Positions 1-64,000 of a stretch of DNA of 64,000 bases are shown here, piece after piece. Every line of letters begins with the position of its first letter. Positions within the stretch are counted from its first letter, which is position 1. The stretch covers positions 53,472 to 117,471 of the forward strand of contig CAKMKG010000011.1 in assembly GCA_927441425.1 (NCBI GenBank). Reading direction: 5' to 3'. A program made the position numbers and the translations under genes. The notes beneath the pieces are model-generated. The model ran no database searches and was not told the DNA's origin. It saw only the letters and a program-made list of their open reading frames with translations. The DNA is from an uncultured Bacillota bacterium. GTDB taxonomy: Bacteria; Bacillota; Clostridia; Peptostreptococcales; Anaerovoracaceae.

Positions 1-1
1 C

Positions 2-223
2 GGCAAAGGAAGCCTGAAGGGATACATGGTGGATACAGAGGCAGCGGTAATCGAAGGGGATATTCTCATCACGTCCGGTATGGGCATGTATCCGGAGGGC
101 ATTCCCATCGGCAAAGTAAAAAAGGTCGAATGGAATAATGACACGCTACTCAAAACAGTAAACATTGAGCCCAGCGCATATTTTAAAAATTTGCAGAAGG
201 TTACCGTATTGGTGAAAAAATGA
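2..223 (+). CDS. mreC: Rod shape-determining protein MreC, C-terminal part (5' truncated by window edge)
   Basis: Open frame from window edge; C-terminal MreC-like beta domain (GDILITSGMGMYPEGIPIGKV), directly followed by mreD and mrdA. Confidence 0.85.
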   Translation, partial: GKGSLKGYMVDTEAAVIEGDILITSGMGMYPEGIPIGKVKKVEWNNDTLLKTVNIEPSAYFKNLQKVTVLVKK

Positions 224-236
224 TCAGGAGGCAGCT

Positions 237-773
237 GTGAAATACAGATACTCATTTTTAATATTTTTTTTGGCATTCATACTGCAATCCACAATTATGA
301 ATCATTTCGGGATTTTTCAGATGTCACCCAATTTGATCCTTTGCCTGGTGGTGATTTTTTCATTTTTGTATGAGGGCTACAACGGAATTGTTTTCGGCAT
401 TGTTTTTGGATTTGTCAGTGATATCTGTTTTGCCGAGATTATTGGAATCACTGCCATGTGTAACTTTGCTGTGGCGTTGATCTGCATAGAAATGAAGCGA
501 TACTTTTATAAAGAAAGCAGAATTTCCGTCATGATTGCAACCAGCATTGGGACAGTCGTGTATGCATTATTCTTTTGGAGCGTCTACAGAATACTCGGGA
601 AGGGCGCTGACTTTGTATATGTAATGGAAAAAGAGGCCATACTGCTGATTTATCATATCTTTATCACCATGGTGATTTATCAGATCATTCGCCGAAGTGT
701 CATTAAACACAGCGGCGACCGATATATGTACCGGGGAAACCTGCAAGAGGCAAGGAGCTTGAATCGATCATGA
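237..773 (+). CDS. mreD: Rod shape-determining protein MreD
   Basis: 178 aa hydrophobic protein between mreC and PBP2. Confidence 0.85.
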   Translation: MKYRYSFLIFFLAFILQSTIMNHFGIFQMSPNLILCLVVIFSFLYEGYNGIVFGIVFGFVSDICFAEIIGITAMCNFAVALICIEMKRYFYKESRISVMIATSIGTVVYALFFWSVYRILGKGADFVYVMEKEAILLIYHIFITMVIYQIIRRSVIKHSGDRYMYRGNLQEARSLNRS

Positions 774-3520
774 AGTGGATAAAATCTAGGAACAACCAAA
801 TACTCACCATGGTTATGATTATGATGGCAATCTTGACGATCAGACTCTTTGGGTTAACGGTAGTGGAAGGCAGCCAGTGGGATGAAGCTGCTTCCGGTCT
901 CAGCATAAAAAGCATCAATTCTTCCGCGCCCAGAGGTGAAATTCTGGATCGGTACGGAAGAGTCTTGGCGGGCAATATTCCCAGCTTTACTGTTCAGTTC
1001 AGCGCCGGGGATCTATCCAATGAGCAGATCAACACAGTCTCAAAAAATCTGATCCACATTCTGGAGGTCAATGGAGATGCGTATTATGACAATTTCCCGA
1101 TCTTAATCGAGAACGGCAATTTTGTGTATACCTATCATAAAGATATCAAGGATTGGCTTGCCGCGCAAGCAATGCAGACAGATTATTCGGCAGAGCAGGC
1201 ATTCGACGAGATGAGAAGACGACAGAACATAGAAGAAGGTCTTGATAAATATGGAGCACAAGTGGAGCTTCAAACAGTATATAATATTTTTCCGCCGATT
1301 TCCGTTAAGAACATGAAGTTCTTAAAAGAATTGGATAAAGAAAGCTTTTTGGGCAGATATTATCTTGATACTGATTTAACTGCGGAACAAGCTTTCAATG
1401 CACTCAGAGAAAAGTTTGAGATCTCACCTGCACTGTCTGATACCGAAGCAAGGAAAATTATGGTGGTGCGAAACGAGCTGTCATCCCAAGGTTACCGGAA
1501 ATATATGCCTGCAAAAATTGCTGGCGGTGTTTCAAATAAAACCATCGTGATCATTGAAGAGAAAAATTCTGATCTGCCCGGCGTGGAAGTAGTTGCTGAA
1601 TCCGTAAGATATTATCCCAATGAAAATACCGCTGCCCATGTTTTGGGATATCTGGGGCAGATTTCGGAAAGCGAGAAGGCTTCCTATGATGAAAAAGGCT
1701 ACAAGACCACTGATATGGTTGGTCAGGAAGGAATCGAAAAAGCCTATGAATCTACCCTGAAAGGACAGGATGGTACAAAGAACGTAGAGGTGAATGCCTT
1801 CGGAGAGCTGGTTCGAGTCATTAATGAAACGGAGCCGCAAAAGGGGAAGGATGTTTATTTAACCATCGACCTGGAGCTGCAAAAGACGGCGGAAGCTGCC
1901 TTGCAGCAAGCGCTCACTGAAATTCAAAAAGCCGGAACATTCCAAAGCCAGTGGGGGGATATTAAATACGGAACTGCATATAAAAATGCCAATGTGGGTG
2001 CAGTCGTTGCCCTAGACGTAAAGACAGGCGACGTGCTTGCTATGGCAAGTTACCCGAATTTCAATCCGAATTTATTTGCAACAGGAATCAGCAAGGACGA
2101 CTGGAAGGCCCTACAGGGAGAAAACCTGAGAGATCCTCTGTCACCCTTGCCATTGTTTAACGTAGCAGCCAGAACAGCTGTACAGCCTGGATCGACTTTT
2201 AAGATGGTAACCGCCACCGCCGCATTGGATAGCGGTTTGGATCCAAACAGAAAATTGCGGGATGGAGGTTATGTCAAGTTGGGAAACAGGACTTACGGTT
2301 GTTTGATATGGAACAGAACCAGAGGAAACCACGGATATATCAACCTAATGGAAGCACTGGAAGTATCATGCAATTATTATTTCTTTGATATCGCAACGGG
2401 ACGCGACTTTTATAAAAGGACCTCTCTGGGCTTGAAGGAGCCGATGAATATAGAGAAAATAACATCCTACGCGCAGCAATACGGACTTGGCTTAGAGACA
2501 GGGATAGAGATTCCGGAGACGGTTGTTCCTGTGCCCAGCCAGGAAAGAAAGCTTACTTCGATCAAATCCATGTTGAAAAACGTATTGATTGGTAGAGCAG
2601 AAATCTATTTCAAGAAGTCAATCATTGACGATAAGGCAAAACTGACGGAAAATATCAACACGATTGTAGGCTGGACAGAAGAGAACCCGAGCAGAAACGA
2701 ATTGATTGCACGAGTTGGAAACCTAGGTGTAAAAGAGAATTTGATTGAAACAGTTGTCGACCTCTGTAAGTTTACCTACTTCAATCAGGCAGCATGGACA
2801 ACGGGAGATGAACTAAATATCTCAATCGGTCAGGGAGAGAATGCCTATACACCTTTGCAAATGGCCAATTATGTTGCGACAATCGGTAACAAGGGTGTTC
2901 ATAATCAGGTAAGCCTCATCAAGGCAATCGAAGGGGAAGGCGCCCATGTAAAGGAGCCAGGCAAAAAGATAGATCTGAAAAATGAAAGTGATCTGGATTA
3001 TATTATTGAAGGAATGAAGCTGGTTGCAACAGGGTCAAAAGGTAGCTTAAGAGGAGCGTTTGGCAATTTCCCGGTTCAAGTTGCCGGCAAAACCGGAACC
3101 GCTGAGAGAGCAGGAAAAATCAATCCTCCCGACGAGGTGGAATATATCAAGCAGTATCTTCCTAGAATTAACAGCAGCTTGGTATGGGCTAATGTCGAAA
3201 TGGAATTGAACAGACTGATGAAGGAATATCCTGAAATCTATACAACGAAAAATTATGCGGTTAGACAGGCGGTGATCAATCTGAGCAACGGAAAGGTTAC
3301 CACAGCAAAGATCGATGCTTTTAAGGCCAGCTATGATCCTTTTGCTTGGGTCATGACGCTGGCCCCAGCCGATGATCCTCAAATCGCAGTAGCGGTACTG
3401 TTGTTTCAGGGAGGCACGTCGGGGTATGCCGCGCCGGTAGCACGAGAAGTAATCGGAAAATATCTGCAGCTTGATAAAGCGTATCAGGATTATAGCTTAG
3501 ACACGAAAATCACACAATGA
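770..3520 (+). CDS. mrdA: Penicillin-binding protein 2 (peptidoglycan transpeptidase)
   Basis: PBP dimerisation domain plus transpeptidase motifs (STFK in PGSTFKM, KTGT in AGKTGTAER); overlaps mreD stop. Confidence 0.9.
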   Translation: MKWIKSRNNQILTMVMIMMAILTIRLFGLTVVEGSQWDEAASGLSIKSINSSAPRGEILDRYGRVLAGNIPSFTVQFSAGDLSNEQINTVSKNLIHILEVNGDAYYDNFPILIENGNFVYTYHKDIKDWLAAQAMQTDYSAEQAFDEMRRRQNIEEGLDKYGAQVELQTVYNIFPPISVKNMKFLKELDKESFLGRYYLDTDLTAEQAFNALREKFEISPALSDTEARKIMVVRNELSSQGYRKYMPAKIAGGVSNKTIVIIEEKNSDLPGVEVVAESVRYYPNENTAAHVLGYLGQISESEKASYDEKGYKTTDMVGQEGIEKAYESTLKGQDGTKNVEVNAFGELVRVINETEPQKGKDVYLTIDLELQKTAEAALQQALTEIQKAGTFQSQWGDIKYGTAYKNANVGAVVALDVKTGDVLAMASYPNFNPNLFATGISKDDWKALQGENLRDPLSPLPLFNVAARTAVQPGSTFKMVTATAALDSGLDPNRKLRDGGYVKLGNRTYGCLIWNRTRGNHGYINLMEALEVSCNYYFFDIATGRDFYKRTSLGLKEPMNIEKITSYAQQYGLGLETGIEIPETVVPVPSQERKLTSIKSMLKNVLIGRAEIYFKKSIIDDKAKLTENINTIVGWTEENPSRNELIARVGNLGVKENLIETVVDLCKFTYFNQAAWTTGDELNISIGQGENAYTPLQMANYVATIGNKGVHNQVSLIKAIEGEGAHVKEPGKKIDLKNESDLDYIIEGMKLVATGSKGSLRGAFGNFPVQVAGKTGTAERAGKINPPDEVEYIKQYLPRINSSLVWANVEMELNRLMKEYPEIYTTKNYAVRQAVINLSNGKVTTAKIDAFKASYDPFAWVMTLAPADDPQIAVAVLLFQGGTSGYAAPVAREVIGKYLQLDKAYQDYSLDTKITQ

Positions 3521-3530
3521 GGAGAGAAAA

Positions 3531-4256
3531 ATGGGGAAGGTTATTTTAGTAGCTTCAGGAAAAGGTGGTGTCGGAAAGACGGTTTTTACGTCAAATGCCG
3601 GAGCGAAGCTTGCATTGGAAGGCTATAAGGTTGTCTTGATCGATATGAATATGGGTCTTCGAAACCTTGACATCTGTTTGGGTCTGGAGAATAAAGTGGT
3701 GTATGATGTTGCAGACGTCCTGACCGGTGTATGCAGGATCAAACAGGCATTGATCAAAGATAGGAGGTTTCCGGAGCTTTATTTAATGTCGGCTCCTCAA
3801 AACAAACAGAAAGCAGAAATCACCCCTCTCCACATGAAGGTGTTATGCAATAAATTAAAGAGAAACTTTGATTTTATACTTATCGATGCACCTGCAGGTA
3901 TCGGTGAAGACCTTGTCATTTCAGGCGCTGGAGCAGATTCGGCAGTCATCATAACCGTGCCGGAATATGCTGCAGTAAGAGATGCTGATGCGTTGGATCA
4001 GGTCCTTCTTGAAATAGGTATCAAAAAGAGAACCTATGTTATTAACAAAGTAATTGCTAATTTGATTTGTACAGGGCTTGTTCCTAGCATAGCCGAAATA
4101 GCAGAGGCAATGCGACCCAATATGGCTGGAATCATCCAATATGATGAGAACATCCTCATTGCGGCGAACAACGGCCTGCCTATCGTTTACAGGGAAGGAA
4201 CCTACATAGAAAAGAACTTCAAAAAGATATTGGAACGAATCATCGAAGCATCGTAA
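3531..4256 (+). CDS. minD: MinD-like septum-site ATPase (ParA/MinD family)
   Basis: Deviant Walker A GKGGVGKT, NIDLR-type MinD signature (DMNMGLRNLD), 241 aa. Confidence 0.85.
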   Translation: MGKVILVASGKGGVGKTVFTSNAGAKLALEGYKVVLIDMNMGLRNLDICLGLENKVVYDVADVLTGVCRIKQALIKDRRFPELYLMSAPQNKQKAEITPLHMKVLCNKLKRNFDFILIDAPAGIGEDLVISGAGADSAVIITVPEYAAVRDADALDQVLLEIGIKKRTYVINKVIANLICTGLVPSIAEIAEAMRPNMAGIIQYDENILIAANNGLPIVYREGTYIEKNFKKILERIIEAS

Positions 4257-4329
4257 AAAGGATCATTTCCGGTCTCTGGGACGAATAAAGGAAAGCGAAT
4301 AGTGTAGATCATTGAAAGGCAATAAAAAT

Positions 4330-4365
4330 GAAACAATCATGCTTTTACGAAGCATGATTGTTTCT
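4330..4365. terminator. Bidirectional intrinsic terminator between convergent minD and rodA
   Basis: Perfect hairpin gaaacaatcatgctt-ttacg-aagcatgattgtttc. Confidence 0.75.
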
Positions 4366-4383
4366 ATGTTGAGCTATCCTATT

Positions 4384-5523
4384 TTAGAAATTAATGATCT
4401 TGCTTCTTATGCCGACATTCAGCACGATGCCCAGAGCGATCATATTGGCGACAACAGAGGAGCCCCCGTAGCTGATAAACGGCAGAGTGATTCCGGTAAC
4501 CGGCATAATACCCATTGCCATGGCAATATTTTCAAATATCTGGAAGCAGAACATGGCCAGAATGCCGATTACAATCAGCGAACCATACATATCCTTGGCG
4601 TTATCTGCTATTTTAATCATTCGAAACAGAAATACGGTATATAAAAGAATAACGATAGCGCCGCCAATCATTCCAAGCTCTTCCGCAATTACAGAAAAGA
4701 TGAAATCTGATTTTTGAACAGGAAGGAATTTTAATTCCTTTTGCGTTCCTTCAAAAAGTCCCTTTCCAAAGATCCCTCCCGAGCCGATTGCAATCTTGGA
4801 ATTCCATACCTGATAATTCCCAGCGAGGGAATGGTTGTCCGGATGAAGGAATGCGTCAATTCGTTCCTTTTGGTGGGAAGCCATAAAACGGTACATGATC
4901 GGAATGGAGATCAAGAAAACTCCACCCAGCTTCGCAAACAGCTTATAATCAATTCCCGCAGAGAAAACCATAATTACAGTCATAAAACACATAACAACTG
5001 CAGTGCCAAGGTCTTCTTTCAGGATAATGCCAATAAACGGGGCCGCATAAAGAAGTGCCAATCCGATGCCCTTCATGGTATTTAAAGAACCTCGATTCCT
5101 TGTCAGATAACTTGCAAAGACAAGAACAAAAGAAATTTTAACAAGCTCCGAGGGCTGCATATCGATGGGCCCAAGATCCACCCAAGCACGGGCACCATAA
5201 TGCTCCACCCCCAAGCCGGGAATATAGACCATCAAAAGAAAAAGGATTGAAGCGGCATAGATGAGCTTTTCCAAGCTTTCAAAGGTTTTATAATTAAATA
5301 ATAGAACGATAAAAAGTGCTGCAGTACCAAGGCAATAGGCAGAAAATTGCACCGTAATATCCTTCGTAATGATAAACTGATCCTCATAAGAAGTGCTTCC
5401 GACCATGACGATGCTGATAATTGCGAACAAAACCGGCAGGAAGAGGAGCACTTTATCCATATTCTTCAGTAAATTTTTAAAATAATTCATAGATTGATAC
5501 CTTCTTTGCTTCCTTGGGGACAA
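4384..5523 (-). CDS. rodA: RodA-type SEDS peptidoglycan glycosyltransferase
   Basis: Multi-TM SEDS protein; motifs GARAWVDLGPIDMQPSELVKI and TGITLPFISYGGSS. Confidence 0.9.
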   Translation of the reverse strand: MSPRKQRRYQSMNYFKNLLKNMDKVLLFLPVLFAIISIVMVGSTSYEDQFIITKDITVQFSAYCLGTAALFIVLLFNYKTFESLEKLIYAASILFLLMVYIPGLGVEHYGARAWVDLGPIDMQPSELVKISFVLVFASYLTRNRGSLNTMKGIGLALLYAAPFIGIILKEDLGTAVVMCFMTVIMVFSAGIDYKLFAKLGGVFLISIPIMYRFMASHQKERIDAFLHPDNHSLAGNYQVWNSKIAIGSGGIFGKGLFEGTQKELKFLPVQKSDFIFSVIAEELGMIGGAIVILLYTVFLFRMIKIADNAKDMYGSLIVIGILAMFCFQIFENIAMAMGIMPVTGITLPFISYGGSSVVANMIALGIVLNVGIRSKIINF

Positions 5524-5580
5524 AATTCCAGAAATAGTGATTTTATGGAAAATATCACTGTATACGGCGGCTATTTAAAC

Positions 5581-5610
5581 TTGACATTCTGTCACGATAA
5601 ACATTATAAT
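5581..5610 (+). promoter_or_regulatory. SigA-type promoter for rny
   Basis: TTGACA (5581-5586), 18-nt spacer, TATAAT (5605-5610). Confidence 0.65.
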
Positions 5611-5726
5611 ATATATTGTGTAGTTATATCAATATGTAATTACGTAATGCTGATATTTAGTAATTTGCCCAAGGTTTTACGGGCGTTAAAAAGTAAAAAA
5701 TAATTTGGAGAAGGAGGTGTGTTAAC

Positions 5727-7268
5727 ATAGGAATAGGAATAGGAATACTCATTGGAATTGTTGCCTTAGCCTTTGGGCTGCTGGTTGGATATATATTCAG
5801 AAAAACTGTCGGAGAAAAAGCGATCGGAAGCGCGGAACAGAAAGCAAAGAATATGATCCTCGATGCTGAAAACAGATCGGAAACCATTAAGAAGGAAATA
5901 ACCATTGAAGCAAAAGAAGAAGCGCACAGAATGCGAAGTGAAGTTGAGCGCGAAATCAGAGAAAGAAGAGCTGAAATCCAAAGATCGGAAAAACGACTGA
6001 TCCAGAAGGAAGAAGCCATAGATCGAAAAACAGAGAATTTAGAAAAGAAAGAAGAAGGCATTACACAAAAAGAACAAGCATTAATTGAGAAACAACATGA
6101 ACTGGATGGTTTTATCTCCAGACAAATAGAGGAGCTGGAAAGAATCTCCGGGTACACAGTGGAGGAGGCAAAAAATGTTTTGCTGTCCAACATTGAAAAA
6201 GAGATCAGATACGAAGCATCTGTAATGATCAAGGATATTGAGTCCAAAGCAAAGGAAGAGGCCGATAAAAAGGCGAAAGAAATCATAACCGGAGCAATAC
6301 AGCGATGCGCTGCAGATCATGTTGCAGAGAGCACTGTTTCGGTGGTACAGCTTCCAAATGACGAAATGAAGGGACGTATCATCGGAAGAGAAGGAAGAAA
6401 TATCAGAGCGATAGAAACCTTGACCGGAATTGATTTAATTATCGACGATACACCGGAAGCAGTTATTTTATCCGGATTTGATCCTGTGAGAAGAGAAATT
6501 GCCAGACTGTCTCTTGAAAAGCTAATCGTGGATGGTAGAATTCATCCGGCAAGAATTGAAGAGATGGTGGAAAAAGCAGAAAAAGAAGTGAACAACATCA
6601 TTAAGGAAGAGGGTGAGCAGGCAACATTTGAGGTCGGCATACATAATCTTCATCCGGAATTGATTAAACTTCTTGGAAGATTAAAATACAGAACAAGTTA
6701 TGGACAAAATGTCTTGAAGCATTCGGTGGAGGTGGCTCATCTGGCAGGTTTGATGGCTGGAGAATTGGGACTTGATATCAAGACAGCCAAGAGAGCCGGA
6801 TTACTCCATGATATCGGAAAATCCATTGACCACGAGGTAGAGGGAACCCACGTTGATATCGGAATCGATCTTTTGAGAAAATACAAGGAATCGGAAACGA
6901 TCATCAATGGTATGGCAGCTCACCACGGCGACTACGAAGCAAAGAGCATGGAAGCGGTTCTGATCGCGGCAGCGGATGCATTATCGGCAGCAAGACCTGG
7001 CGCAAGAAGAGAAACCCTTGAAACGTATATCAAAAGACTGCAGAAGCTAGAGGAAATCGCAAATACAACACCTGGAGTTGAGCGATCCTTCGCAATTCAA
7101 GCCGGACGTGAAATCAGAATCTTAGCCAGACCGGAAGAGATGAATGATGAAGAAATCGTATTCCTGGCGAGAGAGATCAGCAAGAAGATCGAAAGCGAGC
7201 TGGAATATCCGGGACAAATCAAGGTCAACGTAATCAGAGAAACAAGAGCAATCGAATATGCAAAATAA
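5727..7268 (+). CDS. rny: Ribonuclease Y; likely begins at a non-canonical ATA codon at 5727 (first in-frame ATG is 5853)
   Basis: TM segment [24 protein letters not shown] in frame upstream of the ATG, coiled coil, KH ([15 protein letters not shown]) and HD ([12 protein letters not shown]) motifs; SD aaggagg at 5711-5717. Confidence 0.9.
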
Positions 7269-7292
7269 AGAAGAGGCTTATGCCTCTTCTTT
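7266..7292. terminator. Intrinsic terminator after rny
   Basis: aaagaagaggc-ttat-gcctcttcttt perfect hairpin ending in T-rich tract. Confidence 0.75.
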
Positions 7293-7304
7293 CATGCAAA
7301 TGAA

Positions 7305-7473
7305 AAAGTATTTACAACGTTCCGTGAACGGAACTCCTACGCAAGCGAAGCTTGCTACGCTGTCCGTTTTGCCGTTGCAGCTAAAGCTGCGGCAAAAAGG
7401 CACGAAAACCGCCGCCTTTGAATGCTTCGCATTAATGCGGTAAGAGGTTTCACGGTTTCCTAAGTAAATACTT
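7305..7473 (+). repeat. Multi-hairpin palindromic intergenic element, copy 1
   Basis: Ends aagtatttac...gtaaatactt form inverted repeats; internal hairpins GTTCCGtgaaCGGAAC, GCAAGCgaaGCTTGC, GCAGCtaaaGCTGC, AATGCttcGCATT; shares a 45-bp perfect inverted match with copy 2. Confidence 0.75.
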
Positions 7474-7540
7474 CTTTCAATCAATTAATTAACCAATTAC
7501 AAGGAAGAAAATCCAATTGGTTGGTCAGGTGGAGGACAAC

Positions 7541-8701
7541 ATGTTTGTGTATCTGGACAACAGCGCAACAACGAGACCATACGATGAAGTAATCTCGGAG
7601 TCTGTGAAATATATGGAAACCGATTATGGGAATCCATCTTCTTTGCATCGAATGGGAATCATTGCCGAAAAGGCCATCAAGGAGGCTAGAAAACGCATGG
7701 CTTTCTCATTGGGAGCAAGGGACGACGAAGTCTATTTCACTTCAGGTGGAACTGAGGCCGACAATATGGCTCTGTTCGGGGCGGTACAAGCCAGAAAAAG
7801 AAGAGGCAATAAAATTGTCACTTCTCAAATTGAACACCCAGCTGTTTTGGAAAGCTGCAGAAAGCTAGAAGAATTAGGCTTCCGAATAGAATACATCCCT
7901 GTGGATCGTAATGGTATGATCAATATACATGCACTGGAAAGTGCACTGGATGATCAAACCATTCTGATTTCAGTTATGCAAGTAAATAATGAAGTCGGAT
8001 CGATTCAGCCCATTTCAGAGTTGATTGAATTAAAAAGAAGTGTCGGAAATCAGCTGGGAACGGAAATTCTGCTACATACCGATGCAGTTCAGTCCTATGG
8101 CAAGCTGCCTATGCAAATCAATGGAATCGACTTGTTGTCCGTCAGCGGCCATAAGATCCATGGACCGAAGGGTGTCGGAGCCCTTTATATAAGAAAGGGA
8201 CTCAACATTCCACCTTATCATTTCGGTGGTGGTCAGGAACGTGGATTGCGGTCCGGTACCGAAAATGTACCTGCCATCGCCGGACTTGGAACCGCAGCAG
8301 AAGTAAGCTGCAGGAATATGGAAAGTCGAATAGAATCGATGAGATCGGTAAAAACTTACCTGACAGAAGGAATTCGTGCTGAGGTTCCGGATATCCGTTT
8401 TAACAGTTTGGAGGAAGGCAGCCCGGCTATTCTCAACGTAAGTTTTCTGGGTGTTCGAGGTGAAGTGCTGCTCCATTCACTGGAACAATCAGAGATTTAT
8501 GTTTCAACTGGATCAGCCTGCTCCTCAAACAAAAAAGGGCAAAGTCATGTCCTGAAAGCCATGGGGCTTTCCGATAAGGAAATAGAAGGAGCGATCCGAT
8601 TCAGCTTTAGCGAATTCAATACGATAGAAGAAATGGATTATGTTCTGGTTCAGTTGAAAGTTGCAGTACAGAAATATAGAAAGTTAGGTAGTTTCAGATG
8701 A
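7541..8701 (+). CDS. iscS: Cysteine desulfurase (NifS/IscS family)
   Basis: YLDNSATTRP N-terminus, SGHKIHGPKGVGALY PLP lysine, STGSACSS active-site Cys; start chosen at MFVYLDN. Confidence 0.9.
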   Translation: MFVYLDNSATTRPYDEVISESVKYMETDYGNPSSLHRMGIIAEKAIKEARKRMAFSLGARDDEVYFTSGGTEADNMALFGAVQARKRRGNKIVTSQIEHPAVLESCRKLEELGFRIEYIPVDRNGMINIHALESALDDQTILISVMQVNNEVGSIQPISELIELKRSVGNQLGTEILLHTDAVQSYGKLPMQINGIDLLSVSGHKIHGPKGVGALYIRKGLNIPPYHFGGGQERGLRSGTENVPAIAGLGTAAEVSCRNMESRIESMRSVKTYLTEGIRAEVPDIRFNSLEEGSPAILNVSFLGVRGEVLLHSLEQSEIYVSTGSACSSNKKGQSHVLKAMGLSDKEIEGAIRFSFSEFNTIEEMDYVLVQLKVAVQKYRKLGSFR

Positions 8702-9888
8702 TAGAAGAAAGAAATACGTTTATCGTAAGATGCGGCGAGGTGGCGCTGAAAGGCCTGAATAAACCATACTTTGAGAGAATGCTGGTTGACAGAATTAAGC
8801 GTTCGCTAAAGAAGCATGTCGGAGTGGAAGTCAAACGGAATGAGGGCCTTATTTTCGTAAGGGCACAAAAAGAACTTGATCCCGATCTGATTATCGCTGA
8901 CATTTCAAGGGTGTTCGGTGTGGCTTCCATCAGCCCTGCTGTTGAAACAGCTTCCGATATGGATGAAATCGGGCAGGCAGCAGTGGAATATATGTTGCGA
9001 CTGATTGAAAAAAAGGGAGTAAAAACCTTCAAGGTCGATGCGAAACGCGCTGACAAGAACTTCCCTGTCAAATCTCCGGATATTGCGAAGATCATCGGCG
9101 CCAAGGTTTTAATCGGCTGCAAGGTGCTAAAGGTGGATGTACACAATCCCGACTGTTTGCTTTTTGTCGATGTAAGAAAAGATAAGTCCTATATTTATGA
9201 ACAGAAGATCTCTGGCTTCGGCGGTCTTCCTCTTGGCACCAACGGAAAAGGGATGATCCTGCTGTCCGGCGGAATTGATAGCCCTGTAGCAGCTTGGATG
9301 ATGGCAAAACGAGGTATGCTTATTGAGGCCGTTCATTTCCATTCCTACCCCTATACCAGCGAAAGAGCTCGGGAAAAGGTCATGGATCTGGCCGGTATCG
9401 TTGCAGGTTATTGTGGCAGATTTAAGATGCATATCATCAATCTTCTGCCAATTCAAGAATTGATCGTTCAAAACTGTCCGGAGGAAGAAACGACGATCCT
9501 AGTGCGACGATTCATGATGAAGATCGCGGAAAAGGTCGCTCAGGAAACCGACTGCTGTATGCTGATCACCGGTGAAAACCTGGGGCAGGTTGCAAGTCAG
9601 ACTGCGGAAGCACTTGTGGTAACCGACCATTCCGTACAAATGCCGGTCATGAGACCCCTCATTGCCATGGATAAGGTTGATATCATGGACATGGCGAAAA
9701 TGATCGGAACCTTTGAAACATCCATCCTGCCTTATGAGGATTGCTGTACCGTTTTTCTTCCCAAGCATCCGACAACAAAACCTAAGTTGACAAAGATTCT
9801 GGAATCGGAAGGCAGACTGGAAGTAGAACAATTGGTCGCAAACGCCGTTGCCTCCAAAGAAACAGTCACCATTTACCCAGTGGAATAA
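8698..9888 (+). CDS. thiI: tRNA 4-thiouridine sulfurtransferase ThiI
   Basis: THUMP region plus PP-loop SGGIDSPVAAW; overlaps iscS stop. Confidence 0.92.
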   Translation: MIEERNTFIVRCGEVALKGLNKPYFERMLVDRIKRSLKKHVGVEVKRNEGLIFVRAQKELDPDLIIADISRVFGVASISPAVETASDMDEIGQAAVEYMLRLIEKKGVKTFKVDAKRADKNFPVKSPDIAKIIGAKVLIGCKVLKVDVHNPDCLLFVDVRKDKSYIYEQKISGFGGLPLGTNGKGMILLSGGIDSPVAAWMMAKRGMLIEAVHFHSYPYTSERAREKVMDLAGIVAGYCGRFKMHIINLLPIQELIVQNCPEEETTILVRRFMMKIAEKVAQETDCCMLITGENLGQVASQTAEALVVTDHSVQMPVMRPLIAMDKVDIMDMAKMIGTFETSILPYEDCCTVFLPKHPTTKPKLTKILESEGRLEVEQLVANAVASKETVTIYPVE

Positions 9889-9914
9889 TGATAGCGCCTG
9901 CCGCGTGTGTTCTC

Positions 9915-9995
9915 TTAGGAGCCGCCGTCTTTCAATGCGTAGCAAGCTTCGCTTGCGTAGGAGTTCCGTTCACGGAACGTTGAAAATACTTTTTT
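9915..9995 (-). repeat. Multi-hairpin palindromic intergenic element, copy 2 (inverted, partial)
   Basis: 9937-9981 is the exact reverse complement of 7316-7360 (45/45); flanking aaaagtattt also shared. Confidence 0.8.
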
Positions 9996-10088
9996 CTGTA
10001 TTTCGACAAAAATAGAACCAAATCCCCTGAATCTCTTAGCGACAGGATGCAGACAAGCCTGTATAATCGGAGAAGAGGGGGTTTTTTT

Positions 10089-10466
10089 ATGCAGATAGAA
10101 TTTGAAATGATCGATGATATTTTGATTGCGGATCTAGATGGTGAGTTGGACCACCATACCTCGGCAGTTATCAGAGAAGAGATCGATAAGACTGTAGATG
10201 CCTTTCATTCAAAACATCTCATATTTAATTTTGAAAAAGTTACCTTCATGGATAGCTCTGGAATCGGCGTTATTATGGGTCGATATAATAAAATTTCACT
10301 ATTAGGCGGCAGGCTGGTGATAACGGGCTGCAATGAATATATTGACAGGATTCTGGATATGGCAGGAATCTATACGATAACGCTCAGAATCGATACTGTT
10401 GCTGAGTCCATTGAAAAACTAGCATCGGAAACGAATGATGAGGAGGCAGAAGGCAGCAATGAATAA
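10089..10466 (+). CDS. spoIIAA: Anti-sigma F factor antagonist SpoIIAA
   Basis: STAS domain with [14 protein letters not shown]; in spoIIA order. Confidence 0.93.
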
Positions 10467-10917
10467 TAAAAACGGAAAAGATATCATTTTAAATCGAATG
10501 AAGCTGGAATTTTTAAGCAGATCCGAAAATGAAAGCTTTGCGCGGGTTGCGGTAGCAGCATTTGCAGCACCTTTGGATCCAACCGTCGAGGAACTGACAG
10601 AAATAAAAACTGCGGTGTCCGAAGCGGTAAGCAATGCGATCATCCACGCATACGCAGAGGCTGAGGACGGAACGGTCACCGTCGAGTGCATGATCAGTGG
10701 GGACAGAAGGGTTACCATTATTGTTACAGACACCGGAATAGGAATCGAAGATGTAGTACGGGCAAGAGAGCCTCTTTACACTTCAAAGCCTGGGGAGGAA
10801 CGTTCGGGTATGGGTTTTACCGTCATGGAGAGCTTTATGGATAAGCTGGAGGTGGAGTCTGCTCCTGATAAGGGCACCAGGATCACAATGATTAAAAATC
10901 TGGATTATGTCCTATGA
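10459..10917 (+). CDS. spoIIAB: Anti-sigma F factor / serine kinase SpoIIAB
   Basis: GHKL motifs ([30 protein letters not shown]); between spoIIAA and sigF. Confidence 0.93.
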
Positions 10918-11645
10918 GCTCCAATTACGTGACAAGAAGTAAAGAGGATACATACGATCTGATTGAACTCGCAAAAGGCGGAAATGAATGGGCCAGAGAA
11001 GAATTGATCAAGCAAAACACAGGATTGGTTAAAAATATAGCATTAAAATTCATAGGAACCGGATATGAACTGGATGATTTGCTTCAAATTGGGTATATTG
11101 GTCTTTTGAAAGCCGTTGATCGGTTCGACAGTAGCTATGGGGTGATGTTTTCCACTTACGCAGTACCCATGATCCTGGGGGAAATCAGACGATATCTCAG
11201 GGATGACGGAAGAATCAAAGTCGGAAGACAGGTCAAGCAGAGTATTAAGAATATGAAGCACATGCAGGAAGCGTTTTATAATGAGAATGGACGGTATCCG
11301 AAAGTGAGTGAGCTGGCTGATTTAATGGAGATGGAAACAGAGCAAATCCTCAACTTGATGGAAGCAAGCGACGCATTGACAAATCTTGAAAGTCTGGATG
11401 ATCCGGACCGACAGGAGCGTCAAGGAGGAGAACCATATACCGATACGGAACAGCGAAATATCGATATGATCCATTTGAAGAGTATGATCGGAAAATTATC
11501 AAACAAAGAAAGACAGATTATTGTATTGAGATACTTCAAAGATATGACGCAGCAACAGGTGGCAGATTTAATGGGGATTTCACAGGTGCAGGTATCAAGG
11601 ATCGAAAAACGGGTGCTGACGACACTGAGAGAGGAAATGATATAG
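10914..11645 (+). CDS. sigF: RNA polymerase sporulation sigma factor SigF
   Basis: Region 2 [17 protein letters not shown], region 4 [23 protein letters not shown]; spoIIA operon. Confidence 0.93.
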
Positions 11646-11672
11646 ACTATGGTTCCGGTCAGGTGATGATAC

Positions 11673-11712
11673 AAAAAAAGCGTAGTGATGGTTACATCTC
11701 AACGCTTTTTTC
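11673..11712. terminator. Intrinsic terminator after sigF (convergent with next gene)
   Basis: aaaaaagcgt...acgctttttt stem with inner gatg-gtta-catc. Confidence 0.6.
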
Positions 11713-11749
11713 TTTTTATAATTAATTGTTCCGCTTTTTCAATCTATTC

Positions 11750-12367
11750 CTATTCACCTTGAAATTCTTCTGAATCTCTGTTCCACTCTGGGAAATCAAG
11801 GATTTCGGGAGCCGGATAATCTATTCCGAGGATTGCAACTACATTGCCTTTGCTGTCGTGGATCGGTGCGAAAGACGACCAGACAGGATCATCCACATCA
11901 TTGTCCCATGCGGATGGTGCAGGGGTAGGAGTTCCCTCCATCGCGGCGACAAACTGAGCTTCCGTTTCGTATTGATTCAGCCAGTCATCCGGTTCTACAG
12001 ACCCATCTACCGTAATATCAAAGAAACCATCTTCAGGGTCTACATCAATCAAGCAATAAACATAATATGCACCACATTCTTCTCTAAATCCATCAAGAGT
12101 TGCCTTCATAGCATCATATCCCTCAAAATCTCTGGCTATTCCGGAATCCATCAGAGCAACATGCTGATCACCAAATTCGCCGTCAAGCTGAGCTGCATAA
12201 CCGACTGCAAGATCGGTAACCTTATCCATAACTGCCTGCACCTCTGCAGGAGTTTCGGAACCTTCTTGTTCTGGCTCAGCGGGTTCTTGACCGCCGCATC
12301 CGGCAAAGGTTGCCAGGATAAGACTTACTGCTAGGAAAATAACAAACCATCTTGAGTTTTTTTTCAT
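11750..12367 (-). CDS. Secreted lipoprotein with Cache-like sensor domain
   Basis: Signal peptide with lipobox (LATFAGC), then VWSSFAPIHDSKGNVVAILGIDYPAPEI, typical of dCache/PAS extracytoplasmic sensor domains. Confidence 0.6.
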   Translation of the reverse strand: MKKNSRWFVIFLAVSLILATFAGCGGQEPAEPEQEGSETPAEVQAVMDKVTDLAVGYAAQLDGEFGDQHVALMDSGIARDFEGYDAMKATLDGFREECGAYYVYCLIDVDPEDGFFDITVDGSVEPDDWLNQYETEAQFVAAMEGTPTPAPSAWDNDVDDPVWSSFAPIHDSKGNVVAILGIDYPAPEILDFPEWNRDSEEFQGE

Positions 12368-12692
12368 ATTATTCCTCCTTTAGAAATAATAACAAGATAA
12401 AATTGATTAACTTATTTTAACAAACATAACAAGTTTCGTCAATGATGTGCTTATAAAATAAGAGTTCGGAAAGGATTTTTTTAACAGAAAACCTTGGGAA
12501 AGCGATCAATATTTATTGGTAATATTAGATTCATTTTTTGGTAATTAGACCATCAGAATCCCAATGTGCAATGCTGCGAAGAAAAGGCCAAAACATCTGA
12601 ATTTTCAGTATATTCAGGGTATTTACGTATCCTAAAAAAAACAAAGAAATAAGTCAAGAAAAGGTTGCAAAACGATTTAAAATGTTGTTTAC

Positions 12693-12720
12693 TTGTAATG
12701 TATAGTGTTATTTTTATAAC
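12693..12720 (+). promoter_or_regulatory. Putative promoter of bcd-etfBA
   Basis: TTGTAA, 16-nt spacer, TATAAC. Confidence 0.35.
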
Positions 12721-12865
12721 GAAGCGCAGGAGGTCCCCACCGCCTCGTTGAAATGCAGATGTTAGAACTTTTTCTACTTTCTAAGATGTTCTACAGAAGC
12801 ATTATAACAATAAGTCGTAACGATCCTAAAAGAGACGTGATAAATTTAATTTAAGGAGGCTAAAC

Positions 12866-14011
12866 ATGAACTTTCAACTAACGAAAGAACAAGAATTAGT
12901 AAGAAAAATGGTAAGAGAGTTTGCTGTGAATGACGTGGAGCCGATCGCTGCTGACATTGACAAAGAACACAGATTCCCTGTTGAGAATGTGAAAAAGATG
13001 GGGGAATATGGTTTGCTTGGCGTACCATTTCCTACTGAGCTTGGTGGAGCAGGTGGAGATCATATCTCCTATGCGATCACCGTTGAAGAATTGTCAAGAG
13101 TGTGCGCATCAACAGGTGTAATCTGTTCCGCTCATACATCCCTCTGTGCATGGCCAATTTGGGCATGGGGTACGGAGGAACAGAAACAGAAGTACATGAT
13201 TCCATTAGCCAAGGGTGAAAAGCTCGGCGCATTCGGATTAACAGAGCCTAATGCAGGTACTGATGCCGGTGGACAGCAGACAAGAGCCATTGATATGGGA
13301 GATCACTGGTTAATCAACGGTGCGAAAGTATTTATTACGAATGGCGGCTATGCCGAGACATTCGTTGTATTGGCAATGACTGACAAGGCAAAGGGTACAA
13401 AAGGCGGAATCAGCGCTTTTATCGTTGAGAAGGGCTTTGAAGGATTCTCCATTGGAAAGACAGAAGATAAGATGGGTATCTGTGGATCCTCCACAACAGA
13501 ATTGATCTTTCAGAATTGTAAAGTTCCGAAGGAAAATCTGCTTGGCAAGGTCGGGGAAGGCTTTAAGGTTGCTATGTCTACTCTAGATGGCGGCCGTATC
13601 GGGATTGCATCTCAGGCGCTTGGTATTGCACAGGGTGCATTTGACGTTACAGTTGAGTACATGAAATCTAGAAAACAGTTTGGAAAAAAGCTTTCTCAAA
13701 TGGAAGCGCTTCAGTTTGAAATTGCTGACATGAAAACCAGAATTGAAGCTTCCAGATTATTGATTTATAAGGCTGCAGACATGAAGGATAAGCACCTTGC
13801 TTATGGTCCTGCTTCTGCTATGGCCAAATTATATGCTGCGGAAACCGCGATGTATGTCACTACCAAGGCTGTACAGCTTCACGGTGGTTATGGATATACC
13901 AAGGATTATCCGGTTGAGAGAATGATGAGAGACGCTAAAATCACTGAAATTTATGAAGGTACTTCAGAAGTTCAGAAGATCGTTATCGCAGCATCAGTAT
14001 TTGGTAAATAA
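12866..14011 (+). CDS. bcd: Acyl-CoA dehydrogenase, likely butyryl-CoA dehydrogenase
   Basis: Acyl-CoA dehydrogenase signatures (GAFGLTEPNAGTDAGG, QLHGGYGYTKDYPVERMMRDAKITEIYEGTSE); directly followed by etfB-etfA. Confidence 0.88.
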   Translation: MNFQLTKEQELVRKMVREFAVNDVEPIAADIDKEHRFPVENVKKMGEYGLLGVPFPTELGGAGGDHISYAITVEELSRVCASTGVICSAHTSLCAWPIWAWGTEEQKQKYMIPLAKGEKLGAFGLTEPNAGTDAGGQQTRAIDMGDHWLINGAKVFITNGGYAETFVVLAMTDKAKGTKGGISAFIVEKGFEGFSIGKTEDKMGICGSSTTELIFQNCKVPKENLLGKVGEGFKVAMSTLDGGRIGIASQALGIAQGAFDVTVEYMKSRKQFGKKLSQMEALQFEIADMKTRIEASRLLIYKAADMKDKHLAYGPASAMAKLYAAETAMYVTTKAVQLHGGYGYTKDYPVERMMRDAKITEIYEGTSEVQKIVIAASVFGK

Positions 14012-14031
14012 TTAAGAAGGAGGATATAACA

Positions 14032-14832
14032 ATGGCATTTAAAATTATTGTCTGCGCAAAGCAGGTTCCTGATACGAACGAAATCAAGATCGATCCGGTT
14101 AAAAAGACTTTAATTAGAGAAGGCGTTCCAAGCATTTTAAACCACGACGATGCAAACGCGCTGGAAGAAGCATTAAAAATAAAAGATATGTATCCTGATA
14201 CCCATATTACAGTTGTAACTATGGGACCTCCACAGGCAAAGGATATGTTGATGGAATGTCTTGCGAAGGGAGCAGACGAAGGGGTTCTCGTCAGTGACAG
14301 AGCAGTTGGAGGATCTGATACATGGGCAACTTCCAATGCACTTGCTGCTGCGATCCTTAAACTCGGAGATTGTGACCTCTTGTTTGCAGGAAGACAGGCC
14401 ATTGACGGAGATACTGCACAGGTTGGACCTCAGCTTGCAGAAAAACTGGGATTACCGCAGGTAACTTATGTGACAGAATTTAAAATCGACAAAAATATGA
14501 AAGACATCACAGTAAAAAGAGCCATGGAAGACGGGTATGAGTTGATCAAGATCCAGACTCCTTGCATGCTTACTGCAATCAAAGAACTGAATAAACCAAG
14601 ATATATGTCCATCAACGGCATCTTTGGCTTAAAGAACAAAGAAATTAAGGTTTGGAATGCGAAGGACATCGAGGTTGACCTTGCAACTGTAGGTCTTGAC
14701 GCTTCTCCAACGAACGTTTATCGCTCATTTACACCTGCTCCGAAGGGAAAAGGGAAGATGATCGAGGCGGACACAGAAAAAGAAGCTGCGCAGTCGCTTT
14801 TAATCAACTTAAAAGCGAAGCATGTAATCTAA
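14032..14832 (+). CDS. etfB: Electron transfer flavoprotein beta subunit
   Basis: VCAKQVPDTNEIKIDP N-terminus; AGRQAIDGDTAQVGPQLAEKLG. Confidence 0.92.
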   Translation: MAFKIIVCAKQVPDTNEIKIDPVKKTLIREGVPSILNHDDANALEEALKIKDMYPDTHITVVTMGPPQAKDMLMECLAKGADEGVLVSDRAVGGSDTWATSNALAAAILKLGDCDLLFAGRQAIDGDTAQVGPQLAEKLGLPQVTYVTEFKIDKNMKDITVKRAMEDGYELIKIQTPCMLTAIKELNKPRYMSINGIFGLKNKEIKVWNAKDIEVDLATVGLDASPTNVYRSFTPAPKGKGKMIEADTEKEAAQSLLINLKAKHVI

Positions 14833-14850
14833 GAAGGAGGAGGAATTGAA

Positions 14851-16134
14851 ATGGCAATTATAGTTATTAAAGATAAATGTAAAGGATGTAAACTATGCAT
14901 CAAGGCCTGTCCATTTGAAGCAATCGACATGGATGGTAAGCTGGCCGTCATCAATGAAAAATGTACTGCCTGTAACCAGTGTATCCCTTCCTGTAAATTC
15001 GATGCGATCATAAAGACAGAGTCGGAAGACGGTCCGGTGGATCTTTCCGCATACAAAAACATTTGGGTTTATGCAGAACAGAGAAAAGGAAAGCTTTTAA
15101 ATGTTGCATTGGAACTGATCGGGGAAGGCCATAGATTATCAAGAGAAATCAGTGATGATGCTAAGGTTTGTGCTCTCATCGTTGGAAATAACGTCGAACA
15201 TATTGCAAAAGAATGTTTTGAATACGGGGCAGACTCCGTATATCTCATAGAAGATCCTCTTCTTGAGAATTACACAACAGATGGATATACAAAGGTTATC
15301 GTAGATGCGGTTAAGGAATACAAGCCGGAAATCGTTATTTACGGTGCGACTCATATCGGGAGAGACCTCGCTCCGAGAGTAGCTGCCAGATTGAACACCG
15401 GGTTGACAGCAGACTGTACCAGACTTGACGTTAAGGTTTCCAGTTATATCGATTATGCAGTGAAAAACACTACTTTGGATGTATCCTCACTGGATCCAAA
15501 CTCAGAGGATAAGGGATTGAAACAGACTCGTCCTGCTTTCGGCGGAAACCTGATGGCAACGATCATCTGTCCGAAGACAAGACCTCAAATGTCAACGGTA
15601 AGACCTGGCGTTATGCAGAAGAGAGAAAGAAAAATCGGTGCTGCCGGTGAATTGGTTAAAGTTAAGCCTGTTATCGCCAAGAGTGATATCAAAATCGAAA
15701 TCCTTGACATCGTGAAATCAGCGAAAGAAATCGTATCATTGACTGATGCCGAAATCATCTGCTCCGGCGGCCGTGGTCTTGGTGATCCTTCTGGATTCGA
15801 GCTGATCAAAAAGCTTGCAGATAAGGTTGGGGGGGTTGTTGGCTCTTCCAGAGCTGCGGTAGATTCCGGTTGGATCGATCATTCCCATCAGGTTGGGCAG
15901 ACAGGAACAACCGTTAAGCCTAAGATCTACTTTGCCTGCGGTATTTCCGGAGCAATTCAGCATCTGGCTGGCATGCAGACCTCAGATATCATCATAGCCA
16001 TCAACAAGGATCCGGATGCTCCGATCTTTGAAGTGGCCGATTACGGAATTGTTGGTGATCTGTACAAGGTGATCCCTCAGATCATTGAACAGTGGGATGA
16101 TGCAGAAGCACTGTATGATGCAACAACAAAATAA
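14851..16134 (+). CDS. etfA: Electron transfer flavoprotein alpha subunit with N-terminal 2[4Fe-4S] ferredoxin domain
   Basis: [12 protein letters not shown] and [12 protein letters not shown] motifs precede EtfA; C-terminal FAD motif [40 protein letters not shown]. Confidence 0.92.
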
Positions 16135-16139
16135 ATATC

Positions 16140-16330
16140 ACCCTAGTCTTCTTCATTCGCCGGTGGCGAATCGCATCATTAAGCTGCCCCTTACGGTGCA
16201 GAATGCTGCCTTTTTTCCCCAAGCTCGCTTGGATTGGCAAAACGGACAGCAGGGAGCGAAGCGACTCGGAGTTCCGGAACGGAACGTTGCCAAAGCTCAT
16301 TCGGAAGACTTCCGTGATAATAGCATAAAT
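16140..16330 (-). repeat. Multi-hairpin palindromic intergenic element, copy 3 (inverted, diverged)
   Basis: 16234-16289 ggcaaaacggacagcagggagcgaagcgactcggagttccggaacggaacgtt aligns to the reverse complement of copy 1. Confidence 0.6.
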
Positions 16331-16346
16331 AACCTGATAGAAGACA

Positions 16347-16386
16347 GAAGAGACCGACTCAAGTAAAATTGAGGCGGTCTTTTTTA
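16347..16386 (+). terminator. Intrinsic terminator after etfA region
   Basis: agaccgactcaa-gtaaaa-ttgaggcggtcttttttat. Confidence 0.6.
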
Positions 16387-16505
16387 TAATGTTAAAGGAG
16401 TCCTACACAACTTTCACATAAATTTAACCTCCTGTTAAAAACAATTTTATATTCAAGGAATATAGTATAACTATATCAGGATGCCTTCCGGGGAAAGGAG
16501 TAATT

Positions 16506-17639
16506 ATGAAGATTGCAATTTTTACCGATACGTTTTATCCACAAATCAATGGGGTCACTAACACGCTGGGAAAAATAACGAAGTATTTCGAAAGGGAGAA
16601 TATAGAATATAAAATTTTCGCACCAAGATATGATGACCATACCGATTTATCCGCAGAGAGGTTTTACAGTCTAAAGTTCTTTCTATATCCGGACTGCCGG
16701 ATAGCACTTCCAAACGTATTCCGGATATCTCAGACGCTGTCGGATTTCAAACCGGATCTCATCCACCTGATGACCGAATTCAATATGGGGTTAACCGGTC
16801 TTCACTACGGGAAAAAATATGATATTCCGACGATTTCAAGTTATTGCACCAACTTCTCTCAATATACCGATTATTATAAACTGGACTTTCTAAAACAAGG
16901 CATATGGGATTACATGAGATGGTTTCATAACCAAAACAGCATCACCCTGTGCCCCTCCCAGGAAGCTCAAAAGTTATTGAAACAGCATGATATTGGAAAT
17001 ACAGGAATCTTTTCAAGGGGAATCGATATGCAGAAATTTCATCCCGGTTACAGAAATGACAACTTGCGAAGGGAGCTCGGCATTGAAAATAAAATTGTAT
17101 TTTTGTACGTTGGAAGAGTGTCGATTGAAAAAGATTTGGATGTATTATGCAATAGCTATAAAGCAGTAAAAGAGAAATATAAAGATAGAATTACTCTGAT
17201 CCTAACTGGTGATGGTCCCTATCTTGAAAAGTGCAAAGCTGCACTTCCTGCCGACTCCATATTTACGGGTTTTAAAAAGGGAAAAGAGCTATCTGAGATT
17301 TATGCTTCCGCGGACATATTTGTATGTCCTTCTTCAACGGAAACTTTTGGAAATGTTGCATTAGAAGCGATGGCATCCGGGCTACCTGTGATCGGGGCCG
17401 ATGCAGGCGGACTGAAAGAAATCATTACTCACAGAAAAAACGGACTGAAGTTCAAGCCAAGGGACGCAAGCGGGATGACTAATTGCATGACAGAGCTGAT
17501 CGAAAATAAAAGTCTAGGTGATTTTTTAAGCATTAATGGAATCAAATACAGTAAAAGCAGGTCATGGGATGAGATCATCAGCAAACTGATCTTTATGTAT
17601 AGAGACGTTATTGATGAAAGAGTTACGATTAGTGCGTAA
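16506..17639 (+). CDS. Glycosyltransferase family 4 (MgtA / diacylglycerol glycosyltransferase-like)
   Basis: IAIFTDTFYPQINGVTNTLGKI N-terminus, FVCPSSTETFGNVALEAMASGLPVIGADAGG donor-binding motif. Confidence 0.8.
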   Translation: MKIAIFTDTFYPQINGVTNTLGKITKYFERENIEYKIFAPRYDDHTDLSAERFYSLKFFLYPDCRIALPNVFRISQTLSDFKPDLIHLMTEFNMGLTGLHYGKKYDIPTISSYCTNFSQYTDYYKLDFLKQGIWDYMRWFHNQNSITLCPSQEAQKLLKQHDIGNTGIFSRGIDMQKFHPGYRNDNLRRELGIENKIVFLYVGRVSIEKDLDVLCNSYKAVKEKYKDRITLILTGDGPYLEKCKAALPADSIFTGFKKGKELSEIYASADIFVCPSSTETFGNVALEAMASGLPVIGADAGGLKEIITHRKNGLKFKPRDASGMTNCMTELIENKSLGDFLSINGIKYSKSRSWDEIISKLIFMYRDVIDERVTISA

Positions 17640-17650
17640 AGGGGTTATGA

Positions 17651-18979
17651 ATGATTAAAATTGGTATCATCGGAACCGGTTATGTCGGTTTGGTAACAGG
17701 GGTCTGCCTGTCGGACTTTGGCTGGCAGGTATCATGTGTAGATCAAAATGAAGAAATCATCCGGCAGCTAAATAAGGGAAAAGCAACGATCTATGAACCC
17801 GGTTTAGAGGATTTACTGCAGAGAAATGCCTATTATAAAAGAGTCCGCTTTACAACAGAATTAGAGGAAGTTGTCGATGATAGTGACGTTATCTTTATCG
17901 CCGTAGGAACCCCGCAAAATCCGGATGGAAGTGCGGATCTGACGAATATCTATGAGGCGGCGCATCAAATAGGTCGTTCTATGAATGGCTCTAAAATCAT
18001 TGTAGATAAATCAACGGTGCCTGTGGGAACAGGGCAGATGATAAAAAAAATCATCCGAGAGGAGTTGGAAACAAGGAATTTAAATATCGAATTTGATCTG
18101 GTTTCAAACCCGGAATTCTTACGGCAGGGATCTGCCATTCAGGATTTTACCCATGCGGACCGCGTTGTCATCGGAGCAGAATCGCAGCACGCAATTGATG
18201 TCATGAAAGAAGTATATCGGGTTTTATATATTAATGAAACCCCCTTTCTGATCGTAAATATCGAAACGGCCGAGTTGGTAAAGTATGCTTCGAATGCTTT
18301 TCTGGCTACGAAAATATCCTTTGTCAATGAGCTCTCCGAATTGTGTGAGAAGACGGGAGCGAATATTCAGCAGGTCGCCAAGGGAATGGGAATGGACGGA
18401 AGAATCGGCTCGAAGTTTCTCCATGCAGGGCCCGGATTTGGAGGCAGCTGTTTTCCTAAGGATACAAAGGCGCTTGTCACTCTTGGAGAGAATCATCAAT
18501 GCAATCTTGAGATTGTAAGAGCGACGATACAAGCAAATGAGAAACAGAAAAAGCGGCTGGCAGATAAAATCAAAACAGAGATGGGATCTTTGGAGGGGAA
18601 AAAATTTGGTGTTCTAGGCTTGTCTTTTAAAAATAATACAGATGATATGAGAGAAGCACCCGCATTGTCCATTTTAAAGGAGTTGTCTCTGAACGGAGCA
18701 CAGTTTAAAGTTTATGATCCAAAAGCCATGGAGAAGGCTTCCTCTTATTTTTCGGAACTCGATATCCATATTATGAAATATTGTGATGATGAATATGATG
18801 CTTCGGAGGATACGGATGCAGTCATTCTGATGACGGAATGGAACCAATTTAGGAGTATGGATATTGATCATATTAAATCCGGCATGAAGGGCAATTATTT
18901 TTTTGACTTAAGAAATATATACAGCAATGAAACAATGGCGGAAAAAGGGTTTCAGTATTTTTCTGTAGGCCGATCCTGA
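17651..18979 (+). CDS. ugd: UDP-glucose 6-dehydrogenase
   Basis: GTGYVGLVTGVCLSDFG Rossmann motif, FLHAGPGFGGSCFPKDTKAL catalytic Cys motif. Confidence 0.9.
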   Translation: MIKIGIIGTGYVGLVTGVCLSDFGWQVSCVDQNEEIIRQLNKGKATIYEPGLEDLLQRNAYYKRVRFTTELEEVVDDSDVIFIAVGTPQNPDGSADLTNIYEAAHQIGRSMNGSKIIVDKSTVPVGTGQMIKKIIREELETRNLNIEFDLVSNPEFLRQGSAIQDFTHADRVVIGAESQHAIDVMKEVYRVLYINETPFLIVNIETAELVKYASNAFLATKISFVNELSELCEKTGANIQQVAKGMGMDGRIGSKFLHAGPGFGGSCFPKDTKALVTLGENHQCNLEIVRATIQANEKQKKRLADKIKTEMGSLEGKKFGVLGLSFKNNTDDMREAPALSILKELSLNGAQFKVYDPKAMEKASSYFSELDIHIMKYCDDEYDASEDTDAVILMTEWNQFRSMDIDHIKSGMKGNYFFDLRNIYSNETMAEKGFQYFSVGRS

Positions 18980-18990
18980 CTTTGAGGTGA

Positions 18991-20226
18991 ATGATGATTG
19001 GAACAAACAATTCAATTTTTAAATTGGAGAATGTAACTCCTTTATTTAACGGAAGGATTCCAGGACAACTGATCATTCAATATACTGACATATGCAATGC
19101 TCGATGTCCGCAGTGCAGTATGAGAGTAACGAAAGACTTTCAGCGTTCTAAACTGTCAGAAGATGAAATCTGTAAAATAATTGATTCTGCTGCAGAACAG
19201 AAAATACAGGCGATTTCCTTTACCGGCGGTGAGCCGTTCTTATTCAAAGACGAATTGATTAATTTGATTCAATATGCATCCGATAAGGGAATCCCGTTTA
19301 TACGGACCGGAACCAACGGATATATGTTTACCCCTTGGCGGAGTCAAGAATTTCTATATGAGGTTCATACCCTTGCGGAAAGGCTGTCAAGAACAAACCT
19401 GAGAAATTTATGGATCAGTATCGATTCTGCGGATGCGGAAACACATGAGCAGATGAGAGGTTTACGTGGAGTAATAAAAGGAATTGAAATAGCTTTGCCT
19501 ATTTTTCATGAATATGGTATCTATCCCGCTGCAAATTTGGGAATCAACAGAAACATCGGGGGATTTGGAAAGATCCCGATGAAAATGACGGATAAGGCAG
19601 CCTTTTATGAGGCGTTTAAGGATTCTTTTGAAAAGTTTTATCGTTTCGTTATCGATCTTGGTTTTACGATGACAAACGCCTGCTATCCTATGAGCACTGA
19701 CGATACCGAAAAACGGGAAGATACCGCTGTCTACGGAGCAGCATCCGGAAGCTCCCTCGTGACGTTCTCGAAGAAAGAAAAAGCTTTACTATTTCAAGCT
19801 TTAATGGATACGATACCGAAATTCAGATCCCGGATAAGAATATTTACCCCTCTGGTATCCCTTTATTCCTTGATCAAACAATATGAAGGGCAGGGTGACT
19901 TTTCAATGCCCTGCAGGGGAGGAATCGATTTCTTTTACATTGATGCCAAGGAAGGAAATACGTATCCATGCGGCTACCGGGGAAATGAGAATCTGGGAAA
20001 ATTCTATGATTTGGATCTAAAAAGAATAGACCAGAAACCATCCTGCAAAGCCTGTGACTGGGAATGCTTTAGGGATCCCTCGGAGCAGATCGGTTTCTTG
20101 ATTGAAACCATAAGAAAACCGGTCAAATCAATAAGAGAAAAAGAAACGCAATATAAAAAGCTATGGAAAGAGGATATGAAGTACTATAGTCAGTCGTCCT
20201 ATTTTAATGGCAGAAAAGCAAAATAA
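18991..20226 (+). CDS. Radical SAM protein with C-terminal cysteine (SPASM-like) region
   Basis: CNARCPQC CxxxCxxC, FTGGEPFLF, C-terminal CRGGIDFFYIDAKEGNTYPCGYRG...CKACDWEC. Confidence 0.8.
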   Translation: MMIGTNNSIFKLENVTPLFNGRIPGQLIIQYTDICNARCPQCSMRVTKDFQRSKLSEDEICKIIDSAAEQKIQAISFTGGEPFLFKDELINLIQYASDKGIPFIRTGTNGYMFTPWRSQEFLYEVHTLAERLSRTNLRNLWISIDSADAETHEQMRGLRGVIKGIEIALPIFHEYGIYPAANLGINRNIGGFGKIPMKMTDKAAFYEAFKDSFEKFYRFVIDLGFTMTNACYPMSTDDTEKREDTAVYGAASGSSLVTFSKKEKALLFQALMDTIPKFRSRIRIFTPLVSLYSLIKQYEGQGDFSMPCRGGIDFFYIDAKEGNTYPCGYRGNENLGKFYDLDLKRIDQKPSCKACDWECFRDPSEQIGFLIETIRKPVKSIREKETQYKKLWKEDMKYYSQSSYFNGRKAK

Positions 20227-20247
20227 AGCGATAAACAACCACTTGTT

Positions 20248-20943
20248 TTATTTTTTGGAATATGCGTTCGGGCAAGTGGCTTTTCGTTCGCATAAATCAC
20301 AGGGACGTATTCGATTTTCGAGCTGTTCGGTCTGTATGCCGAAAATTCCAGAGACCGATTTTTTGGGATGCATCATATATTTATTGTTTAAAACGACTCC
20401 GATTTCTTCTGGCTTAAGAGCTTGGAAGATCTGTGTCTGCATCTCAATGGGGATGTCATTTTGCCCGGGGCTGAAGGAATGAGTACAATAGACTCCCTTC
20501 TCTTCCAACTCCATTGCGATGGATTGCTCTGTCCAGCGATTAGCACATTCGATGAAGGCGGTGCCCCAATTGTCTAAAAAGAGCTTGCGAAACATGTTAT
20601 CTTCAGCGGCATCCAGCTCATCATATCCATGTAGGGTGACAACTAGGATAACGAGGGAAAAGGCGTTCCGAAACAGTTCTGTCATGAGCTTTGATTCTAA
20701 AATAATACCATTCTTTAGCCGGATGGATTCTTCATCAATGCTGTCGATTTCAAAGGCTTCATAAACACCTTTCATAGTGAAATTTTGAAATGAGGCCTCT
20801 CTCGTCTGATCAAATGCAGTCTGGAATTTTCCGGGCAAGTTTTCAAGATCCAAGCTTAGCATACGTCCAAACATTCGATCAATATCGCTCAGCTGCTCAA
20901 GTGGAATTTCAACGATCTGTCTTGTTACAATGTGCATATGCAC
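20248..20943 (-). CDS. Stand-alone protein resembling the MetH reactivation (vitamin B12-dependent methionine synthase activation) domain
   Basis: FSPGQNDIPIEMQTQIFQALKPEEIGVVLNNKYMMHPKKSVSGIFGI resembles the MetH activation-domain core; C-terminal CDLCERKATCPN. Confidence 0.6.
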   Translation of the reverse strand: MHMHIVTRQIVEIPLEQLSDIDRMFGRMLSLDLENLPGKFQTAFDQTREASFQNFTMKGVYEAFEIDSIDEESIRLKNGIILESKLMTELFRNAFSLVILVVTLHGYDELDAAEDNMFRKLFLDNWGTAFIECANRWTEQSIAMELEEKGVYCTHSFSPGQNDIPIEMQTQIFQALKPEEIGVVLNNKYMMHPKKSVSGIFGIQTEQLENRIRPCDLCERKATCPNAYSKK

Positions 20944-20981
20944 CTCCTAAACATGAATAATACTAAAAAACATTGAAGTTG

Positions 20982-21335
20982 CTATTTCATATTCTCTGAT
21001 ATCCTAAATGCAACAATTTCTCTGATCAGATCAAAGGGCATAGGTTTGTTATAAGGGAATTGGATGGCTCCCTTTGAATATTTGAATTCCGGCAGTCTTT
21101 CCTTGAATGCTTCAATCCCACTGGGGCCGGGATAGAATCCGATATGATTTTTATTCGCGGCAAAATGTACCAGATTTCCGTTCAAGATGAAAGTCGGCAT
21201 TTGCCAGCTGATCTTTTCACCGGCATCCGGTGCGATTTCCCTGATAACCTTTCTCAGGGACTGGAGCTTTTCCTGAATCTCAGGAGAAAACTGAGCGATA
21301 TATTCGTCGATTGTATTCACATTTTTATTTCCCAT
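20982..21335 (-). CDS. DUF1801/YdhG-like small protein
   Basis: YIAQFSPEIQEKLQSLRKVIREIAPDAGEKISWQMPTF...GNLVHFAANKNHIGFYPGPSGI. Confidence 0.7.
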   Translation of the reverse strand: MGNKNVNTIDEYIAQFSPEIQEKLQSLRKVIREIAPDAGEKISWQMPTFILNGNLVHFAANKNHIGFYPGPSGIEAFKERLPEFKYSKGAIQFPYNKPMPFDLIREIVAFRISENMK

Positions 21336-21356
21336 CGTATCTCTCCTTCGTTTCAT

Positions 21357-22424
21357 TCAATCTGTAAAGATGGAAGGGAATTCCTCGCCTCTAAGAATGC
21401 GCAGTGTGCCGAGTACAAGAGCTTCCATTTCCACTTCTCCCGGCATGATCTCAACCGGTGCAATGGATTTGACCCGCTCGGCAATCATTCCGGTCATCAT
21501 TTCAGAATAAGCAATTCCTCCGGTTAGAATAATAAAATCGATCTCTCCATTTAAAACGGGAGACAACTCTCCGATTCCCTTGGCTATCTGGTATGCTTCG
21601 GCTTCGTAGATTAGCTTTGCTTTTTCATCTCCCTCAGCGATCATTTTTTCTACTTGACGGCAGTCGTGGGTCCCTAGATGAGCCTTGATGCCACCCATTC
21701 CGCGTATTTTACGGACCATCTCTCTCTTTGTATATTGGCCAGAAAAACACAAATCAACAATATATAACAAGGGCAGGCTGCCGGTTCTTTCGGGGGAGAA
21801 TGGACCCGAGTCATCACCGATGGCATCAACAATTTTGCCTTTTTCGTGAACACCGATGGAAATGCCGCCGCCAAGATGTGCAACAATAAGATTCAGATCC
21901 TCATATCGCTTGCCATGTTTTTCCGCTACCTTTCGCCCCATGGCTTTTGAATTTAGAACGTGACACTGGCTGTGTCGAAGGAATTCGGGTATGCCTGTAA
22001 TCATGGCGATCTCTCGGAACTCATGAGAGGAAACCGAATCATAGATATAGGCGGGGATATTAAGGGGTGATGCTATTTCATCTGCCAGTAATGCACCTAG
22101 ATTTGAGGCGTGGGGCGACAACGTTCCACTGAGAATCGCATTCTTCAGCTTTGCATTGACCAAATAGCCTCCGGCATTTACCGGCGGCAGAAGACCGCCC
22201 CGTCCAACGACGGCATCGAGGGTTAACAACGAGACCTGATGCTTGCTCAGTATGGTGCGGATAATCTCCAAACGAAATTCCAGCTGATCAAGGATATCTG
22301 TAAATGCTGCAAAATCTTCATCTGAATGTTCTGCTTGTTCAAAAAAGATTAGGGTTTCCCCTTTGTATAAAGCGATTTTTGTTGAGGTAGAGCCCGGATT
22401 GATCGCAAGGATGTGCTCGCTCAT
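21357..22424 (-). CDS. buk: Butyrate kinase (start reassigned to 22424, MSEHILAINPGSTSTK)
   Basis: Acetokinase-family N-terminus ILAINPGSTSTKIALY; SD upstream of 22424; the longer ORF extension is low-complexity Leu/Phe. Confidence 0.88.
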   Translation of the reverse strand: MSEHILAINPGSTSTKIALYKGETLIFFEQAEHSDEDFAAFTDILDQLEFRLEIIRTILSKHQVSLLTLDAVVGRGGLLPPVNAGGYLVNAKLKNAILSGTLSPHASNLGALLADEIASPLNIPAYIYDSVSSHEFREIAMITGIPEFLRHSQCHVLNSKAMGRKVAEKHGKRYEDLNLIVAHLGGGISIGVHEKGKIVDAIGDDSGPFSPERTGSLPLLYIVDLCFSGQYTKREMVRKIRGMGGIKAHLGTHDCRQVEKMIAEGDEKAKLIYEAEAYQIAKGIGELSPVLNGEIDFIILTGGIAYSEMMTGMIAERVKSIAPVEIMPGEVEMEALVLGTLRILRGEEFPSIFTD

Positions 22425-22607
22425 AAAATTTCTCCTTTGCCTGCTGTATATGCGTCTTTCTATGCAAAAGGTATTATTGCATAAATAATATTGTAATTCA
22501 ATATCAGGATAACTATATTCTACCACGAAAAAAAAGAATATAACGGAAATAATTGATAAATTATTTTCAACCCCGCTGGAAACAATAATTGAAAAGGAGG
22601 CTACAAA

Positions 22608-23093
22608 ATGGCAAAACAACAACAACAGCAGCAGCAGCAACAGGCGAAAAAGCCGAAAAAAGAAGTGACGAAGCAGTATGAGCAATATGTAAAGCAGTTT
22701 ACGCCGCGGCCCAAATACTTTACAAACTGCGCAAAGGCTTTTGTCGTTGGCGGGCTTATCTGTATGGCTGCACTTTATATACAAAACTTACTGATGAAGG
22801 ATGGTATGAGCGAAAAGAATGCGGGGGCCTTTGTGACTGTGATTTTAATATGTTCTGCTCAATTGCTCACCGGCTTCGGCGTATTTGACAGTATCGGGAA
22901 GTTTGCCGGTGCGGGAATCTTTGTCCCAATCACCGGCTTTGCCAATTCCATGGTAGCGCCGGCCATTGAGTATAAAAAAGAAGGGCCGGTAATGGGGGTC
23001 GGAGCAAAGCTCTTTAGCCTTGCCGGTCCGGTATTGGTTTGCGGTATTTCTGCAGGAACCATTATCGGAGTAATTTATTACTTAATGAAATAG
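22608..23093 (+). CDS. spoVAC: Stage V sporulation protein AC, with N-terminal poly-Gln tract
   Basis: Small TM protein preceding SpoVAD; PRPKYFTNCAKAFVVGGLICMA. Confidence 0.88.
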   Translation: MAKQQQQQQQQQAKKPKKEVTKQYEQYVKQFTPRPKYFTNCAKAFVVGGLICMAALYIQNLLMKDGMSEKNAGAFVTVILICSAQLLTGFGVFDSIGKFAGAGIFVPITGFANSMVAPAIEYKKEGPVMGVGAKLFSLAGPVLVCGISAGTIIGVIYYLMK

Positions 23094-23099
23094 GAGGCA

Positions 23100-24173
23100 A
23101 TGATGAAAAACAAGCTAGGTAAACAAACACTGCAATTTCCGCTTCTGCCGAGAATCGTAGGTTCCTATTCCATTGTCGGTGAAAAAGAAGGGAAGGGACC
23201 GATGGCGAAATGGTTTGATATGGTATTGGAAGAGGATACCTATGGAGAAAAGACCTGGGAAAAAGCCGAGAGTAAAATGCTGAAGCAGGCAATGTTGCAG
23301 GCGCTGCAAAAGTCCGGTCGTGAGAAGGAGAATATTGATACGGTATTGAGCGGAGATCTGATCAACCAAATCATGTCGTCCTCATTTATGGCAAGAGATT
23401 TATCGATCCCGTTTCTGGGGCTTTACGGAGCTTGTTCAACCATGACAGAATCAATGATTTTAGGCGCCCTCATGATCGATGGAGAGTATGCCTCCAATAT
23501 CCTTGTGGGCGCTTCCAGTCATTACTGTACGGCGGAAAGGCAGTTCCGCATGCCTTTGGAGCACGGAAACCAACGGCCGCCTTCGGCTCAATGGACAGCC
23601 ACAGCAGCAGGCGCAATGGTTCTATCTGCAACCGACAAGGGAGATGCTGCAGTAAAACAGGGAAAGAAGCAACAGCATGGACAGGAGATGAAAGAGGTGT
23701 ATCTCTCTCATGCGACAGTCGGTAAAATCATTGATACGGGAATTAAGGATGTAAATCAAATGGGCGCTGCGATGGTTCCGGCAGCGGTGGATACCATCCT
23801 GCGACATTTATCAGATACAGGTAGGGGGCCTGATTTTTATGATCTGATCTTAACAGGAGATCTGGGTTTGATTGGCAAGGATATTGCGCTGGATCTGCTG
23901 AGCGGAAGAGGTGTTGATTTGACCGCTATTTATAATGACTGCGGTGCTATGCTGTATGATAAGAAACAGGATACTCATAGCGGCGGCAGTGGCTGCGGTT
24001 GTTCGGCATCAATCTTTTGCGGTTATGTGTATGATGAAATGAGGTTGGGTAAAATAAATAACGCGCTGCTGATTTCAACCGGTGCTTTACTTTCAACCAT
24101 AAGCTCACAACAGGGAGAATCGATTCCAGGTATCGCACATGCGGTAGCAGTAACGACGAAAGGAGTAATATAG
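23100..24173 (+). CDS. spoVAD: Stage V sporulation protein AD
   Basis: Thiolase-like fold protein (LGLYGACSTMTESM, SGGSGCGCSASIFCGY) between SpoVAC and SpoVAE. Confidence 0.9.
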   Translation: MMKNKLGKQTLQFPLLPRIVGSYSIVGEKEGKGPMAKWFDMVLEEDTYGEKTWEKAESKMLKQAMLQALQKSGREKENIDTVLSGDLINQIMSSSFMARDLSIPFLGLYGACSTMTESMILGALMIDGEYASNILVGASSHYCTAERQFRMPLEHGNQRPPSAQWTATAAGAMVLSATDKGDAAVKQGKKQQHGQEMKEVYLSHATVGKIIDTGIKDVNQMGAAMVPAAVDTILRHLSDTGRGPDFYDLILTGDLGLIGKDIALDLLSGRGVDLTAIYNDCGAMLYDKKQDTHSGGSGCGCSASIFCGYVYDEMRLGKINNALLISTGALLSTISSQQGESIPGIAHAVAVTTKGVI

Positions 24174-24527
24174 ATGGATTACCTCTATGCGTTTTTAATC
24201 GGCGGCGGGATTTGCGTCATCGGACAGGTATTGATGGATACAACAAAGCTTACGACACCAAGGATTTTGGTCATATTCGTCGTTGCAGGAGCGGTACTTA
24301 CCGGCTTGGGTCTTTATGAGCCTCTTGTTCAATTGGCAAAAAACGGAGCGACAGTGCCGCTCCCGGGTTTTGGATATAGCTTGGCCAAGGGTGCTATGGA
24401 TGGAGCAAAAGAAGGCTTTCTGGCGGCTCTTTCCGGAGGATTAAAAAATACTGCTGCAGGTTTAACCGCAGCAGTCGTATTCGGATATATCGTATCCTTG
24501 ATTTTTTCACCGAAATCAAAACGGTAA
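24174..24527 (+). CDS. spoVAE: Stage V sporulation protein AE (AEB)
   Basis: 117 aa TM protein adjacent to spoVAD; PLPGFGYSLAKGAMDGAKEGFLAALSGG. Confidence 0.88.
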   Translation: MDYLYAFLIGGGICVIGQVLMDTTKLTTPRILVIFVVAGAVLTGLGLYEPLVQLAKNGATVPLPGFGYSLAKGAMDGAKEGFLAALSGGLKNTAAGLTAAVVFGYIVSLIFSPKSKR

Positions 24528-24537
24528 TATCAGATTG

Positions 24538-27500
24538 CTAATTTAGGAAGTTCAGCCAGTCAGGCGGCTCGTTCCCATCATCCTGACCACCGTTGCCGTT
24601 GCCGTTGCCATTATTTCCGTTGCCGTTTCCGGGTTCAATCGGAAGGATTCCTCCGCCGTCCGGATTTCCGCCACCACCGTCCCAGCTATAATCAGGGCTT
24701 AACGTAACGTTTGGATCGATGGGATATAGTGTGACATCCGGATTATGCAAGTTACAATAATAAGACGGCAGTTCATATGCATAATCGCCAACCGTAGGAT
24801 TTGCAACATACGGTCTTTTTACAAATACTCTGCTGACAGCATTCGGGCAGTATGGAGTGGCGAGATAGTTACTGTCACTGCAAATTTGAGCTGATACGTG
24901 GACATTATCCGTTGTCACTGGTTCCGTACCTTTGATAAAATATTCATTTCTTACGGTACCTCTCAAATCAAGAGCGCTCAGCTCCGATGGAAGTCGTCCG
25001 GACATTGTATCGATTGCCACACTGATCACATTACTCGGTGCGGACGGGAAGCTGCCAGGGGCAACTCCTTCATGCACCCGTTTCATGATTTTGCTCCAGA
25101 GCTTGGCAGCGGAAACGCTTCCTTGACTCAGTTCGACGTTCACATCATTCCCGATCCATACCGATGCTGCATATTGAGGAGTAAATCCTACAAACCAGGC
25201 ATCGTAGTTGTCAGAGGTCGTTCCGGTTTTTCCTGCCACAGGCTGGCTGCCGATGGCTGCCGAACCTGCTATTCCGTTGGAGACTGTCGTTCGTAGCATA
25301 TCCTGTACGATGAAAGCCACCCCTGGGTCCATAATCTTGGTTTCATTCGCTGTATTTTCCAGAATCACTTCCCCATTTTTATTTGTAACTTTTGTATATG
25401 CAATTGGTTCTATATAATTTCCCTTGTTGGCAAAAGAGCCATAGCCTGCAACCATTTCAAGAGGGGAAACCCCTTCGCTCATTCCTCCTAATGCCAGTGC
25501 GGCTGCATTCATATCATTGATGTCGCCTGACTCCACTACCGTTGTTATTCCACATTTTTTTAAGAAATTTACGGAAGTTTGTACACCGATATCAGAAAAC
25601 ACTTTCACAGCATTTACATTGATGGATTGTTCGATGGACTGACGCAGAGTATTCAAGCCGCGATAGCCGCTGTACCAGTTCTTCGGCCACAACTTGCCTT
25701 GAATGGTCAAAGGCGCATCGTCAATGACACTACCAGCTGTCCAGAGAGACCCATAGCTATTTCCCTCTGATGGGGTATTCGTCATGCCGGCGTTTGCTTT
25801 TTCCAATCCGCTTTGAAGGGCAGGACCGTACACGCCCATGGGTTTGATTGCAGAACCGGGCTGCCGCGGACTTGTGGAACGATTAAAAAGAAGGCGCCCC
25901 TCGGTATTTCTGCCACCAACCATCGCTTTGATCCCACCGTACGAATAGTCGAAAATCACGATTGCTGATTGAGGCTGTATCACTTTCTGTTTCAGTGTAT
26001 AGGTGTTGTTTTTCAGAGCAATGCCTTCTGAGACGAATTCGAAGAAACCCTGCTGATCCGTAAAGAACTGCCCGTTGATGATCAGGTTACCTTCATCATC
26101 TCTGCTTTTATACTGCTGAGGAATATTGATCACACCGCCCTTGATGACATAGAAAACGCCATCTGTGACAACGTACATATCTTTAAACTCGATGCTATAG
26201 TCAGTCTTGCCTTGGACTTCGGTCTTATAGAAATTCAGGCGCTTTCCTTTTGTCAATATGATTCCGCCGTCGTCAGCTGCCTGATACTCTTCAGGAGTAA
26301 GCAGGAAGGTACCTTCCGTATTGAAATAGTAATCATAATTATATAGCAGGATTTTCCCGTTGGCTCCGACAATGTTTCCTGAGACATCTTTCTTCAAACC
26401 GGTAACTTTTGGAAAGTTGTTGTTATTTGTAAACTCTTCTTCTGCGATCTTCTGCATTCTGGAATTCATTGTGGAGTAAATTTTTAAGCCGTTGTTATAA
26501 ATCATTTGCTTGGCTTCATCTTCTTTTAGATTCAATTCCTCCATCAGGTCCGCAACAACTTGTTTGATTGCGTAATCGGCAAAGTATGCTGAGATTTCAT
26601 CGGTGGTATCCTGACTTGGATTGATGAAAGCTCTCAGATCAGCTGCTTTGGCTTCATCATACTCCGTCTGGGTGATCTTATCCTGTGCAAGCATGAAGGA
26701 TAGCACAAGATTTTTTCTGTCAAGATGAGCATCGTTGTATACCAGCGTGTAGGTTTCACCTTTTCGGATAATATTCGGATCATCGGGTGTGACCTTCTCG
26801 CTCTCATACCTTTTCACCAGAGCGAAGCGATCCGGTGCCTGAGGCAAACTTGCCAAAGCCACGCATTCGGGCAGGGTCAGCTCCTGAACATCCTTTGAAA
26901 AATATGCTTGGGAGGCTGCTTGGACACCGTTGGTTCCATAACCTAAAAAGATGGTATTCATATATGCTTCTAAAATTTGCTTTTTTGATAAATGCCGTTC
27001 CAGCAGTACGGTATAATAAGCTTCCTTGATTTTTCTTGTCAGAGAATAATCCGATTTGGTCTCTGCCAGGTAGACATTTCTTGCCAGCTGCTGGGTGATG
27101 GTGCTGGTCCCGCTAAAGCCATCTCCTTCAAAAACGCCTTCCTTTATCGCGCCGAGAATTCGTACCACATTAAATCCGTTATGATCCCAGAAGGTTTTAT
27201 CTTCGATGGAAACAAAAGCGTCAACAAGATCCTGGGGCAGGTCTGTAAAGGATATATTGGTACGTAGTCCGTCTGAGGTCAGAAGGCTGTCCACAATATT
27301 CTCCTCATCGTCATATAGAACAGAATTCTCAGACAGACGTTCATAAATATTATCAGGCTCTATGGGTTCTGTTGTTACGATGATTGAAACAACAATCCCT
27401 CCCAGCACAACCATGATTCCGAGTAAAACCAGGGAGATAAACTTAAATAGTTGCTTTTTATTAATATTGTACTTTTTTGTTTTCCTATTTTTTGCCATTG

Positions 27501-27855
27501 GCTCCTCACTGTGGGTTTGCGTGCTGCCATTACTACTGCCGCTCGCTATACTCGGGGAAGGATCAACCTTTCGCGAGGAACCCAGTTTATCGTTAAATGA
27601 AGTAAAAATATTTTGCGGCTTTGATTCGGTAAGCCGCTCCATTCGTGTTTTATTATTATTCGGTTCTGATGATAGCTCCGATGGGGCTTCGGGATTGTCG
27701 AAAGCCTCAAGACTCGTTTCTTTATTCTTCGATTCAGTGCTGTGTTGGTCCATTTGATCAATGCTCTTATCGAAAACGTTGCTGATTCTATCAAATCTAT
27801 CAAAGAATTCATCAATTTCTTTTTGTTTGTCTTCTTTATCAAATTCATCTGTCAT
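24538..27855 (-). CDS. Class A penicillin-binding protein (PBP1A-type)
   Basis: Transglycosylase (EDKTFWDHNGFN, TITQQLARN) and transpeptidase (RQPGSAIKP, AGKTGTTSD) motifs; Gly/Asn-rich C-terminal tail. Confidence 0.9.
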   Translation of the reverse strand: MTDEFDKEDKQKEIDEFFDRFDRISNVFDKSIDQMDQHSTESKNKETSLEAFDNPEAPSELSSEPNNNKTRMERLTESKPQNIFTSFNDKLGSSRKVDPSPSIASGSSNGSTQTHSEEPMAKNRKTKKYNINKKQLFKFISLVLLGIMVVLGGIVVSIIVTTEPIEPDNIYERLSENSVLYDDEENIVDSLLTSDGLRTNISFTDLPQDLVDAFVSIEDKTFWDHNGFNVVRILGAIKEGVFEGDGFSGTSTITQQLARNVYLAETKSDYSLTRKIKEAYYTVLLERHLSKKQILEAYMNTIFLGYGTNGVQAASQAYFSKDVQELTLPECVALASLPQAPDRFALVKRYESEKVTPDDPNIIRKGETYTLVYNDAHLDRKNLVLSFMLAQDKITQTEYDEAKAADLRAFINPSQDTTDEISAYFADYAIKQVVADLMEELNLKEDEAKQMIYNNGLKIYSTMNSRMQKIAEEEFTNNNNFPKVTGLKKDVSGNIVGANGKILLYNYDYYFNTEGTFLLTPEEYQAADDGGIILTKGKRLNFYKTEVQGKTDYSIEFKDMYVVTDGVFYVIKGGVINIPQQYKSRDDEGNLIINGQFFTDQQGFFEFVSEGIALKNNTYTLKQKVIQPQSAIVIFDYSYGGIKAMVGGRNTEGRLLFNRSTSPRQPGSAIKPMGVYGPALQSGLEKANAGMTNTPSEGNSYGSLWTAGSVIDDAPLTIQGKLWPKNWYSGYRGLNTLRQSIEQSINVNAVKVFSDIGVQTSVNFLKKCGITTVVESGDINDMNAAALALGGMSEGVSPLEMVAGYGSFANKGNYIEPIAYTKVTNKNGEVILENTANETKIMDPGVAFIVQDMLRTTVSNGIAGSAAIGSQPVAGKTGTTSDNYDAWFVGFTPQYAASVWIGNDVNVELSQGSVSAAKLWSKIMKRVHEGVAPGSFPSAPSNVISVAIDTMSGRLPSELSALDLRGTVRNEYFIKGTEPVTTDNVHVSAQICSDSNYLATPYCPNAVSRVFVKRPYVANPTVGDYAYELPSYYCNLHNPDVTLYPIDPNVTLSPDYSWDGGGGNPDGGGILPIEPGNGNGNNGNGNGNGGQDDGNEPPDWLNFLN

Positions 27856-28108
27856 AGTATCACCTGCCTCATTAATTTAGTATTTGAATAACGGGAATCC
27901 GGTTATTCAGAAAGAACTAATTTAATCCCAATCTATTATAGCATAATGCCTCGATGGTGTTAATCGAATTATTTGAAAGACATACATTTGTAATATTTAT
28001 CCTTATAATATTTAGTGGCTTTTTACGACTTGTAATAGTAAAATACAATTAAATCAATGTGATTAGTCGGAGATGAGGTAATGATGAAAGGCATGGAGGG
28101 AAAGAGAT

Positions 28109-28525
28109 ATGTACGATAGCATGGATGTGGCAAGAGCGGCAATCAAGCTGGCGATAACCTCAAACAGAAGCTCAGAGGAGCAATTGATTGAGAAGATGAA
28201 GGAGAAGGAAATTTACGGTGCAGCTGTGGATATCGGCGGAGACATTGTAAATTCTATTCATGTCGTAATCGAAAGAGCAATCATCGCTTCCAGAAAGAGT
28301 GGGGTAATAAGAGAATGCCACGTTCAGGATGGGGCCATCGCAGGAGCGTCCCGAGAAGCGATTATGCAGATCGCGGCAAAAGCTACCGGTCTCAACGGGG
28401 GTGGAAAGGTCGCAATCTGCAGACATAAGGAGCATCTTAGTGTCTGTATCTTTATGAGCATTGGACTGTTGCATCTTAACGAAGTCGTCATCGGTTTGGG
28501 ACATCGTTCCCTTCCTGCCGACTGA
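28109..28525 (+). CDS. HutP-family RNA-binding antiterminator-like protein
   Basis: KVAICRHKEHLSVCIFMSIGLLHLNEVVIGLGHRS matches the HutP core; 138 aa. Confidence 0.8.
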   Translation: MYDSMDVARAAIKLAITSNRSSEEQLIEKMKEKEIYGAAVDIGGDIVNSIHVVIERAIIASRKSGVIRECHVQDGAIAGASREAIMQIAAKATGLNGGGKVAICRHKEHLSVCIFMSIGLLHLNEVVIGLGHRSLPAD

Positions 28526-28552
28526 AATAATAATTGACATTAATAACATAAT

Positions 28553-30988
28553 ATGGTAAAGTATAAAAGAGAGAAAGAGGATCGGTTTTCGGAGTTTATC
28601 ATGAGAAGGCCAATTATTTTTCTTTTTCTTTTTTTTGCATTCGGAATTGCGCTGGAGTATCAGCTGATGCTTGCCCCATTCCATTTTTGGATATTAACAG
28701 GGATTCTTTCCGCTGTCTGTTTCTTGTCCAAGATAGTAGGCTGGCAGACGGGCAGAGTAGAGATTATCTGTCTTTTTTTAGTGGCCATGCTGATGGGCAG
28801 TCTGTATTTTTATCTGGCGGAGCATCATCAGGATCCTTTGGAAGCGGCGGAGGGGAAATACTGCACAGTGAAAGGACGTATCATCACCGTCCAAATCAAA
28901 GACGATACTTCATACAAAATGCTAATCACAACGCAGAGTGGAAGAAAACGGCTGGTACAGGTAAAAGGATTCATGGAACACCCCGCGGATTCAATCGGAA
29001 AATGGGCTGTAATCAAAGGAAAAGTCACGCTGCCATCGGAGCAGCGAAATCCCGGACTGTTCGATTACCGCCTATATTTGAAAACAAAAGGAGTAAGGGT
29101 GATTCTGCAAAGCGATTACTCACAGATCGTAATAGAGCAGAGAAATGCATCTGCTCTATTCTCATCCTTAGCTCGTTTAAAATATGGCTTTCAGAACAAG
29201 CTGAAAGCTGCGGTGGCGCCGGAAGCCTTTGGACTGATGGTTGGGATGCTGTTCGGTGATCGCAGTTTCATTGGTGACGACACCTACGAAGTCTTTCAGA
29301 AGAATGGAATCGCTCACATTTTGAGTGTCTCGGGCATCCATGTCGGCATTGTCTACCTGTTTATCAGCCGGCTGTTCGGCAATCGGAAGACCCGGACCTT
29401 TTATGTGTTTGTCGCACTTATTCTTTTTTCTTACGCTGCATTGTCCGAGTTTTCACCCTCTGTTGTGCGGGCGGTTGTTATGATTTATATTCATATGTTT
29501 TCAAAGGTATCATACCGACGGTATGATTTTATTTCCTGTACCGCTACCAGTGCATTGGGAATGCTGCTTCTCAATCCGTTCTATCTCTTCAATACTGGTT
29601 TTCAGCTCTCCTTTATGGCAGTGTTCTGTCTTGCCGCTATGCTTCCCTGGATGAATCGGAAGCTTGCGCGCATGGAGGAAAGGGGAAAAAGCGAACGGAT
29701 CACGGCAGGCCTTCGTTATCTTTCGCCGCTGCTTATCATACAGGGGGGAATGGCACCGATGACTGCATATCTGTTCAATTACTTTTCCATCACCGCCTTT
29801 TTCATAAATATCCCCATTATTGCAATAGCGGGCCTAATCATCCCTTTGGGTATCTGCCTGATCCCGATCTCTTTTCTTGGAGGACCTCTCTTTGGAGTAG
29901 GTGCAGGAGCGGCGGAATTACTGATTCGTATCATGCTTTGGCTTAACGAGCTATTCTTTTTTCCGGGAATCGGTTTTTTTAATGTGGTAAGTCCATCAAT
30001 TCTGTTCCTGTTAATCTTTTATGGTTTTTTCTTTTTTCTTTCTTCCGAATTTTTTCGCATTTTATATCAGAGAAAGCGAAAGAAAGCCATTCCAGTCTAT
30101 TGCGTCCTGATCTTGATCTTTTCCTTGTTGATTTCTATGACAGTCGATAATGGATACCATGATGCAGAACTCATATTCTTGGACGTAGGACAGGGCGACT
30201 GTCTTCACATTCGGACGCCCGAGGGCAGGAATATTCTCATTGACGGGGGAGGCAGTCAGCATTACAAGGTGGGAGAGAAAATCTTGTTTCCATATCTGTT
30301 GAAAAACGGAGTGAAGTCCATCGATCTTGCCATTGTGACGCATTTGCATGATGATCATTATCTGGGCATAAAAGAGCTTGCCGGAAAGATGGAAATTAAA
30401 AAGCTTGGAATTTATGATGCGAACCGACTTAGAGAAAAGGAGCTTCTGGACGATACCGGACTAAAAAGCGAAAATCTGCTCTATCTTGCCGAAGGAGACC
30501 GAATCCGAATGGAAAAGGATATATGGATCGATGTACTCTATCCGGAAGAAAAATCAGCTGAGGACTATATGGCTATTATTATGAACGAGGAGGAGGAGAA
30601 TAACAGCTGCCTTTTCATGAAGGTTTATTATAAAGGGCTTACTGTCATGATGACCGGTGATATTGGTATGGAAGGGGAAGAAGAAATTATGGATTACTAT
30701 CATAATGATCCGAAAATACTGGATGTGGATGTGTTAAAAGTTGGCCATCACGGAAGCAAGTATTCAACGGGGAATCAGTTTCTCGAAGCGGTAAACCCGA
30801 AAATAGCCGTATTTCAAGTAGGGAAAAATAATTTTGGGCATCCTCATCCATCGGTCATTGAAAAATGTACAGAAAAAGGTATAATGATTCATAGAAACGA
30901 TTTCGATGGAGCAATCATTCTTACAGAAGAGGGGCGACAATGGCATACAAAAGTTCTGCTGCAGGGGAACATGCATATAAAAGAATAG
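28553..30988 (+). CDS. comEC: ComEC/Rec2-type DNA internalisation protein
   Basis: Competence domain (HILSVSGIHVGIVY) plus metallo-beta-lactamase domain (DVGQGDCLHIRTPEG, THLHDDHYLGI). Confidence 0.9.
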   Translation: MVKYKREKEDRFSEFIMRRPIIFLFLFFAFGIALEYQLMLAPFHFWILTGILSAVCFLSKIVGWQTGRVEIICLFLVAMLMGSLYFYLAEHHQDPLEAAEGKYCTVKGRIITVQIKDDTSYKMLITTQSGRKRLVQVKGFMEHPADSIGKWAVIKGKVTLPSEQRNPGLFDYRLYLKTKGVRVILQSDYSQIVIEQRNASALFSSLARLKYGFQNKLKAAVAPEAFGLMVGMLFGDRSFIGDDTYEVFQKNGIAHILSVSGIHVGIVYLFISRLFGNRKTRTFYVFVALILFSYAALSEFSPSVVRAVVMIYIHMFSKVSYRRYDFISCTATSALGMLLLNPFYLFNTGFQLSFMAVFCLAAMLPWMNRKLARMEERGKSERITAGLRYLSPLLIIQGGMAPMTAYLFNYFSITAFFINIPIIAIAGLIIPLGICLIPISFLGGPLFGVGAGAAELLIRIMLWLNELFFFPGIGFFNVVSPSILFLLIFYGFFFFLSSEFFRILYQRKRKKAIPVYCVLILIFSLLISMTVDNGYHDAELIFLDVGQGDCLHIRTPEGRNILIDGGGSQHYKVGEKILFPYLLKNGVKSIDLAIVTHLHDDHYLGIKELAGKMEIKKLGIYDANRLREKELLDDTGLKSENLLYLAEGDRIRMEKDIWIDVLYPEEKSAEDYMAIIMNEEEENNSCLFMKVYYKGLTVMMTGDIGMEGEEEIMDYYHNDPKILDVDVLKVGHHGSKYSTGNQFLEAVNPKIAVFQVGKNNFGHPHPSVIEKCTEKGIMIHRNDFDGAIILTEEGRQWHTKVLLQGNMHIKE

Positions 30989-30996
30989 ATAAGGAT

Positions 30997-31995
30997 ATGA
31001 AGAGCAACAATGTAAAGAATCTGTTGCTTTTATTCGGCAGAGAAGATTTTCTGATTCACTGGGTTGTTGACACACTGGGAAAGAAGTATGTGAATGAGGC
31101 ATGCCGGGATATGGACTTTTCCCGACTGGACGGTACCGCTGTCACTTTCGAGCAGATCAGAAATGACTGTGAAACTTTGCCTTTCCTTTCCGAGCGGCGG
31201 GTAGTACTGATCTCAGATTTCAAGCTGATCGAGGGTGGAAAAACCAAAGGAATGGACGAGGAAGGGGAAAAGCTGCTGGCAGAGTATCTAAAAACCATTC
31301 CGGGAAACTGTATGCTGATCATCACAGCCTCTGGTGCGGATAAAAGAAAAAAGATATTCAAGAGCATCACCGAATACGGCGGTATTTATGAATTTGGAGA
31401 ACTGGATGAAAAGTCCTTAAAATCATATATTGAAAAGAGATTTAAAGAAGCGGGCAAGACGGCCAGACCAACTGTAATTGCAGAACTGATTGCAGCTTCG
31501 GGATATTACGATAAAGACACAGATTACACCTTATACAACCTGGAGAACGACATTAAGAAGGCCATCGCTTACAATGAAGGTACTGAAATCGGAATGGACA
31601 CGGTGGAGAACACTGTTTCCGGAAATATGGATACCAACGTCTTTGCCATGATCGACTCCCTCGGGAGAGACCGGAAGGACGAAGCCTATCAGATGCTCCA
31701 TAACCTACTGGTTTCCGGTGAGCAGGTATACAAGCTTCTGGCTTTGCTTTGCTCCAATTTTGAGATCATCCTGTCGGTTAAGGAAATGAAGGAGGAAGGG
31801 AAATCTTTCTCAGAAATGAAGGATATCTTGGGTATCCACGAATTCCGGATTAAAAAAGCGGCTTCCTTTGCGGAAAAATACACGCCTGCTCATCTGCGGA
31901 AAATTCTGCAGAAGACCTATGAAATCGATAAGAACATCAAGACAGGCCTTATGGAGTCTTCCTTAGCGCTTGAACTGTTTATAGCAGAGATATAA
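30997..31995 (+). CDS. holA: DNA polymerase III delta subunit
   Basis: LLLFGREDFLIHWVVD..., FLSERRVVLISDFKL; location after comEC is typical; ORF track start 30940 overlaps comEC. Confidence 0.82.
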   Translation: MKSNNVKNLLLLFGREDFLIHWVVDTLGKKYVNEACRDMDFSRLDGTAVTFEQIRNDCETLPFLSERRVVLISDFKLIEGGKTKGMDEEGEKLLAEYLKTIPGNCMLIITASGADKRKKIFKSITEYGGIYEFGELDEKSLKSYIEKRFKEAGKTARPTVIAELIAASGYYDKDTDYTLYNLENDIKKAIAYNEGTEIGMDTVENTVSGNMDTNVFAMIDSLGRDRKDEAYQMLHNLLVSGEQVYKLLALLCSNFEIILSVKEMKEEGKSFSEMKDILGIHEFRIKKAASFAEKYTPAHLRKILQKTYEIDKNIKTGLMESSLALELFIAEI

Positions 31996-32052
31996 GCTGA
32001 ACTGTAACCGTGAATCGGACGCTATGGCTTGGAATATAAGCGGAGAGAATGA

Positions 32053-32949
32053 ATGACAAAACAAATGAGAGCAGATATTATGCTGGTGATGGTAACCCTT
32101 TTTTGGGGTATATCCTACTGGCTCATCGATATAAGCCTTGCAGAGGTTGAGCCATTTACATTAAATGCATTACGGTTTTTGATCGCCTTTTTTGCAGCAG
32201 TTATATTTGCCTTTCCAAAACTGAAAACGGTAAACAAAACAACCTTACAATATAGTGCGGTGATAGGGTTTGTGCTTCTTTTTGTATATATCGGCGCTAC
32301 CTTTGGGGTTAAGCATACCTCCTTATCCAATGCGGGCTTTCTTTGTGCCTTGACGGTAGTCATCACTCCGATTCTGGCCTTTGTCATACTGAAACAGAAA
32401 CCGGAAAAGAAGCTGTCGGTTGTGGTTGTCCTATGTCTCATCGGAATTGCGCTGCTTACACTGAAAGAGAATTTAAAGCCTGCCTTGGGAGACCTCTTCT
32501 GCATTATGGCAGCATTTGCCTATGCAGTTGATTTGCTGTTGACAGAAATCGCAGTCAATAAGGAAGAGGTCAATGCATTCCAGTTAGGCGTGTTCCAGCT
32601 GGGATTCACCGGATTGTTCAATTTATTTCTCTCGTTTATTACTGAAACACCAACATTGCCCCACTCTACAAATACTTGGGCAGCAGTGTTATTCCTTTCC
32701 ATTTTCTGCACGGGGCTGGCATTTATTGCTCAGGCGTTAGCACAGCAATACACCAGCGCATCTCATGTGGGAGTCATTTTTTCGCTGGAACCGGTATTTG
32801 CCGGAATTGTCGCATTTTTTCTGGCAGGGGAAATTCTTTCTGGCCGGGCGTATGTCGGCGCGGCGCTGCTGGTATCCAGTTTGTTTATCATGGAACTGGA
32901 TATTAAGAAGCTTGTAACTGGTTTCGCAAAACTCATTCAAGAGAAATGA
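32053..32949 (+). CDS. EamA/DMT-family transporter
   Basis: Ten TM duplicated EamA architecture, SLEPVFAGIVAFFLAGEILSGRAYVGAALL. Confidence 0.85.
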   Translation: MTKQMRADIMLVMVTLFWGISYWLIDISLAEVEPFTLNALRFLIAFFAAVIFAFPKLKTVNKTTLQYSAVIGFVLLFVYIGATFGVKHTSLSNAGFLCALTVVITPILAFVILKQKPEKKLSVVVVLCLIGIALLTLKENLKPALGDLFCIMAAFAYAVDLLLTEIAVNKEEVNAFQLGVFQLGFTGLFNLFLSFITETPTLPHSTNTWAAVLFLSIFCTGLAFIAQALAQQYTSASHVGVIFSLEPVFAGIVAFFLAGEILSGRAYVGAALLVSSLFIMELDIKKLVTGFAKLIQEK

Positions 32950-33120
32950 AAGATTTTGGAAAAAACTGAATATTGGAACTTCTGGTTTTTCAGCTAAAAA
33001 ACGACGTTTAACCTTTGAAACAGCTTGTGTTATGAAAGGTTTTTTGTTATATTGGAGTTGTTGTATGTAATTGAAAAGGAGACCAATAAAACCGAATTAG
33101 TATTATGGGAGGAAAAAATT

Positions 33121-33639
33121 ATGACATGTAAAAACAGTGATTGCCAATGTAATTGCAATACACCTGACTTTACAGAACTTGCTCCGGTTATGGAAAAGTA
33201 CGCGAAAACACCTGGCAGCTTGATAACAATTTTACAAAAAGCCCAGGATATTTATGGATATTTGTCCATGGACGCGATCAACTACATTTCTGAACAGACA
33301 GGGATCAAGCCTGCAAAGATTTACGGCGTTGCGACATTCTATTCTCAGTTCAGACTGAAGCCCATCGGCAAGTATCTCATCATGCTATGCAAGGGAACGG
33401 CTTGCCATGTAAACGGTGCGGATATGATAGAGGAAGCAATCAGTGAGGAATTAAATATCAAGGATGGAGAAACAACAGAGGATGGACTCTTTACTCTGAA
33501 CAACGTAGCCTGTCTGGGCTGCTGCAGTCTTGCTCCGGTCATGATGATCAAGAGCGCTTCCAGCGATGAGACGTATGGTAATTTAACAAAGGATAGCGCA
33601 AAGAAGGCTCTGAGTGAAATCAGACAGAGAGAGGCGTAG
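33121..33639 (+). CDS. NuoE-like [2Fe-2S] subunit of a flavin-based electron-bifurcating complex
   Basis: VATFYSQFRLKPIGKYLIMLCKGTACHVNGAD and CLGCCSLAPVMMI. Confidence 0.88.
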   Translation: MTCKNSDCQCNCNTPDFTELAPVMEKYAKTPGSLITILQKAQDIYGYLSMDAINYISEQTGIKPAKIYGVATFYSQFRLKPIGKYLIMLCKGTACHVNGADMIEEAISEELNIKDGETTEDGLFTLNNVACLGCCSLAPVMMIKSASSDETYGNLTKDSAKKALSEIRQREA

Positions 33640-33654
33640 GGGGTGAAAAATAGT

Positions 33655-35403
33655 ATGAAGGTTGTTGTAGGACAGGGAAGCTGCGGAGTAGCTTCTGGTG
33701 CTAAGAAAACTGCTGCAGAATTTGAAAAGCAGATCAAAGAAAAAGGCCTGAATATTTCAGTTGATTTGACCGGATGTGTCGGGAATTGCTATTTGGAACC
33801 GATCGTTGACGTATATGATGACAAGGGCGGCTTAACCAGATATGTAAAAGTTCAGCCCGATAAAGTAACGGAAATCGTTGAGAAGCACCTGATAGGCGGA
33901 GCAGTTGCAGCAGATCAGGAAATTTCCGTGGTTGACAAAACATTTATCGACAAACAGGAGAGAATCGTACTAAGAAACTGTGGATTGATCAATCCGGAAA
34001 ATATCGATGAGTACATAGCTACAGGAGGATATGAAGCAACGAAAAAGGTTGTAACTTCCATGTCACCTGATGAAGTAATCGAAGAAATAAAAGTATCCGG
34101 TTTGAGAGGACGCGGTGGCGCCGGCTTTCCGACGTGGTTCAAATGGAATGCTGCAAAGGCTTCCCCTGGAAAAGAAAAGTATATGGTATGTAATGCCGAT
34201 GAAGGAGATCCGGGCGCATTCATGGACAGAAGCGTACTGGAGGGTGACCCTCATTCCCTCATCGAAGGAATGATCATCGGCGGATTCGCCATGGGCGCTA
34301 CAGAGGGTGTTATTTACGTTCGTGCGGAATATCCCCTTGCGATTCACCGGCTTGAGATCGCAATGGCTCAGGCCAGAGAGAAAGGCCTCCTTGGCAAGAA
34401 TCTGTTCGGTACAGATTTCAGCTTTGATCTCAGAATCAAAGCGGGAGCCGGCGCTTTCGTATGTGGGGAAGAAACTGCCTTGATCGCTTCTCTGGAAGGA
34501 GAAAGAGGCATGCCTAGACTGAAGCCTCCTTTCCCTGCGCAGAAGGGATATTGGCAGAAACCAACCAATATCAATAATGTAGAAACATTTGCCAACGTAC
34601 CTTGGATCATCTCCAATGGCGGAGAAGCTTTTGGTGCATTTGGAACTCCACAAAGCAAGGGTACCAAGGTATTCGCTCTGGCAGGAAAGATCAAGAAGGG
34701 TGGACTCGTCGAGGTTCCAATGGGATTGCCTCTTAAGGATGTTATCTACGGTATCGGTGACGGTATTAAGAATGATATACCATTCAAAGCCGTTCAGATG
34801 GGTGGACCATCCGGTGGATGTATTCCGGCTTCATTGATCGATACCCCGGTAGATTATGAAAACATCAATAAAACAGGGGCTATCGTAGGCTCTGGCGGTA
34901 TGATCGTTATGGATGAAACGACCTGCATGGTAGATATGGCTCGATATTTCCTCGATTTCACGAGAAAAGAGTCCTGCGGTAAGTGTAACTACTGTCGTGT
35001 CGGAACAAAGAGAATGCTTGAGATTCTGGAACGCATCACAAGTGGAGAAGGAAAAGATGGAGACATCGAGCTTCTGGAAGAGCTTGCAATGAAAATCAAG
35101 GATGGTTCCATGTGCGGCTTGGGTCAGACAGCACCAAATCCTGTACTTACTACGATCAAATACTTCAGAAATGAATACGAGGATCATATTTATAATAAGA
35201 AGTGTACTGCTCACTCATGTAAACCGTTATTAACTTTTACCATTAACGAAAAATGTACAGGATGTACGCTCTGTTCCAGAAAATGTCCTGTTGACGCGAT
35301 TAAGGGTGAATTGAAGAAACATCATGAAATCGATCAGAACATTTGCATCAAGTGCGGAAAATGCGAGGAAACTTGCAGATTCAACGCGATCATCAGAGAC
35401 TAA
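33655..35403 (+). CDS. NuoF-like NADH/FMN subunit with C-terminal 2[4Fe-4S] domain
   Basis: RGRGGAGFPTWFKW, CNADEGDPGAFMDRSVLEGDPH, ESCGKCNYCRVGTKRM, C-terminal CTGCTLCSRKCP/CIKCGKCEETC. Confidence 0.9.
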   Translation: MKVVVGQGSCGVASGAKKTAAEFEKQIKEKGLNISVDLTGCVGNCYLEPIVDVYDDKGGLTRYVKVQPDKVTEIVEKHLIGGAVAADQEISVVDKTFIDKQERIVLRNCGLINPENIDEYIATGGYEATKKVVTSMSPDEVIEEIKVSGLRGRGGAGFPTWFKWNAAKASPGKEKYMVCNADEGDPGAFMDRSVLEGDPHSLIEGMIIGGFAMGATEGVIYVRAEYPLAIHRLEIAMAQAREKGLLGKNLFGTDFSFDLRIKAGAGAFVCGEETALIASLEGERGMPRLKPPFPAQKGYWQKPTNINNVETFANVPWIISNGGEAFGAFGTPQSKGTKVFALAGKIKKGGLVEVPMGLPLKDVIYGIGDGIKNDIPFKAVQMGGPSGGCIPASLIDTPVDYENINKTGAIVGSGGMIVMDETTCMVDMARYFLDFTRKESCGKCNYCRVGTKRMLEILERITSGEGKDGDIELLEELAMKIKDGSMCGLGQTAPNPVLTTIKYFRNEYEDHIYNKKCTAHSCKPLLTFTINEKCTGCTLCSRKCPVDAIKGELKKHHEIDQNICIKCGKCEETCRFNAIIRD

Positions 35404-35422
35404 GGGAGAGAGGTGAAGAAAG

Positions 35423-38400
35423 ATGAAAAAATTTAGATTAAATATCGACGGAAAAGAAGTTTTCGGCCTTCCGGGTCAAACGATCCTGGACGTTGCAAAA
35501 GAAAATGATATCTACATCCCAACTCTCTGCTTTGATGAACGAACAGAAATCTATGGTTCCTGCGGAATCTGCGTAGTAGAAGTGGAAGGCAACCCTAAAA
35601 TGGTGAAGGCCTGTGCTACAGAAATCGCTCCGAACATGATCATTAAAACCACGACTGAGAGAGTAAAGGAATCCAGGAAAACAAATCTTGAGCTTCTGCT
35701 ATCCAACCATGTTGGAGACTGCAGACCTCCGTGCGTATTGGCATGTCCGGGGCAGACTGACTGCCAGGGATATGTTGGATTGATCGCAAACGGGGAATTT
35801 GAGAAAGCCATAGAATTGATCAAGAATAAGATTCCGCTTCCCGGATCAATCGGAAGAGTATGTCCACATCCCTGCGAAGACAACTGCAGAAGAAAACTCA
35901 TCGATGAACCGATTTCAATCGCTTGGTTGAAGCGATTTGCATCCGATATGGACTTGTCCGGTGATGATCCATTCATGCCGGATATGGCTCCTGCTACCGG
36001 AAAATCAGTTGCGGTAATCGGTGGAGGCCCGATGGGTCTTTCTGCAGCGTACTTCCTCAAAATCATGGGACATGATGTTACAATCTTTGAAGCAATGCCG
36101 AAACTTGGTGGTATGCTGAGATATGGTATTCCTGAATACCGACTTCCAAAGGAAGTATTGGATGAAGAAATTTACCTCATCGAAAAGATGGGCGTGACAT
36201 TGATGCCGAATACAAAGATTGGTGCAGACCTTTCCTTTGATTCCATCAAAAAAGACTTTGATGCAGTGCTTGTCGGAATCGGCGCTTGGGTTTCCACCGG
36301 AGTGGGATGCAAGGGCGAAGATGCAGACGGCGTCATCGGCGGGATCGACTTCCTCCGAAAAGTTGTTCGAAATGAAGAAATCAAGCTTGGTGAAAATGTT
36401 GCGATCGTTGGAGGCGGTAATACCGCCATGGACGCTTGCAGAACGGCAGTAAGACTTGGTGCGAATAAAGTCTACAATATATACAGACGTACAAAAGACG
36501 AAATGCCCGCTGACATGGTAGAAATCGTGGAAGCAGATGAAGAAGGTGTTATCTTCAAGAATCTGACGAATCCGATCGAAGTGATCAAGGATGCAAACGG
36601 ACATGTGAAACAAGTTCTGCTTCAGGTTATGGAGCTTGGTGAACCGGATGCAAGCGGAAGAAGAGCACCTAGGCCAATCGAAGGAAAAACAGAAACAATC
36701 GATGTTGATACGGTAATCTTGGCAATCGGTCAGGCAGTGGATCCAAAGGGCTTTGAAGGGCTAGACCTTACTAAGAAGAAGGGCATAGCATATGATCCGG
36801 AGACATTCATGACCAGCATGGAAGGCGTATTTGCAGGTGGAGACTGCGGAAATGATAAGATTTCCATCGCAATCGAAGCAATAGCAGACGCAAAGAAGGC
36901 TTCTAATATCATCGATGCATACCTGGCAGGTGAAACCATCAAGTACGAAAAGGCTTACTCTGTTGAAAGACACGACATCACAGAAAAGACCTTCGAAGAT
37001 CGGGAAAGAGAATGCAGACCGAAGATGGATCATCTGCATGCAGAAGAAAGAAGCGACAACTTTACGGAAGTCGTATTCGGCTATGACGAAGATCAGGCGA
37101 TGGCGGATGCCAATCGTTGTCTGGAATGCGGATGCCATGATTATTTTGAATGTAAGCTCATCGACTTTGCAAATGAATATAATGTAAAACCGGAGCGCTT
37201 TGCTGGAGACGTAAATAAGATCGAGTTTGAAGACAACCATCCGTTTATCGTGAGAGATCCGAACAAGTGTATCCTTTGCGGATTGTGTGTTCGTGTCTGC
37301 GATGAAGTTATGGGCGTAGGAGCTCTGGGTTTGGTGGACAGAGGCTTTGACACCGTTGTGAAGCCAACCTTGGAAAAACCGCTGATTGAATCCGGATGTG
37401 TATCCTGCGGTCAATGCGTCAGTGTATGCCCAACCGGTGCATTAGGGGAAAGACTTACGATTGCAAAATCTGTTCCTCTGGATACCGAAGAGACAGATAC
37501 AACCTGTTCCTACTGTTCTGTTGGCTGCAGCCTGCACCTCGAAACCTACGGTGATATGTTGATCAAGGCTGTACCTGATAAGGAAGGTGCAGTCAACAAA
37601 GGGCTTCTCTGCGGAAAAGGCAAATTTGGATTTGACTGTTCTGAGCTGGAAGGCAAACTGCTGGATCCGATGATCAAGAAGGAACATGGGCTTGAAGAAG
37701 TAGACTATCATGAAGCATTTGTACTGACTGCAAAGAAGGCCCAGTCCATCGCAGCCAAGTATGGCAAGGATGCGGTAGCAGTAGCGGTTTCCGACAGATA
37801 TACAAACGAAGAAGCCTATGCGATCAAGAAGTTTGCAGACACCATCGGCGCCAAGACGCTTTGCTTCAATAACAGAGAAAACGGTTTGGCCAAGGTATTG
37901 GGCTTCGATGCTTCTCCAAACACCATTGATGAGCTTCTTGCAACAGAAGTGATCCTGGTTACCGGGTTTAACGCTGTGCTTAATCCGGTTATTCAGATAA
38001 AACTTAAGCAGGCTGCGGAAGCCGGCGCCAAGGTAGTTCTGATCAATCCTGTGGGATATGAACAGCACTTCGAATTCGCTGCCAAGGTTCTTTATGTCAA
38101 GAATGACGTCAGCTTCCTGAAAGAAATAGGGAAAGCACTTCTGGATATGGGTAAGGCCTCAAAGGCTGAGGGCTTTGATGAGTTCGCTGCCAGCCTCTCA
38201 AAGGTTACGGTAAGCGATACTGCAAAAGATGTTGCCGCATTGTATGGAAACGCCAAGAAAGCGATGATCGTACTTCAGCAGAATTTCGTAACCACAGATG
38301 CTGCTGCCCTGATTGCTGATATCGCTGTTGTTTCCGGACATATCGGAAGCCCGCGAGATGGTATTCTGTTGGTTAAGGCAAAGAACAACAGCCAGGGCCT

Positions 38401-38917
38401 CATCGATCTTGGTATTAGAGCCGGAGCGGAAGCAATGGATGGTGTGAAAGCACTTCTGATATTCGGAGAGGATGTGAAGGCAGACCTAACCGGTTTGGAA
38501 TTCCTGATGGTTTCCGATACCCATATGACCGAGACGGCAAAGAAAGCCGATGTCATCATTCCGGGTACTGCGTTTGCGTCAACTGAAGGAACCTATACCA
38601 ATACGGAAAGAAGATTGCAGCCGGTTCGCCAAGCAGTGAATGAAGAAGTATCCTTCAGCAACTGGGAAATCGCGGCAGAGCTTGCCCATGTATTTGAAGT
38701 GGAAATGCCATTTGACGACACCTATGATATTTCCGTGGAAATGGATGACCTTTTATACAAATATAAATATGCGGAAATCGGAGAAATCTTAGGAGGCGTA
38801 CTTGTCCCTGAAAAAACAGCATTACAGACTGTAGGAGATGTGGAATTTGTAAATCCGATGGATTCAACCGACAATCTGATGAATGTGATCTCACAAAGAT
38901 TGCCAAAACCTGTATAA
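35423..38917 (+). CDS. Composite NuoG-like subunit with embedded NfnB/GltD-like FAD-NAD(P) oxidoreductase module (Sporomusa-type Nfn/Stn-like)
   Basis: 1164 aa: [2Fe-2S] (CGICVVEVEG), GltD-type Cys cluster and FAD/NAD(P) domain (VAVIGGGPMGLSAAYFLKIMGHDVTIFEA; VAIVGGGNTAMDACRTAVRLGA), ferredoxin domain, truncated molybdopterin-oxidoreductase-like C-terminus. Confidence 0.85.
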   Translation: MKKFRLNIDGKEVFGLPGQTILDVAKENDIYIPTLCFDERTEIYGSCGICVVEVEGNPKMVKACATEIAPNMIIKTTTERVKESRKTNLELLLSNHVGDCRPPCVLACPGQTDCQGYVGLIANGEFEKAIELIKNKIPLPGSIGRVCPHPCEDNCRRKLIDEPISIAWLKRFASDMDLSGDDPFMPDMAPATGKSVAVIGGGPMGLSAAYFLKIMGHDVTIFEAMPKLGGMLRYGIPEYRLPKEVLDEEIYLIEKMGVTLMPNTKIGADLSFDSIKKDFDAVLVGIGAWVSTGVGCKGEDADGVIGGIDFLRKVVRNEEIKLGENVAIVGGGNTAMDACRTAVRLGANKVYNIYRRTKDEMPADMVEIVEADEEGVIFKNLTNPIEVIKDANGHVKQVLLQVMELGEPDASGRRAPRPIEGKTETIDVDTVILAIGQAVDPKGFEGLDLTKKKGIAYDPETFMTSMEGVFAGGDCGNDKISIAIEAIADAKKASNIIDAYLAGETIKYEKAYSVERHDITEKTFEDRERECRPKMDHLHAEERSDNFTEVVFGYDEDQAMADANRCLECGCHDYFECKLIDFANEYNVKPERFAGDVNKIEFEDNHPFIVRDPNKCILCGLCVRVCDEVMGVGALGLVDRGFDTVVKPTLEKPLIESGCVSCGQCVSVCPTGALGERLTIAKSVPLDTEETDTTCSYCSVGCSLHLETYGDMLIKAVPDKEGAVNKGLLCGKGKFGFDCSELEGKLLDPMIKKEHGLEEVDYHEAFVLTAKKAQSIAAKYGKDAVAVAVSDRYTNEEAYAIKKFADTIGAKTLCFNNRENGLAKVLGFDASPNTIDELLATEVILVTGFNAVLNPVIQIKLKQAAEAGAKVVLINPVGYEQHFEFAAKVLYVKNDVSFLKEIGKALLDMGKASKAEGFDEFAASLSKVTVSDTAKDVAALYGNAKKAMIVLQQNFVTTDAAALIADIAVVSGHIGSPRDGILLVKAKNNSQGLIDLGIRAGAEAMDGVKALLIFGEDVKADLTGLEFLMVSDTHMTETAKKADVIIPGTAFASTEGTYTNTERRLQPVRQAVNEEVSFSNWEIAAELAHVFEVEMPFDDTYDISVEMDDLLYKYKYAEIGEILGGVLVPEKTALQTVGDVEFVNPMDSTDNLMNVISQRLPKPV

Positions 38918-38927
38918 AAAACAACAT

Positions 38928-38965
38928 AAGAACAGAGGTTATTCAATGTGAGTAACCTCTGTTTT
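38928..38965 (+). terminator. Intrinsic terminator
   Basis: aacagaggttattcaatgtgagtaacctctgttttt. Confidence 0.75.
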
Positions 38966-39072
38966 TCTGCTTTATTGTGTTTTCGCATTTAGAATTAGGA
39001 AATAGTTTGATTCAAATATAACAAACTTTGGGTTCTCATATGTAACCTTCCTTACACTTAATTCAGTAGATT

Positions 39073-39093
39073 GAAATTGTCAGTCAATTCACG
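39073..39093. promoter_or_regulatory. Putative regulator site, copy 1 (GAAATTGTCAGTCAATTCACG)
   Basis: Near-identical to 42854-42874 and placed exactly 22 nt upstream of the -35 in both cases. Confidence 0.5.
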
Positions 39094-39115
39094 ATGTATA
39101 CATGGATTCTTGATA

Positions 39116-39144
39116 TTGACAAATATATAACGAAATGCTAAGAT
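39116..39144 (+). promoter_or_regulatory. SigA-type promoter for CoA-transferase gene
   Basis: TTGACA, 17-nt spacer, TAAGAT. Confidence 0.6.
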
Positions 39145-39226
39145 GATTACCGTGAGCCAAATAGCTGAGGGCATCATATTTTTCATAGCAGTTATAATAG
39201 AATAATATATATTGGAGGGACCCCGG

Positions 39227-40777
39227 ATGAGAAACATGAAGGTTTTGACCGCCGAAGAGGTGGCTAATTTTGTAGAGGATGGACAGACGCTGGCATCCAG
39301 TGGATTCGTTGGAAGTGCAATTCCCGAATCTCTTTCAAAGGCATTGGAAAAAAGGTTTTTAGAAACCGGCTCGCCTAAAAACCTGACGTATTTTTACGCA
39401 GCTGCCCAAGGAAACAGAGATGGTAGAGGTGCCGATCATTTTGCACACAAAGGAATGACGAAAAGAGTGATTGCAGGTCATTATAATACGGCTCCGACAC
39501 TTGGAAAGTGCATTTTAAATAATGAGATAGAAGGCTATAATCTTCCTCAAGGTACCTTATCCCAGCTTTGCAGGGATATTGCCGCCCATAAGATTGGAAC
39601 GATCACCCATGTGGGATTAAATACCTTTGTGGACCCGAGAAAGCAGGGCGGAAAGCTCAATGAAATTACCACCGAGGATATGGTTGAAGTAGTAGAAATA
39701 TTAGGTGAAGAAAAGCTCCTTTACAAGGCTTTTCCAATCCATATTGCATTTATCAGAGGTTCCTACGCTGATGAGCTTGGAAATGTAACGATGGAACGAG
39801 AAGTCGGAACCCATGAGGTAACCGCCATAGCGCAGGCCGCAAAGAACAGCGGTGGTAAGGTATTCGTTCAGGTAGAGAAAATTGTAAAGGCCGGGACACT
39901 GGATCCGAGACTTGTGAAGATTCCGAGAATCTATGTGGATGCACTTGTCATCTCCGAGCCATATGATCATCAGCAATCCTTTGACCGCGAATTTGATCCG
40001 TCCCTGACCGGAGAAATCACTGTTCCTGTTGATGGACTGGAAGTACCGCCTTTGAGTGCGAAGAAGGTGATCGGACGCAGAGCGGCAATGGAGCTAACCG
40101 AAAATACCGTTGTCAACCTCGGAATCGGAATCCCTGAGTACATCTCTTGCGTTGCCAACGAAGAAGGGATCGGCGACTATATGACCCTGACTGTTGAGGC
40201 GGGACCCATCGGTGGTGTACCGTGCGGCGGATCCCAGTTTGGCGCATCCGTCAATCCCGAATGCATCCTGGATCAGCATGTTCAGTTTGATTTCTATGAT
40301 GGCGGAGGAGTAGATTTGGCATTTTTAGGTCTGGCCCAGGCGGATCAGCAGGGAAATATCAATGTAAGTAAATTCGGTCCGAGAATAGCCGGCTGCGGCG
40401 GGTTTATCAATATCACGCAAAATGCAAAAAAAGTGTTTTACTGCGGAACATTTACTGCCGGAGGACTGAAGGCGGATATTCGTGACGGAGAAATAAAAAT
40501 CCTGCAGGAGGGCTGCGAAAAGAAATTCATCAACGAAGTGGAACAGATCACCTTCAGCGGTGAGTATGCTGCAAAAATCGGACAGCCGGTTATGTACATT
40601 ACGGAAAGAGCTGTATTTGAGTTGAGGCAGGACGGGGTATATCTGACGGAAATTGCTCCGGGCATTGATCTTCAGACACAGGTACTTGATTTGATGGACT
40701 TTATGCCGAAAATGGATGGAGAACCAAAGCAGATGGACAGACGGATCTTCTGCGACGAACCGATGGGATTGAAATAA
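39227..40777 (+). CDS. Acyl-CoA:acetate/propionate CoA-transferase (YdiF/Pct family)
   Basis: VLTAEEVANFVEDGQTLASSGFVGSAIPESL, LTVEAGPIGGVPCGGSQFGASVNPE with catalytic Glu region; start chosen at MRNMK. Confidence 0.85.
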   Translation: MRNMKVLTAEEVANFVEDGQTLASSGFVGSAIPESLSKALEKRFLETGSPKNLTYFYAAAQGNRDGRGADHFAHKGMTKRVIAGHYNTAPTLGKCILNNEIEGYNLPQGTLSQLCRDIAAHKIGTITHVGLNTFVDPRKQGGKLNEITTEDMVEVVEILGEEKLLYKAFPIHIAFIRGSYADELGNVTMEREVGTHEVTAIAQAAKNSGGKVFVQVEKIVKAGTLDPRLVKIPRIYVDALVISEPYDHQQSFDREFDPSLTGEITVPVDGLEVPPLSAKKVIGRRAAMELTENTVVNLGIGIPEYISCVANEEGIGDYMTLTVEAGPIGGVPCGGSQFGASVNPECILDQHVQFDFYDGGGVDLAFLGLAQADQQGNINVSKFGPRIAGCGGFINITQNAKKVFYCGTFTAGGLKADIRDGEIKILQEGCEKKFINEVEQITFSGEYAAKIGQPVMYITERAVFELRQDGVYLTEIAPGIDLQTQVLDLMDFMPKMDGEPKQMDRRIFCDEPMGLK

Positions 40778-40786
40778 TAGAAACGA

Positions 40787-40833
40787 TCAGAGAGACCTGA
40801 GATGCCTTTTCCATTTCATGGTCTCTCTTTTCA
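40787..40833 (+). terminator. Intrinsic terminator after CoA-transferase gene
   Basis: agagagacc...ggtctctcttttc. Confidence 0.65.
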
Positions 40834-40892
40834 TTTTCCAAAATTTGTTGTAATATGGTATCAGACTAACATAGTGAATAAATAAGGGAGAT

Positions 40893-41810
40893 ATGATGAA
40901 GCATCATACATACGGATATATATATGGCATCCTTGCCGCATTTTTTTATGCGTTGGTGGCAATCGTTGCCAAGCCTCTCGTTATGGGCGGTACCCACCCG
41001 TTTCAGATCACATTCTACCAATATTTATTTACAATCTTAATTCTGGGAATCTGGATTTCTGTTCGGAACCGGGGCGCATTTCGCTGTAATTTGAAAAAGG
41101 TAGGTTCCTTTGCATTGCTAGGAGTCTTCGGGGGTGGGGCAACCAATTTGCTTTTCTATTCTGCACTTCAATATCTTGATGCAGGCGTATCCTCAATGCT
41201 TTTGTTTCTGCATCCTGTATTTATTACTGTTTTTTTTGCTGTCACCAGAATAAAAACAATGAAGCCGATCAATTATTTTTGTGTTCTCAGCGCTGCATGC
41301 GGCACGGCGATCGTGTTGGATCTCTTTTCTGATTCTTCGCACTTTTCCTTAATTGGAATCACCTTTGGGATATTAAGCGGCTTAACCTATGGATTCTATA
41401 ACATCTTTGCTGATTTAAAGCTGAAAGAAGAAGACCCCAATATTATTAATTTTTATGCCTGCATAGCGGCACTATTGTTTACTATGGGGATAATGATTTC
41501 CAATGGCACCGGCTTTTCAGTTGCTCTGCCCGCTCTGCCGTCTGTCTTTTTTCTAGCAGTTTTTTCTGGCGTGCTCCCTGCATATTGCTTTTTAAAAGCG
41601 TTGCATTATATCGGGTCGGAGAAGGTTTCTGTCATCTCCTCTATCGAATTGCCTCTGACTTTGATTATGGCATTTACGATCCTGAAAGAACAAATGAGGC
41701 CGCTGCAGCTCTTTGGCATTGTTCTTATTGTTCTGGCAACAGTTATGCTGCACATGAATGAGAAAGACCCGGCAGGTGAGGTGGAGAAAGCCTGCGAAAA
41801 TAAAAAATAG
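40893..41810 (+). CDS. EamA/DMT-family transporter
   Basis: Multi-TM EamA protein, ISSIELPLTLIMAFTILKEQMRPLQLFGIVLIVLA. Confidence 0.82.
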   Translation: MMKHHTYGYIYGILAAFFYALVAIVAKPLVMGGTHPFQITFYQYLFTILILGIWISVRNRGAFRCNLKKVGSFALLGVFGGGATNLLFYSALQYLDAGVSSMLLFLHPVFITVFFAVTRIKTMKPINYFCVLSAACGTAIVLDLFSDSSHFSLIGITFGILSGLTYGFYNIFADLKLKEEDPNIINFYACIAALLFTMGIMISNGTGFSVALPALPSVFFLAVFSGVLPAYCFLKALHYIGSEKVSVISSIELPLTLIMAFTILKEQMRPLQLFGIVLIVLATVMLHMNEKDPAGEVEKACENKK

Positions 41811-41820
41811 CATATAAAAA

Positions 41821-41917
41821 GGCGCCTATTGGGGCACTCTCCCGGAAATCGCCGTCTTCCTATGCTTCGCATAAAGACGGTGATCGGTTTCACGTTTTCC
41901 TTGGAGAATACCCACAA
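41821..41917 (+). repeat. Multi-hairpin palindromic intergenic element, copy 4 (partial)
   Basis: ccgtcttcc-tatgc-ttc-gcata-aagacgg hairpin and ggtttcacgttttccttggagaatac matching the right end of copy 1 (ggtttcacggtttcctaagtaaatac). Confidence 0.6.
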
Positions 41918-41974
41918 CACGGCGCATTAAAGTATCTTTTTTTACCTGTGGCAGGGGCTAAAAGATTTAATAAA

Positions 41975-42751
41975 CTATTTATTTTTGAATACGGCAGGTC
42001 TCTTTTCCAGAAATGCAGCCATTCCTTCCGCTCTATCTTCGGAGCTGAACGGAGCAACAAGAGCTTCTCCCTCAAAGGCAACGCCTGTCTTGATATCCAG
42101 ACTGATTCCATTGTTAACAGCAATTTTAGCAGCTTTAATTGCAATTGGAGCCTTGGATAGAATCATTTTTGCTACTTTCTCCGCTGCGCCCATCAATTCT
42201 TCTGCTGGAACAACCTTCTCAACAAGACCGATTCTGTATGCTTCCTGCGCATCGATCATCTCCGCAGTCATGATCAGGTATTTGCCCATACCTTTGCCAA
42301 CCAGTCTTGGAAGTCTCTGGGTTCCGCCAAATCCCGGTATGATTCCCAGATTTACTTCAGGTTGACCGAACTTAGCTTTTTCCGATGCGATTCTCATATC
42401 GCAGGCCATTGCAAGCTCGCATCCGCCGCCGAGAGCAAAACCGTTGATGGCACCGATAACCGGCTTATCAATGCCTTCAATCAGATTCATGACATTCTGC
42501 CCCTTGATCATCATGGCACGGCCTTCCAGAGTAGTAAGATTTACCATTTCGGAGATGTCGGCACCGGCCACAAAAGCTTTTCCTTCTCCGGTTAGAATTG
42601 CAACTTGTACTTCAGGGTCATTATTCACAGCGGTAAAGGCCGCATATAATTCATCCAGCACCTCATTGCTTAACGCATTCAAGGATTTCGGCCTGTTTAC
42701 TGTAACATAAGCAATACCGTCTTTTACTTCGTAAATCAAATTTTGATACAT
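41975..42751 (-). CDS. crt: Enoyl-CoA hydratase / 3-hydroxybutyryl-CoA dehydratase (crotonase)
   Basis: Crotonase signatures GEGKAFVAGADISEM, INGFALGGGCELAMACDMRIAS, GFGGTQRLPRLVG. Confidence 0.88.
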   Translation of the reverse strand: MYQNLIYEVKDGIAYVTVNRPKSLNALSNEVLDELYAAFTAVNNDPEVQVAILTGEGKAFVAGADISEMVNLTTLEGRAMMIKGQNVMNLIEGIDKPVIGAINGFALGGGCELAMACDMRIASEKAKFGQPEVNLGIIPGFGGTQRLPRLVGKGMGKYLIMTAEMIDAQEAYRIGLVEKVVPAEELMGAAEKVAKMILSKAPIAIKAAKIAVNNGISLDIKTGVAFEGEALVAPFSSEDRAEGMAAFLEKRPAVFKNK

Positions 42752-42816
42752 AATATTTCTTCCTTCCTGTCACTTATATTTTTCTCTCAACATGAATTAA
42801 TTAATGATTTGAAACC

Positions 42817-42845
42817 ATATTATCACTATGAAAAACAATAATCAA
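42817..42845 (-). promoter_or_regulatory. Putative promoter of crt
   Basis: Minus strand TTGATT, 17-nt spacer, TAATAT. Confidence 0.45.
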
Positions 42846-42853
42846 TGGGTTTG

Positions 42854-42874
42854 GAAATTGTCAGACAATTAACG
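42854..42874. promoter_or_regulatory. Putative regulator site, copy 2; contains perfect dyad AATTGTC-A-GACAATT
   Basis: Between divergent crt and alcohol dehydrogenase promoters; fits TNGTNNNACNA (FadR-subfamily GntR-type) pattern. Confidence 0.5.
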
Positions 42875-42896
42875 TTAAATAATTATCACAAACAGG

Positions 42897-42925
42897 TTGT
42901 ATTTGATTTTTTCTTATGCTATCAT
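42897..42925 (+). promoter_or_regulatory. Putative promoter of alcohol dehydrogenase gene
   Basis: TTGTAT, 17-nt spacer, TATCAT. Confidence 0.5.
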
Positions 42926-42967
42926 GTGCCTAATAAGTAAATAGCATAGTGTTTTGGAGGTAAAAAA

Positions 42968-44143
42968 ATGGCTAATTTATTCTTTATTCCTCAATACATC
43001 ATCTCAGGTGAGAACGCTTTAAAGATGAGCACAGAGTATTTTAAAGCATTCGGAGAGAAAGCCCTGATCGTAACAGACGATATCATGGTGAAACTCGGCA
43101 ATGTTAAAAAATTGACAGATGCTCTTGATGAGATTCAAGTTTCCTATATAATATATTCTGATATTAATAGCGAACCTACTCACACCATGATTGATGATGG
43201 CGTTGAAATTTACAAAAAGGAAGGCTGCGACTTCCTGATCGGGATCGGTGGAGGTAGTCCTCTGGATTCCATGAAAGCAATCGGAGCAGTTGTGGCTAAC
43301 GGCGGCAGCATCTGCGATTATATGGGTAAAAAGATTCTGCACACCCTCCCGCCGACTTGTGCAATTCCTACTACAGCAGGAACCGGATCTGAGGCTACAA
43401 AAGTATCCATCATTACGAATACCAATACAGGCGTTAAGATGCTGTTAAATGATCCTAAACTGATGGCAACCATCGCTGTAGTCGATCCATTATTTACATT
43501 GACTGTACCGCCGGGAGTAACCGCTGCAACAGGTGTTGATGCTTTGACTCATGCAATCGAGGCATATACATCCTTAAAAGCATTTTCGATGAGTGATATT
43601 TATGCGATATCCGCTGTAAAGAGAATCTTTGATAACATCTATGAAGTTTATACAAACGGATCCAACGTGGAAGCCAGAAGAGAAATGGCGATTGCCGCAC
43701 TGGAGGCAGGGATTGCATTCAGTAATGCTTCTGTAACCATCGTTCATGGTATGAGCCGGCCAATCGGCGCCTTGTTCCATGTTCCTCACGGGCTTTCTAA
43801 TGCAATGCTTCTGAATGTTTGCCTTGACTATCTGCAGCCGGGTGCTGTGGCAAGACTGAATCAGCTTGCGAAGACGATCGGTGTATACCGCCCTGGTATG
43901 ACGCCGGATGAAGGGGCCCATGCCTTCGTTGTAGCAACCAAGGCACTGCTGCGCACCCTGAGTATTAAGTCTCCGGAAGATTTCGGCATCGACAAAGAAG
44001 AATTCTTCAAGCAGATCCCGAAAATGGCAGAGGATGCTCTGATCAGCGGAAGTCCGCTAAATACAAGACGTACGCCGAACAAGGATGACATCATGGAGCT
44101 TTATAAGAAGCTCTGGGATAAGCCGGAAGACTGCAAGTGTTAG
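42968..44143 (+). CDS. Iron-containing alcohol dehydrogenase
   Basis: IGIGGGSPLDSMKAIGAV, PTTAGTGSEATK, GVDALTHAIEAY, HGMSRPIGALFHVPHGLSNAMLL. Confidence 0.87.
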   Translation: MANLFFIPQYIISGENALKMSTEYFKAFGEKALIVTDDIMVKLGNVKKLTDALDEIQVSYIIYSDINSEPTHTMIDDGVEIYKKEGCDFLIGIGGGSPLDSMKAIGAVVANGGSICDYMGKKILHTLPPTCAIPTTAGTGSEATKVSIITNTNTGVKMLLNDPKLMATIAVVDPLFTLTVPPGVTAATGVDALTHAIEAYTSLKAFSMSDIYAISAVKRIFDNIYEVYTNGSNVEARREMAIAALEAGIAFSNASVTIVHGMSRPIGALFHVPHGLSNAMLLNVCLDYLQPGAVARLNQLAKTIGVYRPGMTPDEGAHAFVVATKALLRTLSIKSPEDFGIDKEEFFKQIPKMAEDALISGSPLNTRRTPNKDDIMELYKKLWDKPEDCKC

Positions 44144-44169
44144 AAAAGCGATTAAAATAGAAGAAATAA

Positions 44170-44238
44170 AAAAAGAAGAGGCGTTCCCAATGACAGATCG
44201 TTAAGTCGGATAGGCATTGGGTAGCCTCTTCTTTCAAT
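44170..44238. terminator. Bidirectional terminator between convergent genes
   Basis: aagaagaggc-gtt-cccaatg...cattggg-ta-gcctcttctt. Confidence 0.7.
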
Positions 44239-44880
44239 TTATTTTACAATTTGATTTTTCAGCTGCTCAATGGATTTTCTGACAGCAGGTACACTTAGAA
44301 TGATAATTGTTAATGCGCCTTCCACTCCCAAATAGGTAATATTGTAATAAATGGACCATGTAAAGGCACTAAAGCCTTCTGGGGCATACTGTCCGAAGAA
44401 AATAACGCCGGAGAGTACAGAACAGATATAACGGCCAAGCAGACCGACAACATATCCGGAGATCAGGCCGAATTTTCTAGTTCTCATCAAGCCTGCAAAT
44501 GCCAATGCGCCAAAGGCGAGGGGGTAATCCAAAAGCATTTGGATTGGGTGGATGACATAGGGATTGAAAATAAGGTCAAGCAGACCGACGCACATTCCTG
44601 CCATCATACCTCTGCGAACTCCGTATAGGTATGCGCATACGACGATGGGAAGCATGCAGAAGGCTGTGATGGAACCACCCTGAGGCATACGGAACAGGAT
44701 GATTTGATTGAGTGCAATGGAAAGTGCGACGAGAACCGCGGATGTTACCATTGCTTTCGTATCCGCTTTTTTCCCCCGTCCGGAAATGAGGATGCCGAGA
44801 AAAAGCAGCACGATGACGAGTACCGTTGTAACTTGACCTGATGTGGATTCAAAAAAAACCTGTAATTGTTCTGAAGACAT
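44239..44880 (-). CDS. thiT: Energy-coupled thiamine transporter ThiT
   Basis: Multi-TM ThiT-like S component (YGVRRGMMAGMCVGLLDLIFNPYVIHPIQMLLDYPLAF) downstream of a TPP riboswitch; start at 44880 after aaaggagg SD. Confidence 0.88.
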   Translation of the reverse strand: MSSEQLQVFFESTSGQVTTVLVIVLLFLGILISGRGKKADTKAMVTSAVLVALSIALNQIILFRMPQGGSITAFCMLPIVVCAYLYGVRRGMMAGMCVGLLDLIFNPYVIHPIQMLLDYPLAFGALAFAGLMRTRKFGLISGYVVGLLGRYICSVLSGVIFFGQYAPEGFSAFTWSIYYNITYLGVEGALTIIILSVPAVRKSIEQLKNQIVK

Positions 44881-44881
44881 A

Positions 44882-44928
44882 AAAAAACCTCCTTTAAACA
44901 CAAAAGTGTCCGCTTTGCAGGAGGGGAT
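44882..44928 (-). terminator. Expression-platform hairpin of the TPP riboswitch, overlapping the thiT Shine-Dalgarno
   Basis: Minus strand CCTCCT gcaaagcggacacttttgtgtttaa AGGAGG followed by TTTTTTT; the 3' arm is the SD. Confidence 0.6.
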
Positions 44929-44983
44929 CTGTTTGATCGGAAATACAATGCACCCGTAAAAGGTACATCGAAATCAATCAAAA

Positions 44984-45059
44984 ATGCTTCCCTACGCCGG
45001 TATTGCCCGGATCAGGTAATGAGGGTCGAAAAACTCTCAGCTAAAAGCTCCCCTAGCAA
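44984..45059 (-). ncRNA. TPP (THI-box) riboswitch
   Basis: Minus strand ttttgctaggggagcttttagctgagagtttttcgaccctcattacctgatccgggcaataccggcgtagggaagca, matching the THI element (GGGGAGC..CTGAGA..GACCC..ACCTGATCnGG..AATACCnGCGnAGGGAA). Confidence 0.95.
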
Positions 45060-45145
45060 AAGATATTAAATTGATAAAAGTTATTTTATACTGGGCTAGT
45101 TGCAGTGTCAAATACTTTTTTTGAGAATACAGGTCCCAAAAAGTC

Positions 45146-45808
45146 TCAATCGTGAGATAGTATGATCAACAATTTCCCTGCCGAATGACTAATTTCAGCT
45201 TTTTCTTGAATAAATTCATTGCTTATGCCCAGAGGAAAACTATGATTCAATATACAATTTTCCAACGGATATTTTACACCATGAATAGAAACCCCTTCAC
45301 AGAAATCTCCGTAAGAAAAGAGAGAAATTTTATATTGCTCTGATTTGTGTATTGAAAGCTTCCCCGGATTTCTAAGGGTCGCTCTATTTGTTCCGTCCAG
45401 AATCCAGATCGTTTTTTCGGCATCAACGGCATAGGACATTGTCTGAAGATTTGCTATGGTATGATCCAGACGTCCGCCGAGGCCCCCAAGGATCGTAACC
45501 TCATCAAAGCCCTGTTCGATTGCATATTTCAAGCAGATCATCGTGTCAGTATCATCTTTTTCCACTGCATACTTCAAGACCCGGCAGCAGTCACTCAGAC
45601 CGGAATCCATTAGGTCTTTTACTATAAAGTCATAATCGACGGAGTCAAAATCACCGATAACCACGTCGGGACAGATTCCAGACCCACGGGCATGCAAATA
45701 ACCGCCATCGGCGCATATGATCCTATCATCCTCCAGAAAATGATAGGATTCGTTTAATAAAGCAGATTGATAGGAAGTTATGATAATACATCGTTTCAGC
45801 AAAATCAC
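45146..45808 (-). CDS. thiN: Thiamine pyrophosphokinase
   Basis: RIICADGGYLHARGSGICPDVVIGDFDSV and EKDDTDTMICLKYAIEQGFDEVTILGGLGGRLDHTIANL. Confidence 0.88.
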   Translation of the reverse strand: MILLKRCIIITSYQSALLNESYHFLEDDRIICADGGYLHARGSGICPDVVIGDFDSVDYDFIVKDLMDSGLSDCCRVLKYAVEKDDTDTMICLKYAIEQGFDEVTILGGLGGRLDHTIANLQTMSYAVDAEKTIWILDGTNRATLRNPGKLSIHKSEQYKISLFSYGDFCEGVSIHGVKYPLENCILNHSFPLGISNEFIQEKAEISHSAGKLLIILSHD

Positions 45809-45839
45809 CTCATTTTATCATGCAGAAAAATCCTTCGTA

Positions 45840-47123
45840 TTATTTATTTGCAGCAGCGTGCAGTGCCTTGTCGAAATCTTGAATGATATCCTCAATATCC
45901 TCAATACCGACGGATACGCGTATCATTTCAGGGTAAATACCGGACTCAATCTGCTGCTGCTCGTTCAGCTGTCGGTGTGTTGTGCTTGCCGGATGAAGAA
46001 TACTGGAACGCAAATCGCCAAGATGAACAACCAAATGCACAAGGTCGAGATGCTTGATTAAGTCTTTGCCTGCTTTTGCACCTCCCTTGATTCCAAAACT
46101 CAGGATACCGCTGGCTCCCTTTGGCATATATTTTTGACCTAATTCATAATAGGGATCGCTTTTTAGTCCGGGGTACTTTACCCATTCAACACAAGGATGA
46201 GCGCTTAGAAACTCTGCTAGCTTTAGCGCATTTTCACTATGACGGTCCATTCTTAAATGCAGTGTTTCCAAGCCAAGATGGAACAGGAATGAATTGAAAG
46301 GACTTGGCGTGCAGCCATAATCCCGCAGTAGCTGTACCCGGGCTTTTATAATATAGGCAGAAGGTCCGAAGGTTTCAAAATATTTTAATCCGTGATAACT
46401 CGCATCAGGTTCCACCAGACCCGGAAACTTTCCATTGTCCCAATTGAAATTTCCGCCATCGATGAGAACCCCGCCCAGGCTGGTCGCATGTCCATCCGTA
46501 TATTTTGTTGCCGAATGAATCACAATATTCGCGCCATGGGCAAAGGGCCTGCAAAGATATGGGGTAGCAAGGGTATTGTCAACGAGAAAAGGGATATCGA
46601 GTTTTTGGGCAGCGGAAGAAAATTTCTCAAAATCGAGAACAATCATTCCGGGGTTGGCAATGGTCTCGCCAAAGATTGCCTTTGTGTTCGGTTTCGCACA
46701 GGACAAGATCGATTCCACACTGGAATTGGGGTCAACGAAGGTAAAATCGATTCCAAGCTTTCGCAGCGAAACATCAAATAAATTAAAGGTACCACCGTAA
46801 AGATTGGAGGAGGCGATGACATGATCCCCTGCCTGACAGATATTAAGGATGGCAAACATGCTTGCACTTTGTCCTGAAGAAAGGGCCAGCGCACCGACTC
46901 CGCCTTCGAGAAGATTCATTTTACCTTCAAAGGCATCCGTTGTCGGATTTCCAAGCCTTGTATAGAAGGAACCCTCTGCCTTCAGATCGAACAGATCCGC
47001 AACATAGTCGGAATCATCGTATGAGAAGGTGGTACTTTGGACAATTGGAAGCACTCTTGGTTCTCCAGGCTTTGGACGGTAAGTACCTTGAACGCAATTC
47101 GTATTAAAGTGAAATTTTTTCAT
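45840..47123 (-). CDS. O-acetylhomoserine sulfhydrylase / Cys-Met metabolism PLP enzyme
   Basis: VIHSATKYTDGHATSLGGVLIDGG PLP-lysine motif; N-terminal FNTNCVQGTYRPKPGEPRVLPIVQSTTF. Confidence 0.87.
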   Translation of the reverse strand: MKKFHFNTNCVQGTYRPKPGEPRVLPIVQSTTFSYDDSDYVADLFDLKAEGSFYTRLGNPTTDAFEGKMNLLEGGVGALALSSGQSASMFAILNICQAGDHVIASSNLYGGTFNLFDVSLRKLGIDFTFVDPNSSVESILSCAKPNTKAIFGETIANPGMIVLDFEKFSSAAQKLDIPFLVDNTLATPYLCRPFAHGANIVIHSATKYTDGHATSLGGVLIDGGNFNWDNGKFPGLVEPDASYHGLKYFETFGPSAYIIKARVQLLRDYGCTPSPFNSFLFHLGLETLHLRMDRHSENALKLAEFLSAHPCVEWVKYPGLKSDPYYELGQKYMPKGASGILSFGIKGGAKAGKDLIKHLDLVHLVVHLGDLRSSILHPASTTHRQLNEQQQIESGIYPEMIRVSVGIEDIEDIIQDFDKALHAAANK

Positions 47124-47238
47124 ATTCGTTGCTCTCCTAATCTCGAATTATATAATATTAACATCAAATTGATTTCTTTTGAAACAGCTTGAAATTTTAT
47201 TGAAGATTTAATCATCGCCATGTCTACAAGGATGATGC

Positions 47239-47291
47239 AATGAACGCTTCCTTGCAGAAACGCTGCATCTCAATGTTAGCGTTCATTATAC
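47239..47291 (-). other. Promoter-linked dyad element, copy A (upstream of O-acetylhomoserine sulfhydrylase)
   Basis: Minus strand GGTATAATGAACGCTAACATTGAGATGCAGCGTTTCTGCAAGGAAGCGTTCATT; arms AATGAACGCT/AGCGTTCATT; core conserved with copy B. Confidence 0.55.
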
Positions 47292-47361
47292 CATATATTT
47301 ATCTATTGAAAAACATCAAAATTCTAAAAATTCCGTGTATTGTAAAACAGCCACTTTGCAC

Positions 47362-47390
47362 TTGTCAACTGCCATTCCAATGATTATACT
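47362..47390 (+). promoter_or_regulatory. Putative promoter of NifU-like gene
   Basis: TTGTCA, 17-nt spacer, TATACT. Confidence 0.5.
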
Positions 47391-47432
47391 AAAATTAGGA
47401 TATTGTATACGGAAAGAGTAGGGAATGTCATT

Positions 47433-47708
47433 ATGGATGAGAAAATTAAAAAAGTACTTGCTGAAAAGGTAGATCCTTTGCTTGAAGCTCATTTTGGCGG
47501 AGTCATGCTGACTTCTTTCGAAAACGGGATTGCATATGTAAAGCTTACCGGATCCTGCAGCACCTGTCCGTCCGCACAATATACCATTGAAGATGTGGTA
47601 AAGGGGATCGTGCTGGAAGAAATTCCTGAAGTGGAAGATGTCGTATTGGATACATCTGTCAGTTCGGATCTGATTGATATGGCCAGAAAGATATTAAACA
47701 AGGATTGA
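47433..47708 (+). CDS. NifU-like C-terminal domain (Fe-S scaffold) protein
   Basis: Short NifU domain with CSTCPSA motif. Confidence 0.85.
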   Translation: MDEKIKKVLAEKVDPLLEAHFGGVMLTSFENGIAYVKLTGSCSTCPSAQYTIEDVVKGIVLEEIPEVEDVVLDTSVSSDLIDMARKILNKD

Positions 47709-47754
47709 TGAAACCCGATTATAATAAGGAATGATTCGTGACTGGCTTGTTTTT

Positions 47755-47770
47755 TGGCATAAATATTGCT
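47755..47770 (+). promoter_or_regulatory. Sigma-54 (-24/-12) promoter upstream of abfD
   Basis: TGGCATAAATATTGCT: GG and GC elements separated by exactly 10 nt, matching TGGCAC-N5-TTGC. Confidence 0.75.
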
Positions 47771-47876
47771 TATTTATTTAGATAGTTTCAATAGACGATA
47801 TGGTGCGGTAGAGCAATAGGGCTGTTCTGTCGCCATATGGCCTGAATATATTTTACATGTAAGGAGTGGTTGTAGT

Positions 47877-49355
47877 ATGGCATTAATGACTGGAGCTCAG
47901 TATATCGAGAGCTTAAAAAAACTTGACACGAAGGTGTATTTATTCGGAGAAGAAGTGAAAGATTGGGTAGATCATCCAATGATCAGACCTTCCATTGATT
48001 GTTTGGCAATGACGTATGAATTGGCACAGGATCCTCAATATGCTGATTTAATGACTGCAAAATCCAATTTGACCGGTAATACTGTAAACAGATTTTCACA
48101 TTTACATCAAGGGACTCATGACTTGATCAAAAAAGTTAAAATGCAAAGATTGCTCGGGCAAAAAACAGCTTCCTGCTTCCAGAGATGCGTAGGAATGGAT
48201 GCCTTCAATGCAGTATTTTCGACTACTTATGAAATAGATAAAAAATACGGTACAAACTATCATGAAAGATTTACGAAGTATCTTGAATACATACAGGAAA
48301 ACGATCTGGTAGTAGACGGTGCTATGACCGACCCGAAGGGCGACAGAGGCTTGGCTCCTAGCCAGCAGTCTGATCTGGATATGTTCCTGCGTATTGTCGA
48401 AAAGAGAGAAGACGGTATCGTAGTCAGAGGCGCTAAAGTTCATCAGACCGGCTCCATTAACTCCCACGAGCACCTAATCATGCCTACTATCGCAATGACA
48501 GAGGCTGACAAGCAATTTGCCGTATCCTTTTCGATCCAGTCGGACGTTCCCGGAATCTTTATGATTTATGGAAGACAGTCCTGTGATACAAGAAAATTAG
48601 AAGAGAACGCTGATATCGATCTTGGAAACAAGAAGTTTGGCGGACAGGAAGCATTGGTAGTATTTGACGACGTATTCATTCCAAATGAAAGAGTATTCTT
48701 ATGCGAAGAGTATGATTTTGCCGGAATGATGGTAGAACGATTTGCAGGATACCACAGACAGTCTTACGGCGGATGTAAAGTTGGTGTTGGTGATGTTATC
48801 ATCGGTGCAGCCGCACTTGCTGCGGATTACAATGGAGCACACAAGGCTTCCCACATCAAAGATAAGCTCATTGAAATGACGCATCTGAATGAGACATTAT
48901 ACTGCTGCGGTATCGCATGCTCCGCAGAGGGTTATCCTACAGAAGCAGGAAATTATCAGATCGATCTGCTGCTTGCCAATGTATGTAAGCAGAATGTTAC
49001 CAGATTCCCTTATGAAATTGTAAGACTTGCTGAAGATATTGCAGGCGGATTAATGGTAACTATGCCTTCTCAGAAGGACTTCAATTCTGATTTAGAGGTT
49101 GGACAGAGCGGAAAAACCATCGGAGAATGGTGTAATAAGTTCTTTGCAGCGGCTCCTGGAGTTTCCACTGAAAACAGGATGCGAGTTTTAAGATTCCTTG
49201 AAAATATCTGTCTTGGTTCATCTGCAGTTGGTTATAGAACTGAGTCTATGCATGGTGCGGGATCACCGCAAGCGCAGAGAATCATGATTGCCCGTCAGGG
49301 AAATATCAATCAGAAAAAGGAACTTGCAAAGGCTATCGCTGGAATCAAGGAGTAA
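47877..49355 (+). CDS. abfD: 4-hydroxybutyryl-CoA dehydratase/vinylacetyl-CoA isomerase
   Basis: MTGAQYIESLKKLDTKVYLFGEEV, CFQRCVGMDAFNAVF, AVSFSIQSDVPGIFMIYGRQSCDTR; followed by abfT and 4hbD. Confidence 0.93.
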   Translation: MALMTGAQYIESLKKLDTKVYLFGEEVKDWVDHPMIRPSIDCLAMTYELAQDPQYADLMTAKSNLTGNTVNRFSHLHQGTHDLIKKVKMQRLLGQKTASCFQRCVGMDAFNAVFSTTYEIDKKYGTNYHERFTKYLEYIQENDLVVDGAMTDPKGDRGLAPSQQSDLDMFLRIVEKREDGIVVRGAKVHQTGSINSHEHLIMPTIAMTEADKQFAVSFSIQSDVPGIFMIYGRQSCDTRKLEENADIDLGNKKFGGQEALVVFDDVFIPNERVFLCEEYDFAGMMVERFAGYHRQSYGGCKVGVGDVIIGAAALAADYNGAHKASHIKDKLIEMTHLNETLYCCGIACSAEGYPTEAGNYQIDLLLANVCKQNVTRFPYEIVRLAEDIAGGLMVTMPSQKDFNSDLEVGQSGKTIGEWCNKFFAAAPGVSTENRMRVLRFLENICLGSSAVGYRTESMHGAGSPQAQRIMIARQGNINQKKELAKAIAGIKE

Positions 49356-49436
49356 TCATTTACCTGAAATTAATATGCAAGGAACCGTCGGAACTTTTTC
49401 GGCGGTTCTGTGTATAAACGAAAAGGAGAGCGACCA

Positions 49437-49712
49437 ATGCTAGTCGGTGTAAAATTCTGCGGAGGCTGCAATCCCAGATACGATAGAGGTAAGGCGCTCG
49501 AGGCGATCAAAAGGCAGACCCGGGAAGAATCCGAGTTCGTCATTGCCGAAGAGGGTGGGGAATACGATACGCTACTAATAATCGGAGGATGCACAAATTG
49601 CTGTGCCTCATATTGCCAATATAAGTCAAAAAATGATACAATACGCATGTGGGATGAAAGCCACATAGACAATACCGTTCAGATAATAAAAAATGGGAGG
49701 AATGACACTTGA
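49437..49712 (+). CDS. Small cysteine-rich conserved-looking protein of unknown function inside the abf cluster
   Basis: KFCGGCNPRYDR and GGCTNCCASYCQY motifs; SD aaaggagag; stop overlaps abfT start. Confidence 0.75.
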   Translation: MLVGVKFCGGCNPRYDRGKALEAIKRQTREESEFVIAEEGGEYDTLLIIGGCTNCCASYCQYKSKNDTIRMWDESHIDNTVQIIKNGRNDT

Positions 49713-51025
49713 ACTGGAAAGAAATATATAGCAGCAGATTATGTACTGCCGAGGAAGCGGTAAAAAGCATTCAGTCAGGCGACAGAGTTGCGTTTGCACA
49801 TGCGGTTGCTGAACCGGCGGTGCTGGTAAATGCCATGGTTGCAAATGCCGCCGAATACAAGGATGTTGAGGTTTGTCATATGGTAACTCTGGGCAAGGGT
49901 GAATATACAAAGCCGGAGTATCAAGAAAACTTTCACTTCAACGGCTGGTTTACAAGCCCTTCAACGCGAGGGTGCATCGCGGATGGTTCCGGTGATTTTA
50001 CACCTGTCTTTTTCCATGAAGTACCCAATTATATTCGCAAAGGGATCTTCGCCCTTGATGTATTCATGGTCATGGTTTCACCGCCGGATGAACACGGTTA
50101 CTGTTGTGTAGGCGTTTCTGCAGACTATACGATGCAGGGCATCGAATCCGCAAAGATTGTCCTTGCGCAGGTAAATGATCAGGTGCCGGTCGTATTTGGA
50201 GATACCTTTGTCCACGTCAGCAAGATTGATAAATTTGTCGAATCTTCGCACCCACTTTTTGAATTAGGTCTGCCTAAGATCGGTGAAGTGGAACTGGAGA
50301 TTGGGAAGCACTGTGCTGAGTTGGTAGAAGATGGCTCAACCCTACAATTGGGGATCGGTGCGATTCCTGATGCAGTTCTTCAATCACTGAAGGATAAGAA
50401 GGATCTCGGAATCCATTCGGAAATGATTTCCGACGGTGTGGTAGATTTATTTGAAGCCGGTGTAGTCAATAATTCAAAAAAAGGTTTAAATAAGAATAAG
50501 ATGATCGTAACGTTCTTAATGGGATCAAAGAGACTTTACGACTTTGCCAGAGAAAATCCGGCAATTGAAATGCGACCTGTTGATTATGTTAATAATCCTG
50601 TGGTAATCGCTCAAAATACGAATATGGTATGTATCAATTCCTGCCTTGCGGTTGATTTCATGGGTCAGGTTGTATCCGACAGCATCGGGATCAAACAGTT
50701 TAGTGGTGTAGGAGGGCAGGTTGACTTTGTAAGAGGCGCAGCAATGTCACTTGACGGAAAAGGAAAAGCAATTATTGCGATGCCTTCCGTTGCAACGAAG
50801 AAGGACGGATCTATGGTATCAAAGATCACACCTTACATAGATCACGGCGCAGCAGTTACTACTTCAAGAAATGATGTGGATTACATCGTTACAGAGTATG
50901 GTATCGCAGAATTAAAGGGTAAAACCTTAAAAGAAAGAGCAAGAAATTTGATCAATATTGCTCATCCGGATTTCAGAGAAGAATTGAAGGCAGAATTTGA
51001 AAAAAGATTCTGCGCAAAATTTTAA
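49709..51025 (+). CDS. abfT: 4-hydroxybutyrate CoA-transferase
   Basis: Acetyl-CoA hydrolase/transferase family (LGIGAIPDAVLQSL, FSGVGGQVDFVRGAAMSLDGKGKAIIAMPS), gene order. Confidence 0.9.
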   Translation: MNWKEIYSSRLCTAEEAVKSIQSGDRVAFAHAVAEPAVLVNAMVANAAEYKDVEVCHMVTLGKGEYTKPEYQENFHFNGWFTSPSTRGCIADGSGDFTPVFFHEVPNYIRKGIFALDVFMVMVSPPDEHGYCCVGVSADYTMQGIESAKIVLAQVNDQVPVVFGDTFVHVSKIDKFVESSHPLFELGLPKIGEVELEIGKHCAELVEDGSTLQLGIGAIPDAVLQSLKDKKDLGIHSEMISDGVVDLFEAGVVNNSKKGLNKNKMIVTFLMGSKRLYDFARENPAIEMRPVDYVNNPVVIAQNTNMVCINSCLAVDFMGQVVSDSIGIKQFSGVGGQVDFVRGAAMSLDGKGKAIIAMPSVATKKDGSMVSKITPYIDHGAAVTTSRNDVDYIVTEYGIAELKGKTLKERARNLINIAHPDFREELKAEFEKRFCAKF

Positions 51026-51085
51026 TCTATCCCATCGACAGTATCGTTATATGGGTTCATAGGACCTAATGAAGGAGGAATAAAA

Positions 51086-52204
51086 ATGCAAGCATTAAGA
51101 GTAGTTCCAAAAGTGTTTTATTTTGATACGTTCAAAGAATTCAATGATGAATTCAAGGTTGGCAAAGACGATCTGGTTCTGACAAATGAATGGATGTATA
51201 CTCCGTACATGAAGCCCCTCGGAATTGAAACCAACGTAATCTTTCAGGAAAAGTTCGGCGCAGGCGAACCTTCCGATGAAATGATCGATGCCATCGCAGT
51301 AGAAATGAAGAAATACGATTTTAAGAGAATCGTTGCCTTTGGCGGCGGTACAATCGTAGATATCTGCAAGATCCTTGCACTGGATGTTCCTGAAAAATCA
51401 GTGGATCTTTTCACCGGTGCTGTTGCACCGAAGAAGGTAAAAGAGCTTGTAGTCGTTCCGACAACTTGTGGAACAGGAAGCGAAGTAACCAATGTTACCA
51501 TTGCTGAGCTGAAATCTTTACATACAAAAAAGGGCCTAGCTGTAGATCAAACTTATGCTGATTATGCAGTGCTGGTTCCTGAGACAGTGAAAGGATTGCC
51601 GTACAAGTTCTTTGTAACAAGCTCCGTGGACGCTTTGATCCATGCGATTGAATCCTATCTGTCACCAAAGGCTTCCCCGTTTACAGAAATGTATTCCCTC
51701 CAAGCGATTCAGATGATTATGGATGGATATAAGGAAGTCGTTGAGAAGGGTGAAGAGGAAAGGTTCAAATATCTAAAGGAATTCGTGCTGGCATCCTGTT
51801 ATGCCGGTATTGCTTTTGGAAATGCAGGCTGTGCGGCTGTTCATGCGCTTTCCTACTCCATCGGGGGAGCATTCCATGTACCTCACGGGGAAGCGAATTA
51901 TCAGTTTTTTACTGAAGTATTCAAGATGTATACCAGAAAGAATCCGGACGGAAAAATTAAGCAGGCTACAAAGATATTCGCAGATGCCCTTGGCGTTGAT
52001 CCAAACGGCGATGTATACGGCGAGCTGGAAAAATTCCTGAATAAATTGATCTTGAAAAAACCATTAAGAGAATATGGAATGGTTGAAGCGCAGATTGACG
52101 AATTTACCAAGTCAACAGTTGATAACCAGCAGCGACTATTAGGAAACAACTACGTTTATCTGACAGATGCAGAAATCAGAGAGATCTTTGCAAATCTATA
52201 CTAA
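51086..52204 (+). CDS. 4hbD: NAD-dependent 4-hydroxybutyrate dehydrogenase (Fe-ADH family)
   Basis: FGGGTIVDICKILAL, PTTCGTGSEVTNVTIAELKSL, gene order. Confidence 0.9.
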   Translation: MQALRVVPKVFYFDTFKEFNDEFKVGKDDLVLTNEWMYTPYMKPLGIETNVIFQEKFGAGEPSDEMIDAIAVEMKKYDFKRIVAFGGGTIVDICKILALDVPEKSVDLFTGAVAPKKVKELVVVPTTCGTGSEVTNVTIAELKSLHTKKGLAVDQTYADYAVLVPETVKGLPYKFFVTSSVDALIHAIESYLSPKASPFTEMYSLQAIQMIMDGYKEVVEKGEEERFKYLKEFVLASCYAGIAFGNAGCAAVHALSYSIGGAFHVPHGEANYQFFTEVFKMYTRKNPDGKIKQATKIFADALGVDPNGDVYGELEKFLNKLILKKPLREYGMVEAQIDEFTKSTVDNQQRLLGNNYVYLTDAEIREIFANLY

Positions 52205-52223
52205 GTGATTCTTTTATAACCAT

Positions 52224-52258
52224 AAAAATAAGTGCACCGATCCGGTGCACTTATTTTA
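52224..52258. terminator. Bidirectional intrinsic terminator
   Basis: aaaataagtgcaccg-at-ccggtgcacttatttt-type near-perfect hairpin. Confidence 0.8.
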
Positions 52259-52999
52259 AATTTGATTCCAGATTTCCTGCGCTTTCACCGCCTGCTCCTT
52301 CAGCATGTAGCTTCCATTGATTCCTTTGATACCAAGCTCTTCGGCATATTGCAGAAGAAGGGTTTTTGGCGGATTGTAAACCATATCGATGACTATCTCA
52401 GTATGGATGGATTCCTTGGGAATTGGTGATGCGTCCACATTGGGGTACATGCCTACCGGGGTGCAGTTGATCAGAAGGTCGCTTTTTACAACTGCTTCCT
52501 TAAAGAACTCATAGGACACAGTATAATTTCCATGGAAGTTCTGCTTCCCTCTGCTTACAATCGTAAGATCATATATTCCTAGATCAAGAAGTCCTTTTAC
52601 AACCGCCTTTGCAACACCGCCTGAGCCTAGAATTACAGCTGCTTTTCCCTTTACTGTAATGTTGTTATGGCCAAGCAATGAAAGGAATCCGTCGTAGTCA
52701 GTATTGAAACCCGTAGCCTTACCATTATCAAATAAGACCGTATTGACTGCACCGATATATTTCGCTTGTTGTGAAATACCATCCAACAGGGGAATCACAG
52801 ACTCTTTGTATGGAATCGTGACATTGACTCCTCGGTAATCAGAATTTTTTAATGCGATAAAGTCTTGGGCAAAAGTATCCTTTGAAAATTCCAGTATTTC
52901 ATAAATACCGTTTATCCCTCTTTGTTTCATAATTTCATCGTGTATTTGAGGGGAGAGGCTATGGGCTAGCTTTTCACCTACGAGACCCAATTTCATCAT
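52256..52999 (-). CDS. aroE: Shikimate dehydrogenase
   Basis: LGLVGEKLAHSLSPQIHDEI, NVTIPYKE, GAVNTV, ILGSGGVAKAVVKGL. Confidence 0.93.
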   Translation of the reverse strand: MMKLGLVGEKLAHSLSPQIHDEIMKQRGINGIYEILEFSKDTFAQDFIALKNSDYRGVNVTIPYKESVIPLLDGISQQAKYIGAVNTVLFDNGKATGFNTDYDGFLSLLGHNNITVKGKAAVILGSGGVAKAVVKGLLDLGIYDLTIVSRGKQNFHGNYTVSYEFFKEAVVKSDLLINCTPVGMYPNVDASPIPKESIHTEIVIDMVYNPPKTLLLQYAEELGIKGINGSYMLKEQAVKAQEIWNQI

Positions 53000-53103
53000 T
53001 TACTTTGACCTCCAACTGTTTTCATTTTATCATACATGCAACGTCTGCGTATGATTCAATGATTCCTAGCATCTGTGAAATCATTATAGCATAAAATGTA
53101 TAT

Positions 53104-54171
53104 TTAATCGATAAACTTACGAATATCCGATTTTTCGATGGGGTAGAGATAACCATTTCCTATTTTTTCAAGGAGGACAAGATTCATCTTATTCCCGCGG
53201 CGTTTTTTATCTCGCATGGCTGTCTGTGCCAGAAGATTCTTATCAATGCCTTGAGGAAGTTCCGCCGGAAGTCCGTATTCAAGAAGTAATTCTTTCAGCA
53301 TGGCGGAGGTGTTGATCCCGGTCAGTCCCATAGCTTCACTATGTTCGGTGATGGTTTGCATTCCGATAGCAACCGCTTGACCATGTCCGAAGTGCCTATA
53401 ATCAGAAAGGTTCTCAATCGCATGGCCGATGGTATGGCCGAAATTGGTAAGCATTCGGATACCCTGATCTTTTTCATCCTGCTCAATCATCTGCTTTTTA
53501 ATAAGACAACAGCGGTAAATAATGGACTCAATCAGCTGTGCGTCGCGATGGTTGTTCATTCTGATCAGGTCAGAGAAAAGATCGGCATCGGCAACACAGG
53601 CATATTTAATGATTTCCGCCATCCCGTCAGCCATATGATAATCAGACAGTGTTTTGACAAAATCCGGATCAATAAATACATAGGATGGCTGATAAAAGGT
53701 TCCAACGAGATTTTTGCCTTCCGGCAAATTAACTCCGTTCTTACCGCCTATGCTGCTGTCAACTTGACCAATCAAAGTGGTTGGAATCTGCACAAAATCC
53801 ACCCCTCTTAAAAAGGTTGCAGCGACGAATCCCGAGATGTCGCCGACTACGCCTCCTCCCAGCGAAACGATTACATCATCACGGGAGAGTTGAAAGTCGA
53901 CTAATCTTTTATAAATTACCGTCAAGGTATCAAAGGATTTGCTGGTATCTCCGGCGGGCAGGCTAATGATGACCCATTCACAATGGGAAGCGTTCAGTTG
54001 CTTTTCTAAAAAATCTCCATAGGTTTTTTCTATGTTTTCATCTGTGATCAAGGCTATTTTTTTCCCCGAAAAATGCTCACCCAGAATAGTACCGATGGTT
54101 CGGAACAAACCACTTTCGATTGTTACCGGATATTTTCTGCTTTTCATGTTGATCGCTAAATTATATTTCAT
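53104..54171 (-). CDS. aroB: 3-dehydroquinate synthase
   Basis: SLGGGVVGDISGFVAATFLRGVDFVQIPTTLIGQVDSSIGGKNGVNL. Confidence 0.93.
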   Translation of the reverse strand: MKYNLAINMKSRKYPVTIESGLFRTIGTILGEHFSGKKIALITDENIEKTYGDFLEKQLNASHCEWVIISLPAGDTSKSFDTLTVIYKRLVDFQLSRDDVIVSLGGGVVGDISGFVAATFLRGVDFVQIPTTLIGQVDSSIGGKNGVNLPEGKNLVGTFYQPSYVFIDPDFVKTLSDYHMADGMAEIIKYACVADADLFSDLIRMNNHRDAQLIESIIYRCCLIKKQMIEQDEKDQGIRMLTNFGHTIGHAIENLSDYRHFGHGQAVAIGMQTITEHSEAMGLTGINTSAMLKELLLEYGLPAELPQGIDKNLLAQTAMRDKKRRGNKMNLVLLEKIGNGYLYPIEKSDIRKFID

Positions 54172-54424
54172 ATGAAAACCTCCAATCATTTATCCTTACT
54201 AAGATGCGAGGATTATATTCGTAACTGCATATTTCGTTCATGTTTCGATGAAAATCATAATAGTAATAGATAGTATACACCAATTGGGAATAAGAAGCAA
54301 ATTCGTTATGGAAAGGATTTGGTCCAAAAGAAACAAAATTCAACAAATTATTGCAATCTGATAAAAATGGAATATAATAAAATGAGTGTGTGTATTGAAA
54401 TGGAAATGAAAGAGAGAGAAAGAA

Positions 54425-55156
54425 ATGGATCAGAATATTATTGTAAATGAAAGCAGTCAAAATCTGAGAGCCCTTGGCCGAGATGCCCTCATGGGGAAAT
54501 GGAGCATGGGAGTGATTGGGACCTTGTTGTTCGCCTTGTTGACCACAGTCCCGGTCATTATTTTAAATGCGATTTTTGGAGACGGGGATATGTCGTCTAC
54601 GGGAATTTCCAGTATTTACAGCCTGTTGATAACGGGACCGATGACCCTTGGTTATGCTATGTTTGCCATTGCGATTTTCAGAAAAAGGGAGACCTCGCCG
54701 GCAGAAGTGTTTTATGGATTTGAACGTTTTGGAAAAGCGTTCGGATTATATATCGTCATGTCCATATTTATTTTGCTCTGGACGCTGCTGTTAATTATTC
54801 CGGGGATCATTGCCGTATTCCGATACAGTATGAGCTTTTATATTTTGGCTGATCACCCAGAAATGGGAATCATGGAAGCCATCAACGAAAGCAAGCGCAT
54901 GATGAGAGGCAACAAGTGGAAATTTTTCTGTCTGAACCTTTCCTTTCTCGGTTGGGGCATTTTATGCCTGTTTACGATGGGAATCGGCTTTCTATGGCTT
55001 GGACCATACATGGAAGTAACCATTATCGCATTTTACGATATTGCAAACGGCAGTCTGAGATCGGTCAGAAGAATTGAAGGAGATGTGGCAGCAGGCGAAA
55101 GAACCGTTGAGGATCCGATCACGGTATATAAGGAAGAGACAAAAATCGAAGAATAA
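54425..55156 (+). CDS. DUF975-family membrane protein
   Basis: LRALGRDALMGKWSMGVIGTLL; TM segments; ISKRMM-like MEAINESKRMMRGNKWKFF. Confidence 0.75.
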   Translation: MDQNIIVNESSQNLRALGRDALMGKWSMGVIGTLLFALLTTVPVIILNAIFGDGDMSSTGISSIYSLLITGPMTLGYAMFAIAIFRKRETSPAEVFYGFERFGKAFGLYIVMSIFILLWTLLLIIPGIIAVFRYSMSFYILADHPEMGIMEAINESKRMMRGNKWKFFCLNLSFLGWGILCLFTMGIGFLWLGPYMEVTIIAFYDIANGSLRSVRRIEGDVAAGERTVEDPITVYKEETKIEE

Positions 55157-55186
55157 TTCCAATATAAGTGAAAAAACACCTTATAC

Positions 55187-55246
55187 GAATAAAGCACCAA
55201 GCCTTACTCAAGTACAAAAATGGGCACGGTGCTTTTTATTTCTTTG
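55187..55246 (+). terminator. Intrinsic terminator
   Basis: aaagcacc...ggtgctttttattt. Confidence 0.6.
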
Positions 55247-55262
55247 GGAGAGATGAATTGAT

Positions 55263-56381
55263 CTATCGTTGGCTGAACTTCAAGGTTAAATCCTGTCTGA
55301 GTGCATCTATTTTCAAAAAATCCATGTTAGGAACATAGTATTTTTCCAGCTCATCGTGTTCTTTCTTTGCCTGACCGAGACAAAAGATTCCTTTCTCAAG
55401 GAGCTCCTCCATCTTCTTTTTACTGTCCGCAAGGATCGATTCCTGGTATTGAATCCCATCATAACGGATGATGTTTTCCAGATGAATCGGAATAAGCTCC
55501 ATTTCCAGCCCTGACTGATCAATGGTATGATATTGGTTGCATGTAATAAAGGCCAAACGCAATTCCGGGATGAGTAGATGCTCAAGCTTGGTTGACGGTT
55601 TCATCGGGCAATAGTAACCTTCCACCGAATACCCTCTGTAAACTGCTCCTTCCATAAACAAATTCAGCATTCTTTCACTGCTGACACCCACAGGAGCATG
55701 GATCAGATACACTTTTTCACAGCCTTTCAGCAGGGAATCTAAGTAATGTTCAAAACCGTTGGGTGTAATCGCGCTCGCAAAAAATTTCTTGATATTACCC
55801 TGTATTGAACTGATCTCTCTATGTGCCAATTCATCGCCGATGATCTTCGCTGATATTTTGTAAAGCTCTTCGTGCTTAATGGCGGATTCGTAAATACTGC
55901 AAAGGTTATCATACATTTTTCCGGCAGCAGCCAGATAATTGTAAACTCTGCTGAATATGCTTTTAATTCGTTCGTTGTTGTTGATCAATGCTTCCTTATT
56001 CTTTCTGATCCCTTCTTCATTCCAGTAATCTCCCAAATGGATGATGGAATCAACCGCCCCCGGATTAATGGGATCCACAATATGAGGAGAGGTACCATCT
56101 ATCATTGCAATCTTTTTATCGCGGATGACGACGCCATCCAGAGAATGATTGTCTGAGGAACAGTGCATAAAATCCACATCATGACCTTCCTGAAGCATGG
56201 TATCGCCTATTTTTTTCATAAAGGTCGACTTCCCGACACCCGGACCGCCTTTAATACAAATGATTTTGTCTGCCTCCCTTTGGCCAAGTATATATTGATA
56301 ATACGAAAAAAAACCCTCGGGGGTGTTGTTGCCAGGGTACATATGTCTTTCGACTCCCGCCATACACATCTTCCTTTCCAT
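55263..56381 (-). CDS. Tandem P-loop ATPase-like protein (PRK06851-type), second P-loop degenerate; start uncertain
   Basis: IKGGPGVGKSTFMKKIG first P-loop; second half repeats the fold (FFASAITPNGFEHYLDSLLKGCEKVYLIHAPVGVSSERM) without GKS/T. Confidence 0.65.
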   Translation of the reverse strand: MERKMCMAGVERHMYPGNNTPEGFFSYYQYILGQREADKIICIKGGPGVGKSTFMKKIGDTMLQEGHDVDFMHCSSDNHSLDGVVIRDKKIAMIDGTSPHIVDPINPGAVDSIIHLGDYWNEEGIRKNKEALINNNERIKSIFSRVYNYLAAAGKMYDNLCSIYESAIKHEELYKISAKIIGDELAHREISSIQGNIKKFFASAITPNGFEHYLDSLLKGCEKVYLIHAPVGVSSERMLNLFMEGAVYRGYSVEGYYCPMKPSTKLEHLLIPELRLAFITCNQYHTIDQSGLEMELIPIHLENIIRYDGIQYQESILADSKKKMEELLEKGIFCLGQAKKEHDELEKYYVPNMDFLKIDALRQDLTLKFSQR

Positions 56382-56594
56382 AGCATTTCCTTTCATGATA
56401 TGCAGGAGGGAGGCTTTCGGTGATATCGAAATACCTGATCCCATGTCCCTTTTTAAACAATACGGCCTTTTTCTACTCCTGTGATTCGACTGCTTACAGC
56501 CCATTTAGACATTGATAAACGAAGGGAAAAGTATTATAATAATTAAAGTTTATACATTCAGCATCCTAATGATTAGGATTCGAAGGAGATGCAG

Positions 56595-57803
56595 ATGAGC
56601 CAGAATTTTATTCCCCTTCTCTTTGCAGGAGATATCAACGTTTACAGTGTTGCGAGAGCCTTCCACGAGCAATATGATATCAAGTCGAGTGTTTTCGGAA
56701 AATATAAGACAGGTCCATGTTTTGACAGCAAAATCATGAATTATTTTTCGAATCCTTATATTGATGAGCAAGATACATTCCTAGCAGTAATAATAGAATT
56801 TGCAAAAGAGCATCAAGACAAGACCATCCTTGCCGTCGGCTGCGGAGACAGCTATGTACAACTGCTCAGCCAGAACAAGGACAACCTTCCTGAAAATGTC
56901 ATTGCACCCTATATTGACATCGATAGGATGAATGATCTGATCCATAAAGAAAAATTTTACATGATGTGCGAGGAAATTGGTGTAGATTATCCTAACACCT
57001 TTGTACATCGTGAGGAAATGGGACCGGTGTTTGAACTGCCCTTTGATGCTCCGTATATCGTCAAGCCTTCCAACGGGATCGCATATTGGAGACATCCCTT
57101 TGCAACACAGAAAAAGGTGTACAAGGCAAAAGACAGAAAAGAACTCCAGAGCATTCTTAACGATATCTATGGTGCCGGTTATAACGACTCCATCATCATT
57201 CAGGATTTTATTCCCGGGGATGATACCTATATGAGAGTTCTGACCAATTATTCCGATCAGAACGGCAAGGTGAAACTGATGTCACTGGGCCATGTGCTGC
57301 TGGAGGTACATACGCCACATGGCATTGGAAATCATGCGGTCATTATCACGGAGCACAACGAAGAGGTGACGGAAAAGTTCAAAAATCTACTGGAAGATAT
57401 GCATTATATCGGGTTTTCTAATTTTGACATCAAGTACGATCAAAGGGATGGAAAATTTAAGGTCTTTGAAATCAATACGCGGCAAGGAAGAAGCAATTTT
57501 TATGTCACTGGCGCGGGACAGAATATTGCAAAGTACCTTGTGGAAGATTATATAGAACAGAACGAAATAGAATTGAAAATCATCACGGAAAAATCACTAT
57601 GGCTCGTCGTGCCGAAAGGTGTTGCCTTCCGATATATCAGACCGGAGGAATACCGAAAGGAAATGAGAGCGTTAATACAGTCCGGGAAATATGTGAATCC
57701 GTTATTTTATAAAAAAGATACCGCTTTCATCAGAATGTTGCGGTTATACAAATCTCAACTGGGCGAGTATTACAAATACTGGAAGTATCTAGGAAGGCAA
57801 TAG
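56595..57803 (+). CDS. ATP-grasp carboxylate-amine ligase (D-aspartate ligase-like)
   Basis: PYIVKPSNGIAYWRH, IIQDFIPGDDTYMRVLTNY, IGFSNFDIKYDQRDGKFKVFEINTRQGRSNFYVTGAG: ATP-grasp fold motifs. Confidence 0.75.
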   Translation: MSQNFIPLLFAGDINVYSVARAFHEQYDIKSSVFGKYKTGPCFDSKIMNYFSNPYIDEQDTFLAVIIEFAKEHQDKTILAVGCGDSYVQLLSQNKDNLPENVIAPYIDIDRMNDLIHKEKFYMMCEEIGVDYPNTFVHREEMGPVFELPFDAPYIVKPSNGIAYWRHPFATQKKVYKAKDRKELQSILNDIYGAGYNDSIIIQDFIPGDDTYMRVLTNYSDQNGKVKLMSLGHVLLEVHTPHGIGNHAVIITEHNEEVTEKFKNLLEDMHYIGFSNFDIKYDQRDGKFKVFEINTRQGRSNFYVTGAGQNIAKYLVEDYIEQNEIELKIITEKSLWLVVPKGVAFRYIRPEEYRKEMRALIQSGKYVNPLFYKKDTAFIRMLRLYKSQLGEYYKYWKYLGRQ

Positions 57804-57819
57804 TGGGGGATAAGGATTT

Positions 57820-58536
57820 ATGTGGATAGACGACAGAAAGGTTTTAGGCGTGTTGGGAGGGATGGGACCTCTGGCTACGCAGCTCTTTTATAAAAGGATC
57901 ATTGAAAAGACTGATGCCAACTGTGACCAGGAGCATCTGAATATGATCATTCTCAGCCATGCAACCATGCCGGATCGCACCGGGGAGATACTAGGGGGGC
58001 GTACAGAGGAACTGTTTCATCTGCTTTTAAAGGATGCGCAGATGTTGGAGCAGGGTGGTGCAGGAGTAATCGCCATACCGTGCAATACTTCCCATGTGCT
58101 GATGGACAGGCTTCAGGAGAGCATTGGTATCCCGATTATTAATATGGTTGAGGAAACGGCAGCCCATATCGCCGATACGTTTCGTGAGCCGGAGCTACGG
58201 ATTGCTGTTTTGGCTACCGATGGAACCATCCGGACAGGCTTATATCAAAAGGCGCTGGAAAAAGCAGGAATCACACCTGTCATTCCAAGCGCCGATTCAC
58301 AAAAGCTGGTGATGAAGATCATCTATGACGGCGTGAAAAACGGCGGAGAAATCGATTTTTCCGAATTCTTAACAGTACAGGAGGAGATTCTCGGACAAGG
58401 CTGTCAGGCGGCGATTCTTGCCTGTACAGAGCTATCCTGCTTTAAAGAATTATACCATCTGCCCCATTTTTACATAGACGCCATGGAGATTCTGACGGAT
58501 CTATCGATTCTTACCTGCGGCGGAAAAATCAAATAA
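57820..58536 (+). CDS. Aspartate/glutamate racemase family protein
   Basis: LGVLGGMGPLATQLFYKRII; two catalytic Cys contexts PCNTSH and ACTELS. Confidence 0.85.
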   Translation: MWIDDRKVLGVLGGMGPLATQLFYKRIIEKTDANCDQEHLNMIILSHATMPDRTGEILGGRTEELFHLLLKDAQMLEQGGAGVIAIPCNTSHVLMDRLQESIGIPIINMVEETAAHIADTFREPELRIAVLATDGTIRTGLYQKALEKAGITPVIPSADSQKLVMKIIYDGVKNGGEIDFSEFLTVQEEILGQGCQAAILACTELSCFKELYHLPHFYIDAMEILTDLSILTCGGKIK

Positions 58537-58549
58537 GGAGTAAAAAGCG

Positions 58550-60064
58550 ATGGATAAAACACTTCACAGTCTGACCGGGTATTTAAAGCTTTTGGAAGAT
58601 CACCATCTGGTGAGGGACTTTAATATCGGGACGCATAATCAGAACAGTCTGATTCGTTATATTTCCTATAGCTCCATGGATATCATGAAGGATACGTTGT
58701 TTGTTTGCAAGGGCAGCCATTTTTCCATTGATTATTTGAAGTCAGCGTTAGAAAAAGGAGCCATCTGCTACATCAGCGAAAGGAAATATGATCTGGGCAA
58801 AGCGGAGGGGAGTGATTCCTATATCATCGTCAGTGAAATCCGCAAAGCGATGGCCTTGATCGCTGACTACTACTATAATCAGATATGGAAAGACCTGAAG
58901 ACCATTGGGATTACAGGTACGAAAGGGAAGTCAACGACAGCCTATTTTATGAAATTCATTCTGGATGAATATTTGAAGGAAAGGAAAAAGCCTCTCAGCG
59001 CGATTATCTCAGGAATCGATAACTACGATGGTGTGATCAATGAGGAATCCCATTTGACCACGCCGGAGGCCATGGAGCTTCATAAGCATTTCAGCAATGC
59101 GGTGAGCAGTGGGATCGAATATCTCAGCATGGAGGTTTCCAGCCAGGCTTTAAAATATGACAGAACACTTGGAGTCACCTTTGACGTGGGGTGCTTCTTA
59201 AATATTGGGGAGGACCATATCAGCGATATTGAGCATAGTAGCTTCGAGGATTATCTGGAATCAAAACTAAGACTTTTCGGCCAATGCAGGAAGGCATGTG
59301 TGAATATTAACAGTGACCAGATTGATAGGGTTTTAGAAGCCTCGAAGTCTTGCCCTCATGTTGTGACCTTCGGTCTGGATGATAAGGCGGATGTTTACGG
59401 TTATGATATTGTCAAGTCGGGCAAGAGCATCAGTTTTACGGTGAGAACAAAGGACTTTGTGAAAGAGTTTAAGATCACTATGGCGGGACTGTTCAATGTA
59501 CAGAATGCTCTGGCTGCCATCTCCATTTCCCAATGCCTTGAGATTCCCATGTCCTATGTGGCAGCAGGTTTGAAAAAGGCCAGAGTCAGCGGCAGGATGG
59601 AGGTTTATGCAAGCAAGAGCAGAAACCTTCAAGTCATCGTAGATTACGCCCATAATAAGCTAAGCTTTGAAACGCTGTTTCAATCCACATTGAAGGAATA
59701 TCCAAACAAGAAGATTACCATCGTCTTCGGCTGCCCTGGGAAGAAGGCATTAGGAAGGAGAAAAGAGCTGGGAGAGATTGCGGGGAAATACTCAGATCAG
59801 GTATATATTACTGAAGAGGATGCCGGAGAAGAGCCGGTGTTGAAGATATGTGAAGAGATTGCTCAGCACGTCGAAAAGCAGGCGTGCAGTTATGCCATCA
59901 TACCGGACAGAGAAGAGGCAATCCGCGAAGCCATCGCAAATGCTGACGATAATACGATCATTCTGATCACCGGGAAGGGAAGAGAAACCCGGCAGAAACG
60001 CGGCACAAAATACATCGATACACCATCAGATGTGGAATATGTTCAAAAATATCTTGGGAAATAA
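58550..60064 (+). CDS. MurE-like Mur ligase (UDP-MurNAc-tripeptide synthetase family)
   Basis: GITGTKGKSTTAYFMKFIL P-loop, MEVSSQALKYDRTLGVTFDVGCFLNIGEDHISDIE, ITGKGRETRQ; lacks the DNPR motif of mDAP-adding enzymes. Confidence 0.85.
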   Translation: MDKTLHSLTGYLKLLEDHHLVRDFNIGTHNQNSLIRYISYSSMDIMKDTLFVCKGSHFSIDYLKSALEKGAICYISERKYDLGKAEGSDSYIIVSEIRKAMALIADYYYNQIWKDLKTIGITGTKGKSTTAYFMKFILDEYLKERKKPLSAIISGIDNYDGVINEESHLTTPEAMELHKHFSNAVSSGIEYLSMEVSSQALKYDRTLGVTFDVGCFLNIGEDHISDIEHSSFEDYLESKLRLFGQCRKACVNINSDQIDRVLEASKSCPHVVTFGLDDKADVYGYDIVKSGKSISFTVRTKDFVKEFKITMAGLFNVQNALAAISISQCLEIPMSYVAAGLKKARVSGRMEVYASKSRNLQVIVDYAHNKLSFETLFQSTLKEYPNKKITIVFGCPGKKALGRRKELGEIAGKYSDQVYITEEDAGEEPVLKICEEIAQHVEKQACSYAIIPDREEAIREAIANADDNTIILITGKGRETRQKRGTKYIDTPSDVEYVQKYLGK

Positions 60065-60079
60065 CAATAAAAATAAAGA

Positions 60080-60118
60080 AAAACCTGTTTGATCATATAA
60101 CCAAACAGGATTTTTTTA
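60080..60118 (+). terminator. Intrinsic terminator
   Basis: cctgtttgatcatataaccaaacaggattttttt. Confidence 0.7.
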
Positions 60119-60128
60119 TGAAATTAAC

Positions 60129-60338
60129 TATGCTTTCACGAAATTTTTCCCCTCTTTTTTCGCTTCATATAGTTTTTTATCAGCATTATTGATCAGCTCG
60201 TCAAGTGTTTGTTCCTTTTCCAGGCATTTCAAACCGATACTGACGGTGACAATCACATTCAGTACTGAGATTTGATCTCCAAATCATAGTGGGAGAAGAT
60301 TCAACGATTAGCTTATACTGTTCTAAATCAATCAACAT
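60129..60338 (-). pseudogene. Remnant of a PAS-GGDEF (diguanylate cyclase) gene with a large internal deletion
   Basis: Minus strand: MLIDLEQYKLIVESSPTMIWRSNL (PAS start) then, out of frame, VTVSIGLKCLEKEQTLDELINNADKKLYEAKKEGKNFVKA* (GGDEF C-terminus). Confidence 0.85.
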
Positions 60339-60360
60339 AATCTACTCCTTTCATTTATCG

Positions 60361-61182
60361 TTATCGATGATGCGGTATTTTAGTTTCGCAGGGCACATGT
60401 ACCTGACATTTTCCGCAGCCATATCTGGGATAGTATTTTACCATAGTTTCGTCTAAAAACGCAGAGCAGATCGTATGATTCTTCCCGTTTTCCCTGGAAA
60501 TAGCATTCACAGGACAATTCTTCGCACATATTCCGCACATGGAGCAGTATTCGTAAATATCTTGATATTCTCTCGCGTCCGGCGGCAGATACAGCTCCGT
60601 GATGATGCTACCAAACCTACCGGCCATTCCTTTTTTTGTGATCAATCCTTTGGAAAGGCCGAAGGTTCCAAGCCCGCATACGAACGCGACATGTCTTTCG
60701 GACCAATTCGATGTAAATTTAATCTCATGCTCTGGGCCGGCGGCATTGGACCAAAGTCTTTCTTCCATAGTAGGTACAAGACTTTCATAGCCAGCATTGC
60801 TCAATTCGGATTTTAAATGCATACTCAGTTTATTTAACAGGACCTGACCTTCAATTCTAGCATGAAGCCATTCTTCGGAAGGGTAAGTCATATTTTTGCT
60901 GTTTCCTATTCTGACTTCCTCGCTGAAGGGCAAGAAATAGGATATGACGGTCGTGGCTTGGGAAAGCCATTCTTTTGGAAGCATAAAGTGACTGCCGATA
61001 GCTGGCGGCTGCTTCAATAATGCAAAATATTCATCGTCGGCAGCACCAAAAGCAAAAATTGGAGCATCAAAAAGTTTTAAACCGGCAACCTGTTTTGAAA
61101 TGGCGGTCTCCTCTGATATCCAGTTGTCCTGCGAATGTTGTATAAAATTCTCTGCAATTCGAATTAAATCCTGTTTTTCCAT
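60361..61182 (-). CDS. QueG-like 4Fe-4S double-cluster protein (epoxyqueuosine reductase-related)
   Basis: YCSMCGICAKNCPVNAISRENGK and CGKCQVHVPC; SNWSERHVAFVCGLGTFGLSKGLITKKGMAGRFGSII. Confidence 0.7.
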   Translation of the reverse strand: MEKQDLIRIAENFIQHSQDNWISEETAISKQVAGLKLFDAPIFAFGAADDEYFALLKQPPAIGSHFMLPKEWLSQATTVISYFLPFSEEVRIGNSKNMTYPSEEWLHARIEGQVLLNKLSMHLKSELSNAGYESLVPTMEERLWSNAAGPEHEIKFTSNWSERHVAFVCGLGTFGLSKGLITKKGMAGRFGSIITELYLPPDAREYQDIYEYCSMCGICAKNCPVNAISRENGKNHTICSAFLDETMVKYYPRYGCGKCQVHVPCETKIPHHR

Positions 61183-61211
61183 TTGCTACTCTCCTACAAA
61201 TTAATTCAGTC

Positions 61212-61270
61212 ATTCAAGATAAATAATAGCCATTGCTTCCCAAAGACATTGGAGGGCAATGGCCATATTT
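61212..61270. terminator. Bidirectional-looking intrinsic terminator
   Basis: aaataatagccattgcttcccaaagacattggagggcaatggccatattttattt. Confidence 0.6.
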
Positions 61271-61282
61271 TATTTATGCATT

Positions 61283-61918
61283 CTAGTATGCCTCTTCCTC
61301 TTCTTCTCCAAAGTCACCGTCAATGACAGGGAATTCTTTGTCGATAAGGCCTTCTTCATAGAGGTCTTCGTCTTCTTCTATTATTTCTTCGTATTCTTCA
61401 TCCAGTGTTGCATCGATAGAGATAGCGTACTCGTCGATTTCATAATCTAGACAATCGGAAAAATCATAGCGGTAATGATCCTCGTTGAGCTTTTCCAGTC
61501 GATAGAGAGAAAGCGCTTCAAAAACAGTGTCATTTCTTTTAACATTATCGCTGAGTCGTTTCAGATGTACTGCACTGTCAAAAATATACCAAGTTCTAAA
61601 TTTGAACAATTCATCCACATAGGCAATATGTTCTTCCTGATTTGTTGCATTCTTAGCAAGACCGACGAGGGCTTGTTTGATCGTGCTCAATAATGTGTAG
61701 ATCTCGATAGCATCTTCAGGCATTCCCTGCAGAATGTCTTCAAAGTAACTGTCAGTCAGATCGATCAGCGTATCGGAATCTACATCAGCCAGTATTTTAT
61801 AAAAGAGATCATAAGGAATCTCTTCGTCACACTCGATTAGTGCGGCAAAGTGTTCAAAATATCCGAACTCATCGGACGATTCTATTTCTAATAAATCCAG
61901 AAGTTCATTCAAATCCAT
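61283..61918 (-). CDS. Acidic protein of unknown function
   Basis: 211 aa ORF in tight tandem with murI; strongly acidic C-terminus (GDFGEEEEEAY). Confidence 0.65.
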   Translation of the reverse strand: MDLNELLDLLEIESSDEFGYFEHFAALIECDEEIPYDLFYKILADVDSDTLIDLTDSYFEDILQGMPEDAIEIYTLLSTIKQALVGLAKNATNQEEHIAYVDELFKFRTWYIFDSAVHLKRLSDNVKRNDTVFEALSLYRLEKLNEDHYRYDFSDCLDYEIDEYAISIDATLDEEYEEIIEEDEDLYEEGLIDKEFPVIDGDFGEEEEEAY

Positions 61919-61927
61919 TTCGTCACC

Positions 61928-62746
61928 TCATTTGTAAGTATCCAGGTCAAAGCTTTTAAAAGCGACCTTAAACTCAGAGTTTTCGAAGATTCGATTAATC
62001 ATATTGACAAAGTTCTCTGACAAGTCACTGGCATAGAAGGTATTGTCAAAAATCGGTTCTTCGGAAAGAAGCTTATAACGTTTCAATTGGGTTGTGATAT
62101 TTTGTATGATTTCCTCCGATGGATCAATAATTCGTAAACCGGGATATATTTTTTCTAAGTTTCTTCTAATCAACGGATAATGGGTACAGCCCAATACGAG
62201 GGTATTAATCTTATTGTAGGAAATAAAGTGATCTAGGTAATATCGAATAGATAGATCCATGATTTCATTTTGTATGATACCTTCTTCTATAAGAGGTACG
62301 AAGGTCGGGCAAGGGGTCGTATATAAATTAAGCTTGGCATTCCTTTTATGTATCAGATCCTCATATGCTTTGCTTTTAATTGTCACTTTTGTGCCGATGA
62401 TTCCGATCTGATCCTCGTCAAAGCAGGTGCTCGCTACAACCTCTGCAGTTGGTTCAATGATACCGACGATGGGAATTGCGGGATATTTTTGTTGTAACTC
62501 CGTCAGGCATGTTGAACTGACAGTGTTACATGCGATGACGATCATTTTTACGTTTTCTTTGACGAGAAAATCTGCAATCTGCATAGAAAAGAGACGGATG
62601 GTAGATGGTGCTTTTGAGCCGTAAGGTGTACGAGCGGTGTCACCGAAATAGATGATGCGCTCCTTTGGTAAAGCTTTCATTAAATAGGGTATGCATGTGA
62701 GTCCGCCAAGACCTGAGTCAAAAAACCCGATCGGTCGATTATCCAT
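61928..62746 (-). CDS. murI: Glutamate racemase
   Basis: PIGFFDSGLGGLTCI, IACNTVSSTCL, LVLGCTHYPLIRRNLE; start chosen at MDNRPIGFF. Confidence 0.92.
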   Translation of the reverse strand: MDNRPIGFFDSGLGGLTCIPYLMKALPKERIIYFGDTARTPYGSKAPSTIRLFSMQIADFLVKENVKMIVIACNTVSSTCLTELQQKYPAIPIVGIIEPTAEVVASTCFDEDQIGIIGTKVTIKSKAYEDLIHKRNAKLNLYTTPCPTFVPLIEEGIIQNEIMDLSIRYYLDHFISYNKINTLVLGCTHYPLIRRNLEKIYPGLRIIDPSEEIIQNITTQLKRYKLLSEEPIFDNTFYASDLSENFVNMINRIFENSEFKVAFKSFDLDTYK

Positions 62747-62769
62747 AAAAATTAAGTGTCCTTTCGTTG

Positions 62770-62843
62770 TTGAAGTAAAATGATTTACTGGTATAATGGT
62801 TCTTAATATTGAGATGCAGCGTTGCTGTAAGGTAAGAACCATT
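62770..62843 (+). other. Promoter-linked dyad element, copy B (upstream of pepF)
   Basis: TTGAAG, 16-nt spacer, TATAAT (62792-62797) running into GGTATAATGGTTCTTAATATTGAGATGCAGCGTTGCTGTAAGGTAAGAACCATT; arms AATGGTTCTTA/TAAGAACCATT. Confidence 0.55.
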
Positions 62844-62937
62844 GAATCATGTTTACAGTATCATGTTACATGATATAATAATATTAATTAATAAAGGATA
62901 AAATGTAAATAGAAAAAAGAAAAAAAGGAGATATAGA

Positions 62938-64000
62938 ATGGGAAAAGAAATAAAGACGAGAGATCAGATCGATCCGAAATATAAATGGAAAATTGAAGAA
63001 ATGTACTCGGATGAAGAACAATGGAAAGTAGATTATAAAACGGTGGAAGATAAAGCAAAGGACTTTGCTGCCTACTCGGGCAGATTGGGCGAAAGCCCAC
63101 AGGTTCTTTTAGAAGCACTGCAAAAGAAGGATACGATCTGGCTGATCCTGGAGAAGGTCTATACCTATGCAAGAATGAAAAAGGACGAGGATAACCGAGT
63201 CACTCGATATCAGGCCATGAGCGACAAAGCCGGATCTTTGATTGCGAAAGCCTCCTCATATCTATCCTTTTTTACACCGGAACTGCTGGAAATCCCGGAG
63301 GAAAAATTAAAGGGCTATTTGGAAACGTCTGAGGGTCTAGGGCTCTATAAGCATGCGATCAACGACCTTCTGAGAGAAAAGGCGCACGTTCTTTCCAAAG
63401 CGGAAGAGAATCTTATGGCGCAGTTCAGTGAAATCGCTGGGGCTACCAACGATGTATTCTCCATGATCAACAATGCCGATATCAAGTTTGGAACCATTAT
63501 TGATGAAGACGGAGATGAAGTGGAGGTCACCCACGGCAGATACATCGGTTTTATGGAATCTCATGACCGACGAGTTCGCAAGGATGCCTTCGAGCATATG
63601 TACAAAGCTTTTGGAGATTTGAAAAATACCTTGGCTACAACCTATAACTACAACACGAAAACGGATGTGATCACAGCAAGAATCAGAAAATATAACTCTG
63701 CACGGGAAGCGGCGCTTTCCGGAGACAATGTGCCAACAGAGGTTTATGATAATCTCATTGATACGGTAAACAGCAGGCTCGATCTGCTGCACCGCTATGT
63801 AGAGGTTAGACGGAAATTGCTTAAGGTTGACGAGGTTCATATGTACGATATGTACGTACCGCTTGTTGAGATGCCGTCGGAAGAAATCCCTTATGAAAAA
63901 GCCCTTGATTTGATGCGGGAAGGGCTGACTCCTTTAGGTGACCATTATATCGGAAAAATGAATGAAGGTATCGATGCGGGCTGGATCGATGTTTATGAAA
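62938..64000 (+). CDS. pepF: Oligoendopeptidase F (3' truncated by window edge)
   Basis: Open frame from ATG 62938 after aaaaggag SD to window end; EIKTRDQIDPKYKWKIEEMYSDEEQW and AKASSYLSFFTPELLEI typical of PepF. Confidence 0.88.
   Translation, partial: MGKEIKTRDQIDPKYKWKIEEMYSDEEQWKVDYKTVEDKAKDFAAYSGRLGESPQVLLEALQKKDTIWLILEKVYTYARMKKDEDNRVTRYQAMSDKAGSLIAKASSYLSFFTPELLEIPEEKLKGYLETSEGLGLYKHAINDLLREKAHVLSKAEENLMAQFSEIAGATNDVFSMINNADIKFGTIIDEDGDEVEVTHGRYIGFMESHDRRVRKDAFEHMYKAFGDLKNTLATTYNYNTKTDVITARIRKYNSAREAALSGDNVPTEVYDNLIDTVNSRLDLLHRYVEVRRKLLKVDEVHMYDMYVPLVEMPSEEIPYEKALDLMREGLTPLGDHYIGKMNEGIDAGWIDVYE

Follow-up and report, generated by a model that had tools for sequence, protein, structure and literature searches.

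The closest described systems in form are the BOX elements of Streptococcus pneumoniae, which are modular, dispersed intergenic repeats that form hairpins and carry their internal modules in tandem, and which are over-represented between convergent genes (16 vs 70 upstream of a gene) (PMC3049150). MITEs such as the Correia elements of Neisseria are likewise short, non-coding and dispersed, and are able to supply promoters and transcript hairpins (PMC3049150, PMC10969869). IS200/IS605 elements and REP elements with TnpA-REP insert 3' of a short target, and carry subterminal hairpins and an internal sequence that could pair with the target (PMC5934647, PMC8266576). In riboswitch leaders, covarying hairpins lie upstream of genes that share a pathway. 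In this work, we analysed two hairpins, copies A and B, in a 64,000-nucleotide stretch of DNA from an uncultured Anaerovoracaceae bacterium (the window). The two hairpins are members of a previously undescribed repeat family of about 80 bases, with no earlier description found in the part of the literature covered.

Two hairpin elements in the window

Copy A lies upstream of an O-acetylhomoserine sulfhydrylase (OAHS)-type gene, and copy B upstream of the oligoendopeptidase F gene (pepF). A first-pass annotation had described both as a -10 box followed by a dyad, with a near-identical core and outer arms that differ yet remain self-complementary, and its coordinates and sequence agree with ours. 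The hairpin it placed inside the core is real and closes on a triloop. Its outline of the element covered the first half correctly, while the second half, with another hairpin and another TATAAT, had been missed. Copies A and B are the only matches to the core pattern in the window (at most 3 mismatches; 0.02 expected), and both fold far below shuffles (z -3.9 and -4.1, respectively). The features are as follows, with P1 and P2 denoting the first and second extended -10 boxes.

47231-47294, minus strand: copy A, whole span (sequence)
47285-47293, minus strand: copy A P1, TGGTATAAT, TATAAT at 47290-47285; promoter-like TTTTCA-16-TATAAT, 10/12 with TG
47279-47284, minus strand: copy A outer left arm GAACGC, the first 6 nt of the unit (sequence and family pairing)
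47254-47266, minus strand: copy A inner hairpin GCAGC-GTT-TCTGC (sequence and family pairing)
47242-47247, minus strand: copy A outer right arm GCGTTC (sequence and family pairing)
47232-47241, minus strand: copy A conserved ATTGCATCAT, pairing possible with TGnTATAAT on both sides (sequence)
47236-47211 (within 47206-47236), minus strand: copy A second hairpin ATCATC...GATGAT (sequence)
47206-47214, minus strand: copy A decayed second -10 box, TTAAAT at 47211-47206, joining CTTCAATAAAATT
47339-47368, minus strand: promoter candidate upstream of copy A, TTGACA-18-TACAAT, 11/12, stronger than P1; conserved in genomes G165, G168 and G170
45840-47123, minus strand: gene downstream of copy A, Cys/Met-metabolism PLP enzyme of OAHS type (ORF; PF01053, E=3e-119)
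62788-62851, plus strand: copy B, whole span (sequence)
62789-62797, plus strand: copy B P1, TGGTATAAT, TATAAT at 62792-62797, 16 nt 3' of TTGAAG
62798-62803, plus strand: copy B outer left arm GGTTCT (sequence and family pairing)
62816-62828, plus strand: copy B inner hairpin GCAGC-GTT-GCTGT (sequence and folding)
62835-62840, plus strand: copy B outer right arm AGAACC (sequence and family pairing)
62841-62850, plus strand: copy B conserved ATTGAATCAT (sequence)
62846-62874, plus strand: copy B second hairpin ATCATGT...ACATGAT (sequence; base beside TATAAT paired in 96/100 sites)
62871-62879, plus strand: copy B P2, TGATATAAT, intact, joined to AATATTAAT
62938-64000, plus strand: gene downstream of copy B, pepF, running past the window end (PF08439/PF01432)

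From its sequence, P1 of copy A is read as the native OAHS -10 box. The candidate promoter about 50 bp upstream scores better than this P1, so the whole copy A hairpin could be transcribed. The block at 47316-47368 (minus strand), TTGACAAGTGCAAA...ACAATACACGGAATTTTTAGAATTTT, is kept upstream of OAHS in G165, G168 and G170, while the remaining intergenic DNA is not; it is possibly the main OAHS promoter or an operator. In copy B, a -35 sequence lies inside the second hairpin (TTTACA-16-TATAAT) and is absent from the family consensus. Elsewhere in the window, a TPP riboswitch (RF00059, 65 bits) was found at 44972-45064 (minus strand), upstream of an ORF (44239-44901) resembling a thiamine transporter.

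Size and distribution of the family

The initial searches recovered four copies in the window's genome with a 23-mer pattern and nine, including an adjacent pair, in Sinanaerobacter chloroacetimidivorans (G066; Anaerovoracaceae) with a family search. Covariance model R1, built from the 15-copy alignment A1, gave 23 matches in the window's genome (copies A and B among them), 29 in G129, 83 in G047, 19 in S. chloroacetimidivorans, and 5 in G080. A covariance-model search of this genome and its relatives had been suggested by the first-pass annotation, for which a lack of further copies in related genomes was the first ground for refutation; many further copies were found, and the proposal therefore survives on this point. 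R1 matches occur in 45 of 351 genomes (about an eighth), which belong to 15 of 92 genera of Anaerovoracaceae. In an order-wide sample, all 16 positive genomes were Anaerovoracaceae, and no strong match was found in other families of the order. A strict Rfam 15 scan of the window assigned copies A and B to no family, the TPP riboswitch being the sole match, and a relaxed scan of five element-bearing loci returned nothing credible.

Architecture of the repeat unit

Analysis of 198 units gave the order (TG)nTATAAT, a 6-nt arm, the inner triloop hairpin, AAGGA, the complementary arm, ATTGAAnCAt, the second hairpin, and aTGnTATAAT, with a unit length of about 75-85 bp. The context in which the unit starts is ATGnTATAAT, and the left arm is followed by an internal loop of about ATTGAGA. 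The inner hairpin has four pairs, and its triloop is GTT in 127 of 194 units, with TTT, TTC and ATT also occurring. The far arm of the second hairpin is aTGn, followed by TATAAT and then directly by the next unit or the native leader. The unit thus lies directly 3' of a promoter -10 box and ends in another extended -10 box. The conservation edges are sharp at both TGnTATAAT copies, with P1 conserved over 132 sites, and ATTGAAnCA is able to pair with both.

The outer stem is Watson-Crick paired at 81-94% at positions 1-6 and at 29% at position 7 (195 units), ending after exactly six bases, at the expected transcript start from the first TATAAT. Arms observed with their own complements include GAACGC, GATTCC, GGTTCC, GGTTCT, GAATGC, GAGCGC and GGTCGC. 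TTGACA-like hexamers are enriched 16-18 bp 5' of the first TATAAT, with 11 sites reaching 5/6 or better there and mostly 0-3 at other spacings. In 96/100 sites, the second hairpin covaries with the base 5' of the second TATAAT; for the base 5' of the first, the figure is 81/100, a looser tie that is expected if the first box belongs to the target.

Units accumulate in tandem arrays with a period of about 78 bp and up to nine units, in which neighbouring units are mosaic. At L063 of G047 (3043-3728, minus strand), nine tandem units lie directly 5' of ruvC, which amounts to about ten TATAAT boxes before this gene. A second subtype carries a different 3' module, GCAGATGTAAGAAAATATTCTACAGTCGAATATTTTCTAC, with a 114-bp period (L084 3047-3230; L052 3004-3110). 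At four loci of G071 (L141, L146, L152 and L156), 10-26 bases from the start of the unit often recur in the flank after the last TATAAT, e.g., GAACGCAGCGATTAAAA, as either a further, incomplete unit or a target duplication of greater length. In one subtype, AAGGA is followed by a possible leader peptide (TTG AAT CAT ...); this idea was rejected, as the frame is lost in others.

Position and orientation relative to genes

The context of 132 sites was taken from simple ORF-based gene calls, with neighbours named from Pfam, blastp between loci, and reading of N-termini, and with Pfam for the window's two downstream genes. Flanking genes were arranged same/same at 55 sites, divergent at 62, opposite/opposite at 9, and convergent at 3; the excess of same/same over opposite/opposite gives p=4e-9 under random orientation. 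The downstream gene is co-oriented at nearly all sites, and the next ORF lies a median of 75 bp beyond the last unit. The downstream genes share no pathway and include pepF, ruvC, plsX, aroQ, glnS, metG, lepA and addB, among others, which makes a riboswitch unlikely and lends no support to the earlier suggestion of a leader specific to OAHS or Cys/Met metabolism. Units precede the same gene in different genera or species at plsX, an Fe-alcohol-dehydrogenase-like gene, aroQ and glnS, indicating that many copies are old or have been kept.

Empty and filled promoters

Orthologous promoters were compared at three loci, with OAHS and pepF taken from 14 relatives and plsX from 16. At pepF, TATAATAATATTAA and most of the following leader are common to the window's genus, G066 and G047, the latter two carrying no unit at this locus. 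A native-looking TTGAAG-16-TGGTATAAT lies 5' of copy B, and its final TGATATAAT runs into AATATTAAT, a sequence present in every pepF ortholog of the genus as well as in G066 and G047; after the second TATAAT, 35/36 positions are identical to orthologs without such a unit. G080 and G167 carry a different 3' module at the same position. At plsX, the empty promoter of G150 and the filled one of G071 are identical at 36/39 positions through TATGGTATAAT and then diverge by the unit. At OAHS, the unit...TTAAATCTTCAATAAAATT of copy A corresponds to TGTTATAATCATCAATAAAATT in G165 and G168; the copy A CTTCAATAAAATT matches CATCAATAAAATT after their -10 box, while the left flank of copy A could not be aligned. 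As in MITEs, plsX and pepF therefore show filled sites, in which the target is repeated, beside empty ones; at OAHS this holds on the right side only.

From 5' to 3', a filled site thus consists of the native -35, TGnTATAAT, the unit, a second TGnTATAAT, and the native leader with its gene. The presence of the unit differs between orthologs; at one promoter within the same genus it may be missing, decayed or of another type. The empty sites could also have arisen by precise loss between the repeated TATAAT copies, not by insertion. Target choice by the 6-nt arm was considered and rejected: AATATT, CATCAA and ATAGTG, which follow TATAAT in empty promoters, are unlike the arms GGTTCT, GAACGC and GATTCC. 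Other hairpin arrangements also occur at these genes. The OAHS promoter of G166 (L199), the same promoter as that of copy A, carries a tandem array of shorter units, GAACGCGGGAAGCGTCAATTTCATCACCCATATGGACATGATGGTGATTTAAT, in the last 260 bp before the start, and pepF of G168, G165 and G169 (L219, L220 and L231) has another hairpin, GCAAACC...GGTTTGC, just 5' of the conserved -10 box, with a sequence unrelated to the unit.

Covariation of the stems

In alignment A1, none of 500 shuffles equals the proposed structure in the number of paired cells, in cells altered on both sides, or in covariation score, and slid versions of the structure also fall short of it. Within six genomes, the true left/right arm pairings beat every one of 300 re-pairings. 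At orthologous plsX sites, the arms are GATTCC/GGAATC in G071 and GGTTCC/GGAACC in G149, and both are paired. Together with the Rfam results, these findings bear out the first-pass description of a conserved, covarying structured element of no known riboswitch class.

A stem selected as RNA is expected to show more G-U than A-C intermediates. In raw counts that ignore kinship, G-U and A-C stand at 24:3 in the inner hairpin (pairs 1-4) and 46:10 in pairs 1-5 of the second. Of these 46 G-U, 31 come from the first pair, where the extended -10 motif may favour them. A hairpin of top-strand single-stranded DNA would also tolerate G-T better than A-C, so the G-U excess is no proof of RNA. In the outer stem, the corresponding raw counts, likewise ignoring kinship, are 31:57, and 12:31 among single units. 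The outer stem therefore evolves unlike an RNA helix, and probably is not one, in agreement with its left arm lying between the -10 box and the expected start, where it is probably not transcribed from P1. The same placement, with the apparent insertion at the -10 box seen against empty orthologous promoters, argues against a leader specific to OAHS or Cys/Met. Outer-stem pairing is 0.90 with a close divergent upstream gene vs 0.93 with a co-directional one.

Proposed insertion at -10 boxes and alternative explanations

Taken together, we consider it probable that copies A and B are dispersed, MITE-like two-hairpin elements of Anaerovoracaceae that were inserted at -10 boxes and mobilised by some enzyme. 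Units would spread as DNA by insertion at TATAAT through an enzyme that recognises and acts on hairpins, and its TATAAT specificity would set the orientation to the gene, which explains why this orientation is fixed. The regenerated -10 box would keep the gene expressed, so that insertion would be tolerated. Resident units would equip the gene with extended -10 promoters in tandem and with a 5' leader that bears hairpins, presumably with modest, locus-dependent effects. Like MITEs, the units are short, non-coding and present in many dispersed copies. A search for Y1_Tnp found no autonomous relative sharing terminal inverted repeats, and the arms vary between copies; across the 351 genomes, this search found no transposase tracking the family. 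The element is filed among small interspersed palindromic repeats. A bolder version, which we hold to be quite improbable, is a -10-box-specific mobile element of a new kind, in which the right arm and ATTGAAnCA would form a guide pairing with both TGnTATAAT, at the left junction via hairpin 1 and at the right end via hairpin 2. Any sigma-A promoter could then be a target, and the guide could act in single-stranded DNA or in RNA from the promoter just invaded.

Template switching at replication, in which one arm is copied onto the other, could alone keep the outer arms complementary, leaving the outer stem functionless. Such events have been reported both to create hairpin stems and to preserve them (PMC8794818), and the lack of a G-U excess in the outer stem is in line with this. 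Left unexplained would be why the arm is strictly 6 nt long, why the core is conserved, why TATAAT forms the boundary, and how the family spread. As the sole explanation we regard it as somewhat unlikely; as a process, it is compatible with insertion at -10 boxes.

A domesticated promoter cassette is also unlikely. Here, a selected extended -10 promoter and a structured 5' leader (inner hairpin, AAGGA and second hairpin) would set mRNA stability or output, with copy number tuning expression. The orientation and short distance to the start codon, the retention of P2 as TGnTATAAT, the excess of G-U relative to A-C in both the inner and the second hairpin, and the existence of some sites shared between genera are all consistent with this proposal. 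However, the orientation is equally explained by the target, no common theme links the genes, and the same-genus orthologs that lack the unit, or carry a decayed one or another type, argue against it.

We judge it very improbable that the repeat is a non-autonomous element of the IS200/IS605 or REP type that a Y1 transposase moves in single-stranded form. The arrangement of target, unit and right-end copy of the cleavage site, the subterminal hairpins, and the internal ATTGAAnCA able to pair with both TGnTATAAT fit such an element, and IS608 is known to choose its target by base pairing (PMC5934647). However, Y1_Tnp occurs in 18/45 genomes with the element vs 113/306 without (p=0.74), G071, G066, G343, G285 and G049 have units but no Y1, and no unit lies beside the Y1 genes checked. 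Since Y1_Tnp shows no association, the repeat lacks the transposase link expected of IS200/IS605 or REP/RAYT members. Finally, a Cys/Met- or metabolite-responsive riboswitch-like leader, suggested by the covarying structure upstream of OAHS, is extremely improbable, given the 23 matches upstream of unrelated genes in the window's genome, the OAHS orthologs of most relatives without the element, the left arm probably not transcribed from P1, and the absence of an Rfam match.

Comparison with known systems

If insertion at -10 boxes is correct, landing on a promoter box and rebuilding it would let parasitic DNA spare its host cleanly and would also supply tandem promoters ready for use. It raises the question of which enzyme mobilises the repeat, for which S. 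chloroacetimidivorans, with about 19 matches, offers a culturable carrier for tests. The family also cautions that strong covariation 5' of genes does not necessarily indicate a regulatory RNA: unlike riboswitch leaders, its downstream genes are unrelated and orthologs without the element occur. The resemblance to IS200/IS605 and REP elements lies in how they work only, since there is no Y1 association, the target is a promoter box of 6-9 bp, and the right end repeats the target. Unlike Correia elements and other MITEs, the family has no fixed terminal inverted repeats, is bounded by TATAAT, and has no partner transposase in the search for Y1_Tnp. BOX elements, compared by form and context, remain the nearest counterpart, whereas the present repeat lies between convergent genes at 3 of 132 sites and is tied to the -10 box.
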